This document shows, in pieces, positions 1 through 64,000 of a stretch of DNA of 64,000 bases (position 1 is its first letter; each line of letters opens with the position of its first letter). A program made the position numbers and the translations under genes. The stretch is from Pseudomonas entomophila (GTDB lineage: Bacteria; Pseudomonadota; Gammaproteobacteria; Pseudomonadales; Pseudomonadaceae). Under the pieces are notes generated by a model, which did not search any database, was not told the origin of the DNA, and was given only the letters and a program-made list of their open reading frames with translations. Location: the NCBI RefSeq assembly GCF_018417595.1, contig NZ_CP070982.1, positions 5,197,001 to 5,261,000 of the forward strand, written 5' to 3'.

Positions 1-980
1 TCGCCAGCCTGCTGGTCGGGCGCTTCATCGGCCCGCTACGCCCGATGCTACCAATGGTGGCCGGCATGTTCGACATGCCGCTGCCGCGCTTCATCGCCGT
101 CAGCCTGGTGGCAGGGGCTGGCTGGTCGGTCGCCTACCTGCTGCCGGGCTGGGCCACCGGCGCGGCGATGCGGCTGCCTTTGCCGGAGGGCTTCTGGCTG
201 GAGGCCGGCATCGTCTTCAGCACGCTCGCGGTGCTGATCGGCCTGAGCCTGAACAGCAGCCTGCGCGACCAACGCTACGGTACACGGCTGATCGCCGCGC
301 TGAGCAGCCTGGCGGTGGCGGCGCTGTTCATCGGCTGGCCCTACCTCAACGAATTCGACCAGGGCTTGATGACCCTGGTGCAGGAGCATCGCAGCCAGGC
401 CATCGATGGCGCCGTGGTGATGATTACCCGGCTGGGCGACTTCCGCACCCAGTTCTTCCTCGGCGGCCTGTTGACCGGCCTGCTGTTGCTGGCCCGGCAA
501 TGGCGCCATGCGCTGTTCGCCGGGGCGACACTAATCGGTACCGCGCTGGCCAATGGCTCGCTGAAATGGCTGTTTGCCCGCGCACGCCCGGAAGTGCTGG
601 CCGATCCGTTGACCAGCTACAGCATGCCCAGTGGACACAGTTCGGCGTCGTTCGCGTTCTTTCTGGTGCTGGCAGTACTGGCCGGGCGTGGTCAGCCACC
701 GCGCATGCGCCTGACCTGGGTGTTGCTGGGCTGCCTGCCGGCGCTGGCCATCGCCCTGTCGCGGGTGTACCTGGGGGCGCACTGGCCGACGGATATCCTG
801 GCCGGGGCATTGCTGGCGTGCTGCGTATGCGCGGTGAGCCTGACACTGGTGCAACATCGCCAGCCGCTCACGGCGTTGTCGCAACGGGTATGGTGGCTGG
901 TGCTGCCGGCCTGTGTCGCGCTGTTGTCGTTCTTCATGCTGCATGCGCTGCCCAAGGCGTTGTTGCGCTACCAGTACTGA
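1..980 (+). CDS. DedA / PAP2-phosphatase membrane protein (5' end outside window)
   Basis: The frame is already open at base 3, so the true start lies upstream. The visible N-terminal part reads ASLLVGRFIGPLRPMLPMVAG, ending in the conserved G-R-F-x-G-P-x-R segment of DedA (SNARE-associated) membrane proteins. After several hydrophobic helices a PAP2 (type 2 phosphatidic acid phosphatase) domain follows, with all three signature parts: KWLFARARP (K-x6-RP), MPSGHSS (PSGH) and SRVYLGAHWPTD (SR-x5-H-x3-D). DedA-PAP2 fusions are known in Pseudomonas and are thought to act on lipid pyrophosphates or phosphatidates at the inner membrane; the exact substrate cannot be told from sequence. The internal ATG at base 45 is not a credible start because it cuts the DedA motif. 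Confidence 0.85.
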   Translation, partial: ASLLVGRFIGPLRPMLPMVAGMFDMPLPRFIAVSLVAGAGWSVAYLLPGWATGAAMRLPLPEGFWLEAGIVFSTLAVLIGLSLNSSLRDQRYGTRLIAALSSLAVAALFIGWPYLNEFDQGLMTLVQEHRSQAIDGAVVMITRLGDFRTQFFLGGLLTGLLLLARQWRHALFAGATLIGTALANGSLKWLFARARPEVLADPLTSYSMPSGHSSASFAFFLVLAVLAGRGQPPRMRLTWVLLGCLPALAIALSRVYLGAHWPTDILAGALLACCVCAVSLTLVQHRQPLTALSQRVWWLVLPACVALLSFFMLHALPKALLRYQY

Positions 981-1002
981 GGTTGGCTGCACCGGCCCTT
1001 TC

Positions 1003-1062
1003 GCGGGTAAACCCGCTCCCACAGAAGCAGCGCCGTACCTGTGGGAGCGGGTTTACCCGCGC
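1003..1062. repeat. REP palindrome pair
   Basis: Two 22-base arms (1003-1024 and 1041-1062) are perfect inverted copies containing GTGGGAGCGGG. This is the common Pseudomonas REP layout between convergent genes and may also help end transcription. Confidence 0.85.
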
Positions 1063-1081
1063 AGAAGCCGACGCGGGTTGA

Positions 1082-1672
1082 TCAGGCGAACAGTTCGCCC
1101 TGAATCCGTTCGAGCAGCGCCTGGATCGCCTCCAGCCGCCGCTGCGGAGAATCGATCGCCAGCAGGTCCAGCTTGTCCTCCTCCACGAACGGCAACAGGT
1201 ACGCCAGCTGGTTGCCCAGCGACTGGCGCCCATCGACATCCCGGGGCATGTCCAGCGCCTCCACCATCGGGTGCTCGCCCAGCGCCAGCAGCAACGCCAG
1301 CAGGTCATCGTCCTGCTCCACCAACGGGCTGTCCGCCTGGTCAGGCAACCACTGCACCTCGGCGAGCATGAGCTGGTCCTTCTGCACCTCGGTCTGCTCG
1401 ACAGTGAACCGCCGGACACCTTCGACGCGGATACCCAGCAAACCATTGTCCTGCTGCACGAAGTCGCGGATCAGCGCCTCGCAACCAATCGAGGCCACCG
1501 CTGGCGGGGCCTTGCCCACCTGCTCGCCTTCGAGGATGCACACCACGCCAAAGCCCGTGCCCTGCTTCATGCAACGGCCGATCATGTCCAGGTAGCGTGC
1601 CTCGAAGATCTGCAGGTCGAGCAGGCAACCGGGGAACAACACGGTATTGAGGGGAAAAAGCGGTAGCGTCAT
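1082..1672 (-). CDS. Lon substrate-binding (LON) domain protein
   Basis: A 196-residue protein consisting only of the LON N-terminal domain: MTLPLFPLNTVLFPGCLLDL at the start, then the IFEARYLDM motif. It has no AAA+ ATPase or Ser-Lys protease region, so it is not Lon protease itself. Stand-alone LON-domain proteins are widespread in proteobacteria; their role is poorly defined and is presumed to be peptide or protein binding. The start follows lrgB by 10 bases on the same strand, so it may be read as the third gene of the lrgA-lrgB transcript. Confidence 0.85.
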   Translation of the reverse strand: MTLPLFPLNTVLFPGCLLDLQIFEARYLDMIGRCMKQGTGFGVVCILEGEQVGKAPPAVASIGCEALIRDFVQQDNGLLGIRVEGVRRFTVEQTEVQKDQLMLAEVQWLPDQADSPLVEQDDDLLALLLALGEHPMVEALDMPRDVDGRQSLGNQLAYLLPFVEEDKLDLLAIDSPQRRLEAIQALLERIQGELFA

Positions 1673-1681
1673 GTGTTTTCC

Positions 1682-2398
1682 TCAAGCCACCAGGCTGACC
1701 GCCAGCGGCAGGAAGACTGCCGTGGCCACGCCCATCAGGCTCATCGCCAGCGCGGCGAAGGCGCCGCATTCATCACTTTCCTGCAAGGCCACCGAGGTGC
1801 CGACCGCATGGGCGGTCACCCCCAGCGCCATGCCCCGCGCCTCGGGGCTGAGCACACCACAGCGCGTCAGCAGCGCCGGGCCGAAGATCGCCCCGATCAC
1901 CCCGGTGATCAGCACGAACACCGCCGCCAGGGCCGCCACGCCACCAATCTGCTCGGCCACCAGCATGGCGATGGGCGACGTCACCGACTTCGGCGCCATG
2001 GTCATCAGGATCATGTGCTCGGCGCCGAACCACCACCCCAGCGCCAGGCACGCCACGGTGGCGAACAGCCCTCCGACTACCAGCGTAGTAAATGTCGGCC
2101 AGAACAGTTGGCGGATGCGCCGCAGGTTGAGGTACAGCGGCACCGCCAGGGCCACGGTGGCCGGGCCGAGAAGAATGTTCATGATTTCGGTGCTCTTGCG
2201 GTATTCGCTGTAGTCGATACCGCACAGCAACAGTACGCCGATCACCACCAGCATCGACACCAGCACCGGCTGCAGGAAGATCCAGCGGGTCTTTTCGTAG
2301 GCCGCCAGCACCATCTGGTAGGCGGCCAGCGTGATGCCGATGCCGAACAGCGGGTGGTGGATGACCGCATCGAGCGCGCCGTGCCAGTCGAGGGTCAT
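1682..2398 (-). CDS. lrgB: LrgB-family membrane protein
   Basis: A 238-residue polytopic membrane protein. Diagnostic stretches are MAPKSVTSPIAM and GVTAHAVGTSVALQ, both highly conserved in LrgB/CidB/YohK proteins. The start at 2398 is chosen because its ATG overlaps the lrgA stop as ATGA. The family works with LrgA/CidA holin-like proteins and is linked to murein hydrolase control, cell lysis and, in several bacteria, transport of small carboxylates such as pyruvate or 3-hydroxypropionate derivatives. The open frame continues further upstream, but that extension runs through lrgA and is not coding. Confidence 0.88.
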   Translation of the reverse strand: MTLDWHGALDAVIHHPLFGIGITLAAYQMVLAAYEKTRWIFLQPVLVSMLVVIGVLLLCGIDYSEYRKSTEIMNILLGPATVALAVPLYLNLRRIRQLFWPTFTTLVVGGLFATVACLALGWWFGAEHMILMTMAPKSVTSPIAMLVAEQIGGVAALAAVFVLITGVIGAIFGPALLTRCGVLSPEARGMALGVTAHAVGTSVALQESDECGAFAALAMSLMGVATAVFLPLAVSLVA

Positions 2399-2757
2399 GG
2401 CTGCTCCTCGCGCTGGCCCTGGCGATGGATGAGTCGCTGCATCAGCACGCCGACGAACACCAGGGTCAGCAGACAGGAGATCAGCAGCGCGCCGACGATG
2501 GCCCAGAAGTCCGCGGCGATATCCCTGGCGTAGACCATCACCCCCACCGCCGGCGGCACCAGCAGCAACGGCAGGTAGCGCAACAGGCTGCTGGCGGCGT
2601 CGTTGAGCGGCTTGCCCACCTCGCCACGGATCATCAGGAAGGCCAGCAGCAACAGCAGGCCGATGATCGGCCCGGGCAGGATCGCCAGGAACAGGTGATT
2701 GATCGCCGTCCCCAGCAACTGGAACAGCACCAGCCAGGTCAAACCACGCAACAGCAT
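2395..2757 (-). CDS. lrgA: CidA/LrgA holin-like membrane protein
   Basis: A 120-residue protein with four predicted hydrophobic segments, including LFQLLGTAINHLF and LPGPIIGLLLLLAFL; the P-G-x-x-x-G-L-L pattern is typical of the LrgA/CidA family. A strong Shine-Dalgarno (GGAGG) lies a few bases before the ATG at 2757. It is the first gene of the lrgA-lrgB pair and is translationally coupled to lrgB through a 4-base overlap. Family role: small membrane pore or regulator of murein hydrolase export, acting with LrgB in the inner membrane. Confidence 0.85.
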   Translation of the reverse strand: MLLRGLTWLVLFQLLGTAINHLFLAILPGPIIGLLLLLAFLMIRGEVGKPLNDAASSLLRYLPLLLVPPAVGVMVYARDIAADFWAIVGALLISCLLTLVFVGVLMQRLIHRQGQREEQP

Positions 2758-2783
2758 AAGGACCTCCCGAGAGCATGGCGGCC

Positions 2784-2810
2784 ATTATAAGCACGCTAAG
2801 CAAGTGTCTA
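2784..2810 (-). promoter_or_regulatory. Probable sigma-70 promoter of lrgAB
   Basis: On the minus strand a perfect -10 TATAAT (2784-2789) is preceded after 15 bases by TAGACA (2805-2810). It lies 27 bases upstream of the lrgA start. The spacer is shorter than the ideal 17. Confidence 0.4.
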
Positions 2811-2906
2811 TAAGGCGATATTCGGCGAAAAGCGGGCAACTTGACTGAAACCGTTCGTCGTGCTGATCTTGCACATTCGTACCAAATGACAATCTGGAGA
2901 GTCGCG

Positions 2907-3362
2907 ATGCCCTATGTACCCGTTACAGAGCTTTCGCAGTACGTTGGAAAGGAACTGGGACGTTCCGCCTGGCTGAAGATCGATCAGCAACGCATCAACC
3001 TGTTCGCCGAGGCCACCGGCGATTTCCAGTTCATCCATGTGGACCCGGCAAAAGCGGCCAAGACCCCCTTCGGCACCACCATCGCCCATGGTTTCCTCAC
3101 CCTGTCGCTGATCCCCAAGCTGATGGAAGATATCCTGGTGCTGCCCGAAGGGCTGAAGATGGTGGTCAACTACGGGCTCGACAGCGTGCGCTTCATCCAG
3201 CCGGTGAAGGTCGACAGCAATGTGCGGCTGAAGGTCGAACTGGTCGACGCCACCGAGAAGAAACCGGGGCAGTGGCTGCTCAAGGCAACCGCCACCCTCG
3301 AGATCGAGGGTGAGGAGAAACCGGCCTATATCGCCGAACCGCTGTCGCTCTGCTTCGTCTGA
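2907..3362 (+). CDS. MaoC-type hot-dog dehydratase
   Basis: A 151-residue single-domain protein. The segment FAEATGDFQFIHVDPAKA followed by PFGTTIAHGFLTLSLIP is the MaoC-like (R)-specific enoyl-CoA hydratase signature, with the catalytic Asp of the D-x-(x)-x-x-H dyad (GDFQFIH). The likely reaction is hydration of trans-2-enoyl-CoA or a related thioester; in Pseudomonas such enzymes can feed PHA precursors, but the substrate is not fixed by the sequence. The start at 2907 is preferred over an upstream in-frame ATG at 2841 because it has GGAG seven bases upstream and matches the usual family N-terminus. It is divergent from lrgAB. Confidence 0.88.
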   Translation: MPYVPVTELSQYVGKELGRSAWLKIDQQRINLFAEATGDFQFIHVDPAKAAKTPFGTTIAHGFLTLSLIPKLMEDILVLPEGLKMVVNYGLDSVRFIQPVKVDSNVRLKVELVDATEKKPGQWLLKATATLEIEGEEKPAYIAEPLSLCFV

Positions 3363-3387
3363 AGCAGCACGATCCGGCACGAAATCC

Positions 3388-3413
3388 GTGGGAGCGGCTG
3401 AACCCGCTTCCAC
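3388..3413. repeat. Single imperfect REP hairpin
   Basis: GTGGGAGCGG and CCGCTTCCAC arms form one imperfect hairpin just after the MaoC gene; it may mark that gene's 3' end. Confidence 0.5.
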
Positions 3414-3482
3414 AAGCGCCGCTCATTCACGCTCCCCGGCATTCTGCGGCATACTCGGCGCATCGTTCGTCCGGACTCCACC

Positions 3483-5216
3483 ATGCGCCCACTGCTTCCC
3501 CTCACCCTGATCCTGTTGCTCACCGCTTGCGGCGAAGGCGAACCGCTGTCGCCACCGGACGCACGCCTGCCCGATGGCGGTCGCTACCGTGGCCAGGTGG
3601 TCAATGGCCTGCTGCAGGGCGAAGGGCGCATCGACTACCCCAACGGCAGCTGGTACGCCGGCACCTTCAAGGATGGCCAGTGGCACGGCCAGGGCGAATG
3701 GCACGGCAGCAACGGCGAGGTGTACCGCGGCCAGTTCAGCGAAGGCCTGTTCCAGGGCCTGGGTGACCTCACCACCCCCGGCAGCCACTATGCCGGCACC
3801 TTCAAGCATGGCCGACGCGATGGCGAGGGCGCGCTCAAGCAACACGACCAGACCTACCGTGGCCAATTCAAGGATGACCAGTACGAAGGTGCCGGCCAGC
3901 TCGAACTGGCCGACGGCAGCCGCTACCAGGGCCTGTTCGCCAAGGGCAAGCCCAATGGCGCGGGCGTTCGCAGCGACGCCAGCGGCAACCAGTTCAGCGG
4001 CCACTTCATCGACGGTCAGCTCCAGGGCGCCGGCACCTACGACAGCACCGACGGCGAGCAATACATCGGTGAATTCAAGGATAACCGCCTGGAAGGTCGC
4101 GGCCGCTACGAGAACGCCGATGGCGACGTGTGGATCGGCGACTTCAAGGACGGCGTGCTGGTCGGCGAAGGTGAGCTGCTGGGCAGCGATGGCAGCCGCT
4201 ACAAGGGCGGCTTCCGCGACTGGCGCTTCAATGGCATGGGCACCCTGCAACTGGCCGATGGCAGCCAGTATGCCGGCGGCTTCGCCGACGACGCCTACCA
4301 GGGGCACGGCCAGCTGACCCGCGCCGACGGCAAGGCCGAGGGCGGCACCTGGGTCAATGGTGTGCGTGTGCGCGACGAGAAGGGCAAGCTGCTCCCCGAC
4401 CCCCTCGATCTTGCCCTGCTCAACCAGGGCAAGCTGCTGGACGACGCGCTGGCCAAGGTTCCACGCTCGGCCGCGCCGCTGCAGCTGTACAGCCTGGTGG
4501 TGGCCGGGGACGGCCAGCAGAGCGTGTTCCTGCGCGAGGCCGACTACGTCAGCAACATGCTCAAGGTGCGCTTCGGCGCCCAGGGCCAGGTCACCCTGGT
4601 CAACCACCGCGACCACCTGGCCGACCGCCCCATGGCCACCCGCGAGAACCTCACCCGCGCCGCCCGTACCCTGGCCGAACGCAGCGGCCCGCAAGACCTG
4701 GTGTTCATCTACCTGACCAGCCACGGCAGCCACGATCACCAGTTGGTGCTGGACCAACCGCGCCTGCAACTGGCCGACCTGAGCGCCGACGAACTGGCAA
4801 GCGCCCTCGCGCCGCTCAAGGAGCGCGACAAGGTGATTGTCATCTCGGCCTGCTATTCCGGGGGCTACATCGCCCCGCTCAAGGACGACCGGACCCTGAT
4901 CATGACCGCCGCGCGCCCCGACCGGGTCTCCTTCGGCTGTTCGGAGGAGGCTGACTTCACCTACTTCGGCGATGCCCTGTTCGCCCAGGCGCTGAACCAG
5001 ACCGACGACCTGAAACAGGCGTTTGAACTGGCGCGCAAGACCGTTGCCGAAAGAGAACGACGGGACGGTTTCGAGGCCTCCGAGCCGCAGCTGTGGGCCC
5101 CGCCAGCGGTGATCGCGCACTGGCAGCGCCTGCGCCGGCAACAGGCCGAGCAAGCCCTGGGCACTGATGCCCGCCCCGCGGCGGGTGACCGCGCAAAAAC
5201 ACCGGGCACCCACTAA
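3483..5216 (+). CDS. MORN-repeat lipoprotein with C13 (caspase-like) peptidase domain
   Basis: 577 residues. The N-terminus MRPLLPLTLILLLTAC ends in a lipobox (L-T-A-C), so the mature protein should be lipid-anchored, probably in the outer membrane. Residues about 33-290 hold roughly eleven MORN repeats (pattern Y-x-G-x-F-x-x-G-x-x-x-G-x-G). After a linker, residues about 335-540 form a clan CD peptidase C13-like domain: IYLTSHGSH with the candidate catalytic His at 414, and VIVISACYSGGYI with the candidate nucleophile Cys at 457. MORN repeats usually bind membranes or partner proteins. Substrate and role are unknown. A similar P. putida protein is annotated as a C13-family peptidase. The gene stands alone; the Rossmann protein gene follows after 27 bases. 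Confidence 0.85.
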   Translation: MRPLLPLTLILLLTACGEGEPLSPPDARLPDGGRYRGQVVNGLLQGEGRIDYPNGSWYAGTFKDGQWHGQGEWHGSNGEVYRGQFSEGLFQGLGDLTTPGSHYAGTFKHGRRDGEGALKQHDQTYRGQFKDDQYEGAGQLELADGSRYQGLFAKGKPNGAGVRSDASGNQFSGHFIDGQLQGAGTYDSTDGEQYIGEFKDNRLEGRGRYENADGDVWIGDFKDGVLVGEGELLGSDGSRYKGGFRDWRFNGMGTLQLADGSQYAGGFADDAYQGHGQLTRADGKAEGGTWVNGVRVRDEKGKLLPDPLDLALLNQGKLLDDALAKVPRSAAPLQLYSLVVAGDGQQSVFLREADYVSNMLKVRFGAQGQVTLVNHRDHLADRPMATRENLTRAARTLAERSGPQDLVFIYLTSHGSHDHQLVLDQPRLQLADLSADELASALAPLKERDKVIVISACYSGGYIAPLKDDRTLIMTAARPDRVSFGCSEEADFTYFGDALFAQALNQTDDLKQAFELARKTVAERERRDGFEASEPQLWAPPAVIAHWQRLRRQQAEQALGTDARPAAGDRAKTPGTH

Positions 5217-5243
5217 GCTTTGAAGTAACAAGGGAGAGACATC

Positions 5244-5888
5244 ATGTACTTGACGCCTCAGCATGTCCTGCTTGCCGGTGCCACGGGTCTGACGGGTGAA
5301 CACCTGCTCGACCGCCTGCTCAACGAACCCACCATCAGCCGTGTGCTGGCGCCTACTCGCCGGCCACTGGCCGAGCACCCGCACCTGGAAAACCCAGTGG
5401 GTGACCCGGCCGTGTTTCTCCCGCAACTGGCTGGCCGCGTCGATATCGCCTTCTGCTGCCTGGGCACCACGCTCAAGCAGGCCGGCTCCGAATCCGCCTT
5501 CCGCGCCGTCGACCTGGACATGGTCGTGGCCTTCAGCAAACGCGCCCGGGAGATGGGCGCGCGCCACCTGCTGGTGATCAGCGCCCTGGGCGCCGACCCG
5601 AAATCCACGATCTTCTACAACCGGGTCAAGGGTGAGATGGAGGAGGCACTCAAGCAACAGGATTGGCCGCAGCTGACCATCGTGCGACCGTCGCTGCTGC
5701 TGGGTGAGCGCACCCAACCGCGGCTGGGTGAACGCCTGGCCGCGCCGCTGATGCGCCTGGTGCCAGGCAAGTACCGGGGCATCGAGGTTTGCGCCCTGGC
5801 CCGGGCGTTGTGGCGCCTGGCGCTGGAGGAAGAGGACGGCATACGCGTCGTCGAGTCCGACGAGTTGCGCAAGCTGGGCAAACGCTGA
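5244..5888 (+). CDS. NAD(P)-binding Rossmann-fold oxidoreductase (atypical SDR)
   Basis: 214 residues. It begins with the dinucleotide-binding motif [18 protein letters not shown] (G-A-T-G-x-x-G), continues with [20 protein letters not shown] and a later [12 protein letters not shown] segment where the Y-x-x-x-K pair fits the SDR active site. This resembles the HTATIP2/TIP30-like and YwnB-like atypical SDR group. The substrate is unknown. GGGAGAG precedes the ATG. It may be co-transcribed with the MORN-caspase gene 27 bases upstream. Confidence 0.8.
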
Positions 5889-5910
5889 TCATCTGACCTG
5901 ACGCGACCTC

Positions 5911-5996
5911 TGTAGGAGCGGCTTCAGCCGCGATGCGGGCAACCCGGTGACTGGCATCCGCTTCGCGAATGATCGCGGCTGAAGCCGCTCCTACAG
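5911..5996. repeat. REP pair, 25-base perfect inverted arms
   Basis: CTGTAGGAGCGGCTTCAGCC begins the left arm (5911-5935), and the right arm (5972-5996) is its exact reverse complement. It sits between the convergent Rossmann and pbpC genes. Confidence 0.85.
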
Positions 5997-6010
5997 AGCA
6001 TCGACCTGCT

Positions 6011-8359
6011 TCACTCGCTGACCTGAAACTCCACCCGCGCTGTTTCACCACTTTCATCCAACGCACTCAATTCGGTACGCCCGACCTGCTCGAAACGCAC
6101 CAGCAGGCTGTCCTGCCCACGGGTCTCACCCAGCGGCTGACCATTGAGGAACCACCAGCGCTGCCCTCCACCGCCCAACGCCGAGACTCGCAATTGCAGC
6201 GCCTCATCGCTGGTGGCCGGCCTGCGCAAGTTGTCACCCGGGCGCACGCCGACGATCGACAGGGGCGGCGCACTGGCTCCCACTTGCGGCGGGCAGGCCG
6301 GATCCACGGTCGGCAGCCGGGCCAACCGCCGCTCCGCCCGGGGCAGCCAGGGCTCCAGGGGCGCCGGCCACAACGCGATGTCGCGGGCCTTGGCGCCTGG
6401 ACAACCGCTGTCCACCCGCAATCCCTGCTCATTGACCCAGACGGACTCACGCAACCCAAGCCCCAACGGCTGGTCCGCCGCCTGCAAAGTCGGCGGCGTG
6501 GTGCCGTCGAGGGTCCAGGCAAAGCGCTGGCGGCGACAGTTGGGGTCCTGGCGGTTCATCGGCTGGCCCAACGGCCAGCAGATCGCCGCAACCCCCACCG
6601 AATCCGGCACAGCTTCCACTGGCACGTTGATACCACGCTGGGCATCGCGGTTGCTCAGCAGGTCGTGCACCTGAAGCATCAACGGCGCCGCCGAGGCCAG
6701 GCCGAACTGCCCCGGTACCGGGGTGCCATCGGGACGACCGATCCACACACCGATCAAGTAGCGTGGGCCGACGCCAACCGACCATGCATCGCGAAAGCCA
6801 TAGCTGGTTCCGGTCTTCCAGGCCAACTGTGGGCGCTGCACCAGTTCGGCGTGGGGGTCGCGGTCCGGACGGGCCTGGCCGCTGAGAATACGCCGGGTGA
6901 TCCAGGCCGAGCCCGGCGACAACAGCCGACGCTCCAGCAACGGGTCCTGAGGTTGCAGGCGAATGTGCGCGCTGCGCCCTTCGCGGGCGAACGCCGCATA
7001 GCCGCCGACCAGGTCCTCCAGCCGGCTGCCCGCGCCTCCCAGGATCAGCGACAAGTTCGGCTCAGCCAACGGCGGCAGAATCAACGGCACGCCGCCCATG
7101 CGCATCTGCGCGGCGAAACGTTTCGGGCCATAGGCCTCGAGCAACTGCACCGCCGGCAGGTTGAGCGACAGCGCCAACGCGGAGCTGGCCGACACCGGGC
7201 CACTGAAACCCATGGAGAAATTGCCCGGGCGATAGTCACCGTAACGCCGCGGTACATCCTGCAGCAGCGACTCGGAATGGATCAGGCCCTCGTCCATGGC
7301 CATGGCATAGAGGAAGGGTTTGAGCGTCGAGCCGGGCGAACGCAGCGCGTGGATCATGTCGACATGACCGAAACGACGCTCATCGGCCAGGTCGATCGAC
7401 CCCAGATAGGCGCGCGCCGCCATGTTTTGCGTCTCCACCACCAGCAGCGCGGCCGAGGTGCGCTCAGGCAGTCGTGCGCGCCAGCCCAGCAGCAGGTCTT
7501 CCAGACGCCGCTGCAGGGCGGCGTCGATCGTGGTACGGATCAGTGGCGGGCTGTCGGGGCTGTTCAGGCGCCGGGCCAGCAGCGGCGCCAGCGCCGGCTC
7601 CTGGCGAGGGGCGAGCAGCAACGGCTCCTCGCGCGCTTCGTCGATGCGCTGGGCCGGCCACACCTGGTACTCGGCCAGGCGCTGCAGGACCTTGTCACGG
7701 GCGCGCTGGGCACGCTCGGGGTGACGGTCGGGGCGCAAGCGGCTGGGAGCCTGGGGCAATACGGCGAGCAACGCCGCCTCGGCGGGCGTCAGGTGTTTCG
7801 GTGACTTGCCCAGGTAGGCCCAACTGGCCGCCGCCACCCCTTGCAGAGTGCCGCCGAAGGGCGCGCGGTTCAGGTAGAGCTGCAGGATCTGCTGTTTCGA
7901 CAGGTGCCATTCCAGCTGTGCCGTGCGCCACAACTGGCGCAGCTTGCCCGCCAGGGTGCGGTCGTGCGGGTCGAGCAGACGCGCCACCTGCATCGACAGG
8001 GTGCTGCCCCCCGATACCACCCGCCCACCCCGCAGGTTGAGCCAGGCCGCCCGGGCCAGGGCCATGGGGTTGACCCCGGGGTGCTGATAGAACCAGCGGT
8101 CCTCGTAGGCCAGCAACGCCTCGAGGTACAGCGGCGACACCTCGTCCGGGCTGACCGGGTAACGCCATACGCCATCGCCGTCGGCGAAGCGCCACAACGG
8201 CGTGCCGTCCTCGGCCAGCACCACCCGCGCCAGGTCATCGCCCGGCATCGGCAATGGCCAGATTCGATCGGCCAGCCATAGCAAGGCAAAGGTCGACAGG
8301 ATCGTCACGCAGACACGACGCAGCCCCCTGGCAAGGCGCGGGCGCGCTAAGCTTGGCAT
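6011..8359 (-). CDS. pbpC: Penicillin-binding protein 1C
   Basis: 782 residues with a single N-terminal membrane anchor (LRRVCVTILSTFALLWLADR). The glycosyltransferase-51 domain shows ALLAYEDRWFYQHPGVNP and GGSTLSMQVARLL. The transpeptidase domain shows the S-x-x-K serine in SPGSTLKPF, S-L-N, and WKTGTSYG (KTG). The C-terminal 100 or so residues match the biPBP_C domain that marks PBP1C. It acts in the periplasm in peptidoglycan polymerisation. The start at 8359 (MPSLARP) is chosen because the upstream in-frame ATG at 8389 adds a non-conserved arginine-rich stretch. PbpC is usually paired with yfhM, and here both are on the minus strand, but a small gene on the other strand lies between them. 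Confidence 0.92.
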   Translation of the reverse strand: MPSLARPRLARGLRRVCVTILSTFALLWLADRIWPLPMPGDDLARVVLAEDGTPLWRFADGDGVWRYPVSPDEVSPLYLEALLAYEDRWFYQHPGVNPMALARAAWLNLRGGRVVSGGSTLSMQVARLLDPHDRTLAGKLRQLWRTAQLEWHLSKQQILQLYLNRAPFGGTLQGVAAASWAYLGKSPKHLTPAEAALLAVLPQAPSRLRPDRHPERAQRARDKVLQRLAEYQVWPAQRIDEAREEPLLLAPRQEPALAPLLARRLNSPDSPPLIRTTIDAALQRRLEDLLLGWRARLPERTSAALLVVETQNMAARAYLGSIDLADERRFGHVDMIHALRSPGSTLKPFLYAMAMDEGLIHSESLLQDVPRRYGDYRPGNFSMGFSGPVSASSALALSLNLPAVQLLEAYGPKRFAAQMRMGGVPLILPPLAEPNLSLILGGAGSRLEDLVGGYAAFAREGRSAHIRLQPQDPLLERRLLSPGSAWITRRILSGQARPDRDPHAELVQRPQLAWKTGTSYGFRDAWSVGVGPRYLIGVWIGRPDGTPVPGQFGLASAAPLMLQVHDLLSNRDAQRGINVPVEAVPDSVGVAAICWPLGQPMNRQDPNCRRQRFAWTLDGTTPPTLQAADQPLGLGLRESVWVNEQGLRVDSGCPGAKARDIALWPAPLEPWLPRAERRLARLPTVDPACPPQVGASAPPLSIVGVRPGDNLRRPATSDEALQLRVSALGGGGQRWWFLNGQPLGETRGQDSLLVRFEQVGRTELSALDESGETARVEFQVSE

Positions 8360-8427
8360 CGGGAACCGACCGGGCCGGAGGACGGCCAAAGGCGGGGAAC
8401 CGCCGATTCGTTCATCAGGAAGCGACT

Positions 8428-8721
8428 ATGCATGTAGAAGGTTTTTTCGAGTGGCTGGGCCAGGTACTGGGTTCGGTGATCCGTTTCATCGTCGACGGCC
8501 TGGGCGGGTTGTTCAACCTGCTGGCCAACGCCGGCGGCAATTTCATCGACGGCCTGGCACGCACGCTGGGGATGGACACCTCGCTGGTCAGCATCCTGGC
8601 ACTCATCGTTGGCCTGATGTTGCTGTACTCGGCAATCCGCGCGTTCCTGCGTGCGTCGATCATCCTCGGGATCATCTGGGCGTTGCTGGGGTTGTGGGTG
8701 TTGAGCTGGGTGGTGCATTGA
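8428..8721 (+). CDS. Small two-helix membrane protein, unknown function
   Basis: 97 residues beginning MHVEGFFEWLGQVLGSVIRF. AGGAAG lies six bases upstream of the ATG at 8428. The N-terminal half is amphipathic (FIVDGLGGLFNLLANAGGNF). The C-terminal half has two hydrophobic helices, LVSILALIVGLMLLYSAIRA and IILGIIWALLGLWVLSWVV. I do not assign a named family, though similar short proteins are seen in Pseudomonas genomes. It is encoded opposite to its neighbours, in the gap between pbpC and yfhM. The position suggests a role at the envelope, but that is inference only. Confidence 0.7.
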   Translation: MHVEGFFEWLGQVLGSVIRFIVDGLGGLFNLLANAGGNFIDGLARTLGMDTSLVSILALIVGLMLLYSAIRAFLRASIILGIIWALLGLWVLSWVVH

Positions 8722-8773
8722 CCTGTGGGAGCGGGTTCACCAGCGAAGACGGTGGTGAACCCGCTCCCACAGG
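8722..8773. repeat. REP palindrome
   Basis: 20-base arms CCTGTGGGAGCGGGTTCACC (8722-8741) and its reverse complement (8754-8773), between the convergent small membrane gene and yfhM. Confidence 0.8.
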
Positions 8774-8785
8774 AGCAGCGCAAGC

Positions 8786-11700
8786 TTAACGGGCGCGCAC
8801 TACCATCTCTCCCTGGCTCTCGCCAGTAGCCTGCAGGTTCGGCCGGTACATCGACTCCACCTGCGGCGGCGGGATGCGATAACTGCCCGGCGTCACCGCA
8901 CGGGCCAGGTACAGCAGGTGGGTGGTGCCGTAGCTGTCGAGCTTGAGTGCCGCCACATAACGATCGTCACGGTACTCCTGGTGCACCACGCTGGCGTTCT
9001 GCATCGACTCGCGCCACTGCTTCACCGCACTGCTGGCGTTATCCAGGCTGGCGGCGCTCTGGGCGAGGTTCTGGTTCTCCAGCTCCAGGCCCGCCGGCAG
9101 CAGGTCCACCACCAGCGCGTCCGGCACCTGGCTTTGCGCCTTGAGCGCCAGGTGCACCAGCACCAGGTCGCCACTGCGCAGGCTGCGCACATCCAGCGCC
9201 TGGCCATTCATGCCCAGGTACTCACGGCGGATCTCCAGGCCATTACCACTGGCGACCGGAGCCTGGCGCGGGTAGCCGGACAAGGTCAGTTGCTGGTACA
9301 GCGTGTCGCCACCCTCGTTCTGCACGGTCAGCGGTGAGGCAAGCAGCGGGCCTTCGAGCTTCATGCCCGAGTCGTTGTTGCTGAACTCGCGGATCTCTCC
9401 AGCGCTGTTCAGGCGTGCTTTCCAGTTACCTTCTGGCTTGCCCAGCAAGCCGCGGCCGGCGAGGAACAGCGCGTTGCGCTCCTGGGTGGACAGCCAGCGG
9501 TTGGCGGCCAGTTCGTCGGACAGCGCGAACAGGCGCTGGTCGACCTGGTTGCCCGCCAGGTTGTTCTCCTGCAACAGCGCCAGGATCAATGCCTGGTCAC
9601 GCACGGCGCTGCCGTAATCAGCCATCCAGCCCTTGCTGCGGCTAATCGCCAGGCCAGCCTTGAGCACGTCCTGCGAACGCTGCTTGTCGCCCATCTTGTC
9701 CAGCGCCACCGCCAGCTGCACCAGCGGCAGGCCGGAGCGGGCATCGGCGCGACGATCGTACAGGCTGCGCAGGGCACCCAGCGGCGCCTGTTGGCTGCGC
9801 GCCAGCACCAGGCCGGCGTAGGCTTGTACGGCGAAGCGGGTGTGGTCGGCGTCCTGGCTGTAATCGACTTCGATCAGGTTGCGCTCCTGCACATAACGCA
9901 GCAGGCGCTCCGTGGCCTTCTTCAGCACTTCGGCCGGCACGCCGTAACCTTGCTCGCGAGCCCGCAGCAGGAAGTCGGTGACATAGGCGGTCAACCAGTA
10001 CTCTTCCTCGCTGTCGGAACTCCACAGGCCGAAGCTGCCGTTGTAGCGCTGCATCCCCAGCAGGTGCTCGATGCCCATCTCGATCTTGCGCTTGCGTACA
10101 TCGGCCGGCTCGCCCTTGATGCCCAGGCGCTTGAGGCTGTCGGCATCAGCGTACAGCGAGGGGTACAGGCCGCTGGTGGTCTGCTCCAGGCAACCGTAGG
10201 GGTAGGCCTCGAGGGCGCGGATCTGCTCGGCCAGGTTCAGCGGTGGGCGGCTCGACAGCGCCAGGGTGGCTTCCAGGCCGGCCGGCTCGAACTCGGCCAG
10301 GTCGCTCTCAGGCAGGTTCCAGGGTTGGTCCTTCAACGCCACGCGGTAGTGCTTGAGCATCGCCGGGTAGGCTGGGCGAACACCCAGGGTCCACTCGCGC
10401 TCGAAGGTGTTGGCCGGCTCGCCCGGCAGCTGCAGGCCATTGACCTGCACGCGCACCTTGCCCTGGCCCAGGCCACCCTGGGCCTGTACCGGGATCATCA
10501 GCGTAGTGCGCTGACCTTCGCCGAGGGCGACGTTCTGCTGGGCGCCACCGACCAGGCTCAGTTGGCCTTCGGTGACCAGTTGCACGGTCAGCTGTTGGGC
10601 GCGGCCGGACAGGTTGGCCAGGTCCAGCGCCAGGCTGGTGCGGTCGCCGCCGGCGAGGAAACGCGGTGCCGACAGTTCGGCGATCAGCGGTGCGGCGACC
10701 ACGGTCTTGCCTTCGGCCACACCGAAGTGCTCCTCGGTCCAGGCCTGCGCCATCAGGCGCAGTTCGCCGTTGAAGTCAGGGATGTCGACCGTGGCCTGGC
10801 CCTCACCCTTGTCATCGAGCGTCACCGGCACGCTCTGCTGGGCGACGATGGTCACCGTGGTGTTCGGGCGCTTGCCGCCCTTGGCCATGGCGGCGTCACC
10901 GCCGAAGGCAAGGCTGGCCAGGCGGCCCTGGCCGGCTTCGATCAGCTGGCCGTAGATGTCCAGTTGGTCGGCGCCATAGGCCTTGCGCCCAAACAGGCTG
11001 GCGAACGGATCGGGGGTCTTGAAATCGGTGATGTTGAGGATGCCTACGTCCACCGCAGACAGCAGCACATGGATCTGCTTCGGCACGCTGCCATCAGCGT
11101 TGGCGGCCTTGAACTTCACCGTCAACGGCTGCTTGGGGCGCATCTTCTCCGGCGCCTGCAAGCTGACCGCGAGCTTGCGCTCGGCGCGGTCCAGCGGCAG
11201 GTGCAGCACGCCCACGGCGCGCTTGGGGGTGGCGTTGGCCTTGCGCTCGCCGGGGCGGATCACCAGGGCGCTGATGTACAGGTCGTGGCGCGCCCATTTC
11301 TTGTCCAGCTCGACGTCGAAGGTCTTGCCCTCGGCCGGCACATCGATTTCCTGCCACCACAGCGGGCCATCGGCGGACTCGATCATCAGGTAGCCACTGC
11401 CGGCGGCCGGCGGGGTGACCGTGACCTTGGCGGTGGCGCCATCCTTATAAGCGGGTTTGTCCAGGGCGATCTTCACCTGGTCGGGGCGCACGGCGCCGCC
11501 TTCGGCGTTGTCCTGGGCACGATAGCCGGCCCAGAAGCGCTCGCTGGAGACCAGACCGGTCTGCGGGTCTTCCACTTCGACACGGTACGGGCCCCACTCC
11601 ACCTGGAAGTTCAGCTTGGCGGTGGAGCCGGCCTTCACGCTGACGGTTTCCTCGGCCTGGGTGAGGAATTTCTCGTTGTAGTTGTAGCTCCAGCCGTCGC

Positions 11701-13690
11701 TCTGCGAGTAGTTCCAGTAGTAATCGCGGCGTTCGCGAATCAGGCGCACCTTCAGGTTGTTGGCGGCGAGTTTCTTGCCGTTGCGGTCGGCGACCAGGAA
11801 CTCGAATTCCACCGGGCCATCGCCATCGGTTTCCTCGCCATCGAACAGGCCACGCAGCCCAGGCAGGCGCTCGGCTGGCCAGATGGGCTGCTCCAGGCGA
11901 CGGGTGATCGGCCGGCCACCGGACTCCTGCAGGCTGGCCTGTACGGTCAGTTGCAGCGGCGAACGGGCCTCGGCCCAGCGGCTTTCGATCTCGATGCGGG
12001 CCTTGCCGTTCTGGTCCAGGGTGACTTCGTCCAGCTCAAGGTCCTGGTTCAGGTCGGTCTCGGTGACCGCGCCGAACTGGTAGCCTGGCAGCGCCTTCAC
12101 CGCTTCGCGCAGCGGGCGTACGTAGGCCTGGCCGCTCAGGCGGTTGCCGGCGGCGGGCGCGCCATAAAGGTAGCGGCCGTTGACCTGGATGGACGCGGTC
12201 TCGTCCGGCGACAGCGGCGTGCTGCTGCCCTTGAGCTCCAGCGCCAGGCGCTCGGGGAGGAAGTCCTCGACGAGGAATTCGTAGACCTGCTTGCGACCAC
12301 CGCCCAGGTCCAGCAGCAGTTGCCAGCGGCCGGTCGGTGCCTCGGTGGCCAATTGCAGTTGATACTGGAACAAGCCGTTCTGGTCGGCCTCCCAGACGAA
12401 TTTACGACTGACCTGCTCGTCCGGGCGACGGACTTCCACGCTGACCGGCTGGGCCTTGACCGGCTTGCCGTCCTGGTCACGCAGCAGGCCGTTGAGCAGT
12501 ACGGTCTCGCCCGGGCGATAGAGGTCACGCGGGCCGAAGATGAAGAACTGCAGCGGATTGGCCTGAGGGCCGGTGATATCGAACTCGGCCAGGTCCAGGG
12601 CGGCGGTGTTCAGGCGCAGCAAGGTGGTGTGCACGCCTTGGGTGGCGATCAGGGTGTCGGCCTTCGGGGTGATGGGTAGCTGGGCGTGGCCATCGCCGTC
12701 GGTCTTGGCCTGGGCCAGCAGCTTGCCCTTGTCGTCGTGCAGTTCGAGGGTGACGTCCTTGAGCGCCTTGCCGCCTTCCAGGGCCTGGGTGAACACGTCC
12801 AGGCGATCGCGGTAGCGGTGGGCGGACACGCCGATGTCGCTGAGGGTGAACAGGGTGGCCGGCTGCGAGTAGTCGTAGGTGCCCGAGGCGCGCATCACTG
12901 CCAGGTACACGCCCGGCTCCTGCAGCGGCTTGATCCCGGCGATCGGCAGCAGCACGGTCTCGCGGGTATTGCGCGCGGGGTTGAGGTCGAAGCGGCCGCT
13001 GTAGACCAGTTCGGCCATGTCCAGGGTTTCCTTGGACTGGTAGTAGTACAGGCTGGAGTTGCGGCCCCAGTTGACCAGAAAGGTCGAGAGCATGTCCGGC
13101 TTGATGCGGAAGAACTCGACATCGACCTTGTCGACGTTCAGGGCGATCACCGGCAGGCCTTCGGCCAGGCGCGTGGGCAACAGCGAGCCACGGCTGGCGA
13201 AGCCCACGGTGGGCTGCATGTCGCGGGTTTCGAAACGGCTGACCGACTCGGCTTCCAACGCGTTGCCGTTGACCGACAGCAGGCCCTTGTCGATGGTCAG
13301 GACCATCTTGCGCTGCGGCTCCAGGTGGCGCAGGCGCAGTTCCATCTGATTGTCGGAGAGTTCCCAGGCACCGTCGACCTTGCCTTTGACGGTGTCCACC
13401 AGGTGCAACTTGGCGGCGAAGTCCTGGCTGGCGTCCAACGGCGCGGAGACGCTGACCGACAGGGTACTGGCGCCATCGAGCTGGACTTCCGAGACGTCCA
13501 GCACAGTCAACTCGCGGCCGGCGTAGCGCTTGGCGAGCGCGGCTGGGTCTTCGCGCTTGGCCGCTTTGGTCTCGCTGGGCGCGACGGCGGTGGCCGCATC
13601 GGCAGGCGCTGGTGGCTTGTCCTGCGTGGAGGAATCACAGGCACTGAGCAGGGCCAGCGCGCAGGCCAGCAACAATCCTTTGTTGAGCAT
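8786..13690 (-). CDS. yfhM: Bacterial alpha-2-macroglobulin lipoprotein (YfhM/ECAM type)
   Basis: 1634 residues, the usual length for the long bacterial alpha-2-macroglobulins. The N-terminus MLNKGLLLACALALLSACDS is a lipoprotein signal with lipobox L-S-A-C. The internal thioester motif GCLEQ is intact, with Cys1167 and Gln1170 placed for the Cys-Gln thioester, so the protein should trap proteases covalently. The following region (about 1180-1450) looks like the alpha/alpha-toroid complement domain. Family role: periplasmic protease inhibitor working with PBP1C to protect a damaged envelope. The start at 13690 is preferred to 13732 because the signal peptide begins there. Note the minus-strand order: yfhM lies upstream of pbpC with a divergent small gene between. 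Confidence 0.92.
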   Translation of the reverse strand: MLNKGLLLACALALLSACDSSTQDKPPAPADAATAVAPSETKAAKREDPAALAKRYAGRELTVLDVSEVQLDGASTLSVSVSAPLDASQDFAAKLHLVDTVKGKVDGAWELSDNQMELRLRHLEPQRKMVLTIDKGLLSVNGNALEAESVSRFETRDMQPTVGFASRGSLLPTRLAEGLPVIALNVDKVDVEFFRIKPDMLSTFLVNWGRNSSLYYYQSKETLDMAELVYSGRFDLNPARNTRETVLLPIAGIKPLQEPGVYLAVMRASGTYDYSQPATLFTLSDIGVSAHRYRDRLDVFTQALEGGKALKDVTLELHDDKGKLLAQAKTDGDGHAQLPITPKADTLIATQGVHTTLLRLNTAALDLAEFDITGPQANPLQFFIFGPRDLYRPGETVLLNGLLRDQDGKPVKAQPVSVEVRRPDEQVSRKFVWEADQNGLFQYQLQLATEAPTGRWQLLLDLGGGRKQVYEFLVEDFLPERLALELKGSSTPLSPDETASIQVNGRYLYGAPAAGNRLSGQAYVRPLREAVKALPGYQFGAVTETDLNQDLELDEVTLDQNGKARIEIESRWAEARSPLQLTVQASLQESGGRPITRRLEQPIWPAERLPGLRGLFDGEETDGDGPVEFEFLVADRNGKKLAANNLKVRLIRERRDYYWNYSQSDGWSYNYNEKFLTQAEETVSVKAGSTAKLNFQVEWGPYRVEVEDPQTGLVSSERFWAGYRAQDNAEGGAVRPDQVKIALDKPAYKDGATAKVTVTPPAAGSGYLMIESADGPLWWQEIDVPAEGKTFDVELDKKWARHDLYISALVIRPGERKANATPKRAVGVLHLPLDRAERKLAVSLQAPEKMRPKQPLTVKFKAANADGSVPKQIHVLLSAVDVGILNITDFKTPDPFASLFGRKAYGADQLDIYGQLIEAGQGRLASLAFGGDAAMAKGGKRPNTTVTIVAQQSVPVTLDDKGEGQATVDIPDFNGELRLMAQAWTEEHFGVAEGKTVVAAPLIAELSAPRFLAGGDRTSLALDLANLSGRAQQLTVQLVTEGQLSLVGGAQQNVALGEGQRTTLMIPVQAQGGLGQGKVRVQVNGLQLPGEPANTFEREWTLGVRPAYPAMLKHYRVALKDQPWNLPESDLAEFEPAGLEATLALSSRPPLNLAEQIRALEAYPYGCLEQTTSGLYPSLYADADSLKRLGIKGEPADVRKRKIEMGIEHLLGMQRYNGSFGLWSSDSEEEYWLTAYVTDFLLRAREQGYGVPAEVLKKATERLLRYVQERNLIEVDYSQDADHTRFAVQAYAGLVLARSQQAPLGALRSLYDRRADARSGLPLVQLAVALDKMGDKQRSQDVLKAGLAISRSKGWMADYGSAVRDQALILALLQENNLAGNQVDQRLFALSDELAANRWLSTQERNALFLAGRGLLGKPEGNWKARLNSAGEIREFSNNDSGMKLEGPLLASPLTVQNEGGDTLYQQLTLSGYPRQAPVASGNGLEIRREYLGMNGQALDVRSLRSGDLVLVHLALKAQSQVPDALVVDLLPAGLELENQNLAQSAASLDNASSAVKQWRESMQNASVVHQEYRDDRYVAALKLDSYGTTHLLYLARAVTPGSYRIPPPQVESMYRPNLQATGESQGEMVVRAR

Positions 13691-13857
13691 TTGAGAGAGA
13701 ACTCTTCGGCAGCATGTACGTGAGGGCAGCAACTATAGCGTAACGGCGGCTGGCTTACCTGCTGAAGAGTGGCAAGTGCGACGCTGTTCGCGCAGATGGA
13801 TGACCCGACCGCTACAATGGCGCCGCGAATGAGGCACCTCTTCCCTCCGGAGCACGC

Positions 13858-15192
13858 ATGCGTTCACTGTCCACCGCCTGGCGCGACCAGCCCACCCACC
13901 GCAAGGTCTGGGGCCTGGCCGTGCCGATGATCCTCTCCAACATCTCGTTGTCCCTGGTGGCCCTGGTCGACACTGCGGTGATCGGCCACTTGCCACACGC
14001 CCACCAACTGGGCGCGGTGGCGGTCGGCGCCACCCTGTTCGCCTTCATCGTCGGGCCGATGGGCTTCCTGCGCATGGGCTCCACCGGTTTCGCCGCCCAG
14101 GCCGCCGGTCGCGCCGATGGTGCCGCGCTGCGCCAGGTGCTGGTGCAGGGGCTGTTGCTCGCGCTCGGCTTTGCCCTGTTGATCGGTCTACTGGCCCTGC
14201 CCTTCAGTCAGCTGGCACTGAAGGGCATGCAACCCAGCGAAGCCCTGCTCGCCTCCACCGAAACCTTCTTCCACACCCGCCTGCTCGGCCTGCCGGCAGC
14301 ACTGGCCTGCTATGCCCTGGTGGGTTGGTTCCTGGGCACACAGAATGCCCGGGCGCCCTTGGCGATCATGCTCACTACCACCGTGCTCAACATCGCCCTG
14401 AACCTGTGGTTCGTGCTCGGCCTGGATTGGGGCGTGCTCGGCTCGGCACGGGCCTCGGTGATCGCCGAGTGGAGCGCCGCCCTGCTAGGCCTGGCCCTTA
14501 CTCGCCCGGCGCTGCGCGCTCATCCCGGGCGCATCGTCTGGGCCGCCTTGAAACGCTGGCAAGCCTGGCGCCCCCTGCTGGCAGTAAACCGCGACATCTT
14601 CCTGCGCAGCCTGGCGTTGCAGCTGGTGTTCCTGTTGCTGACCGTGCAGGGCGCGCGGCTGGGCGAGGCCACCGTGGCCGCCAACGCGCTGTTGCTCAAC
14701 GGCCTGCTGCTGACCGCCTACGCCCTCGATGGTCTGGCCCACGCGGTCGAAGCCCTGTGCGGCCACGCCATCGGCGCCCGCGACCGTGCAGCCTTGCAGC
14801 GCACATTGGTGGTCGCGGGTGGCTGGTCGTTGATTGCCAGCCTGGGCTTCGCGGTGCTGTTCATGCTGGGCGGGCACTTGTTCGTCGATTTGCAGACCGA
14901 CATCGCCAGCGTGCGCGAGGCGGCGTATCCGTACCTGCCCTACCTGGCGGTGTTGCCGTTGATCGCGGTGTGGAGTTATCTGCTCGATGGGCTGTTCATC
15001 GGCGCGACGCGGGCGCGGGAAATGCGCAATGGGATGCTGGTGTCGGTGTTGATTGCGCTGCCCGTGGCGTTTGCCCTGCGCGGGTTCGGCAACCATGGGT
15101 TGTGGTTGGCGTTTCTGCTGTTCATGGCGTTGCGGGGGGGGACGCTGGGGTGGGTGGGGTGGCGGTTGATACTCAAGAAACAGTGGGTGTGA
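13858..15192 (+). CDS. dinF: MATE-family efflux transporter (DinF type)
   Basis: 444 residues with about twelve hydrophobic segments. The N-terminus RKVWGLAVPMILSNISLSLV and LVDTAVIGHLPHAHQLGAVA are the conserved first-helix and D-T-x-x-x-G-x-L region of DinF-type MATE proteins; ALDGLAHAVEALCGHAIGAR is the second-half counterpart. It exports cationic or toxic compounds with Na+ or H+ coupling at the inner membrane; substrates are not set by the sequence. CTCCGGAG precedes the ATG by a few bases. The last 60 bases show a string of G runs, but the frame stays intact to the stop. Confidence 0.88.
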   Translation: MRSLSTAWRDQPTHRKVWGLAVPMILSNISLSLVALVDTAVIGHLPHAHQLGAVAVGATLFAFIVGPMGFLRMGSTGFAAQAAGRADGAALRQVLVQGLLLALGFALLIGLLALPFSQLALKGMQPSEALLASTETFFHTRLLGLPAALACYALVGWFLGTQNARAPLAIMLTTTVLNIALNLWFVLGLDWGVLGSARASVIAEWSAALLGLALTRPALRAHPGRIVWAALKRWQAWRPLLAVNRDIFLRSLALQLVFLLLTVQGARLGEATVAANALLLNGLLLTAYALDGLAHAVEALCGHAIGARDRAALQRTLVVAGGWSLIASLGFAVLFMLGGHLFVDLQTDIASVREAAYPYLPYLAVLPLIAVWSYLLDGLFIGATRAREMRNGMLVSVLIALPVAFALRGFGNHGLWLAFLLFMALRGGTLGWVGWRLILKKQWV

Positions 15193-15299
15193 CAGCAAAC
15201 AAATTGCAAAGTATATGGTCTTGACTCAGGCGTCCAAGCAGCTCAAAACACAAGTCCCACGGAGGGGATCACCTATAAAACATTGAGCAAGGAGCCAAT

Positions 15300-15686
15300 A
15301 TGTACCCTCCTCCAGCCCCGCCAGGGGTATCCATTACCAGTAATCTTCACTCGGCCAGCATGGAAAGGCACTACTTCAAAAACGGTGGCACTGCATTTCT
15401 CTTGTCGTGGTTCTATAACAAAGTACGCAACCGCGGCGAATGGGATTACAAGCAACACGGCCGCAAGTACGAAGCATTCGGAAATTTCAATTACGGTGCC
15501 TGCGGGACGGCAGCTGGAATTTCGCCGGAGATCTTGTTGAGAGGGGCGGGATGGGCCCAAGGACGTGCGGGAACAAGTAATCCAGCTTTCGGTAACTGGT
15601 GGGGAGACGTGCCGTATGGCGATGACCCGAGCGACCAAGAGTGGATCAAGGCAGGTATCGACTATGCAAAATCGTTGGGCTATTAA
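15300..15686 (+). CDS. Stand-alone polymorphic toxin type 44 (Ntox44) domain
   Basis: 128 residues, essentially only the toxin module. WFYNKVRNRGEWDYKQ (37-52), FGNFNYG (60-66), AAGISPEILLRGAGWAQ (71-87) and YGDDPSDQEWIKAGIDY (106-122) match the Ntox44 domain normally found at the C-terminus of large polymorphic toxins. Ntox44 was predicted computationally to be a toxic enzyme; its chemistry is not established to my knowledge. There is no signal peptide, PAAR, Rhs or other delivery part here. AAGGAG lies seven bases before the ATG. The base composition of this cassette is lower in GC than its surroundings, which suggests transfer. Its last 23 bases overlap the next gene, the likely immunity partner. 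Confidence 0.78.
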   Translation: MYPPPAPPGVSITSNLHSASMERHYFKNGGTAFLLSWFYNKVRNRGEWDYKQHGRKYEAFGNFNYGACGTAAGISPEILLRGAGWAQGRAGTSNPAFGNWWGDVPYGDDPSDQEWIKAGIDYAKSLGY

Positions 15687-16098
15687 ATGGCTGACTGGAG
15701 TGTTGGGGGGGATAGCACTGGCACAAGCCTTATGGATCTGGATCCCGGCAGCAGAACCACAGTTGGACAAGCTGATCCGCTCAACCCCCATCGGCATCCA
15801 TAGCGCCATCTATGAAGTACTGAGCGATAGCGGTGGCGCGACAGTACCGCTAACTTACCTGTATTTCATTGCCAACCGCCAAGAAAACGAGCATCTGATA
15901 CTCGAAGACCTTCGGAAACGCTCTCCTTTCCTGATCACAAAGCAAGCAGACGCCGTTAAAAAAGTCGAGGGTCTGAAAGTACAAGCTCGAACCCATGACA
16001 CCGTCTATCGATACACGAGCGTTGCTCTTCTCAAGGAAGGTGGGAAAGCGCTTCCCGTCATCATTGAGCTCACCGCAACAGACGATACTGAGCACTAA
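15664..16098 (+). CDS. Putative membrane-anchored immunity partner of the Ntox44 protein
   Basis: 144 residues. The N-terminus (about 5-28, WAIKWLTGVLGGIALAQALW) is one hydrophobic helix. The remaining 115 residues are soluble (YFIANRQENEHLILEDLRKR, later ALLKEGGKALPVIIELTATD) and by a positive-inside guess lie in the periplasm. It is not a family I recognise. The call as immunity protein rests on position: it overlaps the toxin 3' end by 23 bases and shares its lower GC (26 of 60 bases in 15841-15900). Earlier in-frame ATGs at 15565, 15616 and 15622 lie inside the toxin frame; 15664 is chosen because it places the helix at the N-terminus. If right, the toxin would act in the periplasm. Confidence 0.6.
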   Translation: MQNRWAIKWLTGVLGGIALAQALWIWIPAAEPQLDKLIRSTPIGIHSAIYEVLSDSGGATVPLTYLYFIANRQENEHLILEDLRKRSPFLITKQADAVKKVEGLKVQARTHDTVYRYTSVALLKEGGKALPVIIELTATDDTEH

Positions 16099-16099
16099 A

Positions 16100-16128
16100 A
16101 CAAAGGGGCCGCTATGCGGCCCCTTTGT
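16100..16128. terminator. Bidirectional terminator hairpin
   Basis: A 13-bp perfect stem ACAAAGGGGCCGC / GCGGCCCCTTTGT with loop TAT lies between the convergent immunity-like gene and speA. Confidence 0.85.
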
Positions 16129-16133
16129 TCAAA

Positions 16134-18047
<1,914 letters not shown>

Positions 18048-18199
18048 TCAAGTCCCCTATAGATAAGTCCAAGACACTGCCCCGTCAGGTGGCGGGCGCA
18101 GTGTAGAAGCTGAAAATGACGAATCGTCCGTGCCCCCGGATAGACCCTGGCCACGGCATCGAGTTTAGAAAGCGCTGGGCGAAAAGTCGCGCGACGGCC

Positions 18200-18571
18200 T
18201 CAGCCGCCGGATTTCTTCGCCTTGAAGCCCTGTTTGATCAGCTCGCCGAGCAACAGTTCGACGTGGTCGCCCTGAATCTCGATGACCCCGTCCTTGAGCG
18301 CGCCGCCGGTGCCGCAGCGACGCTTGAGCGTGCTGGCGAGCTCCTTGAGCTGGTCGAGGGGCAAGGGCACGCCGGTGATCGTGGTCACGGTCTTGCCGCC
18401 ACGACCTTTGCTTTCACGGCGCACACGGGCGATGCCATCCCCTTCGGGGATGAGCTGTTGGCTGCAAACGCAGGCGTCCACCGGTTTGCCACAGTCGGGG
18501 CAGTGCCGACCGGCATCGGTGGAATATACGAGACCGCCCAGGGCGGCGAAGGAAGAAGCTTTCTTGGCCAC
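18200..18571 (-). CDS. yciH: SUI1/YciH-type translation initiation factor
   Basis: 123 residues from a GTG start at 18571, chosen because AGAGGA lies just upstream; an ATG-only call would add about 20 unrelated residues. The N-terminal part holds a CPDCGKPVDACVC zinc-ribbon-like cysteine set. The C-terminal part is the SUI1 fold: KGRGGKTVTTITGVPL, then LKRRCGTGGALKDGVIEIQG. Family role: bacterial homologue of eIF1, affecting start-codon choice on the 30S subunit. It sits alone between speA and the Nudix gene. Confidence 0.88.
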   Translation of the reverse strand: MAKKASSFAALGGLVYSTDAGRHCPDCGKPVDACVCSQQLIPEGDGIARVRRESKGRGGKTVTTITGVPLPLDQLKELASTLKRRCGTGGALKDGVIEIQGDHVELLLGELIKQGFKAKKSGG

Positions 18572-18765
18572 TTTTGTTCCTCTGTGCTGAGGACAAAAAC
18601 TGGTCGACGGGAGCCGACCGCGAAGCCCCACTCTGGCAGGGGCGGCGCTACTGTCGCAAGGTCCTGCGACAGCCCGAAAAGGGCGCGCAGTGTAACGATA
18701 AATCCGGCGGTTGCTAAGTACAGGATTGCGCCATTTTACGAATGTTTTGCGACCTCGTTGACCTG

Positions 18766-18819
18766 TTCGCCGGCAAGCCGGCGCCTACACTGCCCCGCAG
18801 GAGCCGGCTCGTCGGCGAA
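18766..18819. repeat. Divergent REP-like inverted repeat
   Basis: TTCGCCGGCAAGCCGGC and an imperfect reverse copy (GAGCCGGCTCGTCGGCGAA) form a hairpin of a different REP subtype, located between the Nudix and SUI1 genes. Confidence 0.55.
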
Positions 18820-18833
18820 CAAGCCAATCGCAA

Positions 18834-19370
18834 TCATCCCTGGCTGGCCTTGTACCGCTGCAACGCCACCAGCGAATCCGGGCAATACGGCTTCTTCACG
18901 CGCTCTTGCTCGACTGTCTGCAAACTGACGAACCGCGCTTCGCTCACCTCTTCCGGCTGCAACCGCAGCGGCCCGTCCCAGACCGCCGAATACACCGCAC
19001 ACCACAAGCGATTGCCTGGCTGCTCGAAGTAGAACGTCTCGTGAAAACGCAATTCGACGCCGCTCACGCCCAGCTCCTCGGCCAACTCCCGGGCCGCCGA
19101 CTGGTCGTAGCTTTCCTGGCAGGCGACCATGCCGCCCGCCGCCACATCCCAGTAGCCCGGGTACAGCGCCTTGCTCAGGGTGCGTCGATGCACGCACAAC
19201 TCACCGCGGCTGTTGAACAGCAGGATGAAGGTGCAGCGCCCGATCAGGCCGCGCTCGCGCAGTTCGGCCCTGGGCAGGGCGCCGAGCAGTTGGTCATGCT
19301 CGTCGACCCAGGCCACCAGTTCGGCGTCGGAGGCCGCGCGGTGCGCGACCTCGGCAGGGCTGATAGGCAT
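18834..19370 (-). CDS. Nudix hydrolase (YfcD-like)
   Basis: 178 residues. The complete Nudix box is present: GGMVACQESYDQSAARELAE continuing to ELGV, with G-x5-E-x7-R-E-L-x-E-E-L-G. The N-terminal VDEHDQLLGALPRAELRERG and CTFILLFNSRGELCVHRR resemble the isopentenyl-diphosphate-isomerase-like YfcD branch. It hydrolyses a nucleoside-diphosphate-linked compound; the substrate is unknown. It lies one base downstream of the DUF2333 gene, so the two form an operon. Confidence 0.88.
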   Translation of the reverse strand: MPISPAEVAHRAASDAELVAWVDEHDQLLGALPRAELRERGLIGRCTFILLFNSRGELCVHRRTLSKALYPGYWDVAAGGMVACQESYDQSAARELAEELGVSGVELRFHETFYFEQPGNRLWCAVYSAVWDGPLRLQPEEVSEARFVSLQTVEQERVKKPYCPDSLVALQRYKASQG

Positions 19371-19371
19371 C

Positions 19372-20439
19372 TCAGCCCTGGGACAGCAGTTGGCGCAGGT
19401 CGATGACCGCGGCGTTGGCCCGGGAAATGTAGTTGGCCATCACCAGCGAGTGGTTGGCCCACATGCCGAAGCCGCTGCCGTTGAGCACCATCGGGCTCCA
19501 CAGCGCCTCCTGCGAAGCCTCCAGCTCGCGGATGATCTGCCGCACGCTGACCGTGGCGTTCTTCTTCGCCAGCACGTCGGCGAAGTCCACCTCGATGGCG
19601 CGCAGCAAGTGCGACAGGGCCCAGGCCTGGCCACGGGCCTCGTAGAACACGTTGTCGATCTGCAGCCATGGCGTCTCGACCACTTCCTCGTCGACCTGCG
19701 GCGCCTGGCCTGGGGCCACGGACTCGGTCTTCAGGGTGTTGTTGAGCTTGACCCGGCCAACGCTGGCCGACAGCCGCTGCGACAGCGAGCCCAGGCGGGT
19801 GGCCACGTCGCCCAGCCAGTTGTTCAGGTTGTCGGCGCGGGTGTAGAAGATCGCACCCTGGTCGCCCTTGGCCAGGCGGGTCTGATAGCGGCTCAGCGAC
19901 TTGATGCCCTCTTCGAACTCCGACTCGCTCGATGGCAGGATCCAGCTCTTGTTGTCGAAGTTGAAGCGCGGCTCGGCCTTGGCCAGGTCGGCGTCTTCGG
20001 TCGACTGCGACTGGGAACGGGCGAAGTCCTTGCGCAGGGCACGGGACAGGTCGCGCACCTGGACCAGCACGCCGTACTCCCAGCTCGGCATGTTGTCCAT
20101 CCACAGCCCCGGCGGGAAGCGGTCGTTGGAGATGTAGCCACCTGGCTTGTCGAGCAGGGTGCCGGCGACGGTCTTGAGGGTTTCGACGGTGGTATAGCCG
20201 ACCACCATCTGCTGGCCGTTGCGCTCGGCGGCGGCCTGGGCGTTCTGCTGCACCGGGAACAGCGCCGGCTCCTGGCTCCAGTACCAGCCCAGGCCGACAC
20301 ACACCAGCAGGTACAGGCCGATCAGGGTCCCCAGGGCCCGGCTCCAGAGACCGCCCAGATAGCTACGGGTGGCGGCGCGACGGGTATCGACCCGCTCGCG
20401 GGGCTCGGCCTTGGCCTCGCGGTTTTTCCAATCCAGCAT
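19372..20439 (-). CDS. DUF2333 inner-membrane protein
   Basis: 355 residues. One transmembrane segment near the N-terminus (LWSRALGTLIGLYLLVCVGL, about 31-50) anchors a large periplasmic domain beginning YWSQEPALFPV. The conserved GGYISNDRFPPGLWMDNMPS stretch identifies DUF2333. No biochemical role is known for this family. In Pseudomonas it is regularly next to the Nudix gene and gcbA, as here. Confidence 0.85.
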   Translation of the reverse strand: MLDWKNREAKAEPRERVDTRRAATRSYLGGLWSRALGTLIGLYLLVCVGLGWYWSQEPALFPVQQNAQAAAERNGQQMVVGYTTVETLKTVAGTLLDKPGGYISNDRFPPGLWMDNMPSWEYGVLVQVRDLSRALRKDFARSQSQSTEDADLAKAEPRFNFDNKSWILPSSESEFEEGIKSLSRYQTRLAKGDQGAIFYTRADNLNNWLGDVATRLGSLSQRLSASVGRVKLNNTLKTESVAPGQAPQVDEEVVETPWLQIDNVFYEARGQAWALSHLLRAIEVDFADVLAKKNATVSVRQIIRELEASQEALWSPMVLNGSGFGMWANHSLVMANYISRANAAVIDLRQLLSQG

Positions 20440-20687
20440 GGCATTGTCCTTAATCAGTCTCGACAGTTCAGGGCTTGGACCACAGGCCGCAGCCAGGGTG
20501 CCACGACAAGCCCGCGTCGCAGCACTATAAAGCAGACGCCGCCATTCGTATAAGCGACCAGTGGGTCAGCAACTGAATTATCGGCCCCTGAACACTTTGT
20601 TGACCTTGGGCACTCGCTTGTCGGAAAGCGGTGCTAGCATAGAGCCATCATCGAACCTGAACCCCTCCCCTTATAAGTAGTCAGGAC

Positions 20688-22304
20688 ATGACCCAGTCAG
20701 CCGAGCCCAGCCACGAGCGCCTCAAGCAGCATTTCGCCCAACGGGTCATCCACCAGGCCCGGCAGATTCTCGAGATCTGGCAACGCCTGCAACGTGGCGA
20801 GTGGTCCAATGGCGACCTCGGCGAGCTGTGCGAGGCCAACCTGCGCCTGCAGCGCTACGCCGAGCGCTTCGAACAGCCCGAGCACGGCACCCTGTCGGCG
20901 GCCATCGGCCAGACCCTGCGCGCCATCGAGGCCAACAGCGCACGGCTGAACTCCGAGCTGATCGGCGACCTCAACCGCCTGATGCAACGCCTGTCGCGCA
21001 CCGGCCTGCGCAAGGGCGACCAGCTCGACAGCGTGCCTCTGCCGCCATTGCGCAAGCCGGTGTACATCGTCCTGCAGGACCATGACCGCGCCGAGCGCCT
21101 GGCCCAGCAGCTGGAGTTCTTCGGCCTGACCGTGCAGGCCCTGTACAGCGCCGAGGCGTTCCAGGCGTCGATGAGCGAGCGCCTGCCGTCGGCGATCATC
21201 ATGGACGTGGACTTCACCGGCCCCGGCATCGGCCTGCAACTGGCCGCCCAGGCCCAGCAGGGGCTGGAGCAGCACATCCCGCTGCTGTTCTTCAGCCTGC
21301 ACGAGACCGATACCCCGACCCGCCTGGCCGCCGTGCGCGCCGGCGGCCAGGAGTTCCTGACCGGCACCCTCGAGGCCTCCAGCCTGCTGGAAAAGGTCGA
21401 GCTGCTGACCAGCGCCACCCAGTACGACCCGTTCCGCGTGCTGGTGATCGACGACTCCCGCGCCCAGGCCATGCACACCGAGCGCCTGCTCAACAGCGCC
21501 GGGATCATCACCCGCACGCTCACCGAGCCGATCCGCACCATGAGCGAGCTGGCCGACTTCCAGCCCGACCTGATCATCCTCGACATGTACATGCCCGAGT
21601 GCAGCGGCACGGAACTGGCCAAGGTGATCCGCCACAACGACCGCTATGTCAGCGTGCCGATCATCTACCTGTCGGCCGAGGACGACCTGGACAAGCAACT
21701 CGACGCCATGAGCGAAGGGGGTGACGACTTCCTCACCAAACCGATCCGCTCGCGCCACCTGATCACCACCGTGCGCAACCGCGCCGCCCGCGCCCGCCAC
21801 CTCAAGGCGCGGATGGTGCGCGACAGCCTGACCGGGCTGTACAACCACACGCATATCCTGCAATTGCTCGAGGATTGCAGCTTCCGCGCACGCCGTGAGG
21901 AGCAGCCGTTGAGCTTCGCCATGCTCGACATCGACCATTTCAAGAAGATCAACGACCGCCATGGCCACCCCATGGGCGACCGGGTGATCAAGAGCCTGGC
22001 GCTGTTCCTCAAGCAGCGCCTGCGCAAGACCGACTACATCGGCCGCTACGGTGGCGAAGAATTCGCCATCGTCATGCCCAACACCGCGCTCGAGGCCGCG
22101 CACAAGGTGCTGGACGAGATCCGCCGGCGTTTCGCCGAGATCCACTACCCCGCGCAACCCCACGACCTGCAGTGCACGTTCAGCGCCGGGGTGGTGCAGC
22201 TGGATGACAGACTCGACGCACTGACCATGGCCAGTGCGGCGGATGAGGCGCTGTACCGGGCCAAGCATGCGGGGCGCAATTGCGTCGTAAGAGTCGACCC
22301 ATAA
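20688..22304 (+). CDS. gcbA: Diguanylate cyclase with two receiver domains (GcbA type)
   Basis: 538 residues ordered: helical N-terminus (1-120), receiver 1 (about 125-240), receiver 2 (about 248-365) and GGDEF domain (about 375-538). The active site is GGEEF at 455-459, and an RxxD inhibitory site (RKTD, 446-449) lies the standard five residues before it, so product feedback is expected. Receiver 2 has the full set (VIDDSR, LDMYMP, FLTKP). Receiver 1 lacks the conserved lysine (FLTGT) and is probably not phosphorylated normally. The architecture and the neighbour ctpL match PA4843 of P. aeruginosa and GcbA of P. fluorescens, which makes c-di-GMP to promote surface attachment and alter motility. 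Confidence 0.9.
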   Translation: MTQSAEPSHERLKQHFAQRVIHQARQILEIWQRLQRGEWSNGDLGELCEANLRLQRYAERFEQPEHGTLSAAIGQTLRAIEANSARLNSELIGDLNRLMQRLSRTGLRKGDQLDSVPLPPLRKPVYIVLQDHDRAERLAQQLEFFGLTVQALYSAEAFQASMSERLPSAIIMDVDFTGPGIGLQLAAQAQQGLEQHIPLLFFSLHETDTPTRLAAVRAGGQEFLTGTLEASSLLEKVELLTSATQYDPFRVLVIDDSRAQAMHTERLLNSAGIITRTLTEPIRTMSELADFQPDLIILDMYMPECSGTELAKVIRHNDRYVSVPIIYLSAEDDLDKQLDAMSEGGDDFLTKPIRSRHLITTVRNRAARARHLKARMVRDSLTGLYNHTHILQLLEDCSFRARREEQPLSFAMLDIDHFKKINDRHGHPMGDRVIKSLALFLKQRLRKTDYIGRYGGEEFAIVMPNTALEAAHKVLDEIRRRFAEIHYPAQPHDLQCTFSAGVVQLDDRLDALTMASAADEALYRAKHAGRNCVVRVDP

Positions 22305-22325
22305 CCTCGGAATCCATACCGACCT

Positions 22326-22410
22326 TGTAGGAGCGGGTTCACCCGCGATCACCAGCAAAGCGGGTGCCACACGCTACGGCGCCTGAATCGCGGCTGAAGC
22401 CGCTCCTACA
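22326..22410. repeat. Mixed REP pair
   Basis: Left arm TGTAGGAGCGGGTTCACCCG and right arm ending GAAGCCGCTCCTACA are inverted but belong to slightly different REP variants, leaving an imperfect palindrome after gcbA. Confidence 0.75.
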
Positions 22411-22520
22411 GAGATGACGGCAATGTGCCACTTTTTTATGGCGCCAACCCGCTGTCGTCATCACCCCGTCACAAAACAGCAATAACTTCAGGCGCCTCTC
22501 CCCGCAGGAAGTTAGCGGCT

Positions 22521-24482
22521 ATGCGCCTGAAGTGGCTGACCAATTTCAACACCCTGTTGCTGGTGACCGTGTGTATCGCCCTGGGCGCGACCCTGTGGTG
22601 GTCGCAACGCGCCCTGGAGCGCCCCTACCAGATGATGGAGCGTTATCTAGGCCTGTCGCAGCAGTTCCAGAACGACGCCGCGCGCAACACGCAAGCCTAC
22701 CTGGCCAGCGGCGACGCGCTGCGCCATGCCTCGGCCATGGAAGCAAACAAGCAGTTGCAGGCGGCCCTGGCGCAATGGCCGGAGAACCTGTCGGCCAAGC
22801 TGCGGCCCAGCCTGGACAGCCTGCAGGCCTTCACCGCCAACGAACTGCTCGCCGCCGGCAAGCTGGCCGGCGACCCCCAGGCCCTGTTGCTGCAAGCCGA
22901 GCGGGAGCTGGGGGCGAGTCTCGAGCAACTGGCCGGCTACGCCCGCGACAGCAGCAGCCCTGACACCGGTCGCTACCTGACGCCCCTGTTCGAGGCTTCG
23001 CTGCACCTCGGCCGCCTGTCCCTGGCCCGCGACAAGCTGGTCAGCAGCGGCCGCGCCGAGCTGGCCGACGAGGTGGAGCGCGAGCTGCAACTGATTGTCG
23101 CCCAGGGCCAGGTCATCGACGGCCTGCCGCTGCTCGGTGTCACCCGAGCCGCCGAATCCAATGCCGACGACTTCGCCGCGATGATGGGCCTGGAAGCCCA
23201 GGGCAGCACCCAGCAGGAGGACATCGCGGTGGGCCTGAAGCGCGAGCTGCACAGCTTGCTCGGCCGCTACCCCGCCGAACTGCAACGCACCCGCGAGCAG
23301 ATCGAACGCCGCGCTGCCCTGGCCGCCAGCACCGGCGAGCGCCTGGAGGCGGTGCAACAGGCCATCGCCGGCCTCGAGCCCGAGGTGCGCGGCCTGCACG
23401 CCACGATCGCTGGCGAGGTGCGTCTGATACAGGGCTTGATGATCGGCCTGATCCTGCTGATCGCCCTGTTGATCGACACCCTGCAACGTCGTCTGGCCCG
23501 CACCCTCACTGGCCTGGCCCCGGCCCTGTCACGCTGGGCCGAGGGTGATTTCGCCCAAGCCATCGCGCTGGGCAGGACCAACCGCGAACTGCACGACATC
23601 CAGGCATCGCTCAACCGCCTGCGCCAATACCTCGTGGAACTGGTCGGCACCATCCGCCATAACGCCGAGCAGGTCGCCGGCAGCAGCCACGCCCTGGCGG
23701 GCATGAGCAGCGCCCTGCACGACGGCGCCGAGCGCCAGGCCGGCGACACCGCGCAGATCCGCGATGCCCTGGGCGAGCTGGAAGCGACCATCCAGCAAGT
23801 GGCCGGGGATGCCAGTTCGGCTGCCGACGCCAGCCGTGATGCCGGGCGCGCCGTGGAACAGGGCCAGGCAGTGATCGGTCAGAGCTTGTCCGGCCTGCGT
23901 TCGCTGGTCGACGAGGTGCAGGGCAACGCCCGCATGATCGAGCAACTGGCCGAGGAGTCGGCGACCATCGGTGGCGTGCTCACGGTGATCCGCGCGATCG
24001 CCGAGCAGACCAACCTGTTGGCGCTCAACGCGGCCATCGAAGCGGCCCGCGCCGGCGAGATGGGCCGTGGTTTCGCCGTGGTCGCGGATGAAGTGCGCTC
24101 GCTGGCCCAGCGCACCACGGGCGCCACCGGGGAGATCCAGGCGCTGATCGACCGGCTGCAACAGGCGGCCCGCGAGTCGGTGGTCGGCATGCGTGCGCAA
24201 CTGGAGCATGCCGAGGCCACCGCCAGCCAGGCGCAGTCGGCCGATGGCGCGCTGGATGCGATCGTCAGCGCCATCCGCACCATCTCCGACACAGCGGTGC
24301 GGATTGCCGATGTGACCGCGCAACAGACCGGGGCGGTGAGCGAGATTCGCGATCACAGCGAACGGATTCATGAATTGGGCGAGGACAACCTGCAGCGCAT
24401 TGGTGAAGGGCGTGAGCAGGGGGAACAGTTGCTCAAGCTGGGAGGTGAGCTGAATACGACGGTGCGGGCGTTCCGCCTTTGA
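22521..24482 (+). CDS. ctpL: Methyl-accepting chemotaxis protein (CtpL-like)
   Basis: 653 residues. Transmembrane helix 1 ([19 protein letters not shown], about 8-26), a roughly 290-residue all-helical periplasmic sensor of the helical-bimodular type, helix 2 ([20 protein letters not shown]), HAMP, then the signalling domain with the hairpin tip [20 protein letters not shown]. The start at 22521 has AGGAAG upstream; an ATG at 22425 would add a non-hydrophobic extension. Its place next to gcbA and dsbD matches ctpL (PA4844), reported as a low-phosphate chemoreceptor in P. aeruginosa. The ligand of this copy is not proven by sequence. Confidence 0.85.
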
Positions 24483-24483
24483 G

Positions 24484-24515
24484 GGCCCTTTCGCGGGCTT
24501 GCCCGCGAAAGGGCC
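24484..24515. repeat. Compact hairpin after ctpL
   Basis: GGCCCTTTCGCGGGC and its exact reverse complement flank a TT loop, two bases after the ctpL stop. It belongs to the short CTTTCGCGGGC hairpin class seen elsewhere in this window and may act as a terminator or mRNA 3'-end stabiliser. Confidence 0.75.
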
Positions 24516-24627
24516 TGCATAGGCGATGCAGAGACCAGCGGCCATGTGTCGCCCCTACGGGCAACTCGACCCCAATTACGACCAACTCCGCTATCATGCC
24601 CGCCACGTTCCACCTCGCGAGTCCGCC

Positions 24628-26385
24628 ATGCGCCGCCTGTTTTTCCTGCTGCTCCTGCTGCTGGCCGGCCCCGTCTTCGCCACGGGCCTGCTCGACAACC
24701 GCCCCAGCGCCACCCTCGGCGCCGCCTCCAACAACGCCGATTTCCTGCCAGTGCACGAAGCCTTCAAGCTCAGCCTGGTCCAGGCCGACGCGCACAGCAT
24801 CAAGCTGCGCTTCGTCGCCACCGACGGCTACTACCTCTACCGCCACCGCTTCCAGTTCCGCACCGAACCCGCGGACATCAAGCTGGGCACGCCGGACATC
24901 CCCAGGGGCGAGGCCAAGCACGACGAGTTCTTCGGCGACGTCGAGGTGTACCACGGCGTGCTCGACATCGAGGTGCCGCGCAATGACCCACGCGCCTTCA
25001 CCCTGCTGGTGGGCTACCAGGGCTGCGCCGACAAGGGCCTGTGCTACCCACCGGAAACCGCACGACTGAGCATCGACGGTGACGGCGCCCCGCTGCCGGT
25101 AACCGATAAGCAGGGCTGGACCTGGAAATCCCTGCTGCTGTTCTTCCTCGCCGGGGTCGGCCTGACCTTCACCCCGTGCGTGCTGCCCATGCTGCCGATC
25201 CTCTCCGGCGTGGTGTTGCGCGGCCAGGTCGGCGGCCTGCGCGGGCTGTCGCTGTCGCTGGCCTACGTGCTGCCGATGGCGGCCAGCTTCGCTGTGCTGG
25301 GCGCACTGATGGGGCTGTTCGGCGCCGGGCTGAACCTGCAGGCGCGCCTGCAATCGGCCTGGGTGCTGGTACCGTTTGCGGCGTTCTTCGTGCTGTTCGC
25401 CCTGGCCATGTTCGGGTTGTTCGACATCAAGCTGCCGCACGCCCTGAGCAGCCGCCTGGATACGCTGGCCCATCGCACCAAGGGCGGCTCGCTGCTGGGT
25501 GCGGCGGTGCTGGGCGTGCTGTCCAGCCTGCTGGTTTCTCCTTGCGTCTCGGCCCCGCTGGCCGGCGCGCTGCTGTACATCAGTGCCAGTGGCGATGCTC
25601 TGGGCGGTGCGCTCAAGCTGTTCGCCCTGGGTTTGGGCATGGGCGCGCCGCTGCTGCTGGTGGCCACTGGTGGCGCGGCCTGGCTGCCGAAGAGCGGCCC
25701 CTGGATGAACACGGTCAAGAACGCCATTGGCGTACTGCTGCTGGGCCTGGCCATCGGCCTGCTGAGCCGCGTGCTGCCGGGCCCGGTCACACTGCTTCTG
25801 GTCGGCCTGCTCGCCGGCGGCGTGGCGCTGTTCCTCGGCGCCCTGGAGTTCGTGGTCAAGACGCCGCGCCAGCGCCTGGCGCAGCTGCTCGGCCTGGCCC
25901 TGTTGGTGTACGCCCTGGCCTGCGGGTACGGCGCCCTGAGCGGCCGGGGCGACCCGCTGCGCCCGCTGCCCCCACCGGTCGTTGCCGGTACCGCGACGGC
26001 GGTGAAGGCCGATACCTGGCAAACCATCACCACCCCGGCCGCCCTTGATGCAGCCCTGGCCGACGCCAAGGCCGCGGGCCAGCCGGTGCTGCTGGACTGG
26101 TACGCCGACTGGTGCATCAGTTGCAAGGTGATCGAGCACGAAGTGCTCAACACCGAGCAGGTACAGGCGCAACTGGGTGCCTTCCGCCTGCTGCGCTTCG
26201 ACATCACCGAGAGCAACGCCGAGCAGCGCGCCCTGCTCGACCGTTATCGCCTGTTCGGCCCACCCGCGCTGATGTTCTTTGCAGCGAACGGCAGCGAACT
26301 GACCACTGATCGGGTCATTGGCGAGATAAACGCCGGCGATTTCGCCCAGGTTGTGGCGCGCGTGCGCGGCCAACTCGGTCTATAA
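24628..26385 (+). CDS. dsbD: Thiol:disulfide interchange protein DsbD
   Basis: 585 residues. Signal peptide MRRLFFLLLLLLAGPVFA, then the periplasmic alpha domain with GCADKGLCYPP (Cys133, Cys139), the membrane beta domain with FTPCVLPMLPILSG (Cys184) and SPCVSAPLAG (Cys306), and a C-terminal thioredoxin-like gamma domain with DWYADWCISCK (Cys496, Cys499). It carries electrons from cytoplasmic thioredoxin to periplasmic DsbC, DsbG and cytochrome maturation factors. All three cysteine pairs are intact. The start is set by the signal peptide; the ribosome site is weak. Its order before aroQ matches dipZ in P. aeruginosa. Confidence 0.93.
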   Translation: MRRLFFLLLLLLAGPVFATGLLDNRPSATLGAASNNADFLPVHEAFKLSLVQADAHSIKLRFVATDGYYLYRHRFQFRTEPADIKLGTPDIPRGEAKHDEFFGDVEVYHGVLDIEVPRNDPRAFTLLVGYQGCADKGLCYPPETARLSIDGDGAPLPVTDKQGWTWKSLLLFFLAGVGLTFTPCVLPMLPILSGVVLRGQVGGLRGLSLSLAYVLPMAASFAVLGALMGLFGAGLNLQARLQSAWVLVPFAAFFVLFALAMFGLFDIKLPHALSSRLDTLAHRTKGGSLLGAAVLGVLSSLLVSPCVSAPLAGALLYISASGDALGGALKLFALGLGMGAPLLLVATGGAAWLPKSGPWMNTVKNAIGVLLLGLAIGLLSRVLPGPVTLLLVGLLAGGVALFLGALEFVVKTPRQRLAQLLGLALLVYALACGYGALSGRGDPLRPLPPPVVAGTATAVKADTWQTITTPAALDAALADAKAAGQPVLLDWYADWCISCKVIEHEVLNTEQVQAQLGAFRLLRFDITESNAEQRALLDRYRLFGPPALMFFAANGSELTTDRVIGEINAGDFAQVVARVRGQLGL

Positions 26386-26417
26386 CTCCCTGCGGCCTGT
26401 GAAAAATCTCGCAACAA

Positions 26418-26443
26418 GTGACCAGAGTCAATCATCTGGTCAC
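26418..26443. promoter_or_regulatory. Operator-like perfect palindrome before aroQ
   Basis: GTGACCAGA (26418-26426) and TCTGGTCAC (26435-26443) are perfect 9-base inverted arms around an 8-base centre, 120 bases upstream of aroQ. No T run follows, so a protein-binding site is likelier than a terminator. The regulator is unknown. Confidence 0.5.
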
Positions 26444-26562
26444 ATACTTTGCGCGAACCTCGGACATCGTGCCGGCTATTGCCGGGAACTGGACACCCAG
26501 CGCCGGTTCCGGCATAGTCGCCGCGCTATGTCGAATTGCCCTACAAAACCAAGGAATCGCAG

Positions 26563-27015
26563 ATGGCAACCCTACTGGTGCTGCACGGCCCCAACCTGAA
26601 CCTGCTCGGGACCCGCGAACCGGGTCACTACGGCGCCGCCACTCTGGCGCAGATCAATCAGGACCTGGAGCAGCGCGCCCGCGCCGCCGGCCATCATCTG
26701 CAATACCTGCAGAGCAATGCCGAGTACGAATTGATCGACCGTATCCACGCCGCGCGCAACGAAGGCGTGGACTTCATCCTGATCAATCCGGCCGCTTTCA
26801 CCCACACCAGCGTCGCATTACGTGACGCATTGCTTGCGGTGAGCATCCCATTCATCGAAGTGCACCTCTCCAACGTGCACAAGCGTGAACCGTTCCGTCA
26901 CCACTCCTACTTCTCCGATGTCGCGGTGGGAGTGATCTGCGGCCTCGGCGCCACCGGTTACCGGTTGGCCCTGGAGTCGGCGCTGGAACACCTGGCTGCC
27001 AACGCACAGCCCTGA
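26563..27015 (+). CDS. aroQ: Type II 3-dehydroquinate dehydratase
   Basis: 150 residues, the family length. [18 protein letters not shown] at the start carries the lid-loop tyrosine and arginine region; [17 protein letters not shown] and [19 protein letters not shown] supply the catalytic His and substrate-binding residues of type II enzymes. It dehydrates 3-dehydroquinate to 3-dehydroshikimate in the shikimate pathway. The start at 26563 has AAGGA upstream and matches the family N-terminus; an ATG 27 bases earlier is disfavoured. It is directly upstream of accBC, as in other Pseudomonas. Confidence 0.94.
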
Positions 27016-27052
27016 TGACACAAGGTCTTGGCCCACGGGCCGAGGCTCAGAA

Positions 27053-27074
27053 GAAACGTTTTCGACACGTTTTC
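27053..27074 (+). promoter_or_regulatory. Tandem 11-base repeats before accB
   Basis: GAAACGTTTTC (27053-27063) is followed at once by GACACGTTTTC (27064-27074), a head-to-tail pair one helical turn apart and differing at one base. They lie 39 bases upstream of the accB ATG. A regulator site is plausible; none is identified. Confidence 0.4.
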
Positions 27075-27113
27075 AAATTACGTCCCCGACCGAACCTTGG
27101 GAGTTGATGATTA

Positions 27114-27581
27114 ATGGATATCCGTAAAGTCAAGAAGCTGATCGAACTGCTGGAAGAGTCTGGCATCGACGAACTGGAGATCAAGGAAGGCGAAGAGTCC
27201 GTTCGCATCAGCCGTCACAGCAAGACCCCGGCCGGCGCCCAGTACTTCGCCGCCCCGGCTCCGATGGCCGCTCCGGTCGCCGCCGCTGCCCCGGTTGCCG
27301 CTGCCGCTCCGGCCGCTGAAGCCGCTGCCGCCGCGCCAGCCCTGAAAGGCACCGTGATTCGCTCGCCGATGGTCGGCACCTTCTACCGCAAGCCTTCGCC
27401 AACTTCGCCGAACTACGCTGAAGTCGGCCAGGCCGTGAAGAAGGGCGACACCCTGTGCATCGTCGAAGCCATGAAGATGATGAACCACATCGAAGCCGAG
27501 ATCGGCGGTGTGATCGACGCCATCCTGGTGGAAGACGGCCAGCCGGTTGAGTTCGACCAGCCGCTGTTCACCATCGTTTGA
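27114..27581 (+). CDS. accB: Biotin carboxyl carrier protein of acetyl-CoA carboxylase
   Basis: 155 residues. The N-terminal assembly region ([20 protein letters not shown]) is followed by an Ala/Pro-rich linker (about 46-76) and the biotinyl domain with VEAMKMMN, where Lys121 is the biotinylation site. It carries CO2 between AccC and AccAD in fatty-acid synthesis. GGGAGTTG precedes the ATG. accC follows after 17 bases. Confidence 0.96.
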
Positions 27582-27598
27582 TTCGCGGAGAACCAACG

Positions 27599-28954
27599 AT
27601 GTCTGGGAAGCTTGAAAAAGTCCTGATCGCCAACCGCGGGGAAATTGCCCTGCGGATCCTGCGTGCCTGCAAAGAGCTGGGCATCAAGACCGTCGCCGTG
27701 CACTCCACGGCCGACCGTGAACTGATGCACCTGGGCCTGGCGGACGAGTCGGTCTGCATCGGCCCGGCATCGTCCAAGGAATCGTACCTGCACATCCCGG
27801 CGATCATCGCCGCCGCCGAAGTGACAGGCGCCACCGCCATCCACCCGGGCTACGGCTTCCTCGCGGAAAACGCCGACTTCGCCGAACAGGTGGAAAAATC
27901 CGGCTTCGCCTTCATCGGCCCGAAAGCCGACACCATCCGCCTGATGGGCGACAAGGTTTCGGCCAAGGACGCAATGATCAAGTCGGGCGTGCCGACCGTG
28001 CCAGGCTCCGACGGCCCACTGCCGGAAGACGAAGAGGTTGCCCTGGCAATCGCTCGTGACGTCGGCTACCCGGTGATCATCAAGGCCGCCGGTGGCGGTG
28101 GTGGTCGCGGCATGCGCGTGGTGCACAAGGAAGAAGACCTGATCGAGTCGGCCAAGCTGACCCGTACCGAAGCCGGCGCCGCCTTCGGCAACCCGATGGT
28201 CTACCTGGAAAAGTTCCTGACCAACCCACGCCACGTGGAAGTGCAGGTACTGTCCGACGGCCAAGGCAACGCCGTGCACCTGGGCGACCGTGACTGCTCG
28301 CTGCAGCGCCGTCACCAGAAGGTACTGGAAGAAGCCCCGGCCCCGGGCATCGACGAGAAGGCCCGCCAGGAAGTCTTCAAGCGTTGCGTCGACGCGTGCA
28401 TCGAGATCGGCTACCGCGGTGCCGGCACCTTCGAGTTCCTGTACGAGAACGGCCGTTTCTACTTCATCGAGATGAACACCCGCGTCCAGGTCGAGCACCC
28501 GGTCTCGGAAATGGTCACCGGCATCGACATCGTCAAGGAGATGCTCAGCATCGCCGCTGGCAACAAGCTGTCGTTCCGCCAGGAAGACGTGGTCATCCGT
28601 GGCCACTCGCTGGAGTGCCGGATCAACGCCGAAGACCCGAAGAAGTTCATCCCGAGCCCAGGCAAGGTGAAGCACTTCCACGCCCCGGGCGGCAACGGCG
28701 TTCGCGTCGATTCGCACCTGTACAGCGGCTACTCGGTTCCGCCGAACTACGATTCGCTGATCGGCAAGCTGATCACCTACGGCAAGGACCGCGACGAAGC
28801 CATGGCACGCATGCGCAATGCCCTGGACGAGATCGTCGTCGATGGCATCAAGACCAACATCCCGCTGCACCGCGACCTGGTGCGTGATGAAGGTTTCTGC
28901 AAAGGCGGCGTCAACATCCACTACCTCGAGCACAAACTGGCCAACCAGGAGTGA
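27599..28954 (+). CDS. accC: Biotin carboxylase subunit of acetyl-CoA carboxylase
   Basis: 451 residues. [20 protein letters not shown] begins the N-terminal domain; the ATP-grasp domain shows the glycine-rich loop [13 protein letters not shown] and [18 protein letters not shown] with catalytic Glu and Arg residues. It carboxylates the biotin of AccB using ATP and bicarbonate. The start at 27599 follows GCGGAG and gives the standard [14 protein letters not shown] terminus. Forms an operon with accB. Confidence 0.97.
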
Positions 28955-28974
28955 TCGCGTTAGCGTGATGAAAG

Positions 28975-29002
28975 AACCCCGGCATCGCGCCGGGGTTTTT
29001 TT
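28975..29002. terminator. Rho-independent terminator of accBC
   Basis: AACCCCGGC / GCCGGGGTT stem with a five-base loop and a following T run. In reverse it can also end the convergent gene at 29005-29496. Confidence 0.93.
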
Positions 29003-29004
29003 CT

Positions 29005-29496
29005 TTACGAGACCTGTTGGGCCCAGGCACGCTCAAACATCCCCAGATGATCAAGCAAGGCTTGTCCAGAATGGCCCTGCTCCAGCAGCACCCGCAATGC
29101 CGAGACATGCTCGGACAACAACCCTGGCAGCCATTCGACGCGAGATAGAAGCGGCGCCCAGTATCGATCCAGATAGTCCTCATAAGAAATCAGAAGACGC
29201 ATACTCACGCTCTCAAGCACTATTTCCACGTACTCGTGCTGAGCGTCCACCAGCTCACGCCAACGCTCAGTTGCTTGCGGCTCGGTCCCGGCAAGCTGGG
29301 CACTGGCACGCTCCAGCACTGTAACGTAAAGGGCGCGCTGCAGTTCTGGGGTCAGCGCCTCGCCAAACACCAGAGAACCATACTCGACCGCAATCTGCTC
29401 CTCGATTACCGCTTGAACGGATAGCTGTGCAGCCAGCCGCTCGGCGAATTCATCTACCCATTGTGCAGCCCGGAATATCTTCGAGTCGTCAATCAT
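29005..29496 (-). CDS. Unknown all-helical protein
   Basis: 163 residues, MIDDSKIFRAAQWVDEFAER onward. GAGGT lies seven bases before the ATG at 29496, and its stop abuts the accC terminator, so this looks like a real gene. The sequence is rich in Leu, Glu and Ala, with no signal peptide, no membrane span and no cysteine motif; predicted helical throughout (for example VEWLPGLLSEHVSALRVLLE). I recognise no family. It sits in the otherwise conserved accC-prmA gap, on the opposite strand, and looks less GC-rich than its neighbours, so it may be an acquired gene. Confidence 0.65.
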   Translation of the reverse strand: MIDDSKIFRAAQWVDEFAERLAAQLSVQAVIEEQIAVEYGSLVFGEALTPELQRALYVTVLERASAQLAGTEPQATERWRELVDAQHEYVEIVLESVSMRLLISYEDYLDRYWAPLLSRVEWLPGLLSEHVSALRVLLEQGHSGQALLDHLGMFERAWAQQVS

Positions 29497-29784
29497 ATCT
29501 AATACCTCACAGTGAACGAGACTTCAGTCTGACGCCGCCCTCGGAAGGATCTGTGGTAGATATTTCTATGCTTACGCTTGTGGGCAGCGCTTGGCCTCTG
29601 CGAGCCTGGGCCACGCCATACCGATTGCCGACACTCCCGCAGGCCCAAGCGCCCCGCTGTCGATGCATGCCTGCGATAACTCCAGATAACGCCTCAGCTC
29701 TACAAACCCCCCGCACTCGCGTAAACTGGCGGCCTTTTCTCGCAGCCTCGGGCTGCCCCTGTCGATTTACCAAAGGTGCCCGCC
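29497..29784. other. Intergenic gap before prmA, no gene seen
   Basis: This 288-base divergent gap probably holds promoters for prmA and for the leftward unknown gene. Short open frames cross it on both strands but have neither ribosome sites nor recognisable protein sequence. Confidence 0.5.
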
Positions 29785-30663
29785 ATGCCCTGGCTGCAAG
29801 TACGCCTGGCCATCAGCCCGGAACAAGCCGAAACCTACGAAGACGCCCTGCTCGAAGTAGGCGCCGTCTCGGTGACGTTCATGGACGCCGAAGACCAGCC
29901 GATCTTCGAACCCGACCTCAACACCACCCCGCTGTGGTCGCACACGCACCTGCTGGCCCTGTTCGAGGCCGACGCTGAGCCTGACGCGGTGTTCGCCCAC
30001 CTGCAGTTGCTGACCGGCAACGACCTGCCCGAGCACCAGGCCGAAGTGATCGAGGACCAGGACTGGGAGCGCAGCTGGATGGACAACTTCCAGCCCATGC
30101 GCTTCGGCCAGCGTCTATGGATCGTACCGAGCTGGCACGAGGCGCCGGAGAAGGACGCGGTCAACTTGCTGCTCGACCCGGGCCTGGCCTTCGGCACCGG
30201 CACCCATCCGACGACCGCGCTGTGCCTGGAATGGCTTGACGGCCAGCAACTCGCCGGCACGCAAGTGCTGGACTTCGGCTGCGGCTCGGGCATCCTCGCC
30301 ATCGCCGCGCTGCTGCTTGGCGCCCGCGAAGCGGTTGGCACCGACATCGACGTGCAGGCCCTGGAAGCCTCCCGCGACAATGCCCAGCGCAATGGTATCG
30401 CCGACAACCTGTTCGCCCTGTACCTGCCCGAGCAGATGCCGGCCATGCAGGCCGACGTGCTGGTTGCCAACATCCTGGCCGGCCCGCTGGTGTCGCTGGC
30501 GCCGCAACTGTCCGGCCTGGTCCGCCCCGGTGGCCTGCTGGCATTGTCGGGCATCCTCGCCGAACAAGGCGAGGAGGTGGCCGCCGCCTATGCCGCCGAC
30601 TTCGAGCTGGACCCGATCGTCGTTCGCGATGGCTGGGTACGCATCAGTGGCCGCCGCCGCTAA
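29785..30663 (+). CDS. prmA: Ribosomal protein L11 methyltransferase
   Basis: 292 residues. [20 protein letters not shown] is the small N-terminal L11-recognition domain; the SAM domain shows [20 protein letters not shown] and [15 protein letters not shown], with NPPF-like N-I-L-A at [11 protein letters not shown]. It trimethylates L11 on the ribosome. The start at 29785 gives the standard N-terminus; an ATG nine bases earlier is possible. The DUF3426 gene follows after 43 bases. Confidence 0.95.
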
Positions 30664-30706
30664 GCGCGCCTAGACTCAACTCCTGCACAGCTCCCCGGAT
30701 CGCCGC

Positions 30707-32035
30707 ATGACCGACAGTTTCGTCACCCAGTGCCCGCATTGCCAGACCAGCTTTCGCGTCACCCATCATCAGTTGAGCGTGGCCCGCGGCGTGGTGCGCT
30801 GCGGCAACTGCCTGCAGGTGTTCAATGCAGCGAAGCAGCTGCTGGAACAGAACCGTGCTGCCAGCGACCGGGGCGTGGCAACACCAGCCGAGCCCGCGCC
30901 CGCCGCTCCCCCGTTACCCGCGGCACCGCCGGTCGCCGAACCGCCCGCAGCGGACGAAGACGACTGGGCCGTGACCGCCGAGGAACTGGACGCCCTCGAC
31001 CTGGACTCGGAGCTCGCGCGCCTGGAACGTCGCAGCCCGGCCGAACGCCAGGCGGCCATCACCGGTAGCACGCTACACGCCCGACGCGACGACCAAGGCA
31101 GCGAGGAACCGGCAGACGAGCTGTTCGGCACCGCCACCGACGATGACCTCGCCCCGACACCTGAGCGCGACACGGCTCCAGTGTTGGTGGAACAGGCGCC
31201 GCTTGATCTGGACCCGATCGCCGACGAACGCACCGAGCCCACACTGGGTGCGACAGATCTCGACCTGGACGACGAGCCACCGGTACGCCATCAAGCGCTG
31301 GACGACGACCTCGACACACCGGTCACGCCGCTCTCCGCTCACGATGAGCCGCTACCTGAAAAAGGCTTGTCCGCAGTGGACGATGAGGTGCGTGGCGAGC
31401 GCTTGTCGGCCCATGACGAAGACGCGCTGGACGATCAACCCATCGAGCGCCTGGAACCCAGCCTGCTGGGCAAGCCCGAGCGCCCGAACAAGGAACCTTT
31501 GGTCGATGTGGTCGACGATCCGCTGCAACTGGCCTGGGAAAAACCTGCACCCAACTGGGGCAAGCGCCTGCTGTGGGGCTTTCTGACCCTGCTGGCCGCT
31601 GGCCTGCTGGCGTTCCAGTACGTCTGGTTCCATTTCGAGGAGATGGCCCGCCAGGACCAGTACCGCCCCTGGTTCCAGCAGCTGTGCCCGATGGTCGGCT
31701 GCCAGGTGCCGACCCGTGTCGACATCTCGCGCATCAAGAGCAGCAACCTGGTGGTACGCAGCCACCCGGACTTCAAGGGCGCGCTGATCGTCGATGCGAT
31801 CATCTACAACCGCGCGCCCTTCGCCCAGCCGTTCCCCCTGCTGGAGCTGCGCTTCGCCGACCTCAACGGCCAGTTGATCGCCAGCCGGCGCTTCAAGCCC
31901 AGCGAATACCTGTCGGGTGAGCTGGCGGGCCGTGGCGAGATGCCCAGCCAGACGCCGATCCACATCGCCCTGGACATCCTCGACCCGGGGCCGAAGGCGG
32001 TGAACTACAGCCTGAGTTTCCGTTCGCCGGAATAA
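30707..32035 (+). CDS. MJ0042 zinc-ribbon / DUF3426 membrane protein
   Basis: 442 residues. The N-terminus has a zinc ribbon with CPHC and CGNC pairs (VTQCPHCQTSFRVTHHQLSV, VVRCGNCLQVFNA). A long acidic, low-complexity middle (about 60-270) with many Asp and Glu follows. One transmembrane helix (LLWGFLTLLAAGLLAFQYVW) leads into a C-terminal DUF3426 domain with SRRFKPSEYLSGE and INIALDI-like sequence. The function of the family is unknown. Its place between prmA and dusB is conserved in Pseudomonas (PA4851, from memory). Confidence 0.85.
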   Translation: MTDSFVTQCPHCQTSFRVTHHQLSVARGVVRCGNCLQVFNAAKQLLEQNRAASDRGVATPAEPAPAAPPLPAAPPVAEPPAADEDDWAVTAEELDALDLDSELARLERRSPAERQAAITGSTLHARRDDQGSEEPADELFGTATDDDLAPTPERDTAPVLVEQAPLDLDPIADERTEPTLGATDLDLDDEPPVRHQALDDDLDTPVTPLSAHDEPLPEKGLSAVDDEVRGERLSAHDEDALDDQPIERLEPSLLGKPERPNKEPLVDVVDDPLQLAWEKPAPNWGKRLLWGFLTLLAAGLLAFQYVWFHFEEMARQDQYRPWFQQLCPMVGCQVPTRVDISRIKSSNLVVRSHPDFKGALIVDAIIYNRAPFAQPFPLLELRFADLNGQLIASRRFKPSEYLSGELAGRGEMPSQTPIHIALDILDPGPKAVNYSLSFRSPE

Positions 32036-32074
32036 CCGACAGATGGCAGGGCCGAGTTCTGGCCCCTTCACCCG

Positions 32075-32158
32075 CAGGAGCGGCTTTAGCCGCGATGCAA
32101 ACGCCGCGGTGCCTGGCACCCGCTTCGTGGGTGATCGCGGCTGAAGCCGCTCCTACAG
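32075..32158. repeat. REP pair between DUF3426 gene and dusB
   Basis: CAGGAGCGGCTTTAGCCGCG (left) and a near-exact reverse copy ending GAAGCCGCTCCTAC (right). Confidence 0.78.
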
Positions 32159-32242
32159 AGGTCACGCCAGGTCAATGGGAAACCCAGGCTCACACCCTCG
32201 TGTCATAACGCCGCAACTGTTCAGATTTTATCCAGATTCATC

Positions 32243-32271
32243 TTTATCCGGTCATCGAGAGCGGGTATCAT
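32243..32271 (+). promoter_or_regulatory. Probable promoter of dusB-fis
   Basis: TTTATC and TATCAT are separated by exactly 17 bases, 52 bases upstream of the dusB start. Confidence 0.4.
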
Positions 32272-32322
32272 GCCATCCCTTTTTCGAACTCCAATGATTC
32301 GGCCCCACAACAGGGAACACCT

Positions 32323-33336
32323 ATGTCGGCGGTACGCATCGGCCCTTACACACTGCAGAACAACCTGATCCTCGCGCCCATGGCCGGGGTCACGGACCAG
32401 CCTTTCCGCACACTTTGCAAACGCCTCGGGGCGGGCATGGTGGTATCGGAGATGGTCACCAGCGACATGAGCCTGTGGAACAGCCGCAAGTCGAGCCTGC
32501 GCCGCATCCACGAAGGCGACGCAGAGCCCCGCTCGGTGCAGATCGCCGGTGGCGACGCGCAGATGATGGCGGCGGCGGCCCGGGCGAATGTCGAAGCCGG
32601 CGCGCAGATCATCGACATCAACATGGGCTGCCCGGCAAAAAAAGTCTGCAACAAAGCCGCAGGCTCTGCTTTATTGAGAGATGAAGCCTTGGTCAGCGAG
32701 ATCCTCCACGCCGTGGTCGGCGCAGTGGAGGTCCCGGTGACGCTGAAGATCCGCACCGGCTGGGACCGGGCGAACAAGAACGGCCTGAACGTGGCGAAGA
32801 TCGCCGAACAGGCCGGTATCCAGGCGCTGGCGGTGCATGGCCGCACACGCGCCGACCTGTACACCGGTGACGCCGAGTACGACACCATCGCCGCGATCAA
32901 GCAGGCGGTGTCGATCCCGGTGTTCGCCAACGGCGACATCACCTCGCCAGAAAAGGCCCGGGCGGTGCTGGACGCCACCGGTGCCGACGGCCTGCTGATC
33001 GGCCGCGCCGCCCAGGGGCGGCCGTGGATCTTCCGCGAGGTCGAGCATTACCTGCGCACGGGCGAGCACCTGCCTGCACCGGCGCTGGACGAAGTGGAAC
33101 GCATTCTGCTGGAACACCTGGCCGCGTTGCATGCCTTCTATGGCGATGTGATGGGCGTGCGTATCGCCCGCAAGCACGTTGGCTGGTACCTGGCGACCCG
33201 ACCCGGCGGCAAGGAGTTCCGCAGCCGGTTCAACGCCTTGGAAGACACACAAGCGCAGTGCGCCAACGTTCAGGCCTTTTTCTCTGAACGTCGACAGAGC
33301 CTTGGGACAGAGGACGAACAAGGGGTGGCCGCATGA
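32323..33336 (+). CDS. dusB: tRNA-dihydrouridine synthase B
   Basis: 337 residues. The FMN-binding TIM barrel shows [35 protein letters not shown] with the catalytic Cys of the N-x-G-C-P motif, and [15 protein letters not shown]. It reduces uridine to dihydrouridine in tRNA. Its stop overlaps the fis start as ATGA, the same dusB-fis operon as in enterobacteria. Confidence 0.95.
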
Positions 33337-33653
33337 CGATGATGACCGAGACATTAGTGAGTGGAACAACGCCCGTGAGCGACAACGCCAACCTCAAGCA
33401 GCACCTGAACACGCCGAGCGAGGAGGGCCAGACGCTCCGCGACAGCGTCGAGAAGGCGCTGCACAACTACTTCGCCCACCTGGAAGGCGCCACCGTCACG
33501 GACGTGTACAACCTGGTGCTCTCGGAAGTCGAGGCGCCCTTGCTCGAATGCGTGATGAACTACGTCAAGGGCAACCAGACCAAAGCCAGCGAGATGCTCG
33601 GGCTCAACCGAGGCACGCTGCGCAAGAAGCTCAAGCAGTACGATCTGTTGTAA
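33333..33653 (+). CDS. fis: DNA-binding protein Fis
   Basis: 106 residues. The C-terminal helix-turn-helix [20 protein letters not shown] is almost invariant among Fis proteins. Fis bends DNA and tunes transcription of rRNA and growth-phase genes. The first ATG overlaps the dusB stop; further in-frame ATGs at 33339 and 33342 are alternatives. The N-terminal extension before the dimerisation region is normal for Pseudomonas Fis. Confidence 0.95.
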
Positions 33654-33669
33654 GGCCAGAACCCCAACC

Positions 33670-33702
33670 AAAAAAGGCGCTCATGCAAAAGGCGCCTTTT
33701 TT
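33670..33702 (+). terminator. Terminator of dusB-fis
   Basis: AAAAAAGGCGC and GCGCCTTTTTT form an 11-bp stem with an 11-base loop ending in the T run. Confidence 0.9.
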
Positions 33703-33731
33703 GCTGACTCCACCGCGTTATGGAATCTGAA

Positions 33732-35339
33732 ATGACCGACCAGACTACCCGCCTGCCGATCCGCCGCGCCCTGATCAGCGTCTCCGACAAGACCGGTATC
33801 CTCGAATTCGCCCGTGAGCTGCAGCAGCTCGGTGTCGAGATCCTGTCCACCGGCGGCACCTACAAGCTGCTCAAGGATAACGGCGTGAACGCGGTGGAAG
33901 TGGCCGACTACACCGGCTTCGCCGAAATGATGGACGGCCGGGTCAAGACCCTGCATCCGAAGATCCACGGCGGCATCCTCGGCCGTCGCGGCACCGACGA
34001 CGCCATCATGAACGAGCACGGCATCAAGCCGATCGACCTGGTGGCGGTCAACCTGTATCCGTTCGAAGCCACCATCAGCAAGCCGGACTGCGACCTGCCC
34101 ACCGCCATCGAGAACATCGACATCGGCGGCCCGACCATGGTCCGTTCGGCGGCGAAGAACCACAAGGACGTCGCCATCGTGGTCAACGCCAGCGACTACG
34201 CCGGCGTCGTCGATAGCCTGAAAGCGGGCGGCCTCACCTACGCCCAGCGCTTCGACCTGATGCTCAAGGCCTTCGAGCATACCGCTGCCTACGACGGCAT
34301 GATCGCCAACTACATGGGCACCATCGACCAGTCTAAACAGACCCTGTCGACCGAAGACCGCAGCGAGTTCCCGCGCACCTTCAACAGCCAGTTCATCAAG
34401 GCCCAGGAAATGCGCTACGGCGAGAACCCGCACCAGAGCGCGGCGTTCTACGTCGAGGCGAAGAAAGGCGAAGCCAGCATTTCCACCGCCATCCAGCTGC
34501 AAGGCAAGGAGCTGTCGTTCAACAACGTGGCCGACACCGACGCCGCGCTGGAGTGCGTGAAGAGCTTCGTCAAGCCGGCCTGTGTCATCGTCAAGCACGC
34601 CAACCCCTGCGGCGTCGCGGTCGTCCCAGAAGACGAAGGCGGCATCCGCAAGGCCTACGACCTGGCCTACGCCACCGACACCGAATCGGCCTTCGGCGGC
34701 ATCATCGCCTTCAACCGCGAACTGGATGGCGAAACCGCGAAAGCCATCGTCGAGCGCCAGTTCGTCGAAGTGATCATCGCCCCGAAAATCTCCCAGGCCG
34801 CCCGCGAAGTCGTGGCCGCCAAGCAGAACGTGCGTCTGCTGGAGTGCGGCGAGTGGCCAACCGAGCGTGCCGCCGGTTGGGACTTCAAGCGCGTCAACGG
34901 TGGCCTGCTGGTGCAGAGCCGCGACATCGGCATGATCAGCGCCGACGACCTGAAGATCGTCACCAAGCGCGCCCCGACCGAGCAGGAAATCCATGACCTG
35001 GTGTTCGCCTGGAAAGTGGCCAAGTTCGTCAAGTCCAATGCCATCGTCTACGCCAAGAACCGCCAGACCATCGGCGTCGGCGCCGGCCAGATGAGCCGCG
35101 TCAACTCCGCGCGCATCGCCGCGATCAAGGCCGAGCACGCCGGCCTGCAGGTGCAGGGTGCGGTCATGGCCTCGGACGCGTTCTTCCCGTTCCGCGACGG
35201 CATCGACAATGCGGCTAAAGTGGGTATCAGCGCGGTGATCCAGCCGGGTGGCTCGATGCGTGACGCTGAAGTCATCGCTGCTGCCGACGAAGCCGGCATC
35301 GCGATGGTATTCACCGGTATGCGCCACTTCCGCCACTAA
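33732..35339 (+). CDS. purH: Bifunctional AICAR formyltransferase / IMP cyclohydrolase
   Basis: 535 residues. The N-terminal IMP cyclohydrolase domain begins [20 protein letters not shown] with [19 protein letters not shown]; the formyltransferase domain holds [25 protein letters not shown] (catalytic K-x-x-N-P-C-G) and [10 protein letters not shown]. It performs the last two steps of IMP synthesis. The start at 33732 gives the family N-terminus; an ATG 12 bases upstream is disfavoured. purD follows after a REP pair. Confidence 0.96.
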
Positions 35340-35352
35340 TCAGATACCAGGC

Positions 35353-35450
35353 CGATCCCCGGCCCCTGTAGGAGCGGATTCATCCGCGATGCGATGCTGG
35401 TTCACCGCCGCAATCGCGGATGAATCCGCTCCTACAAGGGCCGGGGATCG
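35353..35450. repeat. Extended REP palindrome between purH and purD
   Basis: TGTAGGAGCGGATTCATCCG arms (35367-35390, 35413-35436) are perfect inverted copies. The outer CGATCCCCGGCCC / GGGCCGGGGATCG also pair, so the whole palindrome spans nearly 100 bases. Confidence 0.85.
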
Positions 35451-35471
35451 CCGCCAGACAGAGGTTTTGAC

Positions 35472-36767
35472 ATGAAAGTTTTGATCATCGGCAGCGGCGG
35501 CCGCGAGCACGCCCTGGCCTGGAAAGTCGCCCAGGACCCACGCGTCGAGAAAGTCTTCGTCGCCCCGGGCAACGCCGGCACCGCCATCGAAGCCAAGTGC
35601 GAGAACGTCGCCATCGACGTCACCGCCCTGGAGCAACTGGCCGACTTCGCCGAGAAGAACGTCGACCTGACCATCGTCGGCCCTGAGGCACCGCTGGTCA
35701 TCGGCGTGGTCGACCTGTTCCGCAGCCGTGGCCTGGACTGCTTCGGCCCGACCAAGGGCGCGGCCCAGCTGGAAGGCTCCAAGGCCTTCACCAAGGACTT
35801 CCTGGCCCGCCACAAGATCCCTACCGCCGACTACCAGAACTTCACCGAGATCGAGCCGGCCCTGGCCTACCTGCGTGAAAAAGGCGCGCCGATCGTGATC
35901 AAGGCCGACGGCCTGGCCGCCGGCAAGGGCGTGATCGTCGCCATGACCCTGCAGGAAGCCGAAGACGCCGTACGCGACATGCTCGCCGGCAACGCCTTCG
36001 GTGAAGCCGGTTCGCGTGTGGTCATCGAGGAATTCCTCGACGGCGAGGAAGCCAGCTTCATCGTCATGGTCGACGGCCACAATGTGCTGCCCATGGCCAC
36101 CAGCCAGGACCACAAACGCGTCGGCGACAAGGACACCGGCCCGAACACCGGCGGCATGGGCGCCTACTCCCCCGCACCCGTGGTCACCGCCGAGGTGCAC
36201 CAGCGCGTGATGGACCAGGTGATCTGGCCGACCGTGCGCGGCATGGCCGAGGAAGGCAACGTCTACACCGGCTTCCTCTACGCAGGCCTGATGATCGACA
36301 AGGCGGGCAACCCCAAAGTCATCGAGTTCAACTGCCGCTTCGGCGACCCGGAGACGCAACCGGTCATGCTGCGCCTGGAGTCGAGCCTGGTGCTGCTGGT
36401 GGAAGCTGCGTTCGCCAAGGCCCTGGACAAGGTCGAAGCACAGTGGGACCCGCGCCCGAGCCTGGGCGTGGTGCTGGCCGCTGGCGGCTACCCGGGCGAC
36501 TACAATAAAGGCGACGTGATCAGCGGCCTGGACGCTGCCGCCAAGCTCGAAGGCAAAGTGTTCCACGCCGGTACTTCGCTCAAGGATGGCCAGGTCGTGA
36601 CCCACGGCGGCCGCGTACTGTGCGCCACCGCAATGGGCGATACCGTTGCCCAAGCGCAGCAGCAGGCCTACCGCCTGGCCAAGGAAGTCACCTGGAACGG
36701 TAGCTTCCACCGTACCGACATCGGCTACCGGGCCATCGCCCGCGAGCGCGGTGAACACCAGCAGTAA
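35472..36767 (+). CDS. purD: Phosphoribosylamine-glycine ligase
   Basis: 431 residues. MKVLIIGSGGREHALAWKVA is the invariant N-terminus; the ATP-grasp domain shows IVIKADGLAAGKGVIVAMTL and IEFNCRFGDPETQPVMLRL. It makes glycinamide ribonucleotide in purine synthesis. AGAGG precedes the ATG. The purH-purD order is the normal pseudomonad one; the REP pair between them could uncouple expression. Confidence 0.97.
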   Translation: MKVLIIGSGGREHALAWKVAQDPRVEKVFVAPGNAGTAIEAKCENVAIDVTALEQLADFAEKNVDLTIVGPEAPLVIGVVDLFRSRGLDCFGPTKGAAQLEGSKAFTKDFLARHKIPTADYQNFTEIEPALAYLREKGAPIVIKADGLAAGKGVIVAMTLQEAEDAVRDMLAGNAFGEAGSRVVIEEFLDGEEASFIVMVDGHNVLPMATSQDHKRVGDKDTGPNTGGMGAYSPAPVVTAEVHQRVMDQVIWPTVRGMAEEGNVYTGFLYAGLMIDKAGNPKVIEFNCRFGDPETQPVMLRLESSLVLLVEAAFAKALDKVEAQWDPRPSLGVVLAAGGYPGDYNKGDVISGLDAAAKLEGKVFHAGTSLKDGQVVTHGGRVLCATAMGDTVAQAQQQAYRLAKEVTWNGSFHRTDIGYRAIARERGEHQQ

Positions 36768-36780
36768 TACTGCGCCGAAT

Positions 36781-36838
36781 GGCCGCCGCGCCCGGTGCGC
36801 GCGGCCTTCGGCTCGTCGACAAGGCCCTGCGGGGCCTT
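36781..36838 (+). terminator. Two GC hairpins after purD
   Basis: GGCCGC...GCGGCC (36781-36806) and AAGGCCC/GGGCCTT (36821-36838) lie between purD and retS. Neither has a T run, so termination is only possible. Confidence 0.4.
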
Positions 36839-36902
36839 GCCTTCGCCTTGGCGCGCCGCGCATAGTTGTTACCCGGCACATTAGCTAAAAAGGGATTTCG
36901 TC

Positions 36903-39677
36903 GTGCGTCGGCTTCGGATTGCCACTGCCCTGATCGTCAGCCTGCTGACCCTGCTCTGCCTGCTCCCGGCCCACGCCGACCAGGCCGGGGGGTGGTCCGC
37001 GCTGCTCGATGAACAGGCCAACCTGCAGCTGTCCGACGTACGCTCCGAGCGTTACCGCAACCAGTTCAGCCCACTGGTCCTCGAAGAACTGGATGCCGCC
37101 CTCCCCGACCAGGCCCTGTGGCTGCACTACCGCCTGGAACCGAACGACCAGGAGCAACTGGTCCGCATTTTCGCCCCTGATCTGTCGCGCCTTGACCTCT
37201 ACGCCCTCGAGGATGGCAAGCTGCTGCGCCAACTGCACCACGGCAAGCAGGGCGATGGCCTAAGCCCCACCCAGCGCGGCAGGGACCATGTGCTGCCACT
37301 GCCGCACAGCAACCAACCGCTGGACATCTACCTGCGGTTGGTCTCCGAGCACCAGTTGCGTCCGGCCATCAGTGTCGAGTCCACCGCCCACGCTGCCGCC
37401 GACCAGCGCCAGTCGCTGCTGTTCGGCCTGCTGTTCGGCGGGCTGGTGATGCTGATCCTGCACAACCTGATCCGCTTCGCCTACACCCGCTCCAGCACCA
37501 CGCTGGTACTGGCGCTGTACCACGCCCTGATGCTGCTCAGCGCGCTGATCCTGCTCAACCTCAGCGGCCCCTGGTGGCACCTGTGGTACAGCGCCCAGAC
37601 CCCGGCCGCCTACCTCACGCTGGTGCTGGCGGGCCTGGCCGGCCTGTACTTCACCGTGCATTTCTTCTCACCCTGCGGCTCGGCACGGCTCACCCGCCTG
37701 TTGCACCTGGAAATGCTGGTGGCGGCTGTCAGCGGCCTGGTGCTGCTGTTCGTCGATACATTGCCGCTGAACCTGATGACCTATGCCCTGCTGGCCATCG
37801 GCAGCCTGAGCATGTTGCTGGTCAGCTGCTATCACTGGCATCGGGGCTACACGCCAGCGCGCCTGTTCGCCGTGGCCATGCTGGTCTACAACCTCGGCGG
37901 GCTGGTACTGCTACCGGCACTGCTGGGCCTGACCCGCACCCCGACGCCCTGGCTGCTGTGCATCCTCATGGCCTTGACCGTGGCCAGCGGCCTGCTGCTC
38001 AACCTGGCCGTCAGCGAACGCCTGCGGCGCATCAGCGAGGAACGTTTCCGTGCCAGCCGCGCCCTGGCCGCCAGCGATGCCGAAATCAACGCCAAGGCCG
38101 AGTTCCTGGCCAAGATCAGCCACGAAATCCGCACCCCCATGAACGGCGTGCTGGGCATGACCGAGCTGCTGCTGGGCACGCCGCTGTCGGTCAAGCAGCG
38201 CGACTACGTGCAGACCATCCACAGCGCCGGCAACGAACTGCTCACCCTGATCAACGAGATTCTCGATATCTCCAAGCTCGAGTCGCGGCAGATCGAACTC
38301 GACGATGTGCAGTTCGACCTCAACGCCCTGATCGAGGACTGCCTGAACATCTTCCGGGCCAAGGCCGAGCAGCAGAACATCGAGCTGATCAGCTTCACCC
38401 AGCCACAGGTGCCACGGGTGGTCAGCGGCGACCCGACGCGCCTGCGCCAGGCCCTGTCGAGCCTGCTCGACAACGCACTGAAGAACACCGACCAGGGCGA
38501 GATCCTGCTGGTGGTCGCCCTCGACCAGCGCGGCGACGCCCCGCGCCTGCGCATCGCCGTGCAGGACAGCGGCGAGCCGATGCCACCGGCCGAGCGCGAC
38601 GCCTTGCTGCAAGCCGAACTGCACAGCCGCCACTTCCTCTCCAGCAACAAGCTCGGCGGCCACCTTGGGCTGGTGATCGCCAAGCAACTGATCGGCCTGA
38701 TGCAGGGCGAGTTCGGCATCAAGACCAACACCAGCATGGGCAACACCCTGTGGCTGACGCTGCCGCTCGACCCGCTGCGCCTGGAGCAGCCGCCCACCGA
38801 TCTCGATGGCCCGCTGCGCGACGCGCGGGTGCTGGTGGTCGACGACAACGACACCTGTCGCAAGGTGCTGGTGCAGCAATGCAGTGCCTGGGGCATGAAC
38901 GTCAGCGCGGTGCCTTCGGGCAAGGAGGCGTTGGCGCTGCTGCGCACCAAGGCGCACCTGCGCGACTACTTCGATGCCGTGCTGCTGGACCAGAACATGC
39001 CCGGCATGACCGGCATGCAACTGGCGGCCAAGATCAAGGAAGACCCGAGCCTGAACCATGACATCCTGGTGGTCATGCTCACTGGCATCAGCAACGCACC
39101 GAGCAAGGTCATCGCGCGCAATGCCGGGGTCAAGCGCATCCTCGCCAAGCCGGTGGCCGGCTACACGCTCAAGACCACCCTCGCCGAAGAGCTGGCCCTG
39201 CGTGGCCGCGAGCAAGCGCCCCCGGCATTACCGGGCAGCCTCCCGCAGCCATTGGACCTGCCCAGCGACTTCCATATCCTGGTGGCCGAGGACAACAGCA
39301 TCTCGACCAAAGTCATCCGCGGCATGCTCGGCAAGCTCGACCTCGAGCCGGACACTGCCAGCAATGGCGAGGAGGCCTTGCAGGCGATGAAGGCCAAGCG
39401 CTACGACCTGGTGCTGATGGACTGCGAGATGCCGGTGCTCGACGGTTTCTCCGCCACGCAACAGCTGCGCGCCTGGGAATCCACCAATGGCCGCCCGCGC
39501 ACCCCGGTGGTGGCGTTGACCGCGCATATCCTCAGCGAGCACAAGGAACGCGCGCGCCTGGCGGGCATGGACGGGCACATGGCCAAGCCGGTGGAGTTGT
39601 CGCAGTTGCGCGAGCTGATCCAGTTCTGGTCGGGGCAACGGCAGGTCGTCTCCGACGACACCACGCACATCCTGTAG
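36903..39677 (+). CDS. retS: Hybrid sensor kinase RetS
   Basis: 924 residues from a GTG start with AAGGGA upstream. Order: signal peptide (about 1-25), periplasmic 7TMR-DISMED2 domain (about 30-160), seven-helix 7TMR-DISM region (about 175-385), HisKA with AKISHEIRTPMNG (His407), ATPase domain, and two receivers (VLVVDDND...LLDQNMPG and ILVAEDNS...LMDCEMPV). The ATPase N-box DNALKNT is present, but the G1 box reads DSGEP (Asp555) instead of D-x-G-x-G. RetS in P. aeruginosa blocks GacS by direct binding and so lowers RsmY/RsmZ, favouring acute over biofilm behaviour. The position after purD matches PA4856. Confidence 0.92.
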   Translation: MRRLRIATALIVSLLTLLCLLPAHADQAGGWSALLDEQANLQLSDVRSERYRNQFSPLVLEELDAALPDQALWLHYRLEPNDQEQLVRIFAPDLSRLDLYALEDGKLLRQLHHGKQGDGLSPTQRGRDHVLPLPHSNQPLDIYLRLVSEHQLRPAISVESTAHAAADQRQSLLFGLLFGGLVMLILHNLIRFAYTRSSTTLVLALYHALMLLSALILLNLSGPWWHLWYSAQTPAAYLTLVLAGLAGLYFTVHFFSPCGSARLTRLLHLEMLVAAVSGLVLLFVDTLPLNLMTYALLAIGSLSMLLVSCYHWHRGYTPARLFAVAMLVYNLGGLVLLPALLGLTRTPTPWLLCILMALTVASGLLLNLAVSERLRRISEERFRASRALAASDAEINAKAEFLAKISHEIRTPMNGVLGMTELLLGTPLSVKQRDYVQTIHSAGNELLTLINEILDISKLESRQIELDDVQFDLNALIEDCLNIFRAKAEQQNIELISFTQPQVPRVVSGDPTRLRQALSSLLDNALKNTDQGEILLVVALDQRGDAPRLRIAVQDSGEPMPPAERDALLQAELHSRHFLSSNKLGGHLGLVIAKQLIGLMQGEFGIKTNTSMGNTLWLTLPLDPLRLEQPPTDLDGPLRDARVLVVDDNDTCRKVLVQQCSAWGMNVSAVPSGKEALALLRTKAHLRDYFDAVLLDQNMPGMTGMQLAAKIKEDPSLNHDILVVMLTGISNAPSKVIARNAGVKRILAKPVAGYTLKTTLAEELALRGREQAPPALPGSLPQPLDLPSDFHILVAEDNSISTKVIRGMLGKLDLEPDTASNGEEALQAMKAKRYDLVLMDCEMPVLDGFSATQQLRAWESTNGRPRTPVVALTAHILSEHKERARLAGMDGHMAKPVELSQLRELIQFWSGQRQVVSDDTTHIL

Positions 39678-39759
39678 GCGCGGCTTCAGTCGCGAGGCAG
39701 CCATCACCGAATCTGGCACCTGCTTCGCGGGTGATCGCGGCTGAAGCCGCTCCTACAGG
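39671..39759. repeat. REP pair overlapping the retS stop
   Basis: The left arm CCTGTAGGCGCGGCTTCAGT starts inside the last codons of retS, so its TAG stop is part of the repeat. The right arm ends CGGCTGAAGCCGCTCCTACA. Confidence 0.78.
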
Positions 39760-39806
39760 TTCCGTGCTATACAGGTGCCACCCATTTCCGCCGCGGACTC
39801 AGCGCC

Positions 39807-40403
39807 ATGCTCCATGAGTTGTTCAGCGTCTACCTGAAGATGCTCGTGCTCTACAGCCCATTCTTCGTGCTGTCGTGTTTCATCGGCCTCACCCGCGGCC
39901 ACTCCAGCAAGGAGCGCAAGCAACTGGCCTGGCGCGTGGCCATCGCCACATTGGTCGCCAGCGTGCTGCTCTATCTGTTCGGGCGAGTGATCTTCGGCGT
40001 GTTCGGCATCACCGCCGACGCGTTCCGCATCGGTGCCGGCTCGGTGCTGTTCATCTCGGCGCTGGGCATGGCCCAGGGCAAGTCGGCGGTACAGACCGAC
40101 AACGTGCAGCAGGATGTGACCATCGTGCCACTGACCATCCCCCTGACCGTCGGCCCCGGCACCATCGGCGCACTGCTGGTGATGGGCGTGGGCCAACCGC
40201 ATTGGGACGACAAACTGCTGGCCATCGTCAGCATCGCGCTGGCCAGCTTCACCGTGGGCCTGGTGCTATACCTCTCGCACCGCATCGAGCGGTTGCTGGG
40301 GGACCAGGGCCTGCAGATCGTCAGCCGGCTGATGGGGCTGTTCGTCTGCGCCCTGGCGGCACAGATCATCTTCACCGGGATCAAGGGCTACCTGGTACCC
40401 TGA
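39807..40403 (+). CDS. MarC-family membrane protein
   Basis: 198 residues with about six hydrophobic helices. VPLTIPLTVGPGTIGALLVM is the diagnostic MarC/YchE segment, and RLMGLFVCALAAQIIFTGIK closes the protein. Despite its name, the family has no proven role in multiple antibiotic resistance; it is treated as an inner-membrane protein of unknown function. In P. aeruginosa a similar gene lies between retS and the urea transporter. Confidence 0.85.
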   Translation: MLHELFSVYLKMLVLYSPFFVLSCFIGLTRGHSSKERKQLAWRVAIATLVASVLLYLFGRVIFGVFGITADAFRIGAGSVLFISALGMAQGKSAVQTDNVQQDVTIVPLTIPLTVGPGTIGALLVMGVGQPHWDDKLLAIVSIALASFTVGLVLYLSHRIERLLGDQGLQIVSRLMGLFVCALAAQIIFTGIKGYLVP

Positions 40404-40459
40404 CCGTGCTTGCCGGGATTACCGCCCGCAGGCACTGCCTGGACGGCAAACAGGGTGAA

Positions 40460-41149
40460 TCAGAATTCGTATTCCAGCACGTTGTCGAACCGGCGATCAC
40501 CCAGGCGCTTTTCCACATGCTCGCGCACACGGGCGTAATGCTGGGTGTTGAACGCCAGCAACGCGGTACCCGAGTAGTGATACGCCGCATGGTTTTTCCA
40601 TTCGAACGCCACAGTATCCAGGTCCCGGATCATGCCTTTGGTGCTGACAGCGGTCTGCACCATCATCACCTGCCCATCATCCATCTCCAGGCAAGTCGTC
40701 AGGCCAACGGTGCCACTCTCCTTGTCCTTGAAATTACGCTTGAACAGCTCCTGGGCCTCGGTAATTTTGCCCAGCCCCTCAAGGGCCGACTCGGCGATCT
40801 TGCCCATGGCCTCGGCGATTGGCCCGCCGAACGCGGCCTGGCCCACCACCTTCATTGCCTTGAACGCGATAGCGCCCAGGACCAGCGATTGCTCGCCCGA
40901 ATGCTCACGCTCATAGGTACGGCGCACGGTCAGCCAGCCCAGGTCCTCCATCACCTTGAGATTCTGCTTGTACCACTGCTCGCTCTGGTCTTCGCTGTCA
41001 TAAAGCTTGGACGCCACCAGCGATGCGAACTGGTAGGAGTTCATGACATCGGTGCGGTTCTGCAGGCTCATCCCGGCAGCGAAGGCCATCAGCGATTGTT
41101 CGACGACAGCGGCCGAGTTGGTATCGGTAATCAGTTTGTCATTCATCAT
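40460..41149 (-). CDS. Unknown cytoplasmic protein
   Basis: 229 residues, MMNDKLITDTNSAAVVEQSL onward, with AAGGA before the ATG. No signal peptide or clear membrane span. The first 140 residues look helical (YQFASLVASKLYDSEDQSEQ, later KAMKVVGQAAFGGPIAEAMG); the last 85 look strand-rich (VGLTTCLEMDDGQVMMVQTA, ALLAFNTQHYARVREHVEKR). I recognise no family. It sits at the junction between the conserved retS/marC block and the cobalamin genes. It reads away from marC's end, with a convergent 57-base gap. Confidence 0.65.
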   Translation of the reverse strand: MMNDKLITDTNSAAVVEQSLMAFAAGMSLQNRTDVMNSYQFASLVASKLYDSEDQSEQWYKQNLKVMEDLGWLTVRRTYEREHSGEQSLVLGAIAFKAMKVVGQAAFGGPIAEAMGKIAESALEGLGKITEAQELFKRNFKDKESGTVGLTTCLEMDDGQVMMVQTAVSTKGMIRDLDTVAFEWKNHAAYHYSGTALLAFNTQHYARVREHVEKRLGDRRFDNVLEYEF

Positions 41150-41245
41150 GCGAATCCTTGAGTCAGAACCCGGCGGTTGCCGGGTAGGACTCGAAGGCTA
41201 TGCATGTAGGGATGCGCTGTTCAGAAGGCCGGCTTTCCTGTCGGG

Positions 41246-42937
41246 TCAGGGCTTCACTGGGTACCAGCGCGGGGTATAGACCCACTCGCCGCCGTCGGCA
41301 CGGGGGAAGGTGCAAGTGGTCGAGGAGCCGACCAGCACCATGGTGCGCATGTCGACCATCTCCGGCAGCAACTCGCCCAGGGTGACAACCCGCAGCGTCT
41401 GCCCCGGCCGGCCGATATCACGGCCCAGGACCACCGGCGTGCTGGCATCGCGATGTCGGCGCACAACCTCCAGCGCCTGACCCAGTTGGTGAGGCCTTGC
41501 CTTGGAAATCGGGTTGTAGAAGGCCAGGACCAAGTCAGCCTCGGCGGCCATGTCCAGCCGCTTCTCGATGATCGACCAAGGCTTGAGATTGTCCGACAGC
41601 GACATCACGCAGAAGTCATGCCCCAGCGGCGCCCCCGCTTGCGCGGCGGTGGCCAGCGAGGCCGAGACACCAGGCAGGATCTCCAGATCGACACGCTGCC
41701 AGGCGGGGTCGGTGGACTCATGCAGCGCTTCGAGCACCGCGGCGGCCATGGCGAACACGCCTGGATCACCCGACGATACCACCACCACCGATCGGCCCTG
41801 GGCTGCCAGTTCGAAGGCATGTCGGGCACGCTGCATCTCTTCGCGATTGTCGGTGCAATGCAACACCTGATCCGCGCGGAACGGGCCCGCCATGCGCACG
41901 TAGGTTTCGTAGCCAAGTACATCTTCGGCGTGCGCCAGCTCCGCCTTGACCGCCGGCACCATCAGTTCGGCGGCGCCCGGCCCCAGGCCGATCACCGCCA
42001 GACGGCCACGGCGCCGGCCAACGCGGTCGATGTCGACAGGTGCTGCGCAAACGGCGTGGGCTAGCCCCGCAGACGAACCTGTACGCGCTTGTGGCAATGC
42101 ATCAGCCAGCATCCGCTCGAGGTTCTCGGCGGCTGGGGCGAAGCGCAAGCCAACATTCAGTGCCTGGGCAGCCTCGTGCAGGGTTGGTTCCGCCATCTCG
42201 GTTTCGCTCGCCAGCAGGCAGGCCAACGCAGGCTCCGCGATGTTCGCCCGCTGCAATTCCTCCCGTACCTGTTGCACCAGCTCAGCACGACCGGCCGTGA
42301 CCGCCACCACCACGCAACGCGCATGGATCAGCAGCTCATCAGGGCTGGCCGGCCGCAGCGCACTCCCCACATGAATGGTGCGTTGCGCATCATCGCTGGC
42401 TGGCAACTGCGCGTGCGCGAGCCACGGCGCGTCACCTTCGACACGCACCGACTCGCCCGCCAGCAGGTCGGAAACGAAGCGTTTGCCCTGCTCGAGATCC
42501 GCCAGCGCGTAGCCCTCTGGCGGGTTGAGCAGGCAGGTGCCGAAGCGCAACTCGCCACTGGTGGTGATCGCTGCGCTTACACCCAACGCTTCACCGATTT
42601 CCCGGGCCATGACGTTGACCCCGCCCAGACCACCGAGCAGCGGCACCACGGCACTGCCATCCTCGGCCACTGCCAGCACCGGCGGTTCGACGCCTTTCTC
42701 GTTCAGCAACGGCGCCAGAGTGCGAATGACGATACCCGCCGCGCACAGGGCGATGATCGGCGTGTCCTGCCGGTACAACGCACGCAGGGTGTCGCCGAAG
42801 GCCGCGTAGTAACGTTCGGCCCCCTCCACGCGCCCTTGCAGGCCGTGGATCACGGCCTGTGGATAACACTGCTGGATACGCTGCGCGGTAGCCAGGCTGC
42901 CCGGGCCGAGAATGACGATTGCCGGTGCGTTGTTCAT
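41246..42937 (-). CDS. cobJ: CbiG-domain / precorrin-3B C17-methyltransferase fusion
   Basis: 563 residues. Residues about 1-300 are CbiG-like, with [34 protein letters not shown] and the C-terminal CobE/CbiG-type segment [20 protein letters not shown]. Residues about 315-563 are the SAM methyltransferase Cob[31 protein letters not shown] and [18 protein letters not shown]. CobJ methylates C17 with ring contraction to precorrin-4. The start at 42937 is taken because ATGA overlaps the cobI stop; an ATG nine bases upstream is also possible. Last gene of cobG-H-I-J. Confidence 0.9.
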
Positions 42938-43668
42938 CCCTGCCATTTCTCACCCGGCACGATGATCAGCGAGAAGTACGGCGAGGACTGCGGATCGACC
43001 TCATCCAGCGCGACGATCTTCTGGTTGGCCATGGTCGCGCGCTCCACGTATAGCGCGCGCCCGTCCAGCCCCAGTTCCGCCAGCACCTGGCGCACCTTGG
43101 GGAAGTTGCGCCCCAGCTTCATGATCACTGCCGCGTCGGCAGCGGCCAAACGCTGCTTCAGCTCTTCAGCGGGCAATACACCAGAGAGCACGGTGAGGGT
43201 CTGGTTACGATACACCAGCGGCGCGCCGAGCACCGAGGCGCCACCGAGCATCGAGCAGACTCCGGGGATGACCTGCGCTTCGTAGCGCGATGCCAGACGA
43301 TCGTGCAGGTACATGTAGGAGCCGTAGAAGAACGGATCGCCTTCGCAGATCACCGCCACGTCGCGGCCGGCATCCAGGTGCGCAGCCACCTGCAAGCTGG
43401 CTTCGTCGTAGAAGTCGCTGATCACCTGTTCGTAGGAGAGCGGCGCCGGCAGCGCCTCGGTGGTCACCGGGTAAACCAGCGGCAGCAGGGTCTGTTCGGC
43501 TTGCAGGTGCGCCTCGATGATGCCGAAGGCATTACCGCGCTTGCCCTTGGCGACGAAGTACGCCACCACCGGCGCCTCGCGCAGCAGGCGCAGGGCCTTG
43601 ACCGTGATCAGCTCCGGGTCGCCAGGGCCCACGCCCAGGCCCAGCAGTCGTCCGCGTGCATGCATCAT
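42934..43668 (-). CDS. cobI: Precorrin-2 C20-methyltransferase
   Basis: 244 residues. [20 protein letters not shown] and [20 protein letters not shown] are the tetrapyrrole methyltransferase signatures; [20 protein letters not shown] fits the CobI branch. It makes precorrin-3A. Start and stop both use 4-base ATGA overlaps with cobH and cobJ, so translation of the operon is tightly coupled. Confidence 0.93.
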
Positions 43669-44291
43669 TCCACCTCCGTGGCCAGCGCGTTGACCGCGGC
43701 GGCGGCCATCGCGCTGCCGCCCAGGCGGCCCTGCATGATCACGAACGGCACGCCACGGCTGTCGGCGGCGAGCATCGCCTTGGATTCGGCGGCACCGACG
43801 AAACCGACCGGGAAGCCGAGGATCAGTGCCGGCTTCGGCGCGCCGGCGTCGAGCATTTCCAGCAGGTAGAACAGCGCGGTCGGCGCATTGCCGATCACCA
43901 CCACGCTGCCTTCCAGGTGCGGACGCCACAATTCCAGGGCCACCGCCGAACGGGTGTTGCCCTCGGCCTTGGCCAGGTCAGGCACGCTTGGGTCGCGCAG
44001 GGTGCAGATCACCGGGTTGTTCGCCGGCAGGCGGGCACGGGTGATGCCTTCGGCGACCATGTGCGCGTCGCAGAGGATCGGCGCGCCCTTGGCCAGGGCT
44101 TCGCGGCCAGCGCTGCCGGCGCCTTCGGAGAACTGCAGGCCATCGATGGCCTCGACCATGCCGCAGGCATGGATCACGCGCACGGCGAGCTTTTCAAGAT
44201 CGGCGGGGATCCGCTCGAGCCGGGCTTCCTCGCGGATGATCCGGAAGGAATTGCGATAGATCTCCTGACCATCGCGGATGTAGTCAATCAT
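43665..44291 (-). CDS. cobH: Precorrin-8X methylmutase
   Basis: 208 residues. [20 protein letters not shown], the catalytic-His segment [17 protein letters not shown] and [18 protein letters not shown] identify CobH/CbiC. It shifts a methyl from C11 to C12, giving hydrogenobyrinate. The start overlaps the cobG 3' end by eight bases. Confidence 0.94.
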
Positions 44292-45609
44292 CAAGGTGCT
44301 CCGTCGGCAGGTCGAGCATGGCGCCTGCTTCTTCTGGGGTGAGGTCGGCGGCGCGCAGCCTGCCGAAGCCCGGCAGGCGCGCGTCGCGCAAGTAAAGGTC
44401 ATAGCGGCCCGGGGTTCGGGCCAGCAAGGTGGCCGGGGCGGTGTGGGCCATGGCACAGGAACGTGGGCAGGCAGTCAGGTGCACGCTGCCCGGGATACCG
44501 TGGTGCAACAAGGCGGCCAAGGTCACGGCATCGGCCTTGGTGTCGGCCTGGGCCTTGGCGCAGCCGCTGGAGCCGGTGCAGGCGACGATCCGCGCCAGCG
44601 GATGCTCGTTGTGACAGAGCATGCCGGATGCCATCAGTTGAACGCGCGCGTTTTCCAGCTCGCTCGGTTCAAGGGAGGTCAGCACCAGGCTCTGCCAAGG
44701 GCTCAGGCGCAGGCTGCCATCGCCCCATTGCCGGGCGATGCGCGCGACACTGCGCAACATGGCGGGCGTCAGGCGCCCGAGGGGTGGCGCGACGCCCAGG
44801 GCCACGCCCTGGCGCTGGGGCAGCAGGCCCAGCCACGGGCTTGTCGTCGCAGGGCGCTGCCAGGCCATCGATGGGGTGTCGATCTGGAGCCCCAGCCCTT
44901 CAAGGAAGTGTTCCACCGGGCACACCTGGAGCAGTTGGCGCATGCGCGACTGCTCGGGCGTCGCCAGGTCGAGGAAACGCGCCAGCACCGCGCGCACCAG
45001 CGCCAGCCCCTGCTCCACCGGCACAACGCCCAGTGCCTGGCCACCCGACAGGCTGCTCGCCAGCCCAAACCGCAACCAGGTACGCCCGTCGCGCTGTATC
45101 GCGGACAACCATAGATCATGGGGGTGCTCGAGCATCGCCAGGCCTTCGCCGCCATCGAGCTGCACGGCGAACTTGGCCGACAGCTTGTGGAACCTGGGTG
45201 TGCTTTCCAGCAGGTCGAGGATCTGCCCGGCCAACGCTCGGGTGTCGAACAGCATGACCGGATCGAGCCCGGCCAATGGGCTGAGCATGAGGTTGCGCAC
45301 ATCGTCACCGGCCGCGTCACGCGGACCGAGCCCTGCGGCGAGCAGATGCTCGACCAGGCCGCGATGGTCGCCGCCGATGCCACGGATCTGCAGATTGGCC
45401 CGGTTGGTGGCCTCGATCACCCCACCGGCGAAGCGCTCGGCGGCATCGGCCACGGCATCGGCCTGGTCGGCCAGCAGCAGGCCGCCGGGCAGCTTGATCC
45501 GGCAGATGCCACCGTCGCGCGCGGCGACGATGCGCCACAACCCCGGGCAGGCCGAGGGACGGGGCGAAACTTCGGGGGGCAGGGGCTGCGTCAAGAGGGC
45601 ATCCGGCAA
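44284..45609 (-). CDS. cobG: Precorrin-3B synthase
   Basis: 441 residues of the sulfite/nitrite-reductase-like fold, with two half-repeats. The Fe-S ligands are in IVACTGSSGCAKAQ and VHLTACPRSCAMAH; IEATNRANLQIRGI is the siroheme-type segment. CobG uses O2 to hydroxylate precorrin-3A with lactone formation, the step that defines the aerobic corrin route. It is the first gene of the leftward cob operon and is divergent from cobL. Confidence 0.92.
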   Translation of the reverse strand: MPDALLTQPLPPEVSPRPSACPGLWRIVAARDGGICRIKLPGGLLLADQADAVADAAERFAGGVIEATNRANLQIRGIGGDHRGLVEHLLAAGLGPRDAAGDDVRNLMLSPLAGLDPVMLFDTRALAGQILDLLESTPRFHKLSAKFAVQLDGGEGLAMLEHPHDLWLSAIQRDGRTWLRFGLASSLSGGQALGVVPVEQGLALVRAVLARFLDLATPEQSRMRQLLQVCPVEHFLEGLGLQIDTPSMAWQRPATTSPWLGLLPQRQGVALGVAPPLGRLTPAMLRSVARIARQWGDGSLRLSPWQSLVLTSLEPSELENARVQLMASGMLCHNEHPLARIVACTGSSGCAKAQADTKADAVTLAALLHHGIPGSVHLTACPRSCAMAHTAPATLLARTPGRYDLYLRDARLPGFGRLRAADLTPEEAGAMLDLPTEHLDD

Positions 45610-45724
45610 TCGTGAAAGTGCGCTTCAGTGTAGAAGGCGCGGTATTATGCCTGCTTTGTCCGGCGGCATGAAAAGCCGGTGGTCGAGCATCCACTGCGAT
45701 TGAGCAGAAATTCTGGACCGCGTC

Positions 45725-45818
45725 GCCCCCTTCGCGGGTAAACCCGCTCCCACAGGCTCACCGTTGCCCTCGAAGGCTGTGCTGTACCTGTAGGAGCGGA
45801 TTCATCCGCGAAGGGGCG
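45725..45818. repeat. Mixed REP palindrome between cobG and cobL
   Basis: CGCCCCCTTCGCGGGTAAAC on the left and ATTCATCCGCGAAGGGGCG on the right are outer arms of a palindrome that lies between divergent operons. No cobalamin riboswitch consensus was seen in the 243-base gap. Confidence 0.75.
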
Positions 45819-45852
45819 CGAAGCGGCCCCAAAAAATGGCGGAACGAAACAC

Positions 45853-47064
45853 ATGGCCCCCTGGCTGACAGTGATAGGCATCGGCGAAGACGGCTTCAGC
45901 GGCCTGGGCAAACAAGCCCGGCGCGCGCTGTTATCAGCCACACGAATCATCGGTGCCCCACGCCAACTGGCCCTGCTGCCCCGCTGCGTGACGGCCGAAC
46001 AGCTGCACTGGCCCAGCCCCTTCTCCCTGGCCCCGGTCCTGGCCCTGCGCGGCGAGCCGGTATGTGTACTGGCCAGCGGCGACCCGATGTTCTACGGCGT
46101 CGGCGCCAGCCTGGCGCGCCAGCTGCCCACTGAAGAACTGCAGGTGCTGTCGATGCCCTCCTCCTGCGCCCTGGCCGCCGCCCGCCTGGGCTGGCCATTG
46201 CAGGATGTACAGGTGGTCTCGGTGGTCGCCCGCCCACTGGCCGCGCTCAATGCCCATCTGCACAGCGGCGTACGCCTGCTGGTGCTGAGCAACGACGAAA
46301 GCAGCCCGGCGGCCATTGCCGCGCAGCTGCGCGAGCGCGGCTTCGGCCCCAGTCGTCTCCAGGTGTTCGAGCACCTCGGCGGCCCACAGGAGCGAACGCT
46401 GAGCGGCACCGCCGACGACTGGCCACACACCGACATCGCCACGCTCAACCTGGTCGCCATCCAATGCCAGGCCTCACCTGACACCCCGCGCCTGCCGCGA
46501 GTGGCCGGCCTGCCCGACAGCGCCTTCCGCCATGACGGCCAGCTGACCAAGCGCGACGTGCGCGCCATCACCCTGGCCCGCCTCGCCCCGCAACCCGGCG
46601 AGCTGCTGTGGGACGTAGGCGCCGGCTGCGGTTCCATCGGCATCGAATGGATGCGCGCCCACCCCAGCTGCCGCACCCTGGCGATCGAGGCTGACGAAGG
46701 CCGCCAGGGCTACATCGAACACAACCGCGATACCCTCGGCGTGCCCGGCCTGCAACTGATCTGCGGCAAGGCACCCGAAGCCTTGGCTGGGCTGGAGCGC
46801 CCGGACGCGATCTTCATCGGCGGCGGCGTCACCCGCGAAGGCGTGTTCGACCTGTGCTGGGAGCGCCTGCTGCCGGGCGGACGCCTGGTGGCCAATGCCG
46901 TCACGCTGCAAAGCGAAGTCGCCCTGGCGCAGTTCCGCGACCAGCATGGCGGCGAGCTGACCCGCATCCACATCGCCCACACCCAGCCACTGGGCAGCTT
47001 CGACACCTGGCGCCAGGCCCTGCCGATCACCCTGCTCGACGTGGTGAAACCCCTCGATGCGTGA
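45853..47064 (+). CDS. cobL: Precorrin-6Y C5,15-methyltransferase (decarboxylating)
   Basis: 403 residues made of two modules. The CbiE part (about 1-200) has [20 protein letters not shown] and [20 protein letters not shown]. The CbiT part (about 210-400) has [20 protein letters not shown] and [20 protein letters not shown]. It methylates C5 and C15 and removes the acetate on ring C. Its last eight bases overlap cbiD. Confidence 0.94.
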
Positions 47065-48151
47065 AGAAACCCGCGAACAGGCCGCACCGCTGCGCAGCGG
47101 CCTGACCACCGGCAGCTGCGCCACCGCCACCAGCCTGGCGGCGGCGCGCCTGCTGTTGACCGGGCAACGACACGACGCGGTGGAGATCACCCTGCCCAAG
47201 GGCAAGGTGGTGCAGATGCGCCTGGAGTTCTGCCACCTCAAAGGCGACATAGCCGAGGCCGGCACCTTGAAAGATGCCGGCGACGATCCCGATGTTACCC
47301 ACGGCGCCCTGCTCTACAGCCAGGTGCGCCTGCTGGCCGAGCCCGGCGTTCGCTTCGTCGCGGGCGCGGGCGTGGGTACCGTGACTCGCCCGGGGCTGGT
47401 GCTGGCAGTCGGTGAACCGGCCATCAACCCGGTACCGCGCAAGATGATCAGCGACCATCTGCTGCAGCTGGCCAGTGACTGCGGCTACAACGGCGGTTTC
47501 GAAGTCACGGTCAACGTGCAAGATGGCGAACAACTGGCCCTGAAGACCATGAACCCACGCCTGGGCATCCTCGGCGGGCTGTCGATCCTGGGCACCAGCG
47601 GCATTGTCCGGCCGTTCTCCTGCTCGGCCTACATCGCCTCGATACACCAGGGCATCGATGTCGCCCACACCAACGGCTACACCCATATCGCCGCCTGCAC
47701 CGGCAACGCCAGCGAAGACACCATGCGCCGGGTCTACAACCTGCCGGAGATCGCCCTGATCGAGATGGGCGACTTCGTCGGCGCCGTGCTCAAGCACCTG
47801 CGCAAGGTCCCCGTGCCACGCCTCACGCTGTGCGGCGGCTTTGGCAAGATCAGCAAGCTGGCGGCCGGGCACATGGACCTGCACAGCCGTCATTCGAGCA
47901 TCGACCTGCCGCAGTTGGCAGGCTGGGCGGCGGCCATTGGCGCGGACACAGCGCTGCAACAGGCGATCATTGCCGCCAACACCAGCCAGCAGGCCCTCGC
48001 CCTCGCGCATGCCGCCGGCATCGCCCTGGGCGATGAGGTGTGCCGCCATGCCCTTGTCTTCGCCCGCAGCGTGGTGCCTGTCCAGGTGCAGGTGGAAGTA
48101 TTCGCCATCGACCGCCAGGGCGGCATCGTCGGCAAGGCGGGCGTGGCATGA
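47057..48151 (+). CDS. cbiD: CbiD cobalamin C1-methyltransferase
   Basis: 364 residues. [20 protein letters not shown] is the hallmark CbiD start, with [20 protein letters not shown] and [20 protein letters not shown] later. In anaerobic organisms CbiD methylates C1 of cobalt-precorrin-5B. Here it sits among aerobic-type enzymes and no CobF is seen, so it probably fills the C1-methylation step. Overlaps cobL by eight and cobK by four bases. Confidence 0.93.
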
Positions 48152-48876
48152 ACGGCCGTATCCTGCTGCTCGGCGGCGTCACCGAAGCCCTGGCCATCGC
48201 CCGCCGGCTTGGCCCGCAGCATATCTACAGCCTTGCTGGCATCGGCCGCATTCCCCAGGACCTCGCCTGCCAAGTGCGGGTCGGCGGCTATGGCGGCGCC
48301 GAAGGCTTGGCCGAGTACCTGCGTGATGCCGGCATTGACCTGTTGATCGACGCCACCCATCCCTATGCCGCGCAGATCAGCCGCAATGCAGCTCTCGCCG
48401 CACGCAACGCCGGCATTCCCTGCTGGGCCCTGCGCCGCCCGGCGTGGCAGGCGCAACCCGGCGATGACTGGCGCGAAGTCGAGGACTGGGCCGGCCTGAT
48501 CGAGGCGCTGGCCCTATTCCAGCGCCCCTTGTTCACCCTTGGCCGCGAACCCCTGCAACATCTGGACGAAATCCCGCCACACCAGTTCTGGACCCTGCGC
48601 GCCCTCGAGGCGTGCCCCGGCAATGAACGCTGCGAGGTGATCGGTGCCCGCGGGCCGTTCCTCATCGACGACGAACGTGCCCTGTTCGAACGTCGGCGGA
48701 TCGATGTGCTGGTGAGCAAAAACAGCGGCAGCACGGCCACCGAGCCGAAGTTGGAAGTGGCGCGGGAGCGCGGGATTCCAGTGCTGGTACTCAAGCGGCC
48801 GGTGCTGCCGGAAGTGGATCGGGCGCTTCAGGATGCGGGGGCGCTACTGGAGGCACTCGGCCTGTCCAAGGCCTGA
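48148..48876 (+). CDS. cobK: Precorrin-6A reductase
   Basis: 242 residues. [40 protein letters not shown] and [20 protein letters not shown] are family signatures for CobK/CbiJ. It reduces precorrin-6A to 6B with NADPH. The start uses an ATGA overlap with cbiD. End of the rightward cob operon; vapB begins 83 bases on. Confidence 0.92.
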
Positions 48877-48896
48877 CTCGCACACTGTATATCCCA

Positions 48897-48928
48897 TTGA
48901 CATATCCAATCCTGGAATTAAACTCCAG
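48897..48928 (+). promoter_or_regulatory. vapBC promoter with operator-like inverted repeat
   Basis: TTGACA (48897-48902), 16-base spacer, TAAACT (48919-48924). CTGGA and TCCAG arms (48912-48928) straddle the -10, a fitting place for VapB/VapBC autorepression. Confidence 0.55.
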
Positions 48929-48959
48929 ACATACATTTGCGCTTTCAAGGAGGCCCATC

Positions 48960-49190
48960 ATGGAGCAAGGTGCAGTCTTCAAAAGCAACCGCAGCCAGGC
49001 TATCCGCATGCCAAAAGCCCTCGCTCTTCCAGAAGACGTCACCCGCGTGGACATCGTCGCGGTGGGCCGTTCCCGTATCATCTCGCCTGCCGGCGAAAGC
49101 TGGGACAGCTGGTTCGAGGGTGACGATGTGAGTGCGGACTTCATGGCAAGCAGGGAACAGCCAGCCGACCAAGAGCGCGAAGGATTCTGA
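48960..49190 (+). CDS. vapB: VapB-family antitoxin
   Basis: 76 residues from the ATG at 48960, which has an AAGGAGG site nine bases upstream. FKSNRSQAIRMPKALALPED is the AbrB/MazE-type swapped-hairpin DNA-binding segment; the C-terminal half (SWDSWFEGDDVSADFM...) is acidic and probably disordered until it binds the toxin. It represses its own operon and neutralises VapC. Its TGA shares a base with the vapC ATG (TGATG). Confidence 0.9.
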   Translation: MEQGAVFKSNRSQAIRMPKALALPEDVTRVDIVAVGRSRIISPAGESWDSWFEGDDVSADFMASREQPADQEREGF

Positions 49191-49600
49191 TGCTCAGGTA
49201 CATGCTCGATACCAACATCTGCATTTTCACCATCAAGAACAAGCCACAGGTAGTGCGCGAGGCATTCAATCGCTACCACGGCCAACTGGCCATCAGCACG
49301 GTAACCCTGATGGAGTTGATCTACGGTGCGGAAAAATCCGCCGCGCCGGAACGTAACCTAGCCATTGTCGAGGGGTTCGCCGCACGGCTCGATGTGCTTG
49401 ACTACGACATTCAGGGCGCAGCTCACACCGCGCAGCTACGTGCGGAACTGGCCAAGGCCGGCACGCCCATCGGCCCCTATGACAGAATGATTGCCGGCCA
49501 CGCCCGCGCTCGTGGCCTCACGCTGGTGACCAACAACTTGCGCGAGTTCCAGCGTGTTCCGGGGTTGCGTGTGGAAGACTGGGTGACATACCCACGCTGA
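49190..49600 (+). CDS. vapC: VapC-family PIN ribonuclease toxin
   Basis: 136 residues of PIN fold. The metal-binding acids are in YMLDTNICIF (Asp7), STVTLMELIYGAEKS (Glu42) and GPYDRMIAGHAR (Asp98), with LTLVTNNLREFQRV near the end. VapC toxins cut tRNA or rRNA loops. All key residues are intact, so the toxin should be active when free. One-base overlap with vapB ensures coupling. Confidence 0.92.
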   Translation: MLRYMLDTNICIFTIKNKPQVVREAFNRYHGQLAISTVTLMELIYGAEKSAAPERNLAIVEGFAARLDVLDYDIQGAAHTAQLRAELAKAGTPIGPYDRMIAGHARARGLTLVTNNLREFQRVPGLRVEDWVTYPR

Positions 49601-49672
49601 CGATCACGAGATGGCCCTGTGCCTTGATCCTGCCGTAGAATCACCTCTCCCCTTCTGGAAGGCTCCACCCAT

Positions 49673-50110
49673 ATGGAAATGCAATGGTGGATCTGGCTCG
49701 TCTTCGGCGTAGCCCTGATCCTGCTGGAACTGGTGCTCCCCACCTTCTTCATCCTCTGGTTCGGCATCGGCGCCGTGCTGGTGTCGCTCGTCTCGCTGCT
49801 CGCCCCCAGCCTGCAACTCGATATGCAAGGCCTGCTGTGGATCGTGTTCTCATCGATCACCACTGCGCTCTGGTTCAAGGTGTTCCGCCGCAAGAAGCCG
49901 GACGTGCGCTGGACCGCCGACAGCGTGATCGGTGAAGTCGGCCTGTTGACCGCCAACGTGTCGCAGTTCCAGAAAGGCCGGGTGCGCTTTCAGAAACCCA
50001 TCCTCGGCAACGAGGAGTGGACCTGCGTCTCGGACAACGACATCCCCGCCGGCGAGCGTGTGCGCCTGGCCGCCATCGAAGGCAACACCGCCCGGGTCAC
50101 CCGGGCCTGA
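49673..50110 (+). CDS. NfeD-family membrane protein (short form)
   Basis: 145 residues. Hydrophobic helices at WWIWLVFGVALILLELVLPT and FFILWFGIGAVLVSLVSLLA are followed by an OB-fold-like C-terminal domain ending with PAGERVRLAAIEGNTARVTR. Short NfeD proteins partner stomatin/SPFH proteins, the next gene here, and are thought to help organise membrane microdomains or protein quality control. Confidence 0.88.
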   Translation: MEMQWWIWLVFGVALILLELVLPTFFILWFGIGAVLVSLVSLLAPSLQLDMQGLLWIVFSSITTALWFKVFRRKKPDVRWTADSVIGEVGLLTANVSQFQKGRVRFQKPILGNEEWTCVSDNDIPAGERVRLAAIEGNTARVTRA

Positions 50111-50137
50111 ATCCGCACTAAAAGGAAGTTCGCAAGC

Positions 50138-50992
50138 ATGACCAGCCTCATCGTCATCGGCACCCTCGCCGCATTCGTACTGATCACTGTGTTCAAGGGG
50201 GTACGCATCGTGCCCCAGGGCGAAGAATGGATCGTCGAGCGCCTGGGCCGCTACCACAGCACCCTCAAGCCGGGCCTGAACATCGTCATCCCGTACATGG
50301 ACGTGGTCGCCTACCGCCTGCCGACCAAGGACATCATCCTCGACGTGCAGCAGCAGGAGATCATCACCAAGGACAACGCGGTGATCGTCGCCAACGCCCT
50401 GTGCTTCGCCAAGGTGGTAGACCCACAGAAAGCCTCGTACGGCGTGCAGAATTTCTCGTTCGCCGTCACCAGCCTGACCATGACCTCGCTGCGCGCCATC
50501 GTCGGCGCCATGGACCTGGACGAGGCGCTGTCCAGCCGCGAGCAGATCAAGGCGCGCCTGCGCGAGGCGATGTCCGAGCAGACCGAAGACTGGGGCGTGA
50601 CCGTGCGCTCGGTGGAAATCCAGGACATCAAGCCCTCGCCGAGCATGCAAAGCGCCATGGAACGCCAGGCGGCTGCCGAACGTGAGCGTAAAGCCGATGT
50701 AACCCGCGCCGAAGGCAACAAACAGGCGGCCATCCTCGAAGCTGAAGCGCGCCTGCAGGCGGCCAAGCTGGATGCCGAAGCCCAGGTCAACCTGGCCGAA
50801 GCGTCGGCGCGGGCGATCACCCTGGTCAAGGAAGCGGTGGGCAGCGAGACGGTACCGGCCATGTACCTGTTGGGTGAGCGGTATATCGGGGCGATGGAGA
50901 ACCTGGCGGCTAGCGACAATTCGAAAGTCGTGGTGCTGCCGGCTGATCTGCAGGAAACCGTACGCGGGCTGCTGGGCCGCGGCAAGGCCTGA
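50138..50992 (+). CDS. SPFH/band 7 stomatin-like protein
   Basis: 284 residues. One N-terminal membrane helix (SLIVIGTLAAFVLITVFKGV), then the band 7 domain (VPQGEEWIVERLGRYHSTLK, GLNIVIPYMDVVAYRLPTKD), and a coiled coil rich in Ala/Glu/Arg (about 185-235, for example ERQAAAERERKADVTRAEGN). Similar to QmcA. It oligomerises on the inner membrane, often with NfeD and FtsH. It forms a two-gene unit with NfeD (27-base gap). Confidence 0.9.
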   Translation: MTSLIVIGTLAAFVLITVFKGVRIVPQGEEWIVERLGRYHSTLKPGLNIVIPYMDVVAYRLPTKDIILDVQQQEIITKDNAVIVANALCFAKVVDPQKASYGVQNFSFAVTSLTMTSLRAIVGAMDLDEALSSREQIKARLREAMSEQTEDWGVTVRSVEIQDIKPSPSMQSAMERQAAAERERKADVTRAEGNKQAAILEAEARLQAAKLDAEAQVNLAEASARAITLVKEAVGSETVPAMYLLGERYIGAMENLAASDNSKVVVLPADLQETVRGLLGRGKA

Positions 50993-51004
50993 TATCTGCG
51001 TCAC

Positions 51005-51032
51005 CTTCTTCGCGGGCAAGCCCGCGAAGAAG
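51005..51032. repeat. Compact hairpin after the SPFH gene
   Basis: CTTCTTCGCGGGC and its reverse complement around an AA loop; same short class as at 24484 and 56087. Confidence 0.75.
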
Positions 51033-51139
51033 CCAATACAGGCCGCAAAAACCCCAGGTGCGGCACTTCACCGCACCCCGGCATTTTTTCCTATACTCCG
51101 CCGTACAATAGCCATCACGATTCCTGACCGGATCTCTCC

Positions 51140-51529
51140 ATGCCCCCACGTCGGCACATCGCCTGGATAGCCTGCCTCGCCGTGCTGTTCAACCTGCTGG
51201 CCATGCCGCTGTCCTCTGCCGCGCCGAAAGGCCCGGCCGAACAGCTGCTGTGGGGGGCTTTCTGTTCCAGCATGGCCAACAAGGCCAAGGTCGATGTCCA
51301 GGCCCTGGCCAAGATCGACCTCGGTACGCAAAGCGACGACAGCGCCAGCATGATGAACTGCTGGTGCTGCCTGGGCGCCGCGCCCCTGCTGGCCCTGCCC
51401 GGCTACCCGCCGCAGTTGCACAATCCGCCCGTGCTGCCTGCCGGCCACCCGCCGCAACTCGCCGACTACCAGCTCACGCCGCGCCAGTTATGGCCCGCGC
51501 TCAACCCCCGTGCCTCTCCTCTGGCCTGA
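51140..51529 (+). CDS. DUF2946 protein (first copy)
   Basis: 129 residues. Signal-like hydrophobic N-terminus (HIAWIACLAVLFNLLAMPLS). A cysteine cluster MMNCWCCLGAAP (Cys74, 76, 77) is the DUF2946 metal-like motif. The family is of unknown function but is regularly beside copper genes. Here it is the first gene of the copper block, before the PCuAC chaperone. Confidence 0.8.
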   Translation: MPPRRHIAWIACLAVLFNLLAMPLSSAAPKGPAEQLLWGAFCSSMANKAKVDVQALAKIDLGTQSDDSASMMNCWCCLGAAPLLALPGYPPQLHNPPVLPAGHPPQLADYQLTPRQLWPALNPRASPLA

Positions 51530-51576
51530 GTTCACTACGCTGTCTGCCTGAACCTCAACAGATCGGAGACTCACCC

Positions 51577-52059
51577 ATGCTCAAGCAAGCCCTTGTCCTG
51601 GCCGCCCTGCTGCTGCCCGGTGCCTACGCCAACGCCCACGAGTACAGCAAAGGCGACCTGCACATCGCCCACCCCTGGTCGCTGGAGCTGCCGCCGAACG
51701 CGCCCAATGTCGCGGCCTATTTCGTCGTGCACAACAACGGCAAGACCGATGACCGCCTGCTTTCGGCGGACACGCCGATCAGCACCGACGCCCAACTGCA
51801 CGAACACACGATGAGCGCCGCCGGCGCCATGAAGATGCAGCAGGTGCAAAGCGTGGTGGTGCCCGCCGGCAAGGACCTGACCTTCGCCCCCAGCGCCTAC
51901 CACGTGATGATCATGCAGCCCAAGGACCGCAGCCTGCTGAGCGATGGCAAGCGCTTCCCGCTGACCCTGCACTTCGAGAAGGCCGGTGACATCACCGTCG
52001 AGGTCGCCGTGCAGAAGCAGCCGCCCGCCGACCAGGCGCAGCACGAGCACACGCACTGA
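51577..52059 (+). CDS. Periplasmic copper chaperone PCuAC
   Basis: 160 residues. Signal peptide about 1-20 (MLKQALVLAALLLPGAYANA), then a cupredoxin-like domain. Candidate Cu(I) ligands are His75/His77, Met87, His109 and Met111 (LHEHTM, YHVMIM), spaced as in the H-x-M copper motif. A His-rich tail (HEHTH) ends the protein. PCuAC passes copper to cytochrome oxidase assembly. CGGAGA precedes the ATG at 51577. Confidence 0.9.
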   Translation: MLKQALVLAALLLPGAYANAHEYSKGDLHIAHPWSLELPPNAPNVAAYFVVHNNGKTDDRLLSADTPISTDAQLHEHTMSAAGAMKMQQVQSVVVPAGKDLTFAPSAYHVMIMQPKDRSLLSDGKRFPLTLHFEKAGDITVEVAVQKQPPADQAQHEHTH

Positions 52060-52083
52060 TCCGATAGCTGACTGGCGCTCGCC

Positions 52084-52515
52084 ATGAGCCTGCCGCGCTA
52101 CAGCTGCGCCCGCACTACCCGCCCTGATCGCAGGCGCGTCGGTGGCGGCTGGCTGAGCCTGTTCGCCATGTGGATGATCTTCATCGGCCCGCTGGTTTCC
52201 CAGTCGATGCCGATGGAGCACCACGCCGGCATGTCCATGCCCATGGACATGTCGATGAGCATGCCCATGGCGCACGGCCACAACGAACACCACGGCCACG
52301 GCAACGATGGCCAGCTGCACGTGATGTGGGAGAAGTGCGGCTACTGCAGCCTGCTGTTCAACTGCCCCGCCCTGCCCCAGACCCTCAGCCCGCTCAGCGC
52401 GGGCAGTGTCACCCCACCCACCCACCTCACCGTCGCCACGCGCCAGGGCCATGCCCGGCAGGCTGTATTCCCCGGCGCCCGCAGCCGCGCGCCGCCCCGT
52501 TCGATCGTCGCTTGA
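52084..52515 (+). CDS. DUF2946 protein with Met/His-rich segment
   Basis: 143 residues. Hydrophobic N-terminal span (GGWLSLFAMWMIFIGPLVSQ), then residues 42-73 of dense Met and His (for example MPMEHHAGMSMPMDMSMSMP and HGHNEHHGHG), and a CGYC motif (85-88). The Met/His run is a likely Cu(I)/Cu(II) buffer. It lies 24 bases after the PCuAC gene and 69 before the copper receptor, so is probably part of one operon. Confidence 0.82.
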   Translation: MSLPRYSCARTTRPDRRRVGGGWLSLFAMWMIFIGPLVSQSMPMEHHAGMSMPMDMSMSMPMAHGHNEHHGHGNDGQLHVMWEKCGYCSLLFNCPALPQTLSPLSAGSVTPPTHLTVATRQGHARQAVFPGARSRAPPRSIVA

Positions 52516-52584
52516 ACACAACACGATAAACGCCCGAAGCCAGGAGGCTTCGCGCTGACTCACGACTGATCGACTGGAATCATT

Positions 52585-54651
52585 ATGTCCGGCTGCACCC
52601 CTGTTTTTGCCCTTTCCCTGCGCGGCACCGTCGCCGTGCTCTGCGGCTCGCTGCTCGCGCCACTGGCCTTGGCCGCCGAAACCGGCCATGAAGGCCATGT
52701 ACACGACCCGGCCGAACTGAGCCCGACGGTGATCACCGCCATCGCTCCAAGCTCGCCACTGACCGTGGTCACCAATCCCAAGGACCCGCGCCAGCCGGTG
52801 CCGGCCAGCGACGGCGGCGACTACCTCAAGACCATCCCCGGCTTCTCGGTGATCCGCGCCGGCGGCACCAATGGCGACCCGGTGCTGCGCGGCATGTTCG
52901 GCTCGCGCCTGAACATCCTCACCAACGGCGGCACGATGCTCGGCGCCTGCCCCGGCCGCATGGACGCCCCGACCTCGTACATCTCGCCGGAAACCTACGA
53001 CCGCCTCACCGTGATCAAGGGCCCGCAAAGCGTGATCTGGGGCCCGGGCGGCTCCGCTGGCACCATCCTGTTCGAGCGTGAGCCGGAGAAATTCGGCGAG
53101 CTGGGCAGCCGGGTCAACGGCAGCGTACTGGCCGGCTCCAACGGCCGCTTCGACAAGGTGCTCGACGCCGCGGCCGGCAACCAGCTCGGCTACGTGCGCT
53201 TCATCGGCAACCAGTCGCACTCGGACGACTTCGAGGACGGCAACGGCGACACCGTGCCGTCGCGCTGGGACAAGTGGAACGGCGACGTCACTCTTGGCTG
53301 GACCCCGGACGCCGACACCCTGCTGGAACTGACCGCCGGCAAGGGCGACGGCGAGGCTCGCTCCGCCGGGCGCGGCATGGACGGTTCGCAGTTCAAGCGC
53401 GAAAGCCTGGGGCTGCGTTTCGAGAAGTCCAACCTCGGCGAGGTGCTCGACAAGGTCGAGGCGCAGGTCTACTACAACTACGCCGACCACGTGATGGACA
53501 ACTACACCCTGCGCACCCCGTCGGGCACCGGCATGATGGGCATGCCCATGGTCAGCAACGTCGACCGCCGCACCATGGGCGCGCGGATCAAGGCCACCTG
53601 GCGCTGGGCCGACGTGCAGTTGATCAGCGGCATCGACGCACAGACCAACGAGCACCGCCAGCGCGGCGGCATGGGCGTCAACGCGCACAAGGGCAAGCCC
53701 TGGACCAAGGATGCCGACTTCCACAACTACGGCGCCTTCGGCGAGCTCACCTGGTATGCGACCGGTGAGGATCGCCTGGTCACCGGCGCCCGCCTGGACC
53801 GTGCCTCGGCCCGTGATTTCCGCAAGGGCAGTGCCACCGAAGGCGACACCCGCGCCGACACCCTGCCCAGCGGCTTCGTGCGCTACGAGCACGACCTGGC
53901 GGCGATCCCCGCCACCACCTACATCGGCCTCGGCCACACCCAGCGCTTCCCCGACTACTGGGAGCTGTTCTCGCCCAAGCGTGCCCCGGCGGGCGCGGTC
54001 AACGCCTTCGATGGCATCAAGCCGGAGAAGACCACCCAACTCGACTTCGGCATCCAGTACCGCGACGAGCGCCTGGAAGCCTGGGCCTCGGGTTATGTCG
54101 GGCAGGTCCGCGACTACATCCTGTTCGACTACCAACGCAACATGATGGGCTCGCTCACCTCCCAGGCGCAGAACATCGACGCCCGCATCATGGGCGGTGA
54201 AGTGGGCGCGGCCTACAAGCTGACCGAGAACTGGAAGGCGGATGCCACCCTGGCCTACGCCTGGGGCAAGAACAGCAGCGACGGCAAGGCCCTGCCACAG
54301 ATGCCACCGCTGGAAAGCCGCCTGGGCCTGACCTACAGCCGTGACACCTGGAGCGTGGGTGCCCTGTGGCGCCTGGTCGACGAGCAGAACCGCATCGCCA
54401 AGAACCAGGGCAACGTGGTCGGCAAGGACTACGACACCAGCGCCGGTTTCGGTGTGTTCTCGCTCAACGGCGCCTACAAGATCAACCACAACCTCAAGCT
54501 CAGCGCGGGCGTCGACAACCTGTTCGACAAGGCCTACGCCGAGCACCTGAACCTGGCCGGGAACGCCGGGTTCGGCTACCCGGCCAACGCCACGGAACCG
54601 GTGAACGAGCCAGGCAGGACCTTCTGGACCAAGGTCGACTTCAGCTTCTGA
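52585..54651 (+). CDS. oprC: TonB-dependent copper receptor (OprC-like)
   Basis: 688 residues. Signal peptide ending ALA-AETGHEGH, then a plug domain with DGGDYLKTIPGFSVIRAGGT and a 22-strand barrel ending in FWTKVDFSF (terminal Phe). The copper site of OprC is present: GACPGRMD gives C122-x3-M126, and DHVMDNY gives H302-x-M304. OprC imports copper across the outer membrane. The PepSY gene follows after 58 bases. Confidence 0.92.
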   Translation: MSGCTPVFALSLRGTVAVLCGSLLAPLALAAETGHEGHVHDPAELSPTVITAIAPSSPLTVVTNPKDPRQPVPASDGGDYLKTIPGFSVIRAGGTNGDPVLRGMFGSRLNILTNGGTMLGACPGRMDAPTSYISPETYDRLTVIKGPQSVIWGPGGSAGTILFEREPEKFGELGSRVNGSVLAGSNGRFDKVLDAAAGNQLGYVRFIGNQSHSDDFEDGNGDTVPSRWDKWNGDVTLGWTPDADTLLELTAGKGDGEARSAGRGMDGSQFKRESLGLRFEKSNLGEVLDKVEAQVYYNYADHVMDNYTLRTPSGTGMMGMPMVSNVDRRTMGARIKATWRWADVQLISGIDAQTNEHRQRGGMGVNAHKGKPWTKDADFHNYGAFGELTWYATGEDRLVTGARLDRASARDFRKGSATEGDTRADTLPSGFVRYEHDLAAIPATTYIGLGHTQRFPDYWELFSPKRAPAGAVNAFDGIKPEKTTQLDFGIQYRDERLEAWASGYVGQVRDYILFDYQRNMMGSLTSQAQNIDARIMGGEVGAAYKLTENWKADATLAYAWGKNSSDGKALPQMPPLESRLGLTYSRDTWSVGALWRLVDEQNRIAKNQGNVVGKDYDTSAGFGVFSLNGAYKINHNLKLSAGVDNLFDKAYAEHLNLAGNAGFGYPANATEPVNEPGRTFWTKVDFSF

Positions 54652-54709
54652 CAACAACAAACGGGCGCGGGACCTGACCGCGCCCAACTCAGGTCTACGG
54701 GAGGCTCTC

Positions 54710-56077
54710 ATGAGCAAACCAAACGTTTCCTTCTACAACCTTGCGTGGCGCTGGCATTTCTATGCCGGGCTGTTCGTGGCACCGTTCATGATCCTGCTGG
54801 CGATCACCGGGATCATCTACCTGTTCAAGCCGCAGCTCGACCCGTTGATGTACCGCGAGCTGATGGTGGTCGAGGCCGGCCATCACCGGCAAGGCGCCGA
54901 TACCCTGCTGGCCAACGTGCGCCAGGCTTATCCACAGGGCCATGTCGGCCAGTACCTGCCACCGCTGAATGCCGAACGCAGCGCGCAGTTCGTCGTGCAT
55001 GACGGCGGTCGTGAGCTGAACGTGTTCGTCGATCCATACAGCGGCAAAGTGCTGGGCGCACAGGACGGCAAGCAGAACCTGCAAGCCATCGCCCGTGCCC
55101 TGCATGGCGAACTGATGGTCGGCACGGTCGGTGACCGGCTGGTGGAACTGGCGGCGGGCTGGGGCGTTGTCCTGGTCGTGTCCGGCCTCTATTTGTGGTG
55201 GCCACGCGGGCGCAGCAGCGCAGGCGTGCTGTGGCCACGTTTCAGCGCACGCGGCCGAGTGCTGTGGCGCGACCTGCATGCCGTCACCGGCTTCTGGGGT
55301 TCGGCCCTGCTGCTGTTGATGCTGATCAGCGGCATGACCTGGACCGGGCTGTGGGGCAAGCAGTATGCCGACCTGTGGAATCGTTTCCCGGCGGCCATGT
55401 GGAATGACGTGCCCAAGTCCGATAAAGAAGCCCGCGACCTCAACAGTGCCCATCGCCAGACCGTGCCGTGGGCCATGGAGAACACCCCGATGCCGGTGTC
55501 CGGCGCCCATGCCGAGCATGCCGGGCATCACATGATGGATCACGCCCCGGCGGCGCCGCAGGTCAGCCTGCAGCAGGTCGAGGATGTCGCCACTCTGCGC
55601 AAGGTCGAGCCGGGCTACAGCATCACTCTGCCAACCACTGCTAACGGTGTGTTCACCATCGCGGTGTTCGCCGACGATCCGCGTAACGACGCCACCCTGC
55701 ATGTGGACCAGTACACCGGCCAGGTGCTGGCCGATGTGCGCTGGCAAGACTACAGCCCGGTGGCCCGCGCCACGGAACTGGGGGTGATGCTGCACGAGGG
55801 CAAGATGTTCGGGCCGCTGAACCAGATCGTCATCCTGCTGGTTTGCCTGATGATCCTGCTGGGCTCGGTGAGTGGGCTGGTGATGTGGTGGAAGCGCAAG
55901 CCAGATGGTGGACTGGGGGTGCCGCCGCTGCGCCATGACCTGCCGCGCTGGAAGACGGCGGTGGGGGTGATGGTGGTGCTGGGCATTGCCTTCCCGCTGG
56001 TGGGGATCTCGATGGTGGTGATGTGGGTCGTCGATAATCTCGTGATGCGCAGGCACAAGGTCATGGCCCAAGCCTGA
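54710..56077 (+). CDS. PepSY-domain inner-membrane protein
   Basis: 455 residues. NLAWRWHFYAGLFVAPFMIL opens the PepSY-TM fold; two PepSY domains are visible at the loops before VDPYSGKVLGAQDGK and VDQYTGQVLADVRW. Central region carries a His/Met-rich loop (SGAHAEHAGHHMMDHAPAAP). Four membrane helices. Such proteins sit beside TonB-dependent metal receptors and are thought to help metal reduction or transfer at the inner membrane. Its place after the copper receptor suggests copper. Confidence 0.85.
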   Translation: MSKPNVSFYNLAWRWHFYAGLFVAPFMILLAITGIIYLFKPQLDPLMYRELMVVEAGHHRQGADTLLANVRQAYPQGHVGQYLPPLNAERSAQFVVHDGGRELNVFVDPYSGKVLGAQDGKQNLQAIARALHGELMVGTVGDRLVELAAGWGVVLVVSGLYLWWPRGRSSAGVLWPRFSARGRVLWRDLHAVTGFWGSALLLLMLISGMTWTGLWGKQYADLWNRFPAAMWNDVPKSDKEARDLNSAHRQTVPWAMENTPMPVSGAHAEHAGHHMMDHAPAAPQVSLQQVEDVATLRKVEPGYSITLPTTANGVFTIAVFADDPRNDATLHVDQYTGQVLADVRWQDYSPVARATELGVMLHEGKMFGPLNQIVILLVCLMILLGSVSGLVMWWKRKPDGGLGVPPLRHDLPRWKTAVGVMVVLGIAFPLVGISMVVMWVVDNLVMRRHKVMAQA

Positions 56078-56086
56078 TTGCGCACA

Positions 56087-56118
56087 GGCCTCTTCGCGGG
56101 CAAGCCCGCGAAGAGGCC
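56087..56118. repeat. Compact hairpin after the PepSY gene
   Basis: GGCCTCTTCGCGGGC and exact reverse complement around an AA loop, ten bases after the stop. Confidence 0.75.
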
Positions 56119-56268
56119 GGCACCATCAACCATTGATTCCCGTCATGTCCCCGCCCCCGCTGCACCGCCAAGATCGTGTCGATCTGCCACGCCCGTGATC
56201 GGAACACGACGTGATAGCCTACGCGGCTTTCGCTCACAAAAAGACTGACCCTCAATGGAATGCAGCCT

Positions 56269-57684
56269 ATGACCCGGACCTCCCAGACACCCTCTGAAGA
56301 GCAGCACCTGCAACGCAACCTGACCAACCGCCACATCCAGCTCATCGCCATCGGCGGCGCCATCGGCACCGGCCTGTTCATGGGCTCGGGCAAGACCATC
56401 AGCCTGGCCGGCCCGTCGATCATCTTCGTCTACATGATCATCGGCTTCATGCTGTTCTTCGTCATGCGCGCCATGGGCGAGCTGCTGCTGTCGAACCTCA
56501 ACTACAAGTCGTTCATCGATTTCTCCGCCGACCTGCTCGGCCCCTGGGCCGGCTACTTCACCGGCTGGACCTACTGGTTCTGCTGGGTGGTCACCGGCAT
56601 CGCCGACGTGGTGGCGATCGCCGCCTACACGCAATTCTGGTTCCCGGAACTGCCGCAGTGGATACCGGCGCTGAGCTGCGTGGCCCTGTTGCTGTCGCTG
56701 AACCTGGTGACGGTGAAGATGTTCGGCGAAATGGAATTCTGGTTCGCCCTGATCAAGATCATCGCCATCATGGGCCTGGTCGCCACCGGCCTGTACATGG
56801 TCGTCACCGGCTTCCAGTCGCCGAGCGGGCACAGCGCCACCCTGGCCAACCTGTGGAATGACGGCGGCATGTTCCCCAACGGCCTGCTCGGCTTCTTCGC
56901 CGGTTTCCAGATCGCCGTGTTCGCTTTCGTCGGTATCGAGCTGGTGGGCACCACCGCTGCTGAAGCGAAGAACCCCGAGCGCACCCTGCCGCGGGCGATC
57001 AACTCGATCCCGATCCGCATCATCGTGTTCTATGTGCTCGCGCTGATCGCGATCATGGCGGTGACCCCATGGCGCGACGTGGTGCCGGGCAAGAGCCCGT
57101 TCGTGGAACTGTTCATGCTGGCCGGCCTGCCGGCGGCGGCGAGCATCATCAACTTCGTGGTGCTGACCTCGGCGGCCTCGTCGGCCAACAGCGGCGTGTT
57201 CTCCACCAGCCGCATGCTGTTTGGTCTGGCCCAGGAGGGCGACGCGCCCAAGGCGTTCGAGAAACTCTCGCGCCGCGCGGTGCCGGCCAACGGCCTGTAC
57301 TTCTCCTGCACCTGCCTGCTGCTGGGCGCGGTGCTGATCTACCTGGTACCCAATGTGATCGAAGCCTTCACCCTGGTGACGACGGTGTCGGCGGTGCTGT
57401 TCATGTTCGTGTGGACGCTGATCCTGCTGTCGTACCTGAGCTACCGCAAACAGCGCGCGGCGCTGCATGAGCAGTCCACCTACAAAATGCCCGGCGGGCG
57501 TTTCATGTGCTATGTGTGCCTGGTGTTCTTCGCCGGCATCCTGGTGTTGCTGAGCCTGGAGGCGGATACGCGCTCGGCGCTGGTGGTGACGCCGATCTGG
57601 TTCGTGATCCTGGCGGTGACCTATCAGTTTGTGCGCAGCAGGCGTCAGCCGCGTGCGGCGGTGCGTGAGGCGTCTAACAACTGA
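56269..57684 (+). CDS. cycA: Amino-acid permease, D-serine/D-alanine/glycine (CycA) type
   Basis: 471 residues, twelve hydrophobic helices. QLIAIGGAIGTGLFMGSGKT is the APC-superfamily first-helix signature; AVFAFVGIELVGTTAAEAKN is the helix 6 region, and SAASSANSGVFSTSRMLFGL is typical of CycA. It imports neutral or D-amino acids by proton symport. The start at 56269 has GGA at good distance; an ATG nine bases earlier lacks spacing. Single gene between a hairpin and a REP pair. Confidence 0.86.
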   Translation: MTRTSQTPSEEQHLQRNLTNRHIQLIAIGGAIGTGLFMGSGKTISLAGPSIIFVYMIIGFMLFFVMRAMGELLLSNLNYKSFIDFSADLLGPWAGYFTGWTYWFCWVVTGIADVVAIAAYTQFWFPELPQWIPALSCVALLLSLNLVTVKMFGEMEFWFALIKIIAIMGLVATGLYMVVTGFQSPSGHSATLANLWNDGGMFPNGLLGFFAGFQIAVFAFVGIELVGTTAAEAKNPERTLPRAINSIPIRIIVFYVLALIAIMAVTPWRDVVPGKSPFVELFMLAGLPAAASIINFVVLTSAASSANSGVFSTSRMLFGLAQEGDAPKAFEKLSRRAVPANGLYFSCTCLLLGAVLIYLVPNVIEAFTLVTTVSAVLFMFVWTLILLSYLSYRKQRAALHEQSTYKMPGGRFMCYVCLVFFAGILVLLSLEADTRSALVVTPIWFVILAVTYQFVRSRRQPRAAVREASNN

Positions 57685-57694
57685 TCCGGCCAAT

Positions 57695-57786
57695 GGGGCC
57701 GCTGCGCGGCCCTTTCGCGACACAAGGCCGCTCCCACAGAGCTGCGCAAGACCAATGGTATGCGCGGTCCATGTGGGAGCGGCCTT
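57695..57786. repeat. Hairpin plus REP pair after cycA
   Basis: GGGCCGC TGC GCGGCCC (57696-57712), then REP arms AAGGCCGCTCCCACA (57724-57738) and TGTGGGAGCGGCCTT (57772-57786). The first hairpin probably ends cycA transcription. Confidence 0.75.
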
Positions 57787-57807
57787 CCCAGGATTTTCAG
57801 CCAAGCA

Positions 57808-58107
57808 CTAAGCCTGCTCCAACCCCTCAAGCACCGCCTCGGCCAACGCCAGGCCTTTCTCCAGCGAGTTCTCCGTCGCCGTCAGCAAACTGCGCAACGG
57901 CTCCCCCGCCTTCTCCAACGCGGTGGCATTGGTTTCATACGCCGCCTTCAACGCCGCCACCGCGCACACCAGCGCATCCTCGCTATCAACGCCAGAACGT
58001 ACCGAGAGAATCGGATCATGGGCGTGATTGCAGGTGCCGAAGTGGGAACCAGCAGTGACGGGACGTGATTTGCGGGGACTGTGGTTGACCAGCGATTCCT
58101 GGTTCAT
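57808..58107 (-). CDS. Small DUF6124/DUF3077-like Pseudomonas protein
   Basis: 99 residues. Basic N-terminal stretch with Cys-His (HFGTCNHAHDPILSV), then SGVDSEDALVCAVAALKAAY and a helical C-terminus with SLLTATENSLEKGLALAEAV, the V-x-x-E-D-A-L pattern and paired helices of the DUF6124/DUF3077 group. Function unknown. The ATG at 58107 overlaps the stop of a 25-codon ORF (ATGA). GAGAGG lies upstream. Expression is probably set by the structured leader described below. Confidence 0.72.
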   Translation of the reverse strand: MNQESLVNHSPRKSRPVTAGSHFGTCNHAHDPILSVRSGVDSEDALVCAVAALKAAYETNATALEKAGEPLRSLLTATENSLEKGLALAEAVLEGLEQA

Positions 58108-58181
58108 GGCTGCACCTCTCGATGAAAGGTGGCGATCTCGACAAATGCGAACGGTGGATCTGGAACGATCTTCTTGAGCAT
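58104..58181 (-). CDS. 25-codon ORF coupled to the DUF6124-like gene
   Basis: MLKKIVPDPPFAFVEIATFH and five further residues. A strong AAGGAG (58189-58194) stands eight bases before its ATG, and its TGA overlaps the next ATG. The K-I-V-P-D-P-P start is the one usually seen at the very N-terminus of DUF3077/DUF6124 proteins. It is therefore either a separate mini-gene used for coupling or an N-terminus split off by a frameshift. Confidence 0.6.
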   Translation of the reverse strand: MLKKIVPDPPFAFVEIATFHREVQP

Positions 58182-58403
58182 GGTGCATCTCCTTGCGGCT
58201 CTCCGTAATGACGCTCCGCACCCACACGCCAATATGGGTGGACGGAGCCGTGCGGGTTGGCGTGCCGGACAGAGAGAGCCGGTGAGCCCGAAGGCTCCCA
58301 CACACGGCTCCGCCCATAACGGGTGCAGCCATGCAGGACACTGCTGAAAGTGCCCGCTCTCTGTATCCGGGACGCCAATCCCGAACCGCAGAAACTACTG
58401 CGG
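58182..58403 (-). promoter_or_regulatory. Long structured 5' leader
   Basis: About 220 bases between the predicted start site and the mini-ORF. Pairings on the minus strand: 10-base arms at 58303-58312 and 58243-58252 (CGGAGCCGTG / CACGGCTCCG); a GGGAGCC-TTCG-GGCTC hairpin inside them; and 8-base arms 58274-58281 with 58196-58203 (CGGCTCTC / GAGAGCCG), the latter two bases from the ribosome site. The two long pairings interlock, so they are either alternatives or a pseudoknot. Confidence 0.55.
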
Positions 58404-58409
58404 TGCGGC

Positions 58410-58438
58410 ACGGTACTCAAGTACTGCTAGTGTGTCAA
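58410..58438 (-). promoter_or_regulatory. Sigma-70 promoter of the leader
   Basis: Minus strand TTGACA (58433-58438), 17-base spacer, TACCGT (58410-58415). Confidence 0.65.
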
Positions 58439-58503
58439 AATGTTGGGCGGCAAATGCCTTCAGTAAGCCCTCCGTACACCTAAATGGGACTGCTTTGCAG
58501 TCC

Positions 58504-58563
58504 TTCGCGGATGAATCCGCTCCTACAGGGGCAGCGCCGTGCTTGTAGGAGCGGATTCATCCG
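58504..58563. repeat. REP palindrome before urtA
   Basis: CGCGGATGAATCCGCTCCTA (left) and its exact reverse copy (right), 22-base arms. Small GC hairpins flank it (GGACTGC-TTT-GCAGTCC on the left, GGGCCGC-ACA-GCGGCCC on the right). Confidence 0.83.
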
Positions 58564-58678
58564 CGATGGGCCGCACAGCGGCCCCAATCCTGTGCATGCT
58601 AATCGTCAAGGCACCATCCTGGCCCCGCCCCGCGCCCCGATTCGTCGCACAACCGCTCTACCACGCACCTTCCATCGC

Positions 58679-58695
58679 TCGGCACAGCCCTTGCA
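58679..58695 (+). promoter_or_regulatory. Sigma-54 promoter of the urt operon
   Basis: CGGCACAGCCCTTGCA fits yGGCACr-N4-TTGCw, with GG at 58681-58682 and GC at 58693-58694 (10 bases apart). It lies 45 bases before the urtA ATG. Urea transport under sigma-54/NtrC control is expected in pseudomonads. No clear NtrC palindrome was found upstream; GGCACCATCC near 58610 might be a half site. Confidence 0.75.
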
Positions 58696-58739
58696 ATCTC
58701 CGACCTGGCCAACACCCACCATCACATCGGAGTGAGCAC

Positions 58740-60005
58740 ATGAAGCGACGCAGTCTGATCAAGGCCTTCACCCTCAGCGCATCGATCGCCGCGATGGGCC
58801 TGAGCTGGAGCATCCAGGCCGCCGAGACCATCAAGGTCGGCATCCTGCATTCGCTGTCGGGGACCATGGCGATTTCCGAGACCTCGCTCAAGGACATGGC
58901 GCTGATGACCATCGACGAGATCAACGCCAAGGGCGGGGTCAACGGCAAGCAGCTCGAGGCGGTGGTGGTGGACCCGGCGTCCAACTGGCCGCTGTTCGCC
59001 GAGAAGAGCCGCCAGCTGCTGACCCAGGACAAGGTGGCGGTGGTGTTCGGCTGCTGGACCTCGGTGTCGCGCAAATCCGTGCTGCCGGTGTTCGAAGAGC
59101 TCAACGGCTTGTTGTTCTACCCGGTGCAGTACGAGGGTGAGGAGATGTCGCCGAACGTCTTCTACACCGGTGCTGCGCCCAACCAGCAGGCGATCCCGGC
59201 CGTGGAATACCTGATGAGCGAGGACGGCGGCAGCGCCAAGCGCTTCTTCCTGCTGGGCACCGACTACGTCTACCCGCGCACCACCAACAAGATCCTGCGC
59301 GCCTTCCTGCACAGCAAGGGCGTGGCCGACAAGGATATCGAGGAGGTGTACACGCCGTTCGGCCACAGCGATTACCAGACCATCGTCGCCAACATCAAGA
59401 AGTTCTCAGCCGGTGGCAAGACGGCGGTCATTTCCACCGTCAACGGCGACTCCAACGTGCCGTTCTACAAGGAGCTGGCCAACCAGGGGCTGAAGGCCAC
59501 CGATGTGCCGGTGGTGGCGTTCTCGGTGGGTGAAGAAGAGCTGCGCGGCATCGATACCAAGCCGCTGGTGGGGCACCTGGCCGCGTGGAACTACTTCGAG
59601 TCTGTGGATAACCCGGTGAACCAGAAGTTCGTCGCCGACTGGAAGGCCTACGCCAAGGCCAAGAACCTGCCAGGGGCCGACAAAGCGGTGACCAACGACC
59701 CGATGGAGGCCACTTACGTGGGCATCCACATGTGGGCGCAGGCCGCCGAGAAAGCCAAGTCCACCGATGTCGACAAGGTCCGCGAGGCGCTGGCCGGGCA
59801 AACCTTCAAGGCGCCGTCCGGGTTCACCCTGACCATGGACAAGACCAACCATCACCTGCACAAGCCGGTGATGATCGGCGAGATCCAGGATGACGGGCAG
59901 TTCAGCGTGGTGTGGCAGACCGAGGAGCCGTTGCGGGCGCAACCGTGGAGCCCGTTCATTCCGGGGAATGACAAGCGGCCGGATTATACGGTGAAGGGTA
60001 ATTGA
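58740..60005 (+). CDS. urtA: Urea ABC transporter substrate-binding protein
   Basis: 421 residues. Signal peptide MKRRSLIKAFTLSASIAAMG...IQAAE; ETIKVGILHSLSGTMAISET is the amide/urea-binding periplasmic protein start; VVFGCWTSVSRKSVLPVFEE and NGLLFYPVQYEGEEMSPNVF are UrtA-specific. It binds urea in the periplasm and delivers it to UrtBC. The start at 58740 gives the signal peptide; the longer upstream frame reads through the promoter. GGAGTGA precedes the ATG. Confidence 0.95.
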   Translation: MKRRSLIKAFTLSASIAAMGLSWSIQAAETIKVGILHSLSGTMAISETSLKDMALMTIDEINAKGGVNGKQLEAVVVDPASNWPLFAEKSRQLLTQDKVAVVFGCWTSVSRKSVLPVFEELNGLLFYPVQYEGEEMSPNVFYTGAAPNQQAIPAVEYLMSEDGGSAKRFFLLGTDYVYPRTTNKILRAFLHSKGVADKDIEEVYTPFGHSDYQTIVANIKKFSAGGKTAVISTVNGDSNVPFYKELANQGLKATDVPVVAFSVGEEELRGIDTKPLVGHLAAWNYFESVDNPVNQKFVADWKAYAKAKNLPGADKAVTNDPMEATYVGIHMWAQAAEKAKSTDVDKVREALAGQTFKAPSGFTLTMDKTNHHLHKPVMIGEIQDDGQFSVVWQTEEPLRAQPWSPFIPGNDKRPDYTVKGN

Positions 60006-60011
60006 GTGCAT

Positions 60012-60091
60012 TGGGGCCGCTGTGCGGCCCTATCGCGGATAAATCCGCTCCTACAGGCCCGTGTGTGTGTAGGAGCGGATTTATCCGCGAT
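60012..60091. repeat. Hairpin plus REP pair between urtA and urtB
   Basis: GGGGCCGC-TGT-GCGGCCC, then perfect 24-base arms ATCGCGGATAAATCCGCTCC... (60032-60055) and reverse copy (60068-60091). Probably stabilises urtA mRNA and gives the binding protein in excess. Confidence 0.83.
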
Positions 60092-60122
60092 GAATCCACC
60101 GCCGATTTCCAGGACTGCCCGC

Positions 60123-61610
60123 ATGCTCAGACTCCTGCTCACCCTCTTGTTGCTACTGCCCCTGGCCACCCAAGCCAGCGAAGGCGAGTTCTTCCTCACC
60201 GCCAAACCCGCCGAACAGGCCAACCTGCTCGAAACCTGGGCCGCGCAACCCGATGCCGCCCGCCTGCCGCTGCTGGCAAACCTGCGCCAGGGCCGCATCG
60301 CCGACAACGACACCCGCAAGCTGCGCCTGAACAATCGCCTGCGCGGCCTGATCGACAACGCCCTGGCCAGCCACCAACTGTTCAGCGACCAGACCAACGT
60401 CCGCCTGGCCGCCGCCCAGCAATTGCAGAAAACCGCGCAACCCGCGCAGATGGCCTTCCTCGACCGCCGCTTCGCCAGCGAACCGGACGCCGCCGTGCAC
60501 GCCGCCCTCGGCCTGGCCCTGGCCAACCTGCAACTGGGCGCCAGCGAACCCGCGGTACGCCTGGCCGCCGTGCGCCTGCTCGGCGAAACCGGCGACCCGC
60601 TGGCCCGCACCCGCCTCGAAGCGCTGCTGCAACCCGACGCAGAAGCCGACCCGGGCGTGCGCACCGCCGCAGAAACCAGCCTGGCCCAGGTACAGCGCAA
60701 GCTGCTGGTCGGTGAATTGCTCGGCCAAGCCTTCAGCGGCCTGTCGCTGGGTTCGATCCTGCTGCTGGCGGCGCTGGGCCTGGCGATCACCTTCGGCCTG
60801 CTGGGGGTGATCAACATGGCCCACGGCGAGATGCTGATGCTCGGCGCCTACAGCACCTACATGGTCCAGGTGCTGCTGCAGCGCTATGCCCCCGGCGCCA
60901 TCGAGTTCTACCCGCTGATCGCCCTGCCGGTGGCCTTTGTCGTCAGCGCCGGCGTCGGCATGGCGCTGGAGCGCACGGTGATCCGTCACCTGTATGGCCG
61001 CCCGCTGGAAACCCTGCTGGCCACCTGGGGCATCAGCCTGATCCTGATCCAGGCCGTGCGCCTGATCTTCGGCGCGCAGAACGTCGAGGTGGGCAACCCG
61101 GCCTGGCTGTCCGGCGGCATCCAGGTGCTGCCCAACCTGGTGCTGCCCTACAACCGCCTGGTGATCATCGGCTTCGCCCTGGCGGTGGTGCTGCTCACCT
61201 GGCTGCTGCTCAACCGCACGCGGCTGGGCCTGAACGTGCGCGCGGTCACCCAGAACCGCAACATGGCGGCCTGCTGCGGGGTGTCCACCGGGCGCGTCGA
61301 CATGCTCGCCTTCGGCCTTGGTTCCGGCATCGCCGGGCTGGGTGGCGTGGCCCTGAGCCAGGTCGGCAACGTCGGCCCGGACCTGGGCCAGAGCTACATC
61401 ATCGACTCGTTCCTGGTGGTGGTGCTCGGCGGTGTCGGCCAGTTGGCCGGCAGCCTGTGGGCGGCCTTCGGGCTGGGCATCGCCAACAAACTGCTGGAGC
61501 CGCAGATCGGTGCGGTGCTGGGCAAGATCCTCATCCTTGCGCTGATCATTCTGTTCATCCAGAAGCGCCCGCAAGGCCTGTTCGCCCTCAAGGGACGGGT
61601 AATCGACTGA
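60123..61610 (+). CDS. urtB: Urea ABC transporter permease UrtB
   Basis: 495 residues. Signal peptide (MLRLLLTLLLLLPLATQASE), a 190-residue helical, HEAT-like periplasmic part, then a LivH-type permease with ALGLAITFGLLGVINMAHGE and RAVTQNRNMAACCGVSTGRV (EAA-type loop). The long N-terminal part is normal for UrtB. Start at 60123 places the signal peptide first. TGATG overlap with urtC. Confidence 0.94.
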   Translation: MLRLLLTLLLLLPLATQASEGEFFLTAKPAEQANLLETWAAQPDAARLPLLANLRQGRIADNDTRKLRLNNRLRGLIDNALASHQLFSDQTNVRLAAAQQLQKTAQPAQMAFLDRRFASEPDAAVHAALGLALANLQLGASEPAVRLAAVRLLGETGDPLARTRLEALLQPDAEADPGVRTAAETSLAQVQRKLLVGELLGQAFSGLSLGSILLLAALGLAITFGLLGVINMAHGEMLMLGAYSTYMVQVLLQRYAPGAIEFYPLIALPVAFVVSAGVGMALERTVIRHLYGRPLETLLATWGISLILIQAVRLIFGAQNVEVGNPAWLSGGIQVLPNLVLPYNRLVIIGFALAVVLLTWLLLNRTRLGLNVRAVTQNRNMAACCGVSTGRVDMLAFGLGSGIAGLGGVALSQVGNVGPDLGQSYIIDSFLVVVLGGVGQLAGSLWAAFGLGIANKLLEPQIGAVLGKILILALIILFIQKRPQGLFALKGRVID

Positions 61611-62685
61611 TGAACCAGCCATTGATTGTCACTGCCACGCGCAAGGCCGGCACCCGGGTTTCAATGGCCGTCGGCGCCATTGTCGTCCTGGTGCTGGTGG
61701 CCCTGCCGCTGTTGTCGCTGCTGCCCGACGGCCACAGGCTTCAGGTCTCCGCCTATACCCTGACCCTGGTCGGCAAGATCCTCTGCTACGCCATCGTCGC
61801 CCTGGCCCTGGACCTGGTGTGGGGCTATGCAGGCTTGCTGTCGCTGGGCCATGGCCTGTTCTTCGCCCTGGGTGGCTACGCCATGGGCATGTACCTGATG
61901 CGCCAGGCGGCCGGCGATGGCTTGCCGGGGTTCATGACCTTCCTGTCGTGGAGCGAGCTGCCCTGGTACTGGGCCGGCACCCAGCATTTCGCCTGGGCGC
62001 TGTGCCTGGTGGTGCTGGCGCCGGGGCTGCTGGCGCTGGTGTTCGGCTTCTTCGCCTTCCGCTCACGGATCAAGGGCGTGTACTTCTCGATCATGACCCA
62101 GGCCCTGACCTTCGCCGGCATGCTGCTGTTCTTCCGCAACGAGACGGGCTTCGGCGGCAACAACGGTTTCACCAGCTTCCGCACCATCGTTGGTTTCGAC
62201 ATCGCCGCCCAAGGCACCCGGGCCGTACTGTTCCTGCTCACGGTCGGCTTGCTGTTGGCCAGCCTGTACCTGTGCTGGCGCCTGACCCAGAGCAAGTTCG
62301 GGCGCCTGCTCACCGCCGTGCGCGACGCGGAAAACCGCTTGATGTTCTGCGGCTACGACCCGCGCGGCTTCAAGCTGCTGGTGTGGGTGCTCAGCGCCGT
62401 GCTGTGCGGCCTGGCCGGGGCGCTGTACGTGCCGCAGGTGGGCATCATCAACCCCAGCGAGATGTCGCCGACCAACTCCATCGAGGCCGCCGTGTGGGTG
62501 GCCCTGGGCGGGCGCGGCACGCTGATCGGGCCGCTGCTCGGCGCCGGCCTGGTCAATGGCATGAAAAGCTGGTTCACCGTGGCGTTCCCCGAGTTCTGGC
62601 TGTTCTTCCTCGGCGCGCTGTTCATCCTCGTCACTTTGTACCTGCCCAAGGGCGTGGTCGGCCTTGTGAAGAAAAGGAGCCAGCC

Positions 62686-62689
<4 letters not shown>
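61610..62689 (+). CDS. urtC: Urea ABC transporter permease UrtC
   Basis: 359 residues, LivM type. LDLVWGYAGLLSLGHGLFFA, SIMTQALTFAGMLLFFRNET and AVWVALGGRGTLIGPLLGAG are conserved. It pairs with UrtB to form the inner-membrane channel. One-base overlap with urtB and ATGA overlap with urtD. Confidence 0.95.
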
Positions 62690-63543
<854 letters not shown>

Positions 63544-63562
63544 TCGGCTTTGGATTTTGGGT

Positions 63563-63612
63563 GCCTGTGCCGGCCCTTTCGCGGGTAAACCCGCGAAAGG
63601 GCCGGCACAGGC
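63563..63612. repeat. Long perfect hairpin between urtD and urtE
   Basis: 24-base arms GCCTGTGCCGGCCCTTTCGC... (63563-63586) and exact reverse copy (63589-63612) around an AA loop. It splits the ATPase genes and may lower urtE expression. Confidence 0.82.
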
Positions 63613-63637
63613 AAAGCAGACATTTCAGGGACAACAC

Positions 63638-64000
63638 ATGCTCAAGATAGACACCCTGCACCAGTACTACGGCGGCAGCCACATCCTGCGCGGCCTGTCC
63701 TTCGAGGCCAAGGTCGGCGAGGTCACCTGCCTGCTGGGCCGCAACGGCGTGGGCAAGACCACCCTGCTGCGCTGCCTGATGGGCCTGCTGCCGGCTCGCG
63801 AGGGCCGCGTGGAATGGGAGGGCAAGCCGATCACCACGCTCAAGCCCCAGCAACGCGTCCAGGCCGGCATCGCCTACGTGCCCCAAGGCCGCGAGATCTT
63901 CCCCCGCCTGAGCGTCGAGGAAAACCTGCTGATGGGCCTGTCGCGCTTTCCCGCCCGCGAAGCACGGGAAGTGCCCGCCTTCATCTACGAACTGTTCCCG
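63638..64000 (+). CDS. urtE: Urea ABC transporter ATPase UrtE (3' end outside window)
   Basis: First 121 residues only, the frame being open at the window end. MLKIDTLHQYYGGSHILRGL, Walker A LLGRNGVGKTTLLRC and AGIAYVPQGREIFPRLSVEE (Q-loop with the LivF/UrtE P-Q-G-R-E) are present. It is the LivF-type partner of UrtD. Confidence 0.93.
   Translation, partial: MLKIDTLHQYYGGSHILRGLSFEAKVGEVTCLLGRNGVGKTTLLRCLMGLLPAREGRVEWEGKPITTLKPQQRVQAGIAYVPQGREIFPRLSVEENLLMGLSRFPAREAREVPAFIYELFP

Follow-up and report, generated by a model that had tools for sequence, protein, structure and literature searches.

A gene for a lone Ntox44 toxin domain lies between dinF and speA in Pseudomonas entomophila, and its end overlaps the start of a second small gene. 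What is this two-gene cassette for, how might so small a toxin reach another cell, and where in that cell would it act? The window, i.e. the whole stretch of DNA that was analyzed, comprises 64,000 nucleotides and corresponds to positions 5,197,001–5,261,000 of a 5.96-Mb single-contig genome. The cassette and its surroundings contain the following features, numbered within the window.

13858–15192, + strand: MATE-family (dinF-like) gene, the upstream flank (Pfam MatE, 2.3e-37)
15289–15294, + strand: AAGGAG, resembling a ribosome-binding site, 5 bases upstream of the toxin ATG (read from the sequence)
15300–15686, + strand: stand-alone Ntox44 toxin gene, 128 amino acids, all-alpha (Pfam PF15607)
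15664–15686, + strand: 23-nt overlap of toxin and partner genes, the partner ATG lying within the toxin Tyr122-Ala123 codons
15664–16098, + strand: putative immunity gene, 144 amino acids, N-terminal membrane helix and beta-rich domain (the family found 3' of the toxin)
16096–16132, + strand: hairpin where the convergent genes for the partner and SpeA meet (folding energy −26.3 kcal/mol, z = −6.98)
16134–18047, − strand: speA, arginine decarboxylase, the downstream flank (Pfam Orn_Arg_deC_N and two Arg_decarb domains)

The toxin reading frame begins with the ATG at 15300 and ends with a TAA stop at 15684–15686. Its product matches Ntox44 with E = 7.5e-18 and 65.3 bits against a cut-off of 24, which confirms the lone 128-residue module reported in the first-pass annotation, made from the sequence alone. 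This is the sole Pfam match of the cassette at E ≤ 1, so the ColM domain is also unmatched, and an NCBIfam scan of the toxin gave no match at the same threshold. The protein is the Ntox44 domain plus a short leader and little else. The receptor/translocation N-terminus of a colicin-like S-type bacteriocin is absent, and inspection by eye reveals neither a signal peptide nor a carrier region. The partner frame opens at the ATG at 15664 and its stop ends at 16098. Scans of its 144 residues against Pfam, NCBIfam and PADLOC gave no match at E ≤ 1, in keeping with the earlier description of an overlapping one-helix protein of no known family. An anti-phage role is unsupported, PADLOC giving no match. 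A scan for sigma-70 promoters found none at the cassette.

The domains of the two flanking genes bear out the reported position between dinF and speA, and the lower GC content that had been noted is also seen. Across 15250–16249, which three 500-base steps cover, the GC content is 0.54, compared with 0.61–0.71 per step further out on both sides. The cassette replaces a short MatE–speA spacer; the site is empty in the relatives G025 and G003, where approximately 80 bases separate the genes. The nearest named locus, in Pseudomonas sp. UFMG81, has a toxin that is 93% identical and a SpeA that is 98% identical. In nine of nine loci from close relatives (L131–L139, one of them a MAG labeled Paucimonas) the cassette stands beside speA, and dinF lies upstream in eight, L131 ending before dinF. 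In other clades different genes, their names recognized by eye, adjoin the cassette, which has therefore settled at several sites. No near match to the locus was found among plasmid records. The claimed closing terminator survives in part. The hairpin at 16096–16132 is strong, with 14 contiguous pairs, and is probably a two-way terminator, but it is missing from the consensus terminator scan, it also faces speA, and the empty dinF–speA site L213 shows a comparable GC-rich inverted repeat. It is therefore not diagnostic of the cassette. On its other side the dinF-like gene is adjoined by a bacterial alpha-2-macroglobulin gene (8786–13732, minus strand; Pfam bMG and A2M domains).

The AlphaFold model of the toxin is a small bundle composed of helices only, with a mean pLDDT of 91.8. 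No solved structure matched this model. The toxin is the reference row of a 70-member alignment (A3), so all 19 invariant residues are present in it. Across the 70 sequences the invariant polar residues include R43, K51, Q87 and D108, and N62, D109, D112 and Q113 are conserved at 90% or more, while no histidine or cysteine reaches 90%. The sequence contains the motifs D49-x-K51, G61-N62-xxx-G66 and D108-xxx-D112. In the available portion of PMC3482391 Ntox44 is described as an all-alpha fold with DxK, GNxxxG and DxxxD motifs; the window toxin has both the fold and the motifs.

Two samples were used to examine pairing of the genes. The named loci are the best 80 of 93 toxin-domain loci, kept from contigs of GTDB representatives. 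Their query was an alignment of toxins already paired with the partner, so this sample favors paired loci; the partner profile was built from genus members. The genus sample consists of 398 Pseudomonas genomes in which all 110 Ntox44 matches were read. Some genomes are common to both samples, which are therefore not independent.

In 72 of the best 80 of 93 named loci the partner family lies directly downstream of the toxin. The conserved adjacency that had been proposed as a check is thus present, and it supports the suggestion of a minimal toxin–immunity unit. The 72 paired loci from these best 80 of 93 divide into 61 with a stand-alone toxin, eight with a long N-terminal extension and three that are broken. 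Carriers among the best 80 of 93 include Pseudomonas, Rahnella, Cedecea, Erwinia, Lelliottia, Enterobacter, Pantoea, Burkholderia and Shewanella. The eight of the best 80 of 93 without the partner come from Thiotrichaceae, Thioploca, Elusimicrobia, Thiobacillus, Bacillota, Hydrogenophaga, Burkholderiales and an unnamed proteobacterium. No family in Pfam or NCBIfam is common to the 66 members of the partner alignment (A4); three Pfam families each matched one member with E = 0.003–0.007, and were taken as chance.

In the genus sample the partner family occurs in 62 of 398 genomes (67 matches) and Ntox44 in 87 (110 matches). An Ntox44 domain, in some cases from a frame-broken toxin, immediately precedes 46 of the 67 partner matches. 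The 64 other Ntox44 matches comprise six of the window type and 58 of a PAAR type. Four of the six have a diverged partner, one has a partial partner, and one is a partnerless 67-codon fragment. Altogether 50 of the 52 window-type toxins in the 398 genomes are paired with the partner family, and the two exceptions are at fragmentary loci. The first-pass annotation had held that homologs of the second gene without the toxin would speak against the pair. Such cases do occur (21 of 67 partner matches), but 10 of the 21 retain a broken piece of toxin upstream, and the toxins themselves are almost always paired. Loss of the toxin was called on condition that a profile match to a remnant attained E = 0.01, with E-values calculated for a small fixed search size; the remaining 11 of the 21 were left uncalled. 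In the genus sample the partner can thus be found without the toxin, but an intact toxin of the window type is not found without the partner, an asymmetry that is typical of immunity genes. At five loci (L084, L094, L110, L111 and L112) the partner frame opens with a stretch that by eye resembles the toxin leader, the profile test for a remnant being below threshold. There it looks as if the body of the toxin was deleted and the immunity kept, the weapon being lost.

Of the 72 paired named loci (from the best 80 of 93), 66 have an overlap of exactly 23 nt, the start of the partner being placed by rule at the first Met near the start of the domain. The spelling of the toxin codons at the partner start does not depend on this rule, and it is xATG in 69 of these 72 loci (again from the best 80 of 93). 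In each of the 66 Tyr-Ala cases the Tyr at the overlap is encoded by TAT; elsewhere in the domain there are 229 TAT and 211 TAC codons. Given the xATG and the bias to TAT, the conservation of Tyr122-Ala123 may partly reflect the start codon of the partner. The conserved overlap and start codon together point to translational coupling. Comparison of the window with L131 gives dN = 0.030 and dS = 0.523 for the toxin, and dN = 0.132 and dS = 0.691 for the partner. In all eight further pairs computed, pN/pS is higher for the partner than for the toxin. By these substitution rates the toxin gene is under purifying selection. A conserved toxin with a faster-evolving partner fits a toxin–immunity pair, and not a decaying relic.

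The possibility raised earlier of an orphan left from a larger toxin is contradicted by these data. The stand-alone form is itself conserved (61 of the 72 paired loci from the best 80 of 93, in several orders, Enterobacterales among them) and its toxin is under purifying selection, so the orphan relic was rejected. A broader version would make the module a spare tip lacking its own delivery, recombined onto bacteriocin or PAAR genes or kept for immunity only. Modules of this kind exist in polymorphic toxin systems, according to the available part of PMC7790226. The fused forms with the same partner family at eight of the 72 named loci (from the best 80 of 93) and the partner-only loci of the genus sample lean the same way. 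Yet the prevalence of the stand-alone form and the selection on the toxin also weigh against a spare tip. Moreover, the source genome contains no other Ntox44 and no match to the fusion module of L154 (the sole module searched), so no acceptor gene is seen there. We therefore regard the spare tip as quite unlikely.

How might a 128-residue toxin be delivered? The source genome has TssB, taken as a marker of the type VI secretion system (T6SS). It also has 11 matches to PF05954 at 10 places, none of them within the window; PF05954 is the family of VgrG and phage tail proteins, and some of the matches may be phage tail genes. TssB is found in 354 of the 398 genus genomes, the 44 TssB-negative genomes being obtained by subtraction. 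It is present in 40 of 40 counted carriers of the stand-alone form and in 314 of the 358 others (Fisher p = 0.014, uncorrected for kinship). In this count 47 genomes were taken as paired, three of them (G026, G094 and G385) being added by hand, and frame-broken toxins were grouped with the stand-alone ones. TssB is also present in five of seven genomes with fused forms, in 33 of 38 with only PAAR-type Ntox44, and in 16 of 18 further carriers, of which 17 are outside Pseudomonas.

In four of the best 80 of 93 loci the cassette has an hcp gene (PF05638) as its direct neighbor, with both on the same strand. In Rahnella rivi (L184) the toxin ATG follows the hcp stop by 11 nt, and in Cedecea colo (L189) hcp lies 18 nt behind the partner. 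The separations in P. congelans (L186) and Lelliottia nimipressuralis (L199) are 29 nt and 21 nt respectively. Two of the four genes are close kin, being 89% identical. The Lelliottia hcp (L199:5701–6195), which lies behind the cassette, is broken by an in-frame stop. At the fused loci L154 and L160 hcp lies 3.1 and 4.3 kb away. In 74 of the best 80 of 93 loci no hcp, VgrG, PAAR or TssB was found within up to 5 kb per side (less at contig ends), and no hcp, vgrG or PAAR gene is seen beside the cassette in the window. A tblastn search with eight VgrG-family proteins, TssB and three PAAR stretches of the source genome gave no match in the best 80 of 93 loci. The linkage to VgrG or PAAR that was to be looked for is therefore not seen, but linkage to hcp exists in the four loci. 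That adjacency and the presence of TssB in every counted stand-alone carrier favor the earlier suggestion of T6SS cargo. Since the protein is small, some relatives have hcp as a neighbor and the genome has a T6SS, delivery by the T6SS as Hcp cargo would be the likeliest route for the stand-alone toxin. Points against it are the rarity of hcp neighbors, the kinship of two of the four hcp genes, the broken Lelliottia hcp, and the carriers lacking TssB (five of 38 genomes with only PAAR-type Ntox44 and two of 18 further carriers).

Small T6SS cargo effectors carried by Hcp are those of the Tse/Tae type. The cassette resembles them in having a small stand-alone toxin followed by an immunity protein located in the envelope (here by prediction), and in the hcp gene that adjoins it in some relatives. 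It is probably an effector–immunity pair of the T6SS type, with an unnamed immunity family. Release by lysis or export by another route, serving kin competition or a response to phage, seems very unlikely to us. It would account for the 74 of the best 80 of 93 loci in which no T6SS gene was found nearby, and the domain has relatives that carry colicin-like N-termini; the lack of a PADLOC match neither suggests nor excludes a defense role. However, the 128-residue protein has no signal peptide or carrier region apparent by eye, and the hcp neighbors occur in four genera, or three if the closely related hcp genes are counted once.

The structure of the partner bears on where the toxin acts. Its model (mean pLDDT 88.0) has a single hydrophobic helix at residues 4–25. 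None of the 65 distinct family members tested has another 19-residue window that scores above 1.6 by Kyte-Doolittle. When the Lys and Arg residues preceding the helix are compared with those among the 15 residues that follow it, the preceding side has more in 41 of the 65, fewer in eight and the same number in 16. The positive-inside signal is moderate, and the protein is probably oriented with its N-terminus in and its C-terminus out. The periplasm-facing partner proposed in the first-pass annotation is thus favored, as a predicted topology. A comparable arrangement is known: in the available part of PMC11148199 a T6SS immunity protein has one N-terminal helix and its bulk in the periplasm, and its cognate toxin is toxic in the periplasm.

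A second family of this shape accompanies the PAAR-type toxins. A small one-helix protein is encoded behind 30 of 30 long-type Ntox44 genes (L032–L061; alignment A5), and three of the four long-type toxins scanned have a PAAR motif. The choice of the protein encoded behind the PAAR-type toxins was based on its length, position and hydrophobicity. In the genus sample this second family stands behind 55 of the 58 PAAR-type toxins, the other three (L271, L272 and L292) having neither family, and in the 50 of the 58 loci that were scored there is no partner of the window family. Its positive-inside signal is found in 27 of 30 members, with one opposite and two ties. Three members compared with Pfam and 20 compared with NCBIfam gave no match. 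This second one-helix family is the probable immunity of PAAR-Ntox44 T6SS effectors. The toxin domains of the two types are related (hhalign 97%), but kinship of the two immunity families was not detected (hhalign 19.6%). Common ancestry of the two was thus not found, although in both a T comes after a GG-rich stretch that is located about equally far from the helix. The PAAR-type effectors therefore resemble the cassette in having a homologous toxin domain with a one-helix protein directly behind. They differ in that the window toxin lacks the PAAR part, its domain is shorter and without the PAAR-type insert, and its immunity protein is of an apparently unrelated family.

Ntox44 is also found as the C-terminal tip on a colicin-like N-terminus, followed by the same immunity family as in the window, at L141, L142, L146, L147, L154, L160, L165 and L183. 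Further such fusions are L072, L073, L075, L079, L080 and L089, some contigs being shared with the other set. In most fusions the N-terminal module is common, at 23–40% identity, to two colicin pore-formers and five Pyocin_S proteins, as assigned by Pfam. L142, L146 and L183 reach these colicin relatives only weakly, and L141 and L089 only via each other and L183. Scans of seven of 20 loci found Pyocin_S in five of the five non-pore relatives and in neither of the two pore-formers, and four of the five Pyocin_S relatives carry a Col-Pyo DNase domain. By comparison, none of the eight Ntox44 frames scanned has Pyocin_S at E ≤ 1; the eight consist of six clear fusions, the shorter frame L074 and the probably stand-alone L086. 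The fusions thus share their N-terminal module with Pseudomonas colicin-like S-type bacteriocins of the Colicin-pore and Pyocin_S/DNase kinds, but have Ntox44 as the killing domain, and Pyocin_S was not found. From the shared module and the N-termini, which we take to be TonB-box-like, the fusions would be bacteriocins, possibly of an undescribed class.

Taken together, the topology of the partner, the second one-helix family and the colicin-like fusions without Pyocin_S suggest that Ntox44 acts in the periplasm. This is contrary to its published label. In the portions of the papers that were available, Ntox44 is a predicted RNase in PMC3482391, the prediction is repeated in PMC12165300, PMC6312309 and PMC13288982, and the domain is termed a characterized nuclease domain in PMC9635880 and PMC7790226. 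The RNase or ribonuclease label also appears in available passages of effector surveys, a transcriptome study and metagenomic profiling. In the parts of the Ntox44 literature covered we found no paper placing the domain in the periplasm or describing the partner family. If these labels were correct, the toxin would be a cytoplasmic RNase effector, and the membrane helix of an immunity protein whose domain faces the cytoplasm would be incidental. We think this unlikely, despite its standing in print. It is hard to reconcile with two apparently unrelated one-helix immunity families that both have N-in signals, and with colicin-like fusions that lack Pyocin_S. Furthermore, the main text of a 2023 review of nucleic-acid toxins (PMC9990079) does not mention Ntox44.

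If the toxin acts in the periplasm, a first guess at its target, by analogy, would be the cell wall or a precursor. This is because the layout of the partner matches that of Cmi, PmiB and BmiB and of the anchored T6SS immunity protein. The former are anchored immunity proteins against colicin M relatives that cut lipid II (available part of PMC5277000), and the toxin opposed by the latter resembles colicin M (available part of PMC11148199). In those portions both the colicin M-like bacteriocins and the ColM-like T6SS effector have a helix-anchored immunity protein with a periplasmic domain, as predicted here. They differ from the cassette in that the window toxin has no ColM match and no bacteriocin carrier. 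A membrane lipid is another possible target.

The reading of the cassette that we favor, and consider probable on the genomic comparisons, is that of an antibacterial effector–immunity pair whose toxin is probably T6SS cargo and would act in the periplasm. We infer that translation of the partner would be coupled to that of the toxin, starting inside its last codons. The N-terminal helix of the partner would then anchor it in the inner membrane and leave the beta-rich domain in the periplasm, where that domain would bind toxin delivered by sister cells and so protect against its presumed toxicity. More surprising than the cassette itself is what its relatives imply for Ntox44 as an entire family. 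With chances a little better than even, Ntox44 would be a class of periplasmic envelope toxin with an unrecognized fold, used interchangeably as Hcp cargo, as a PAAR-fused effector and as a colicin-like tip, and countered each time by a membrane-anchored periplasmic immunity protein. If it does act in the periplasm, the RNase labels for Ntox44 are wrong, and there is an envelope toxin whose chemistry is still to be solved. With 128 and 144 residues, the two proteins of the pair are convenient objects for testing, and the second belongs to a family for which neither Pfam nor NCBIfam has a model.

At three loci of the PAAR type (L276, L280 and L282) a second immunity gene of that type, together with an extra piece of toxin domain, lies by the first pair, giving tandem spare modules.
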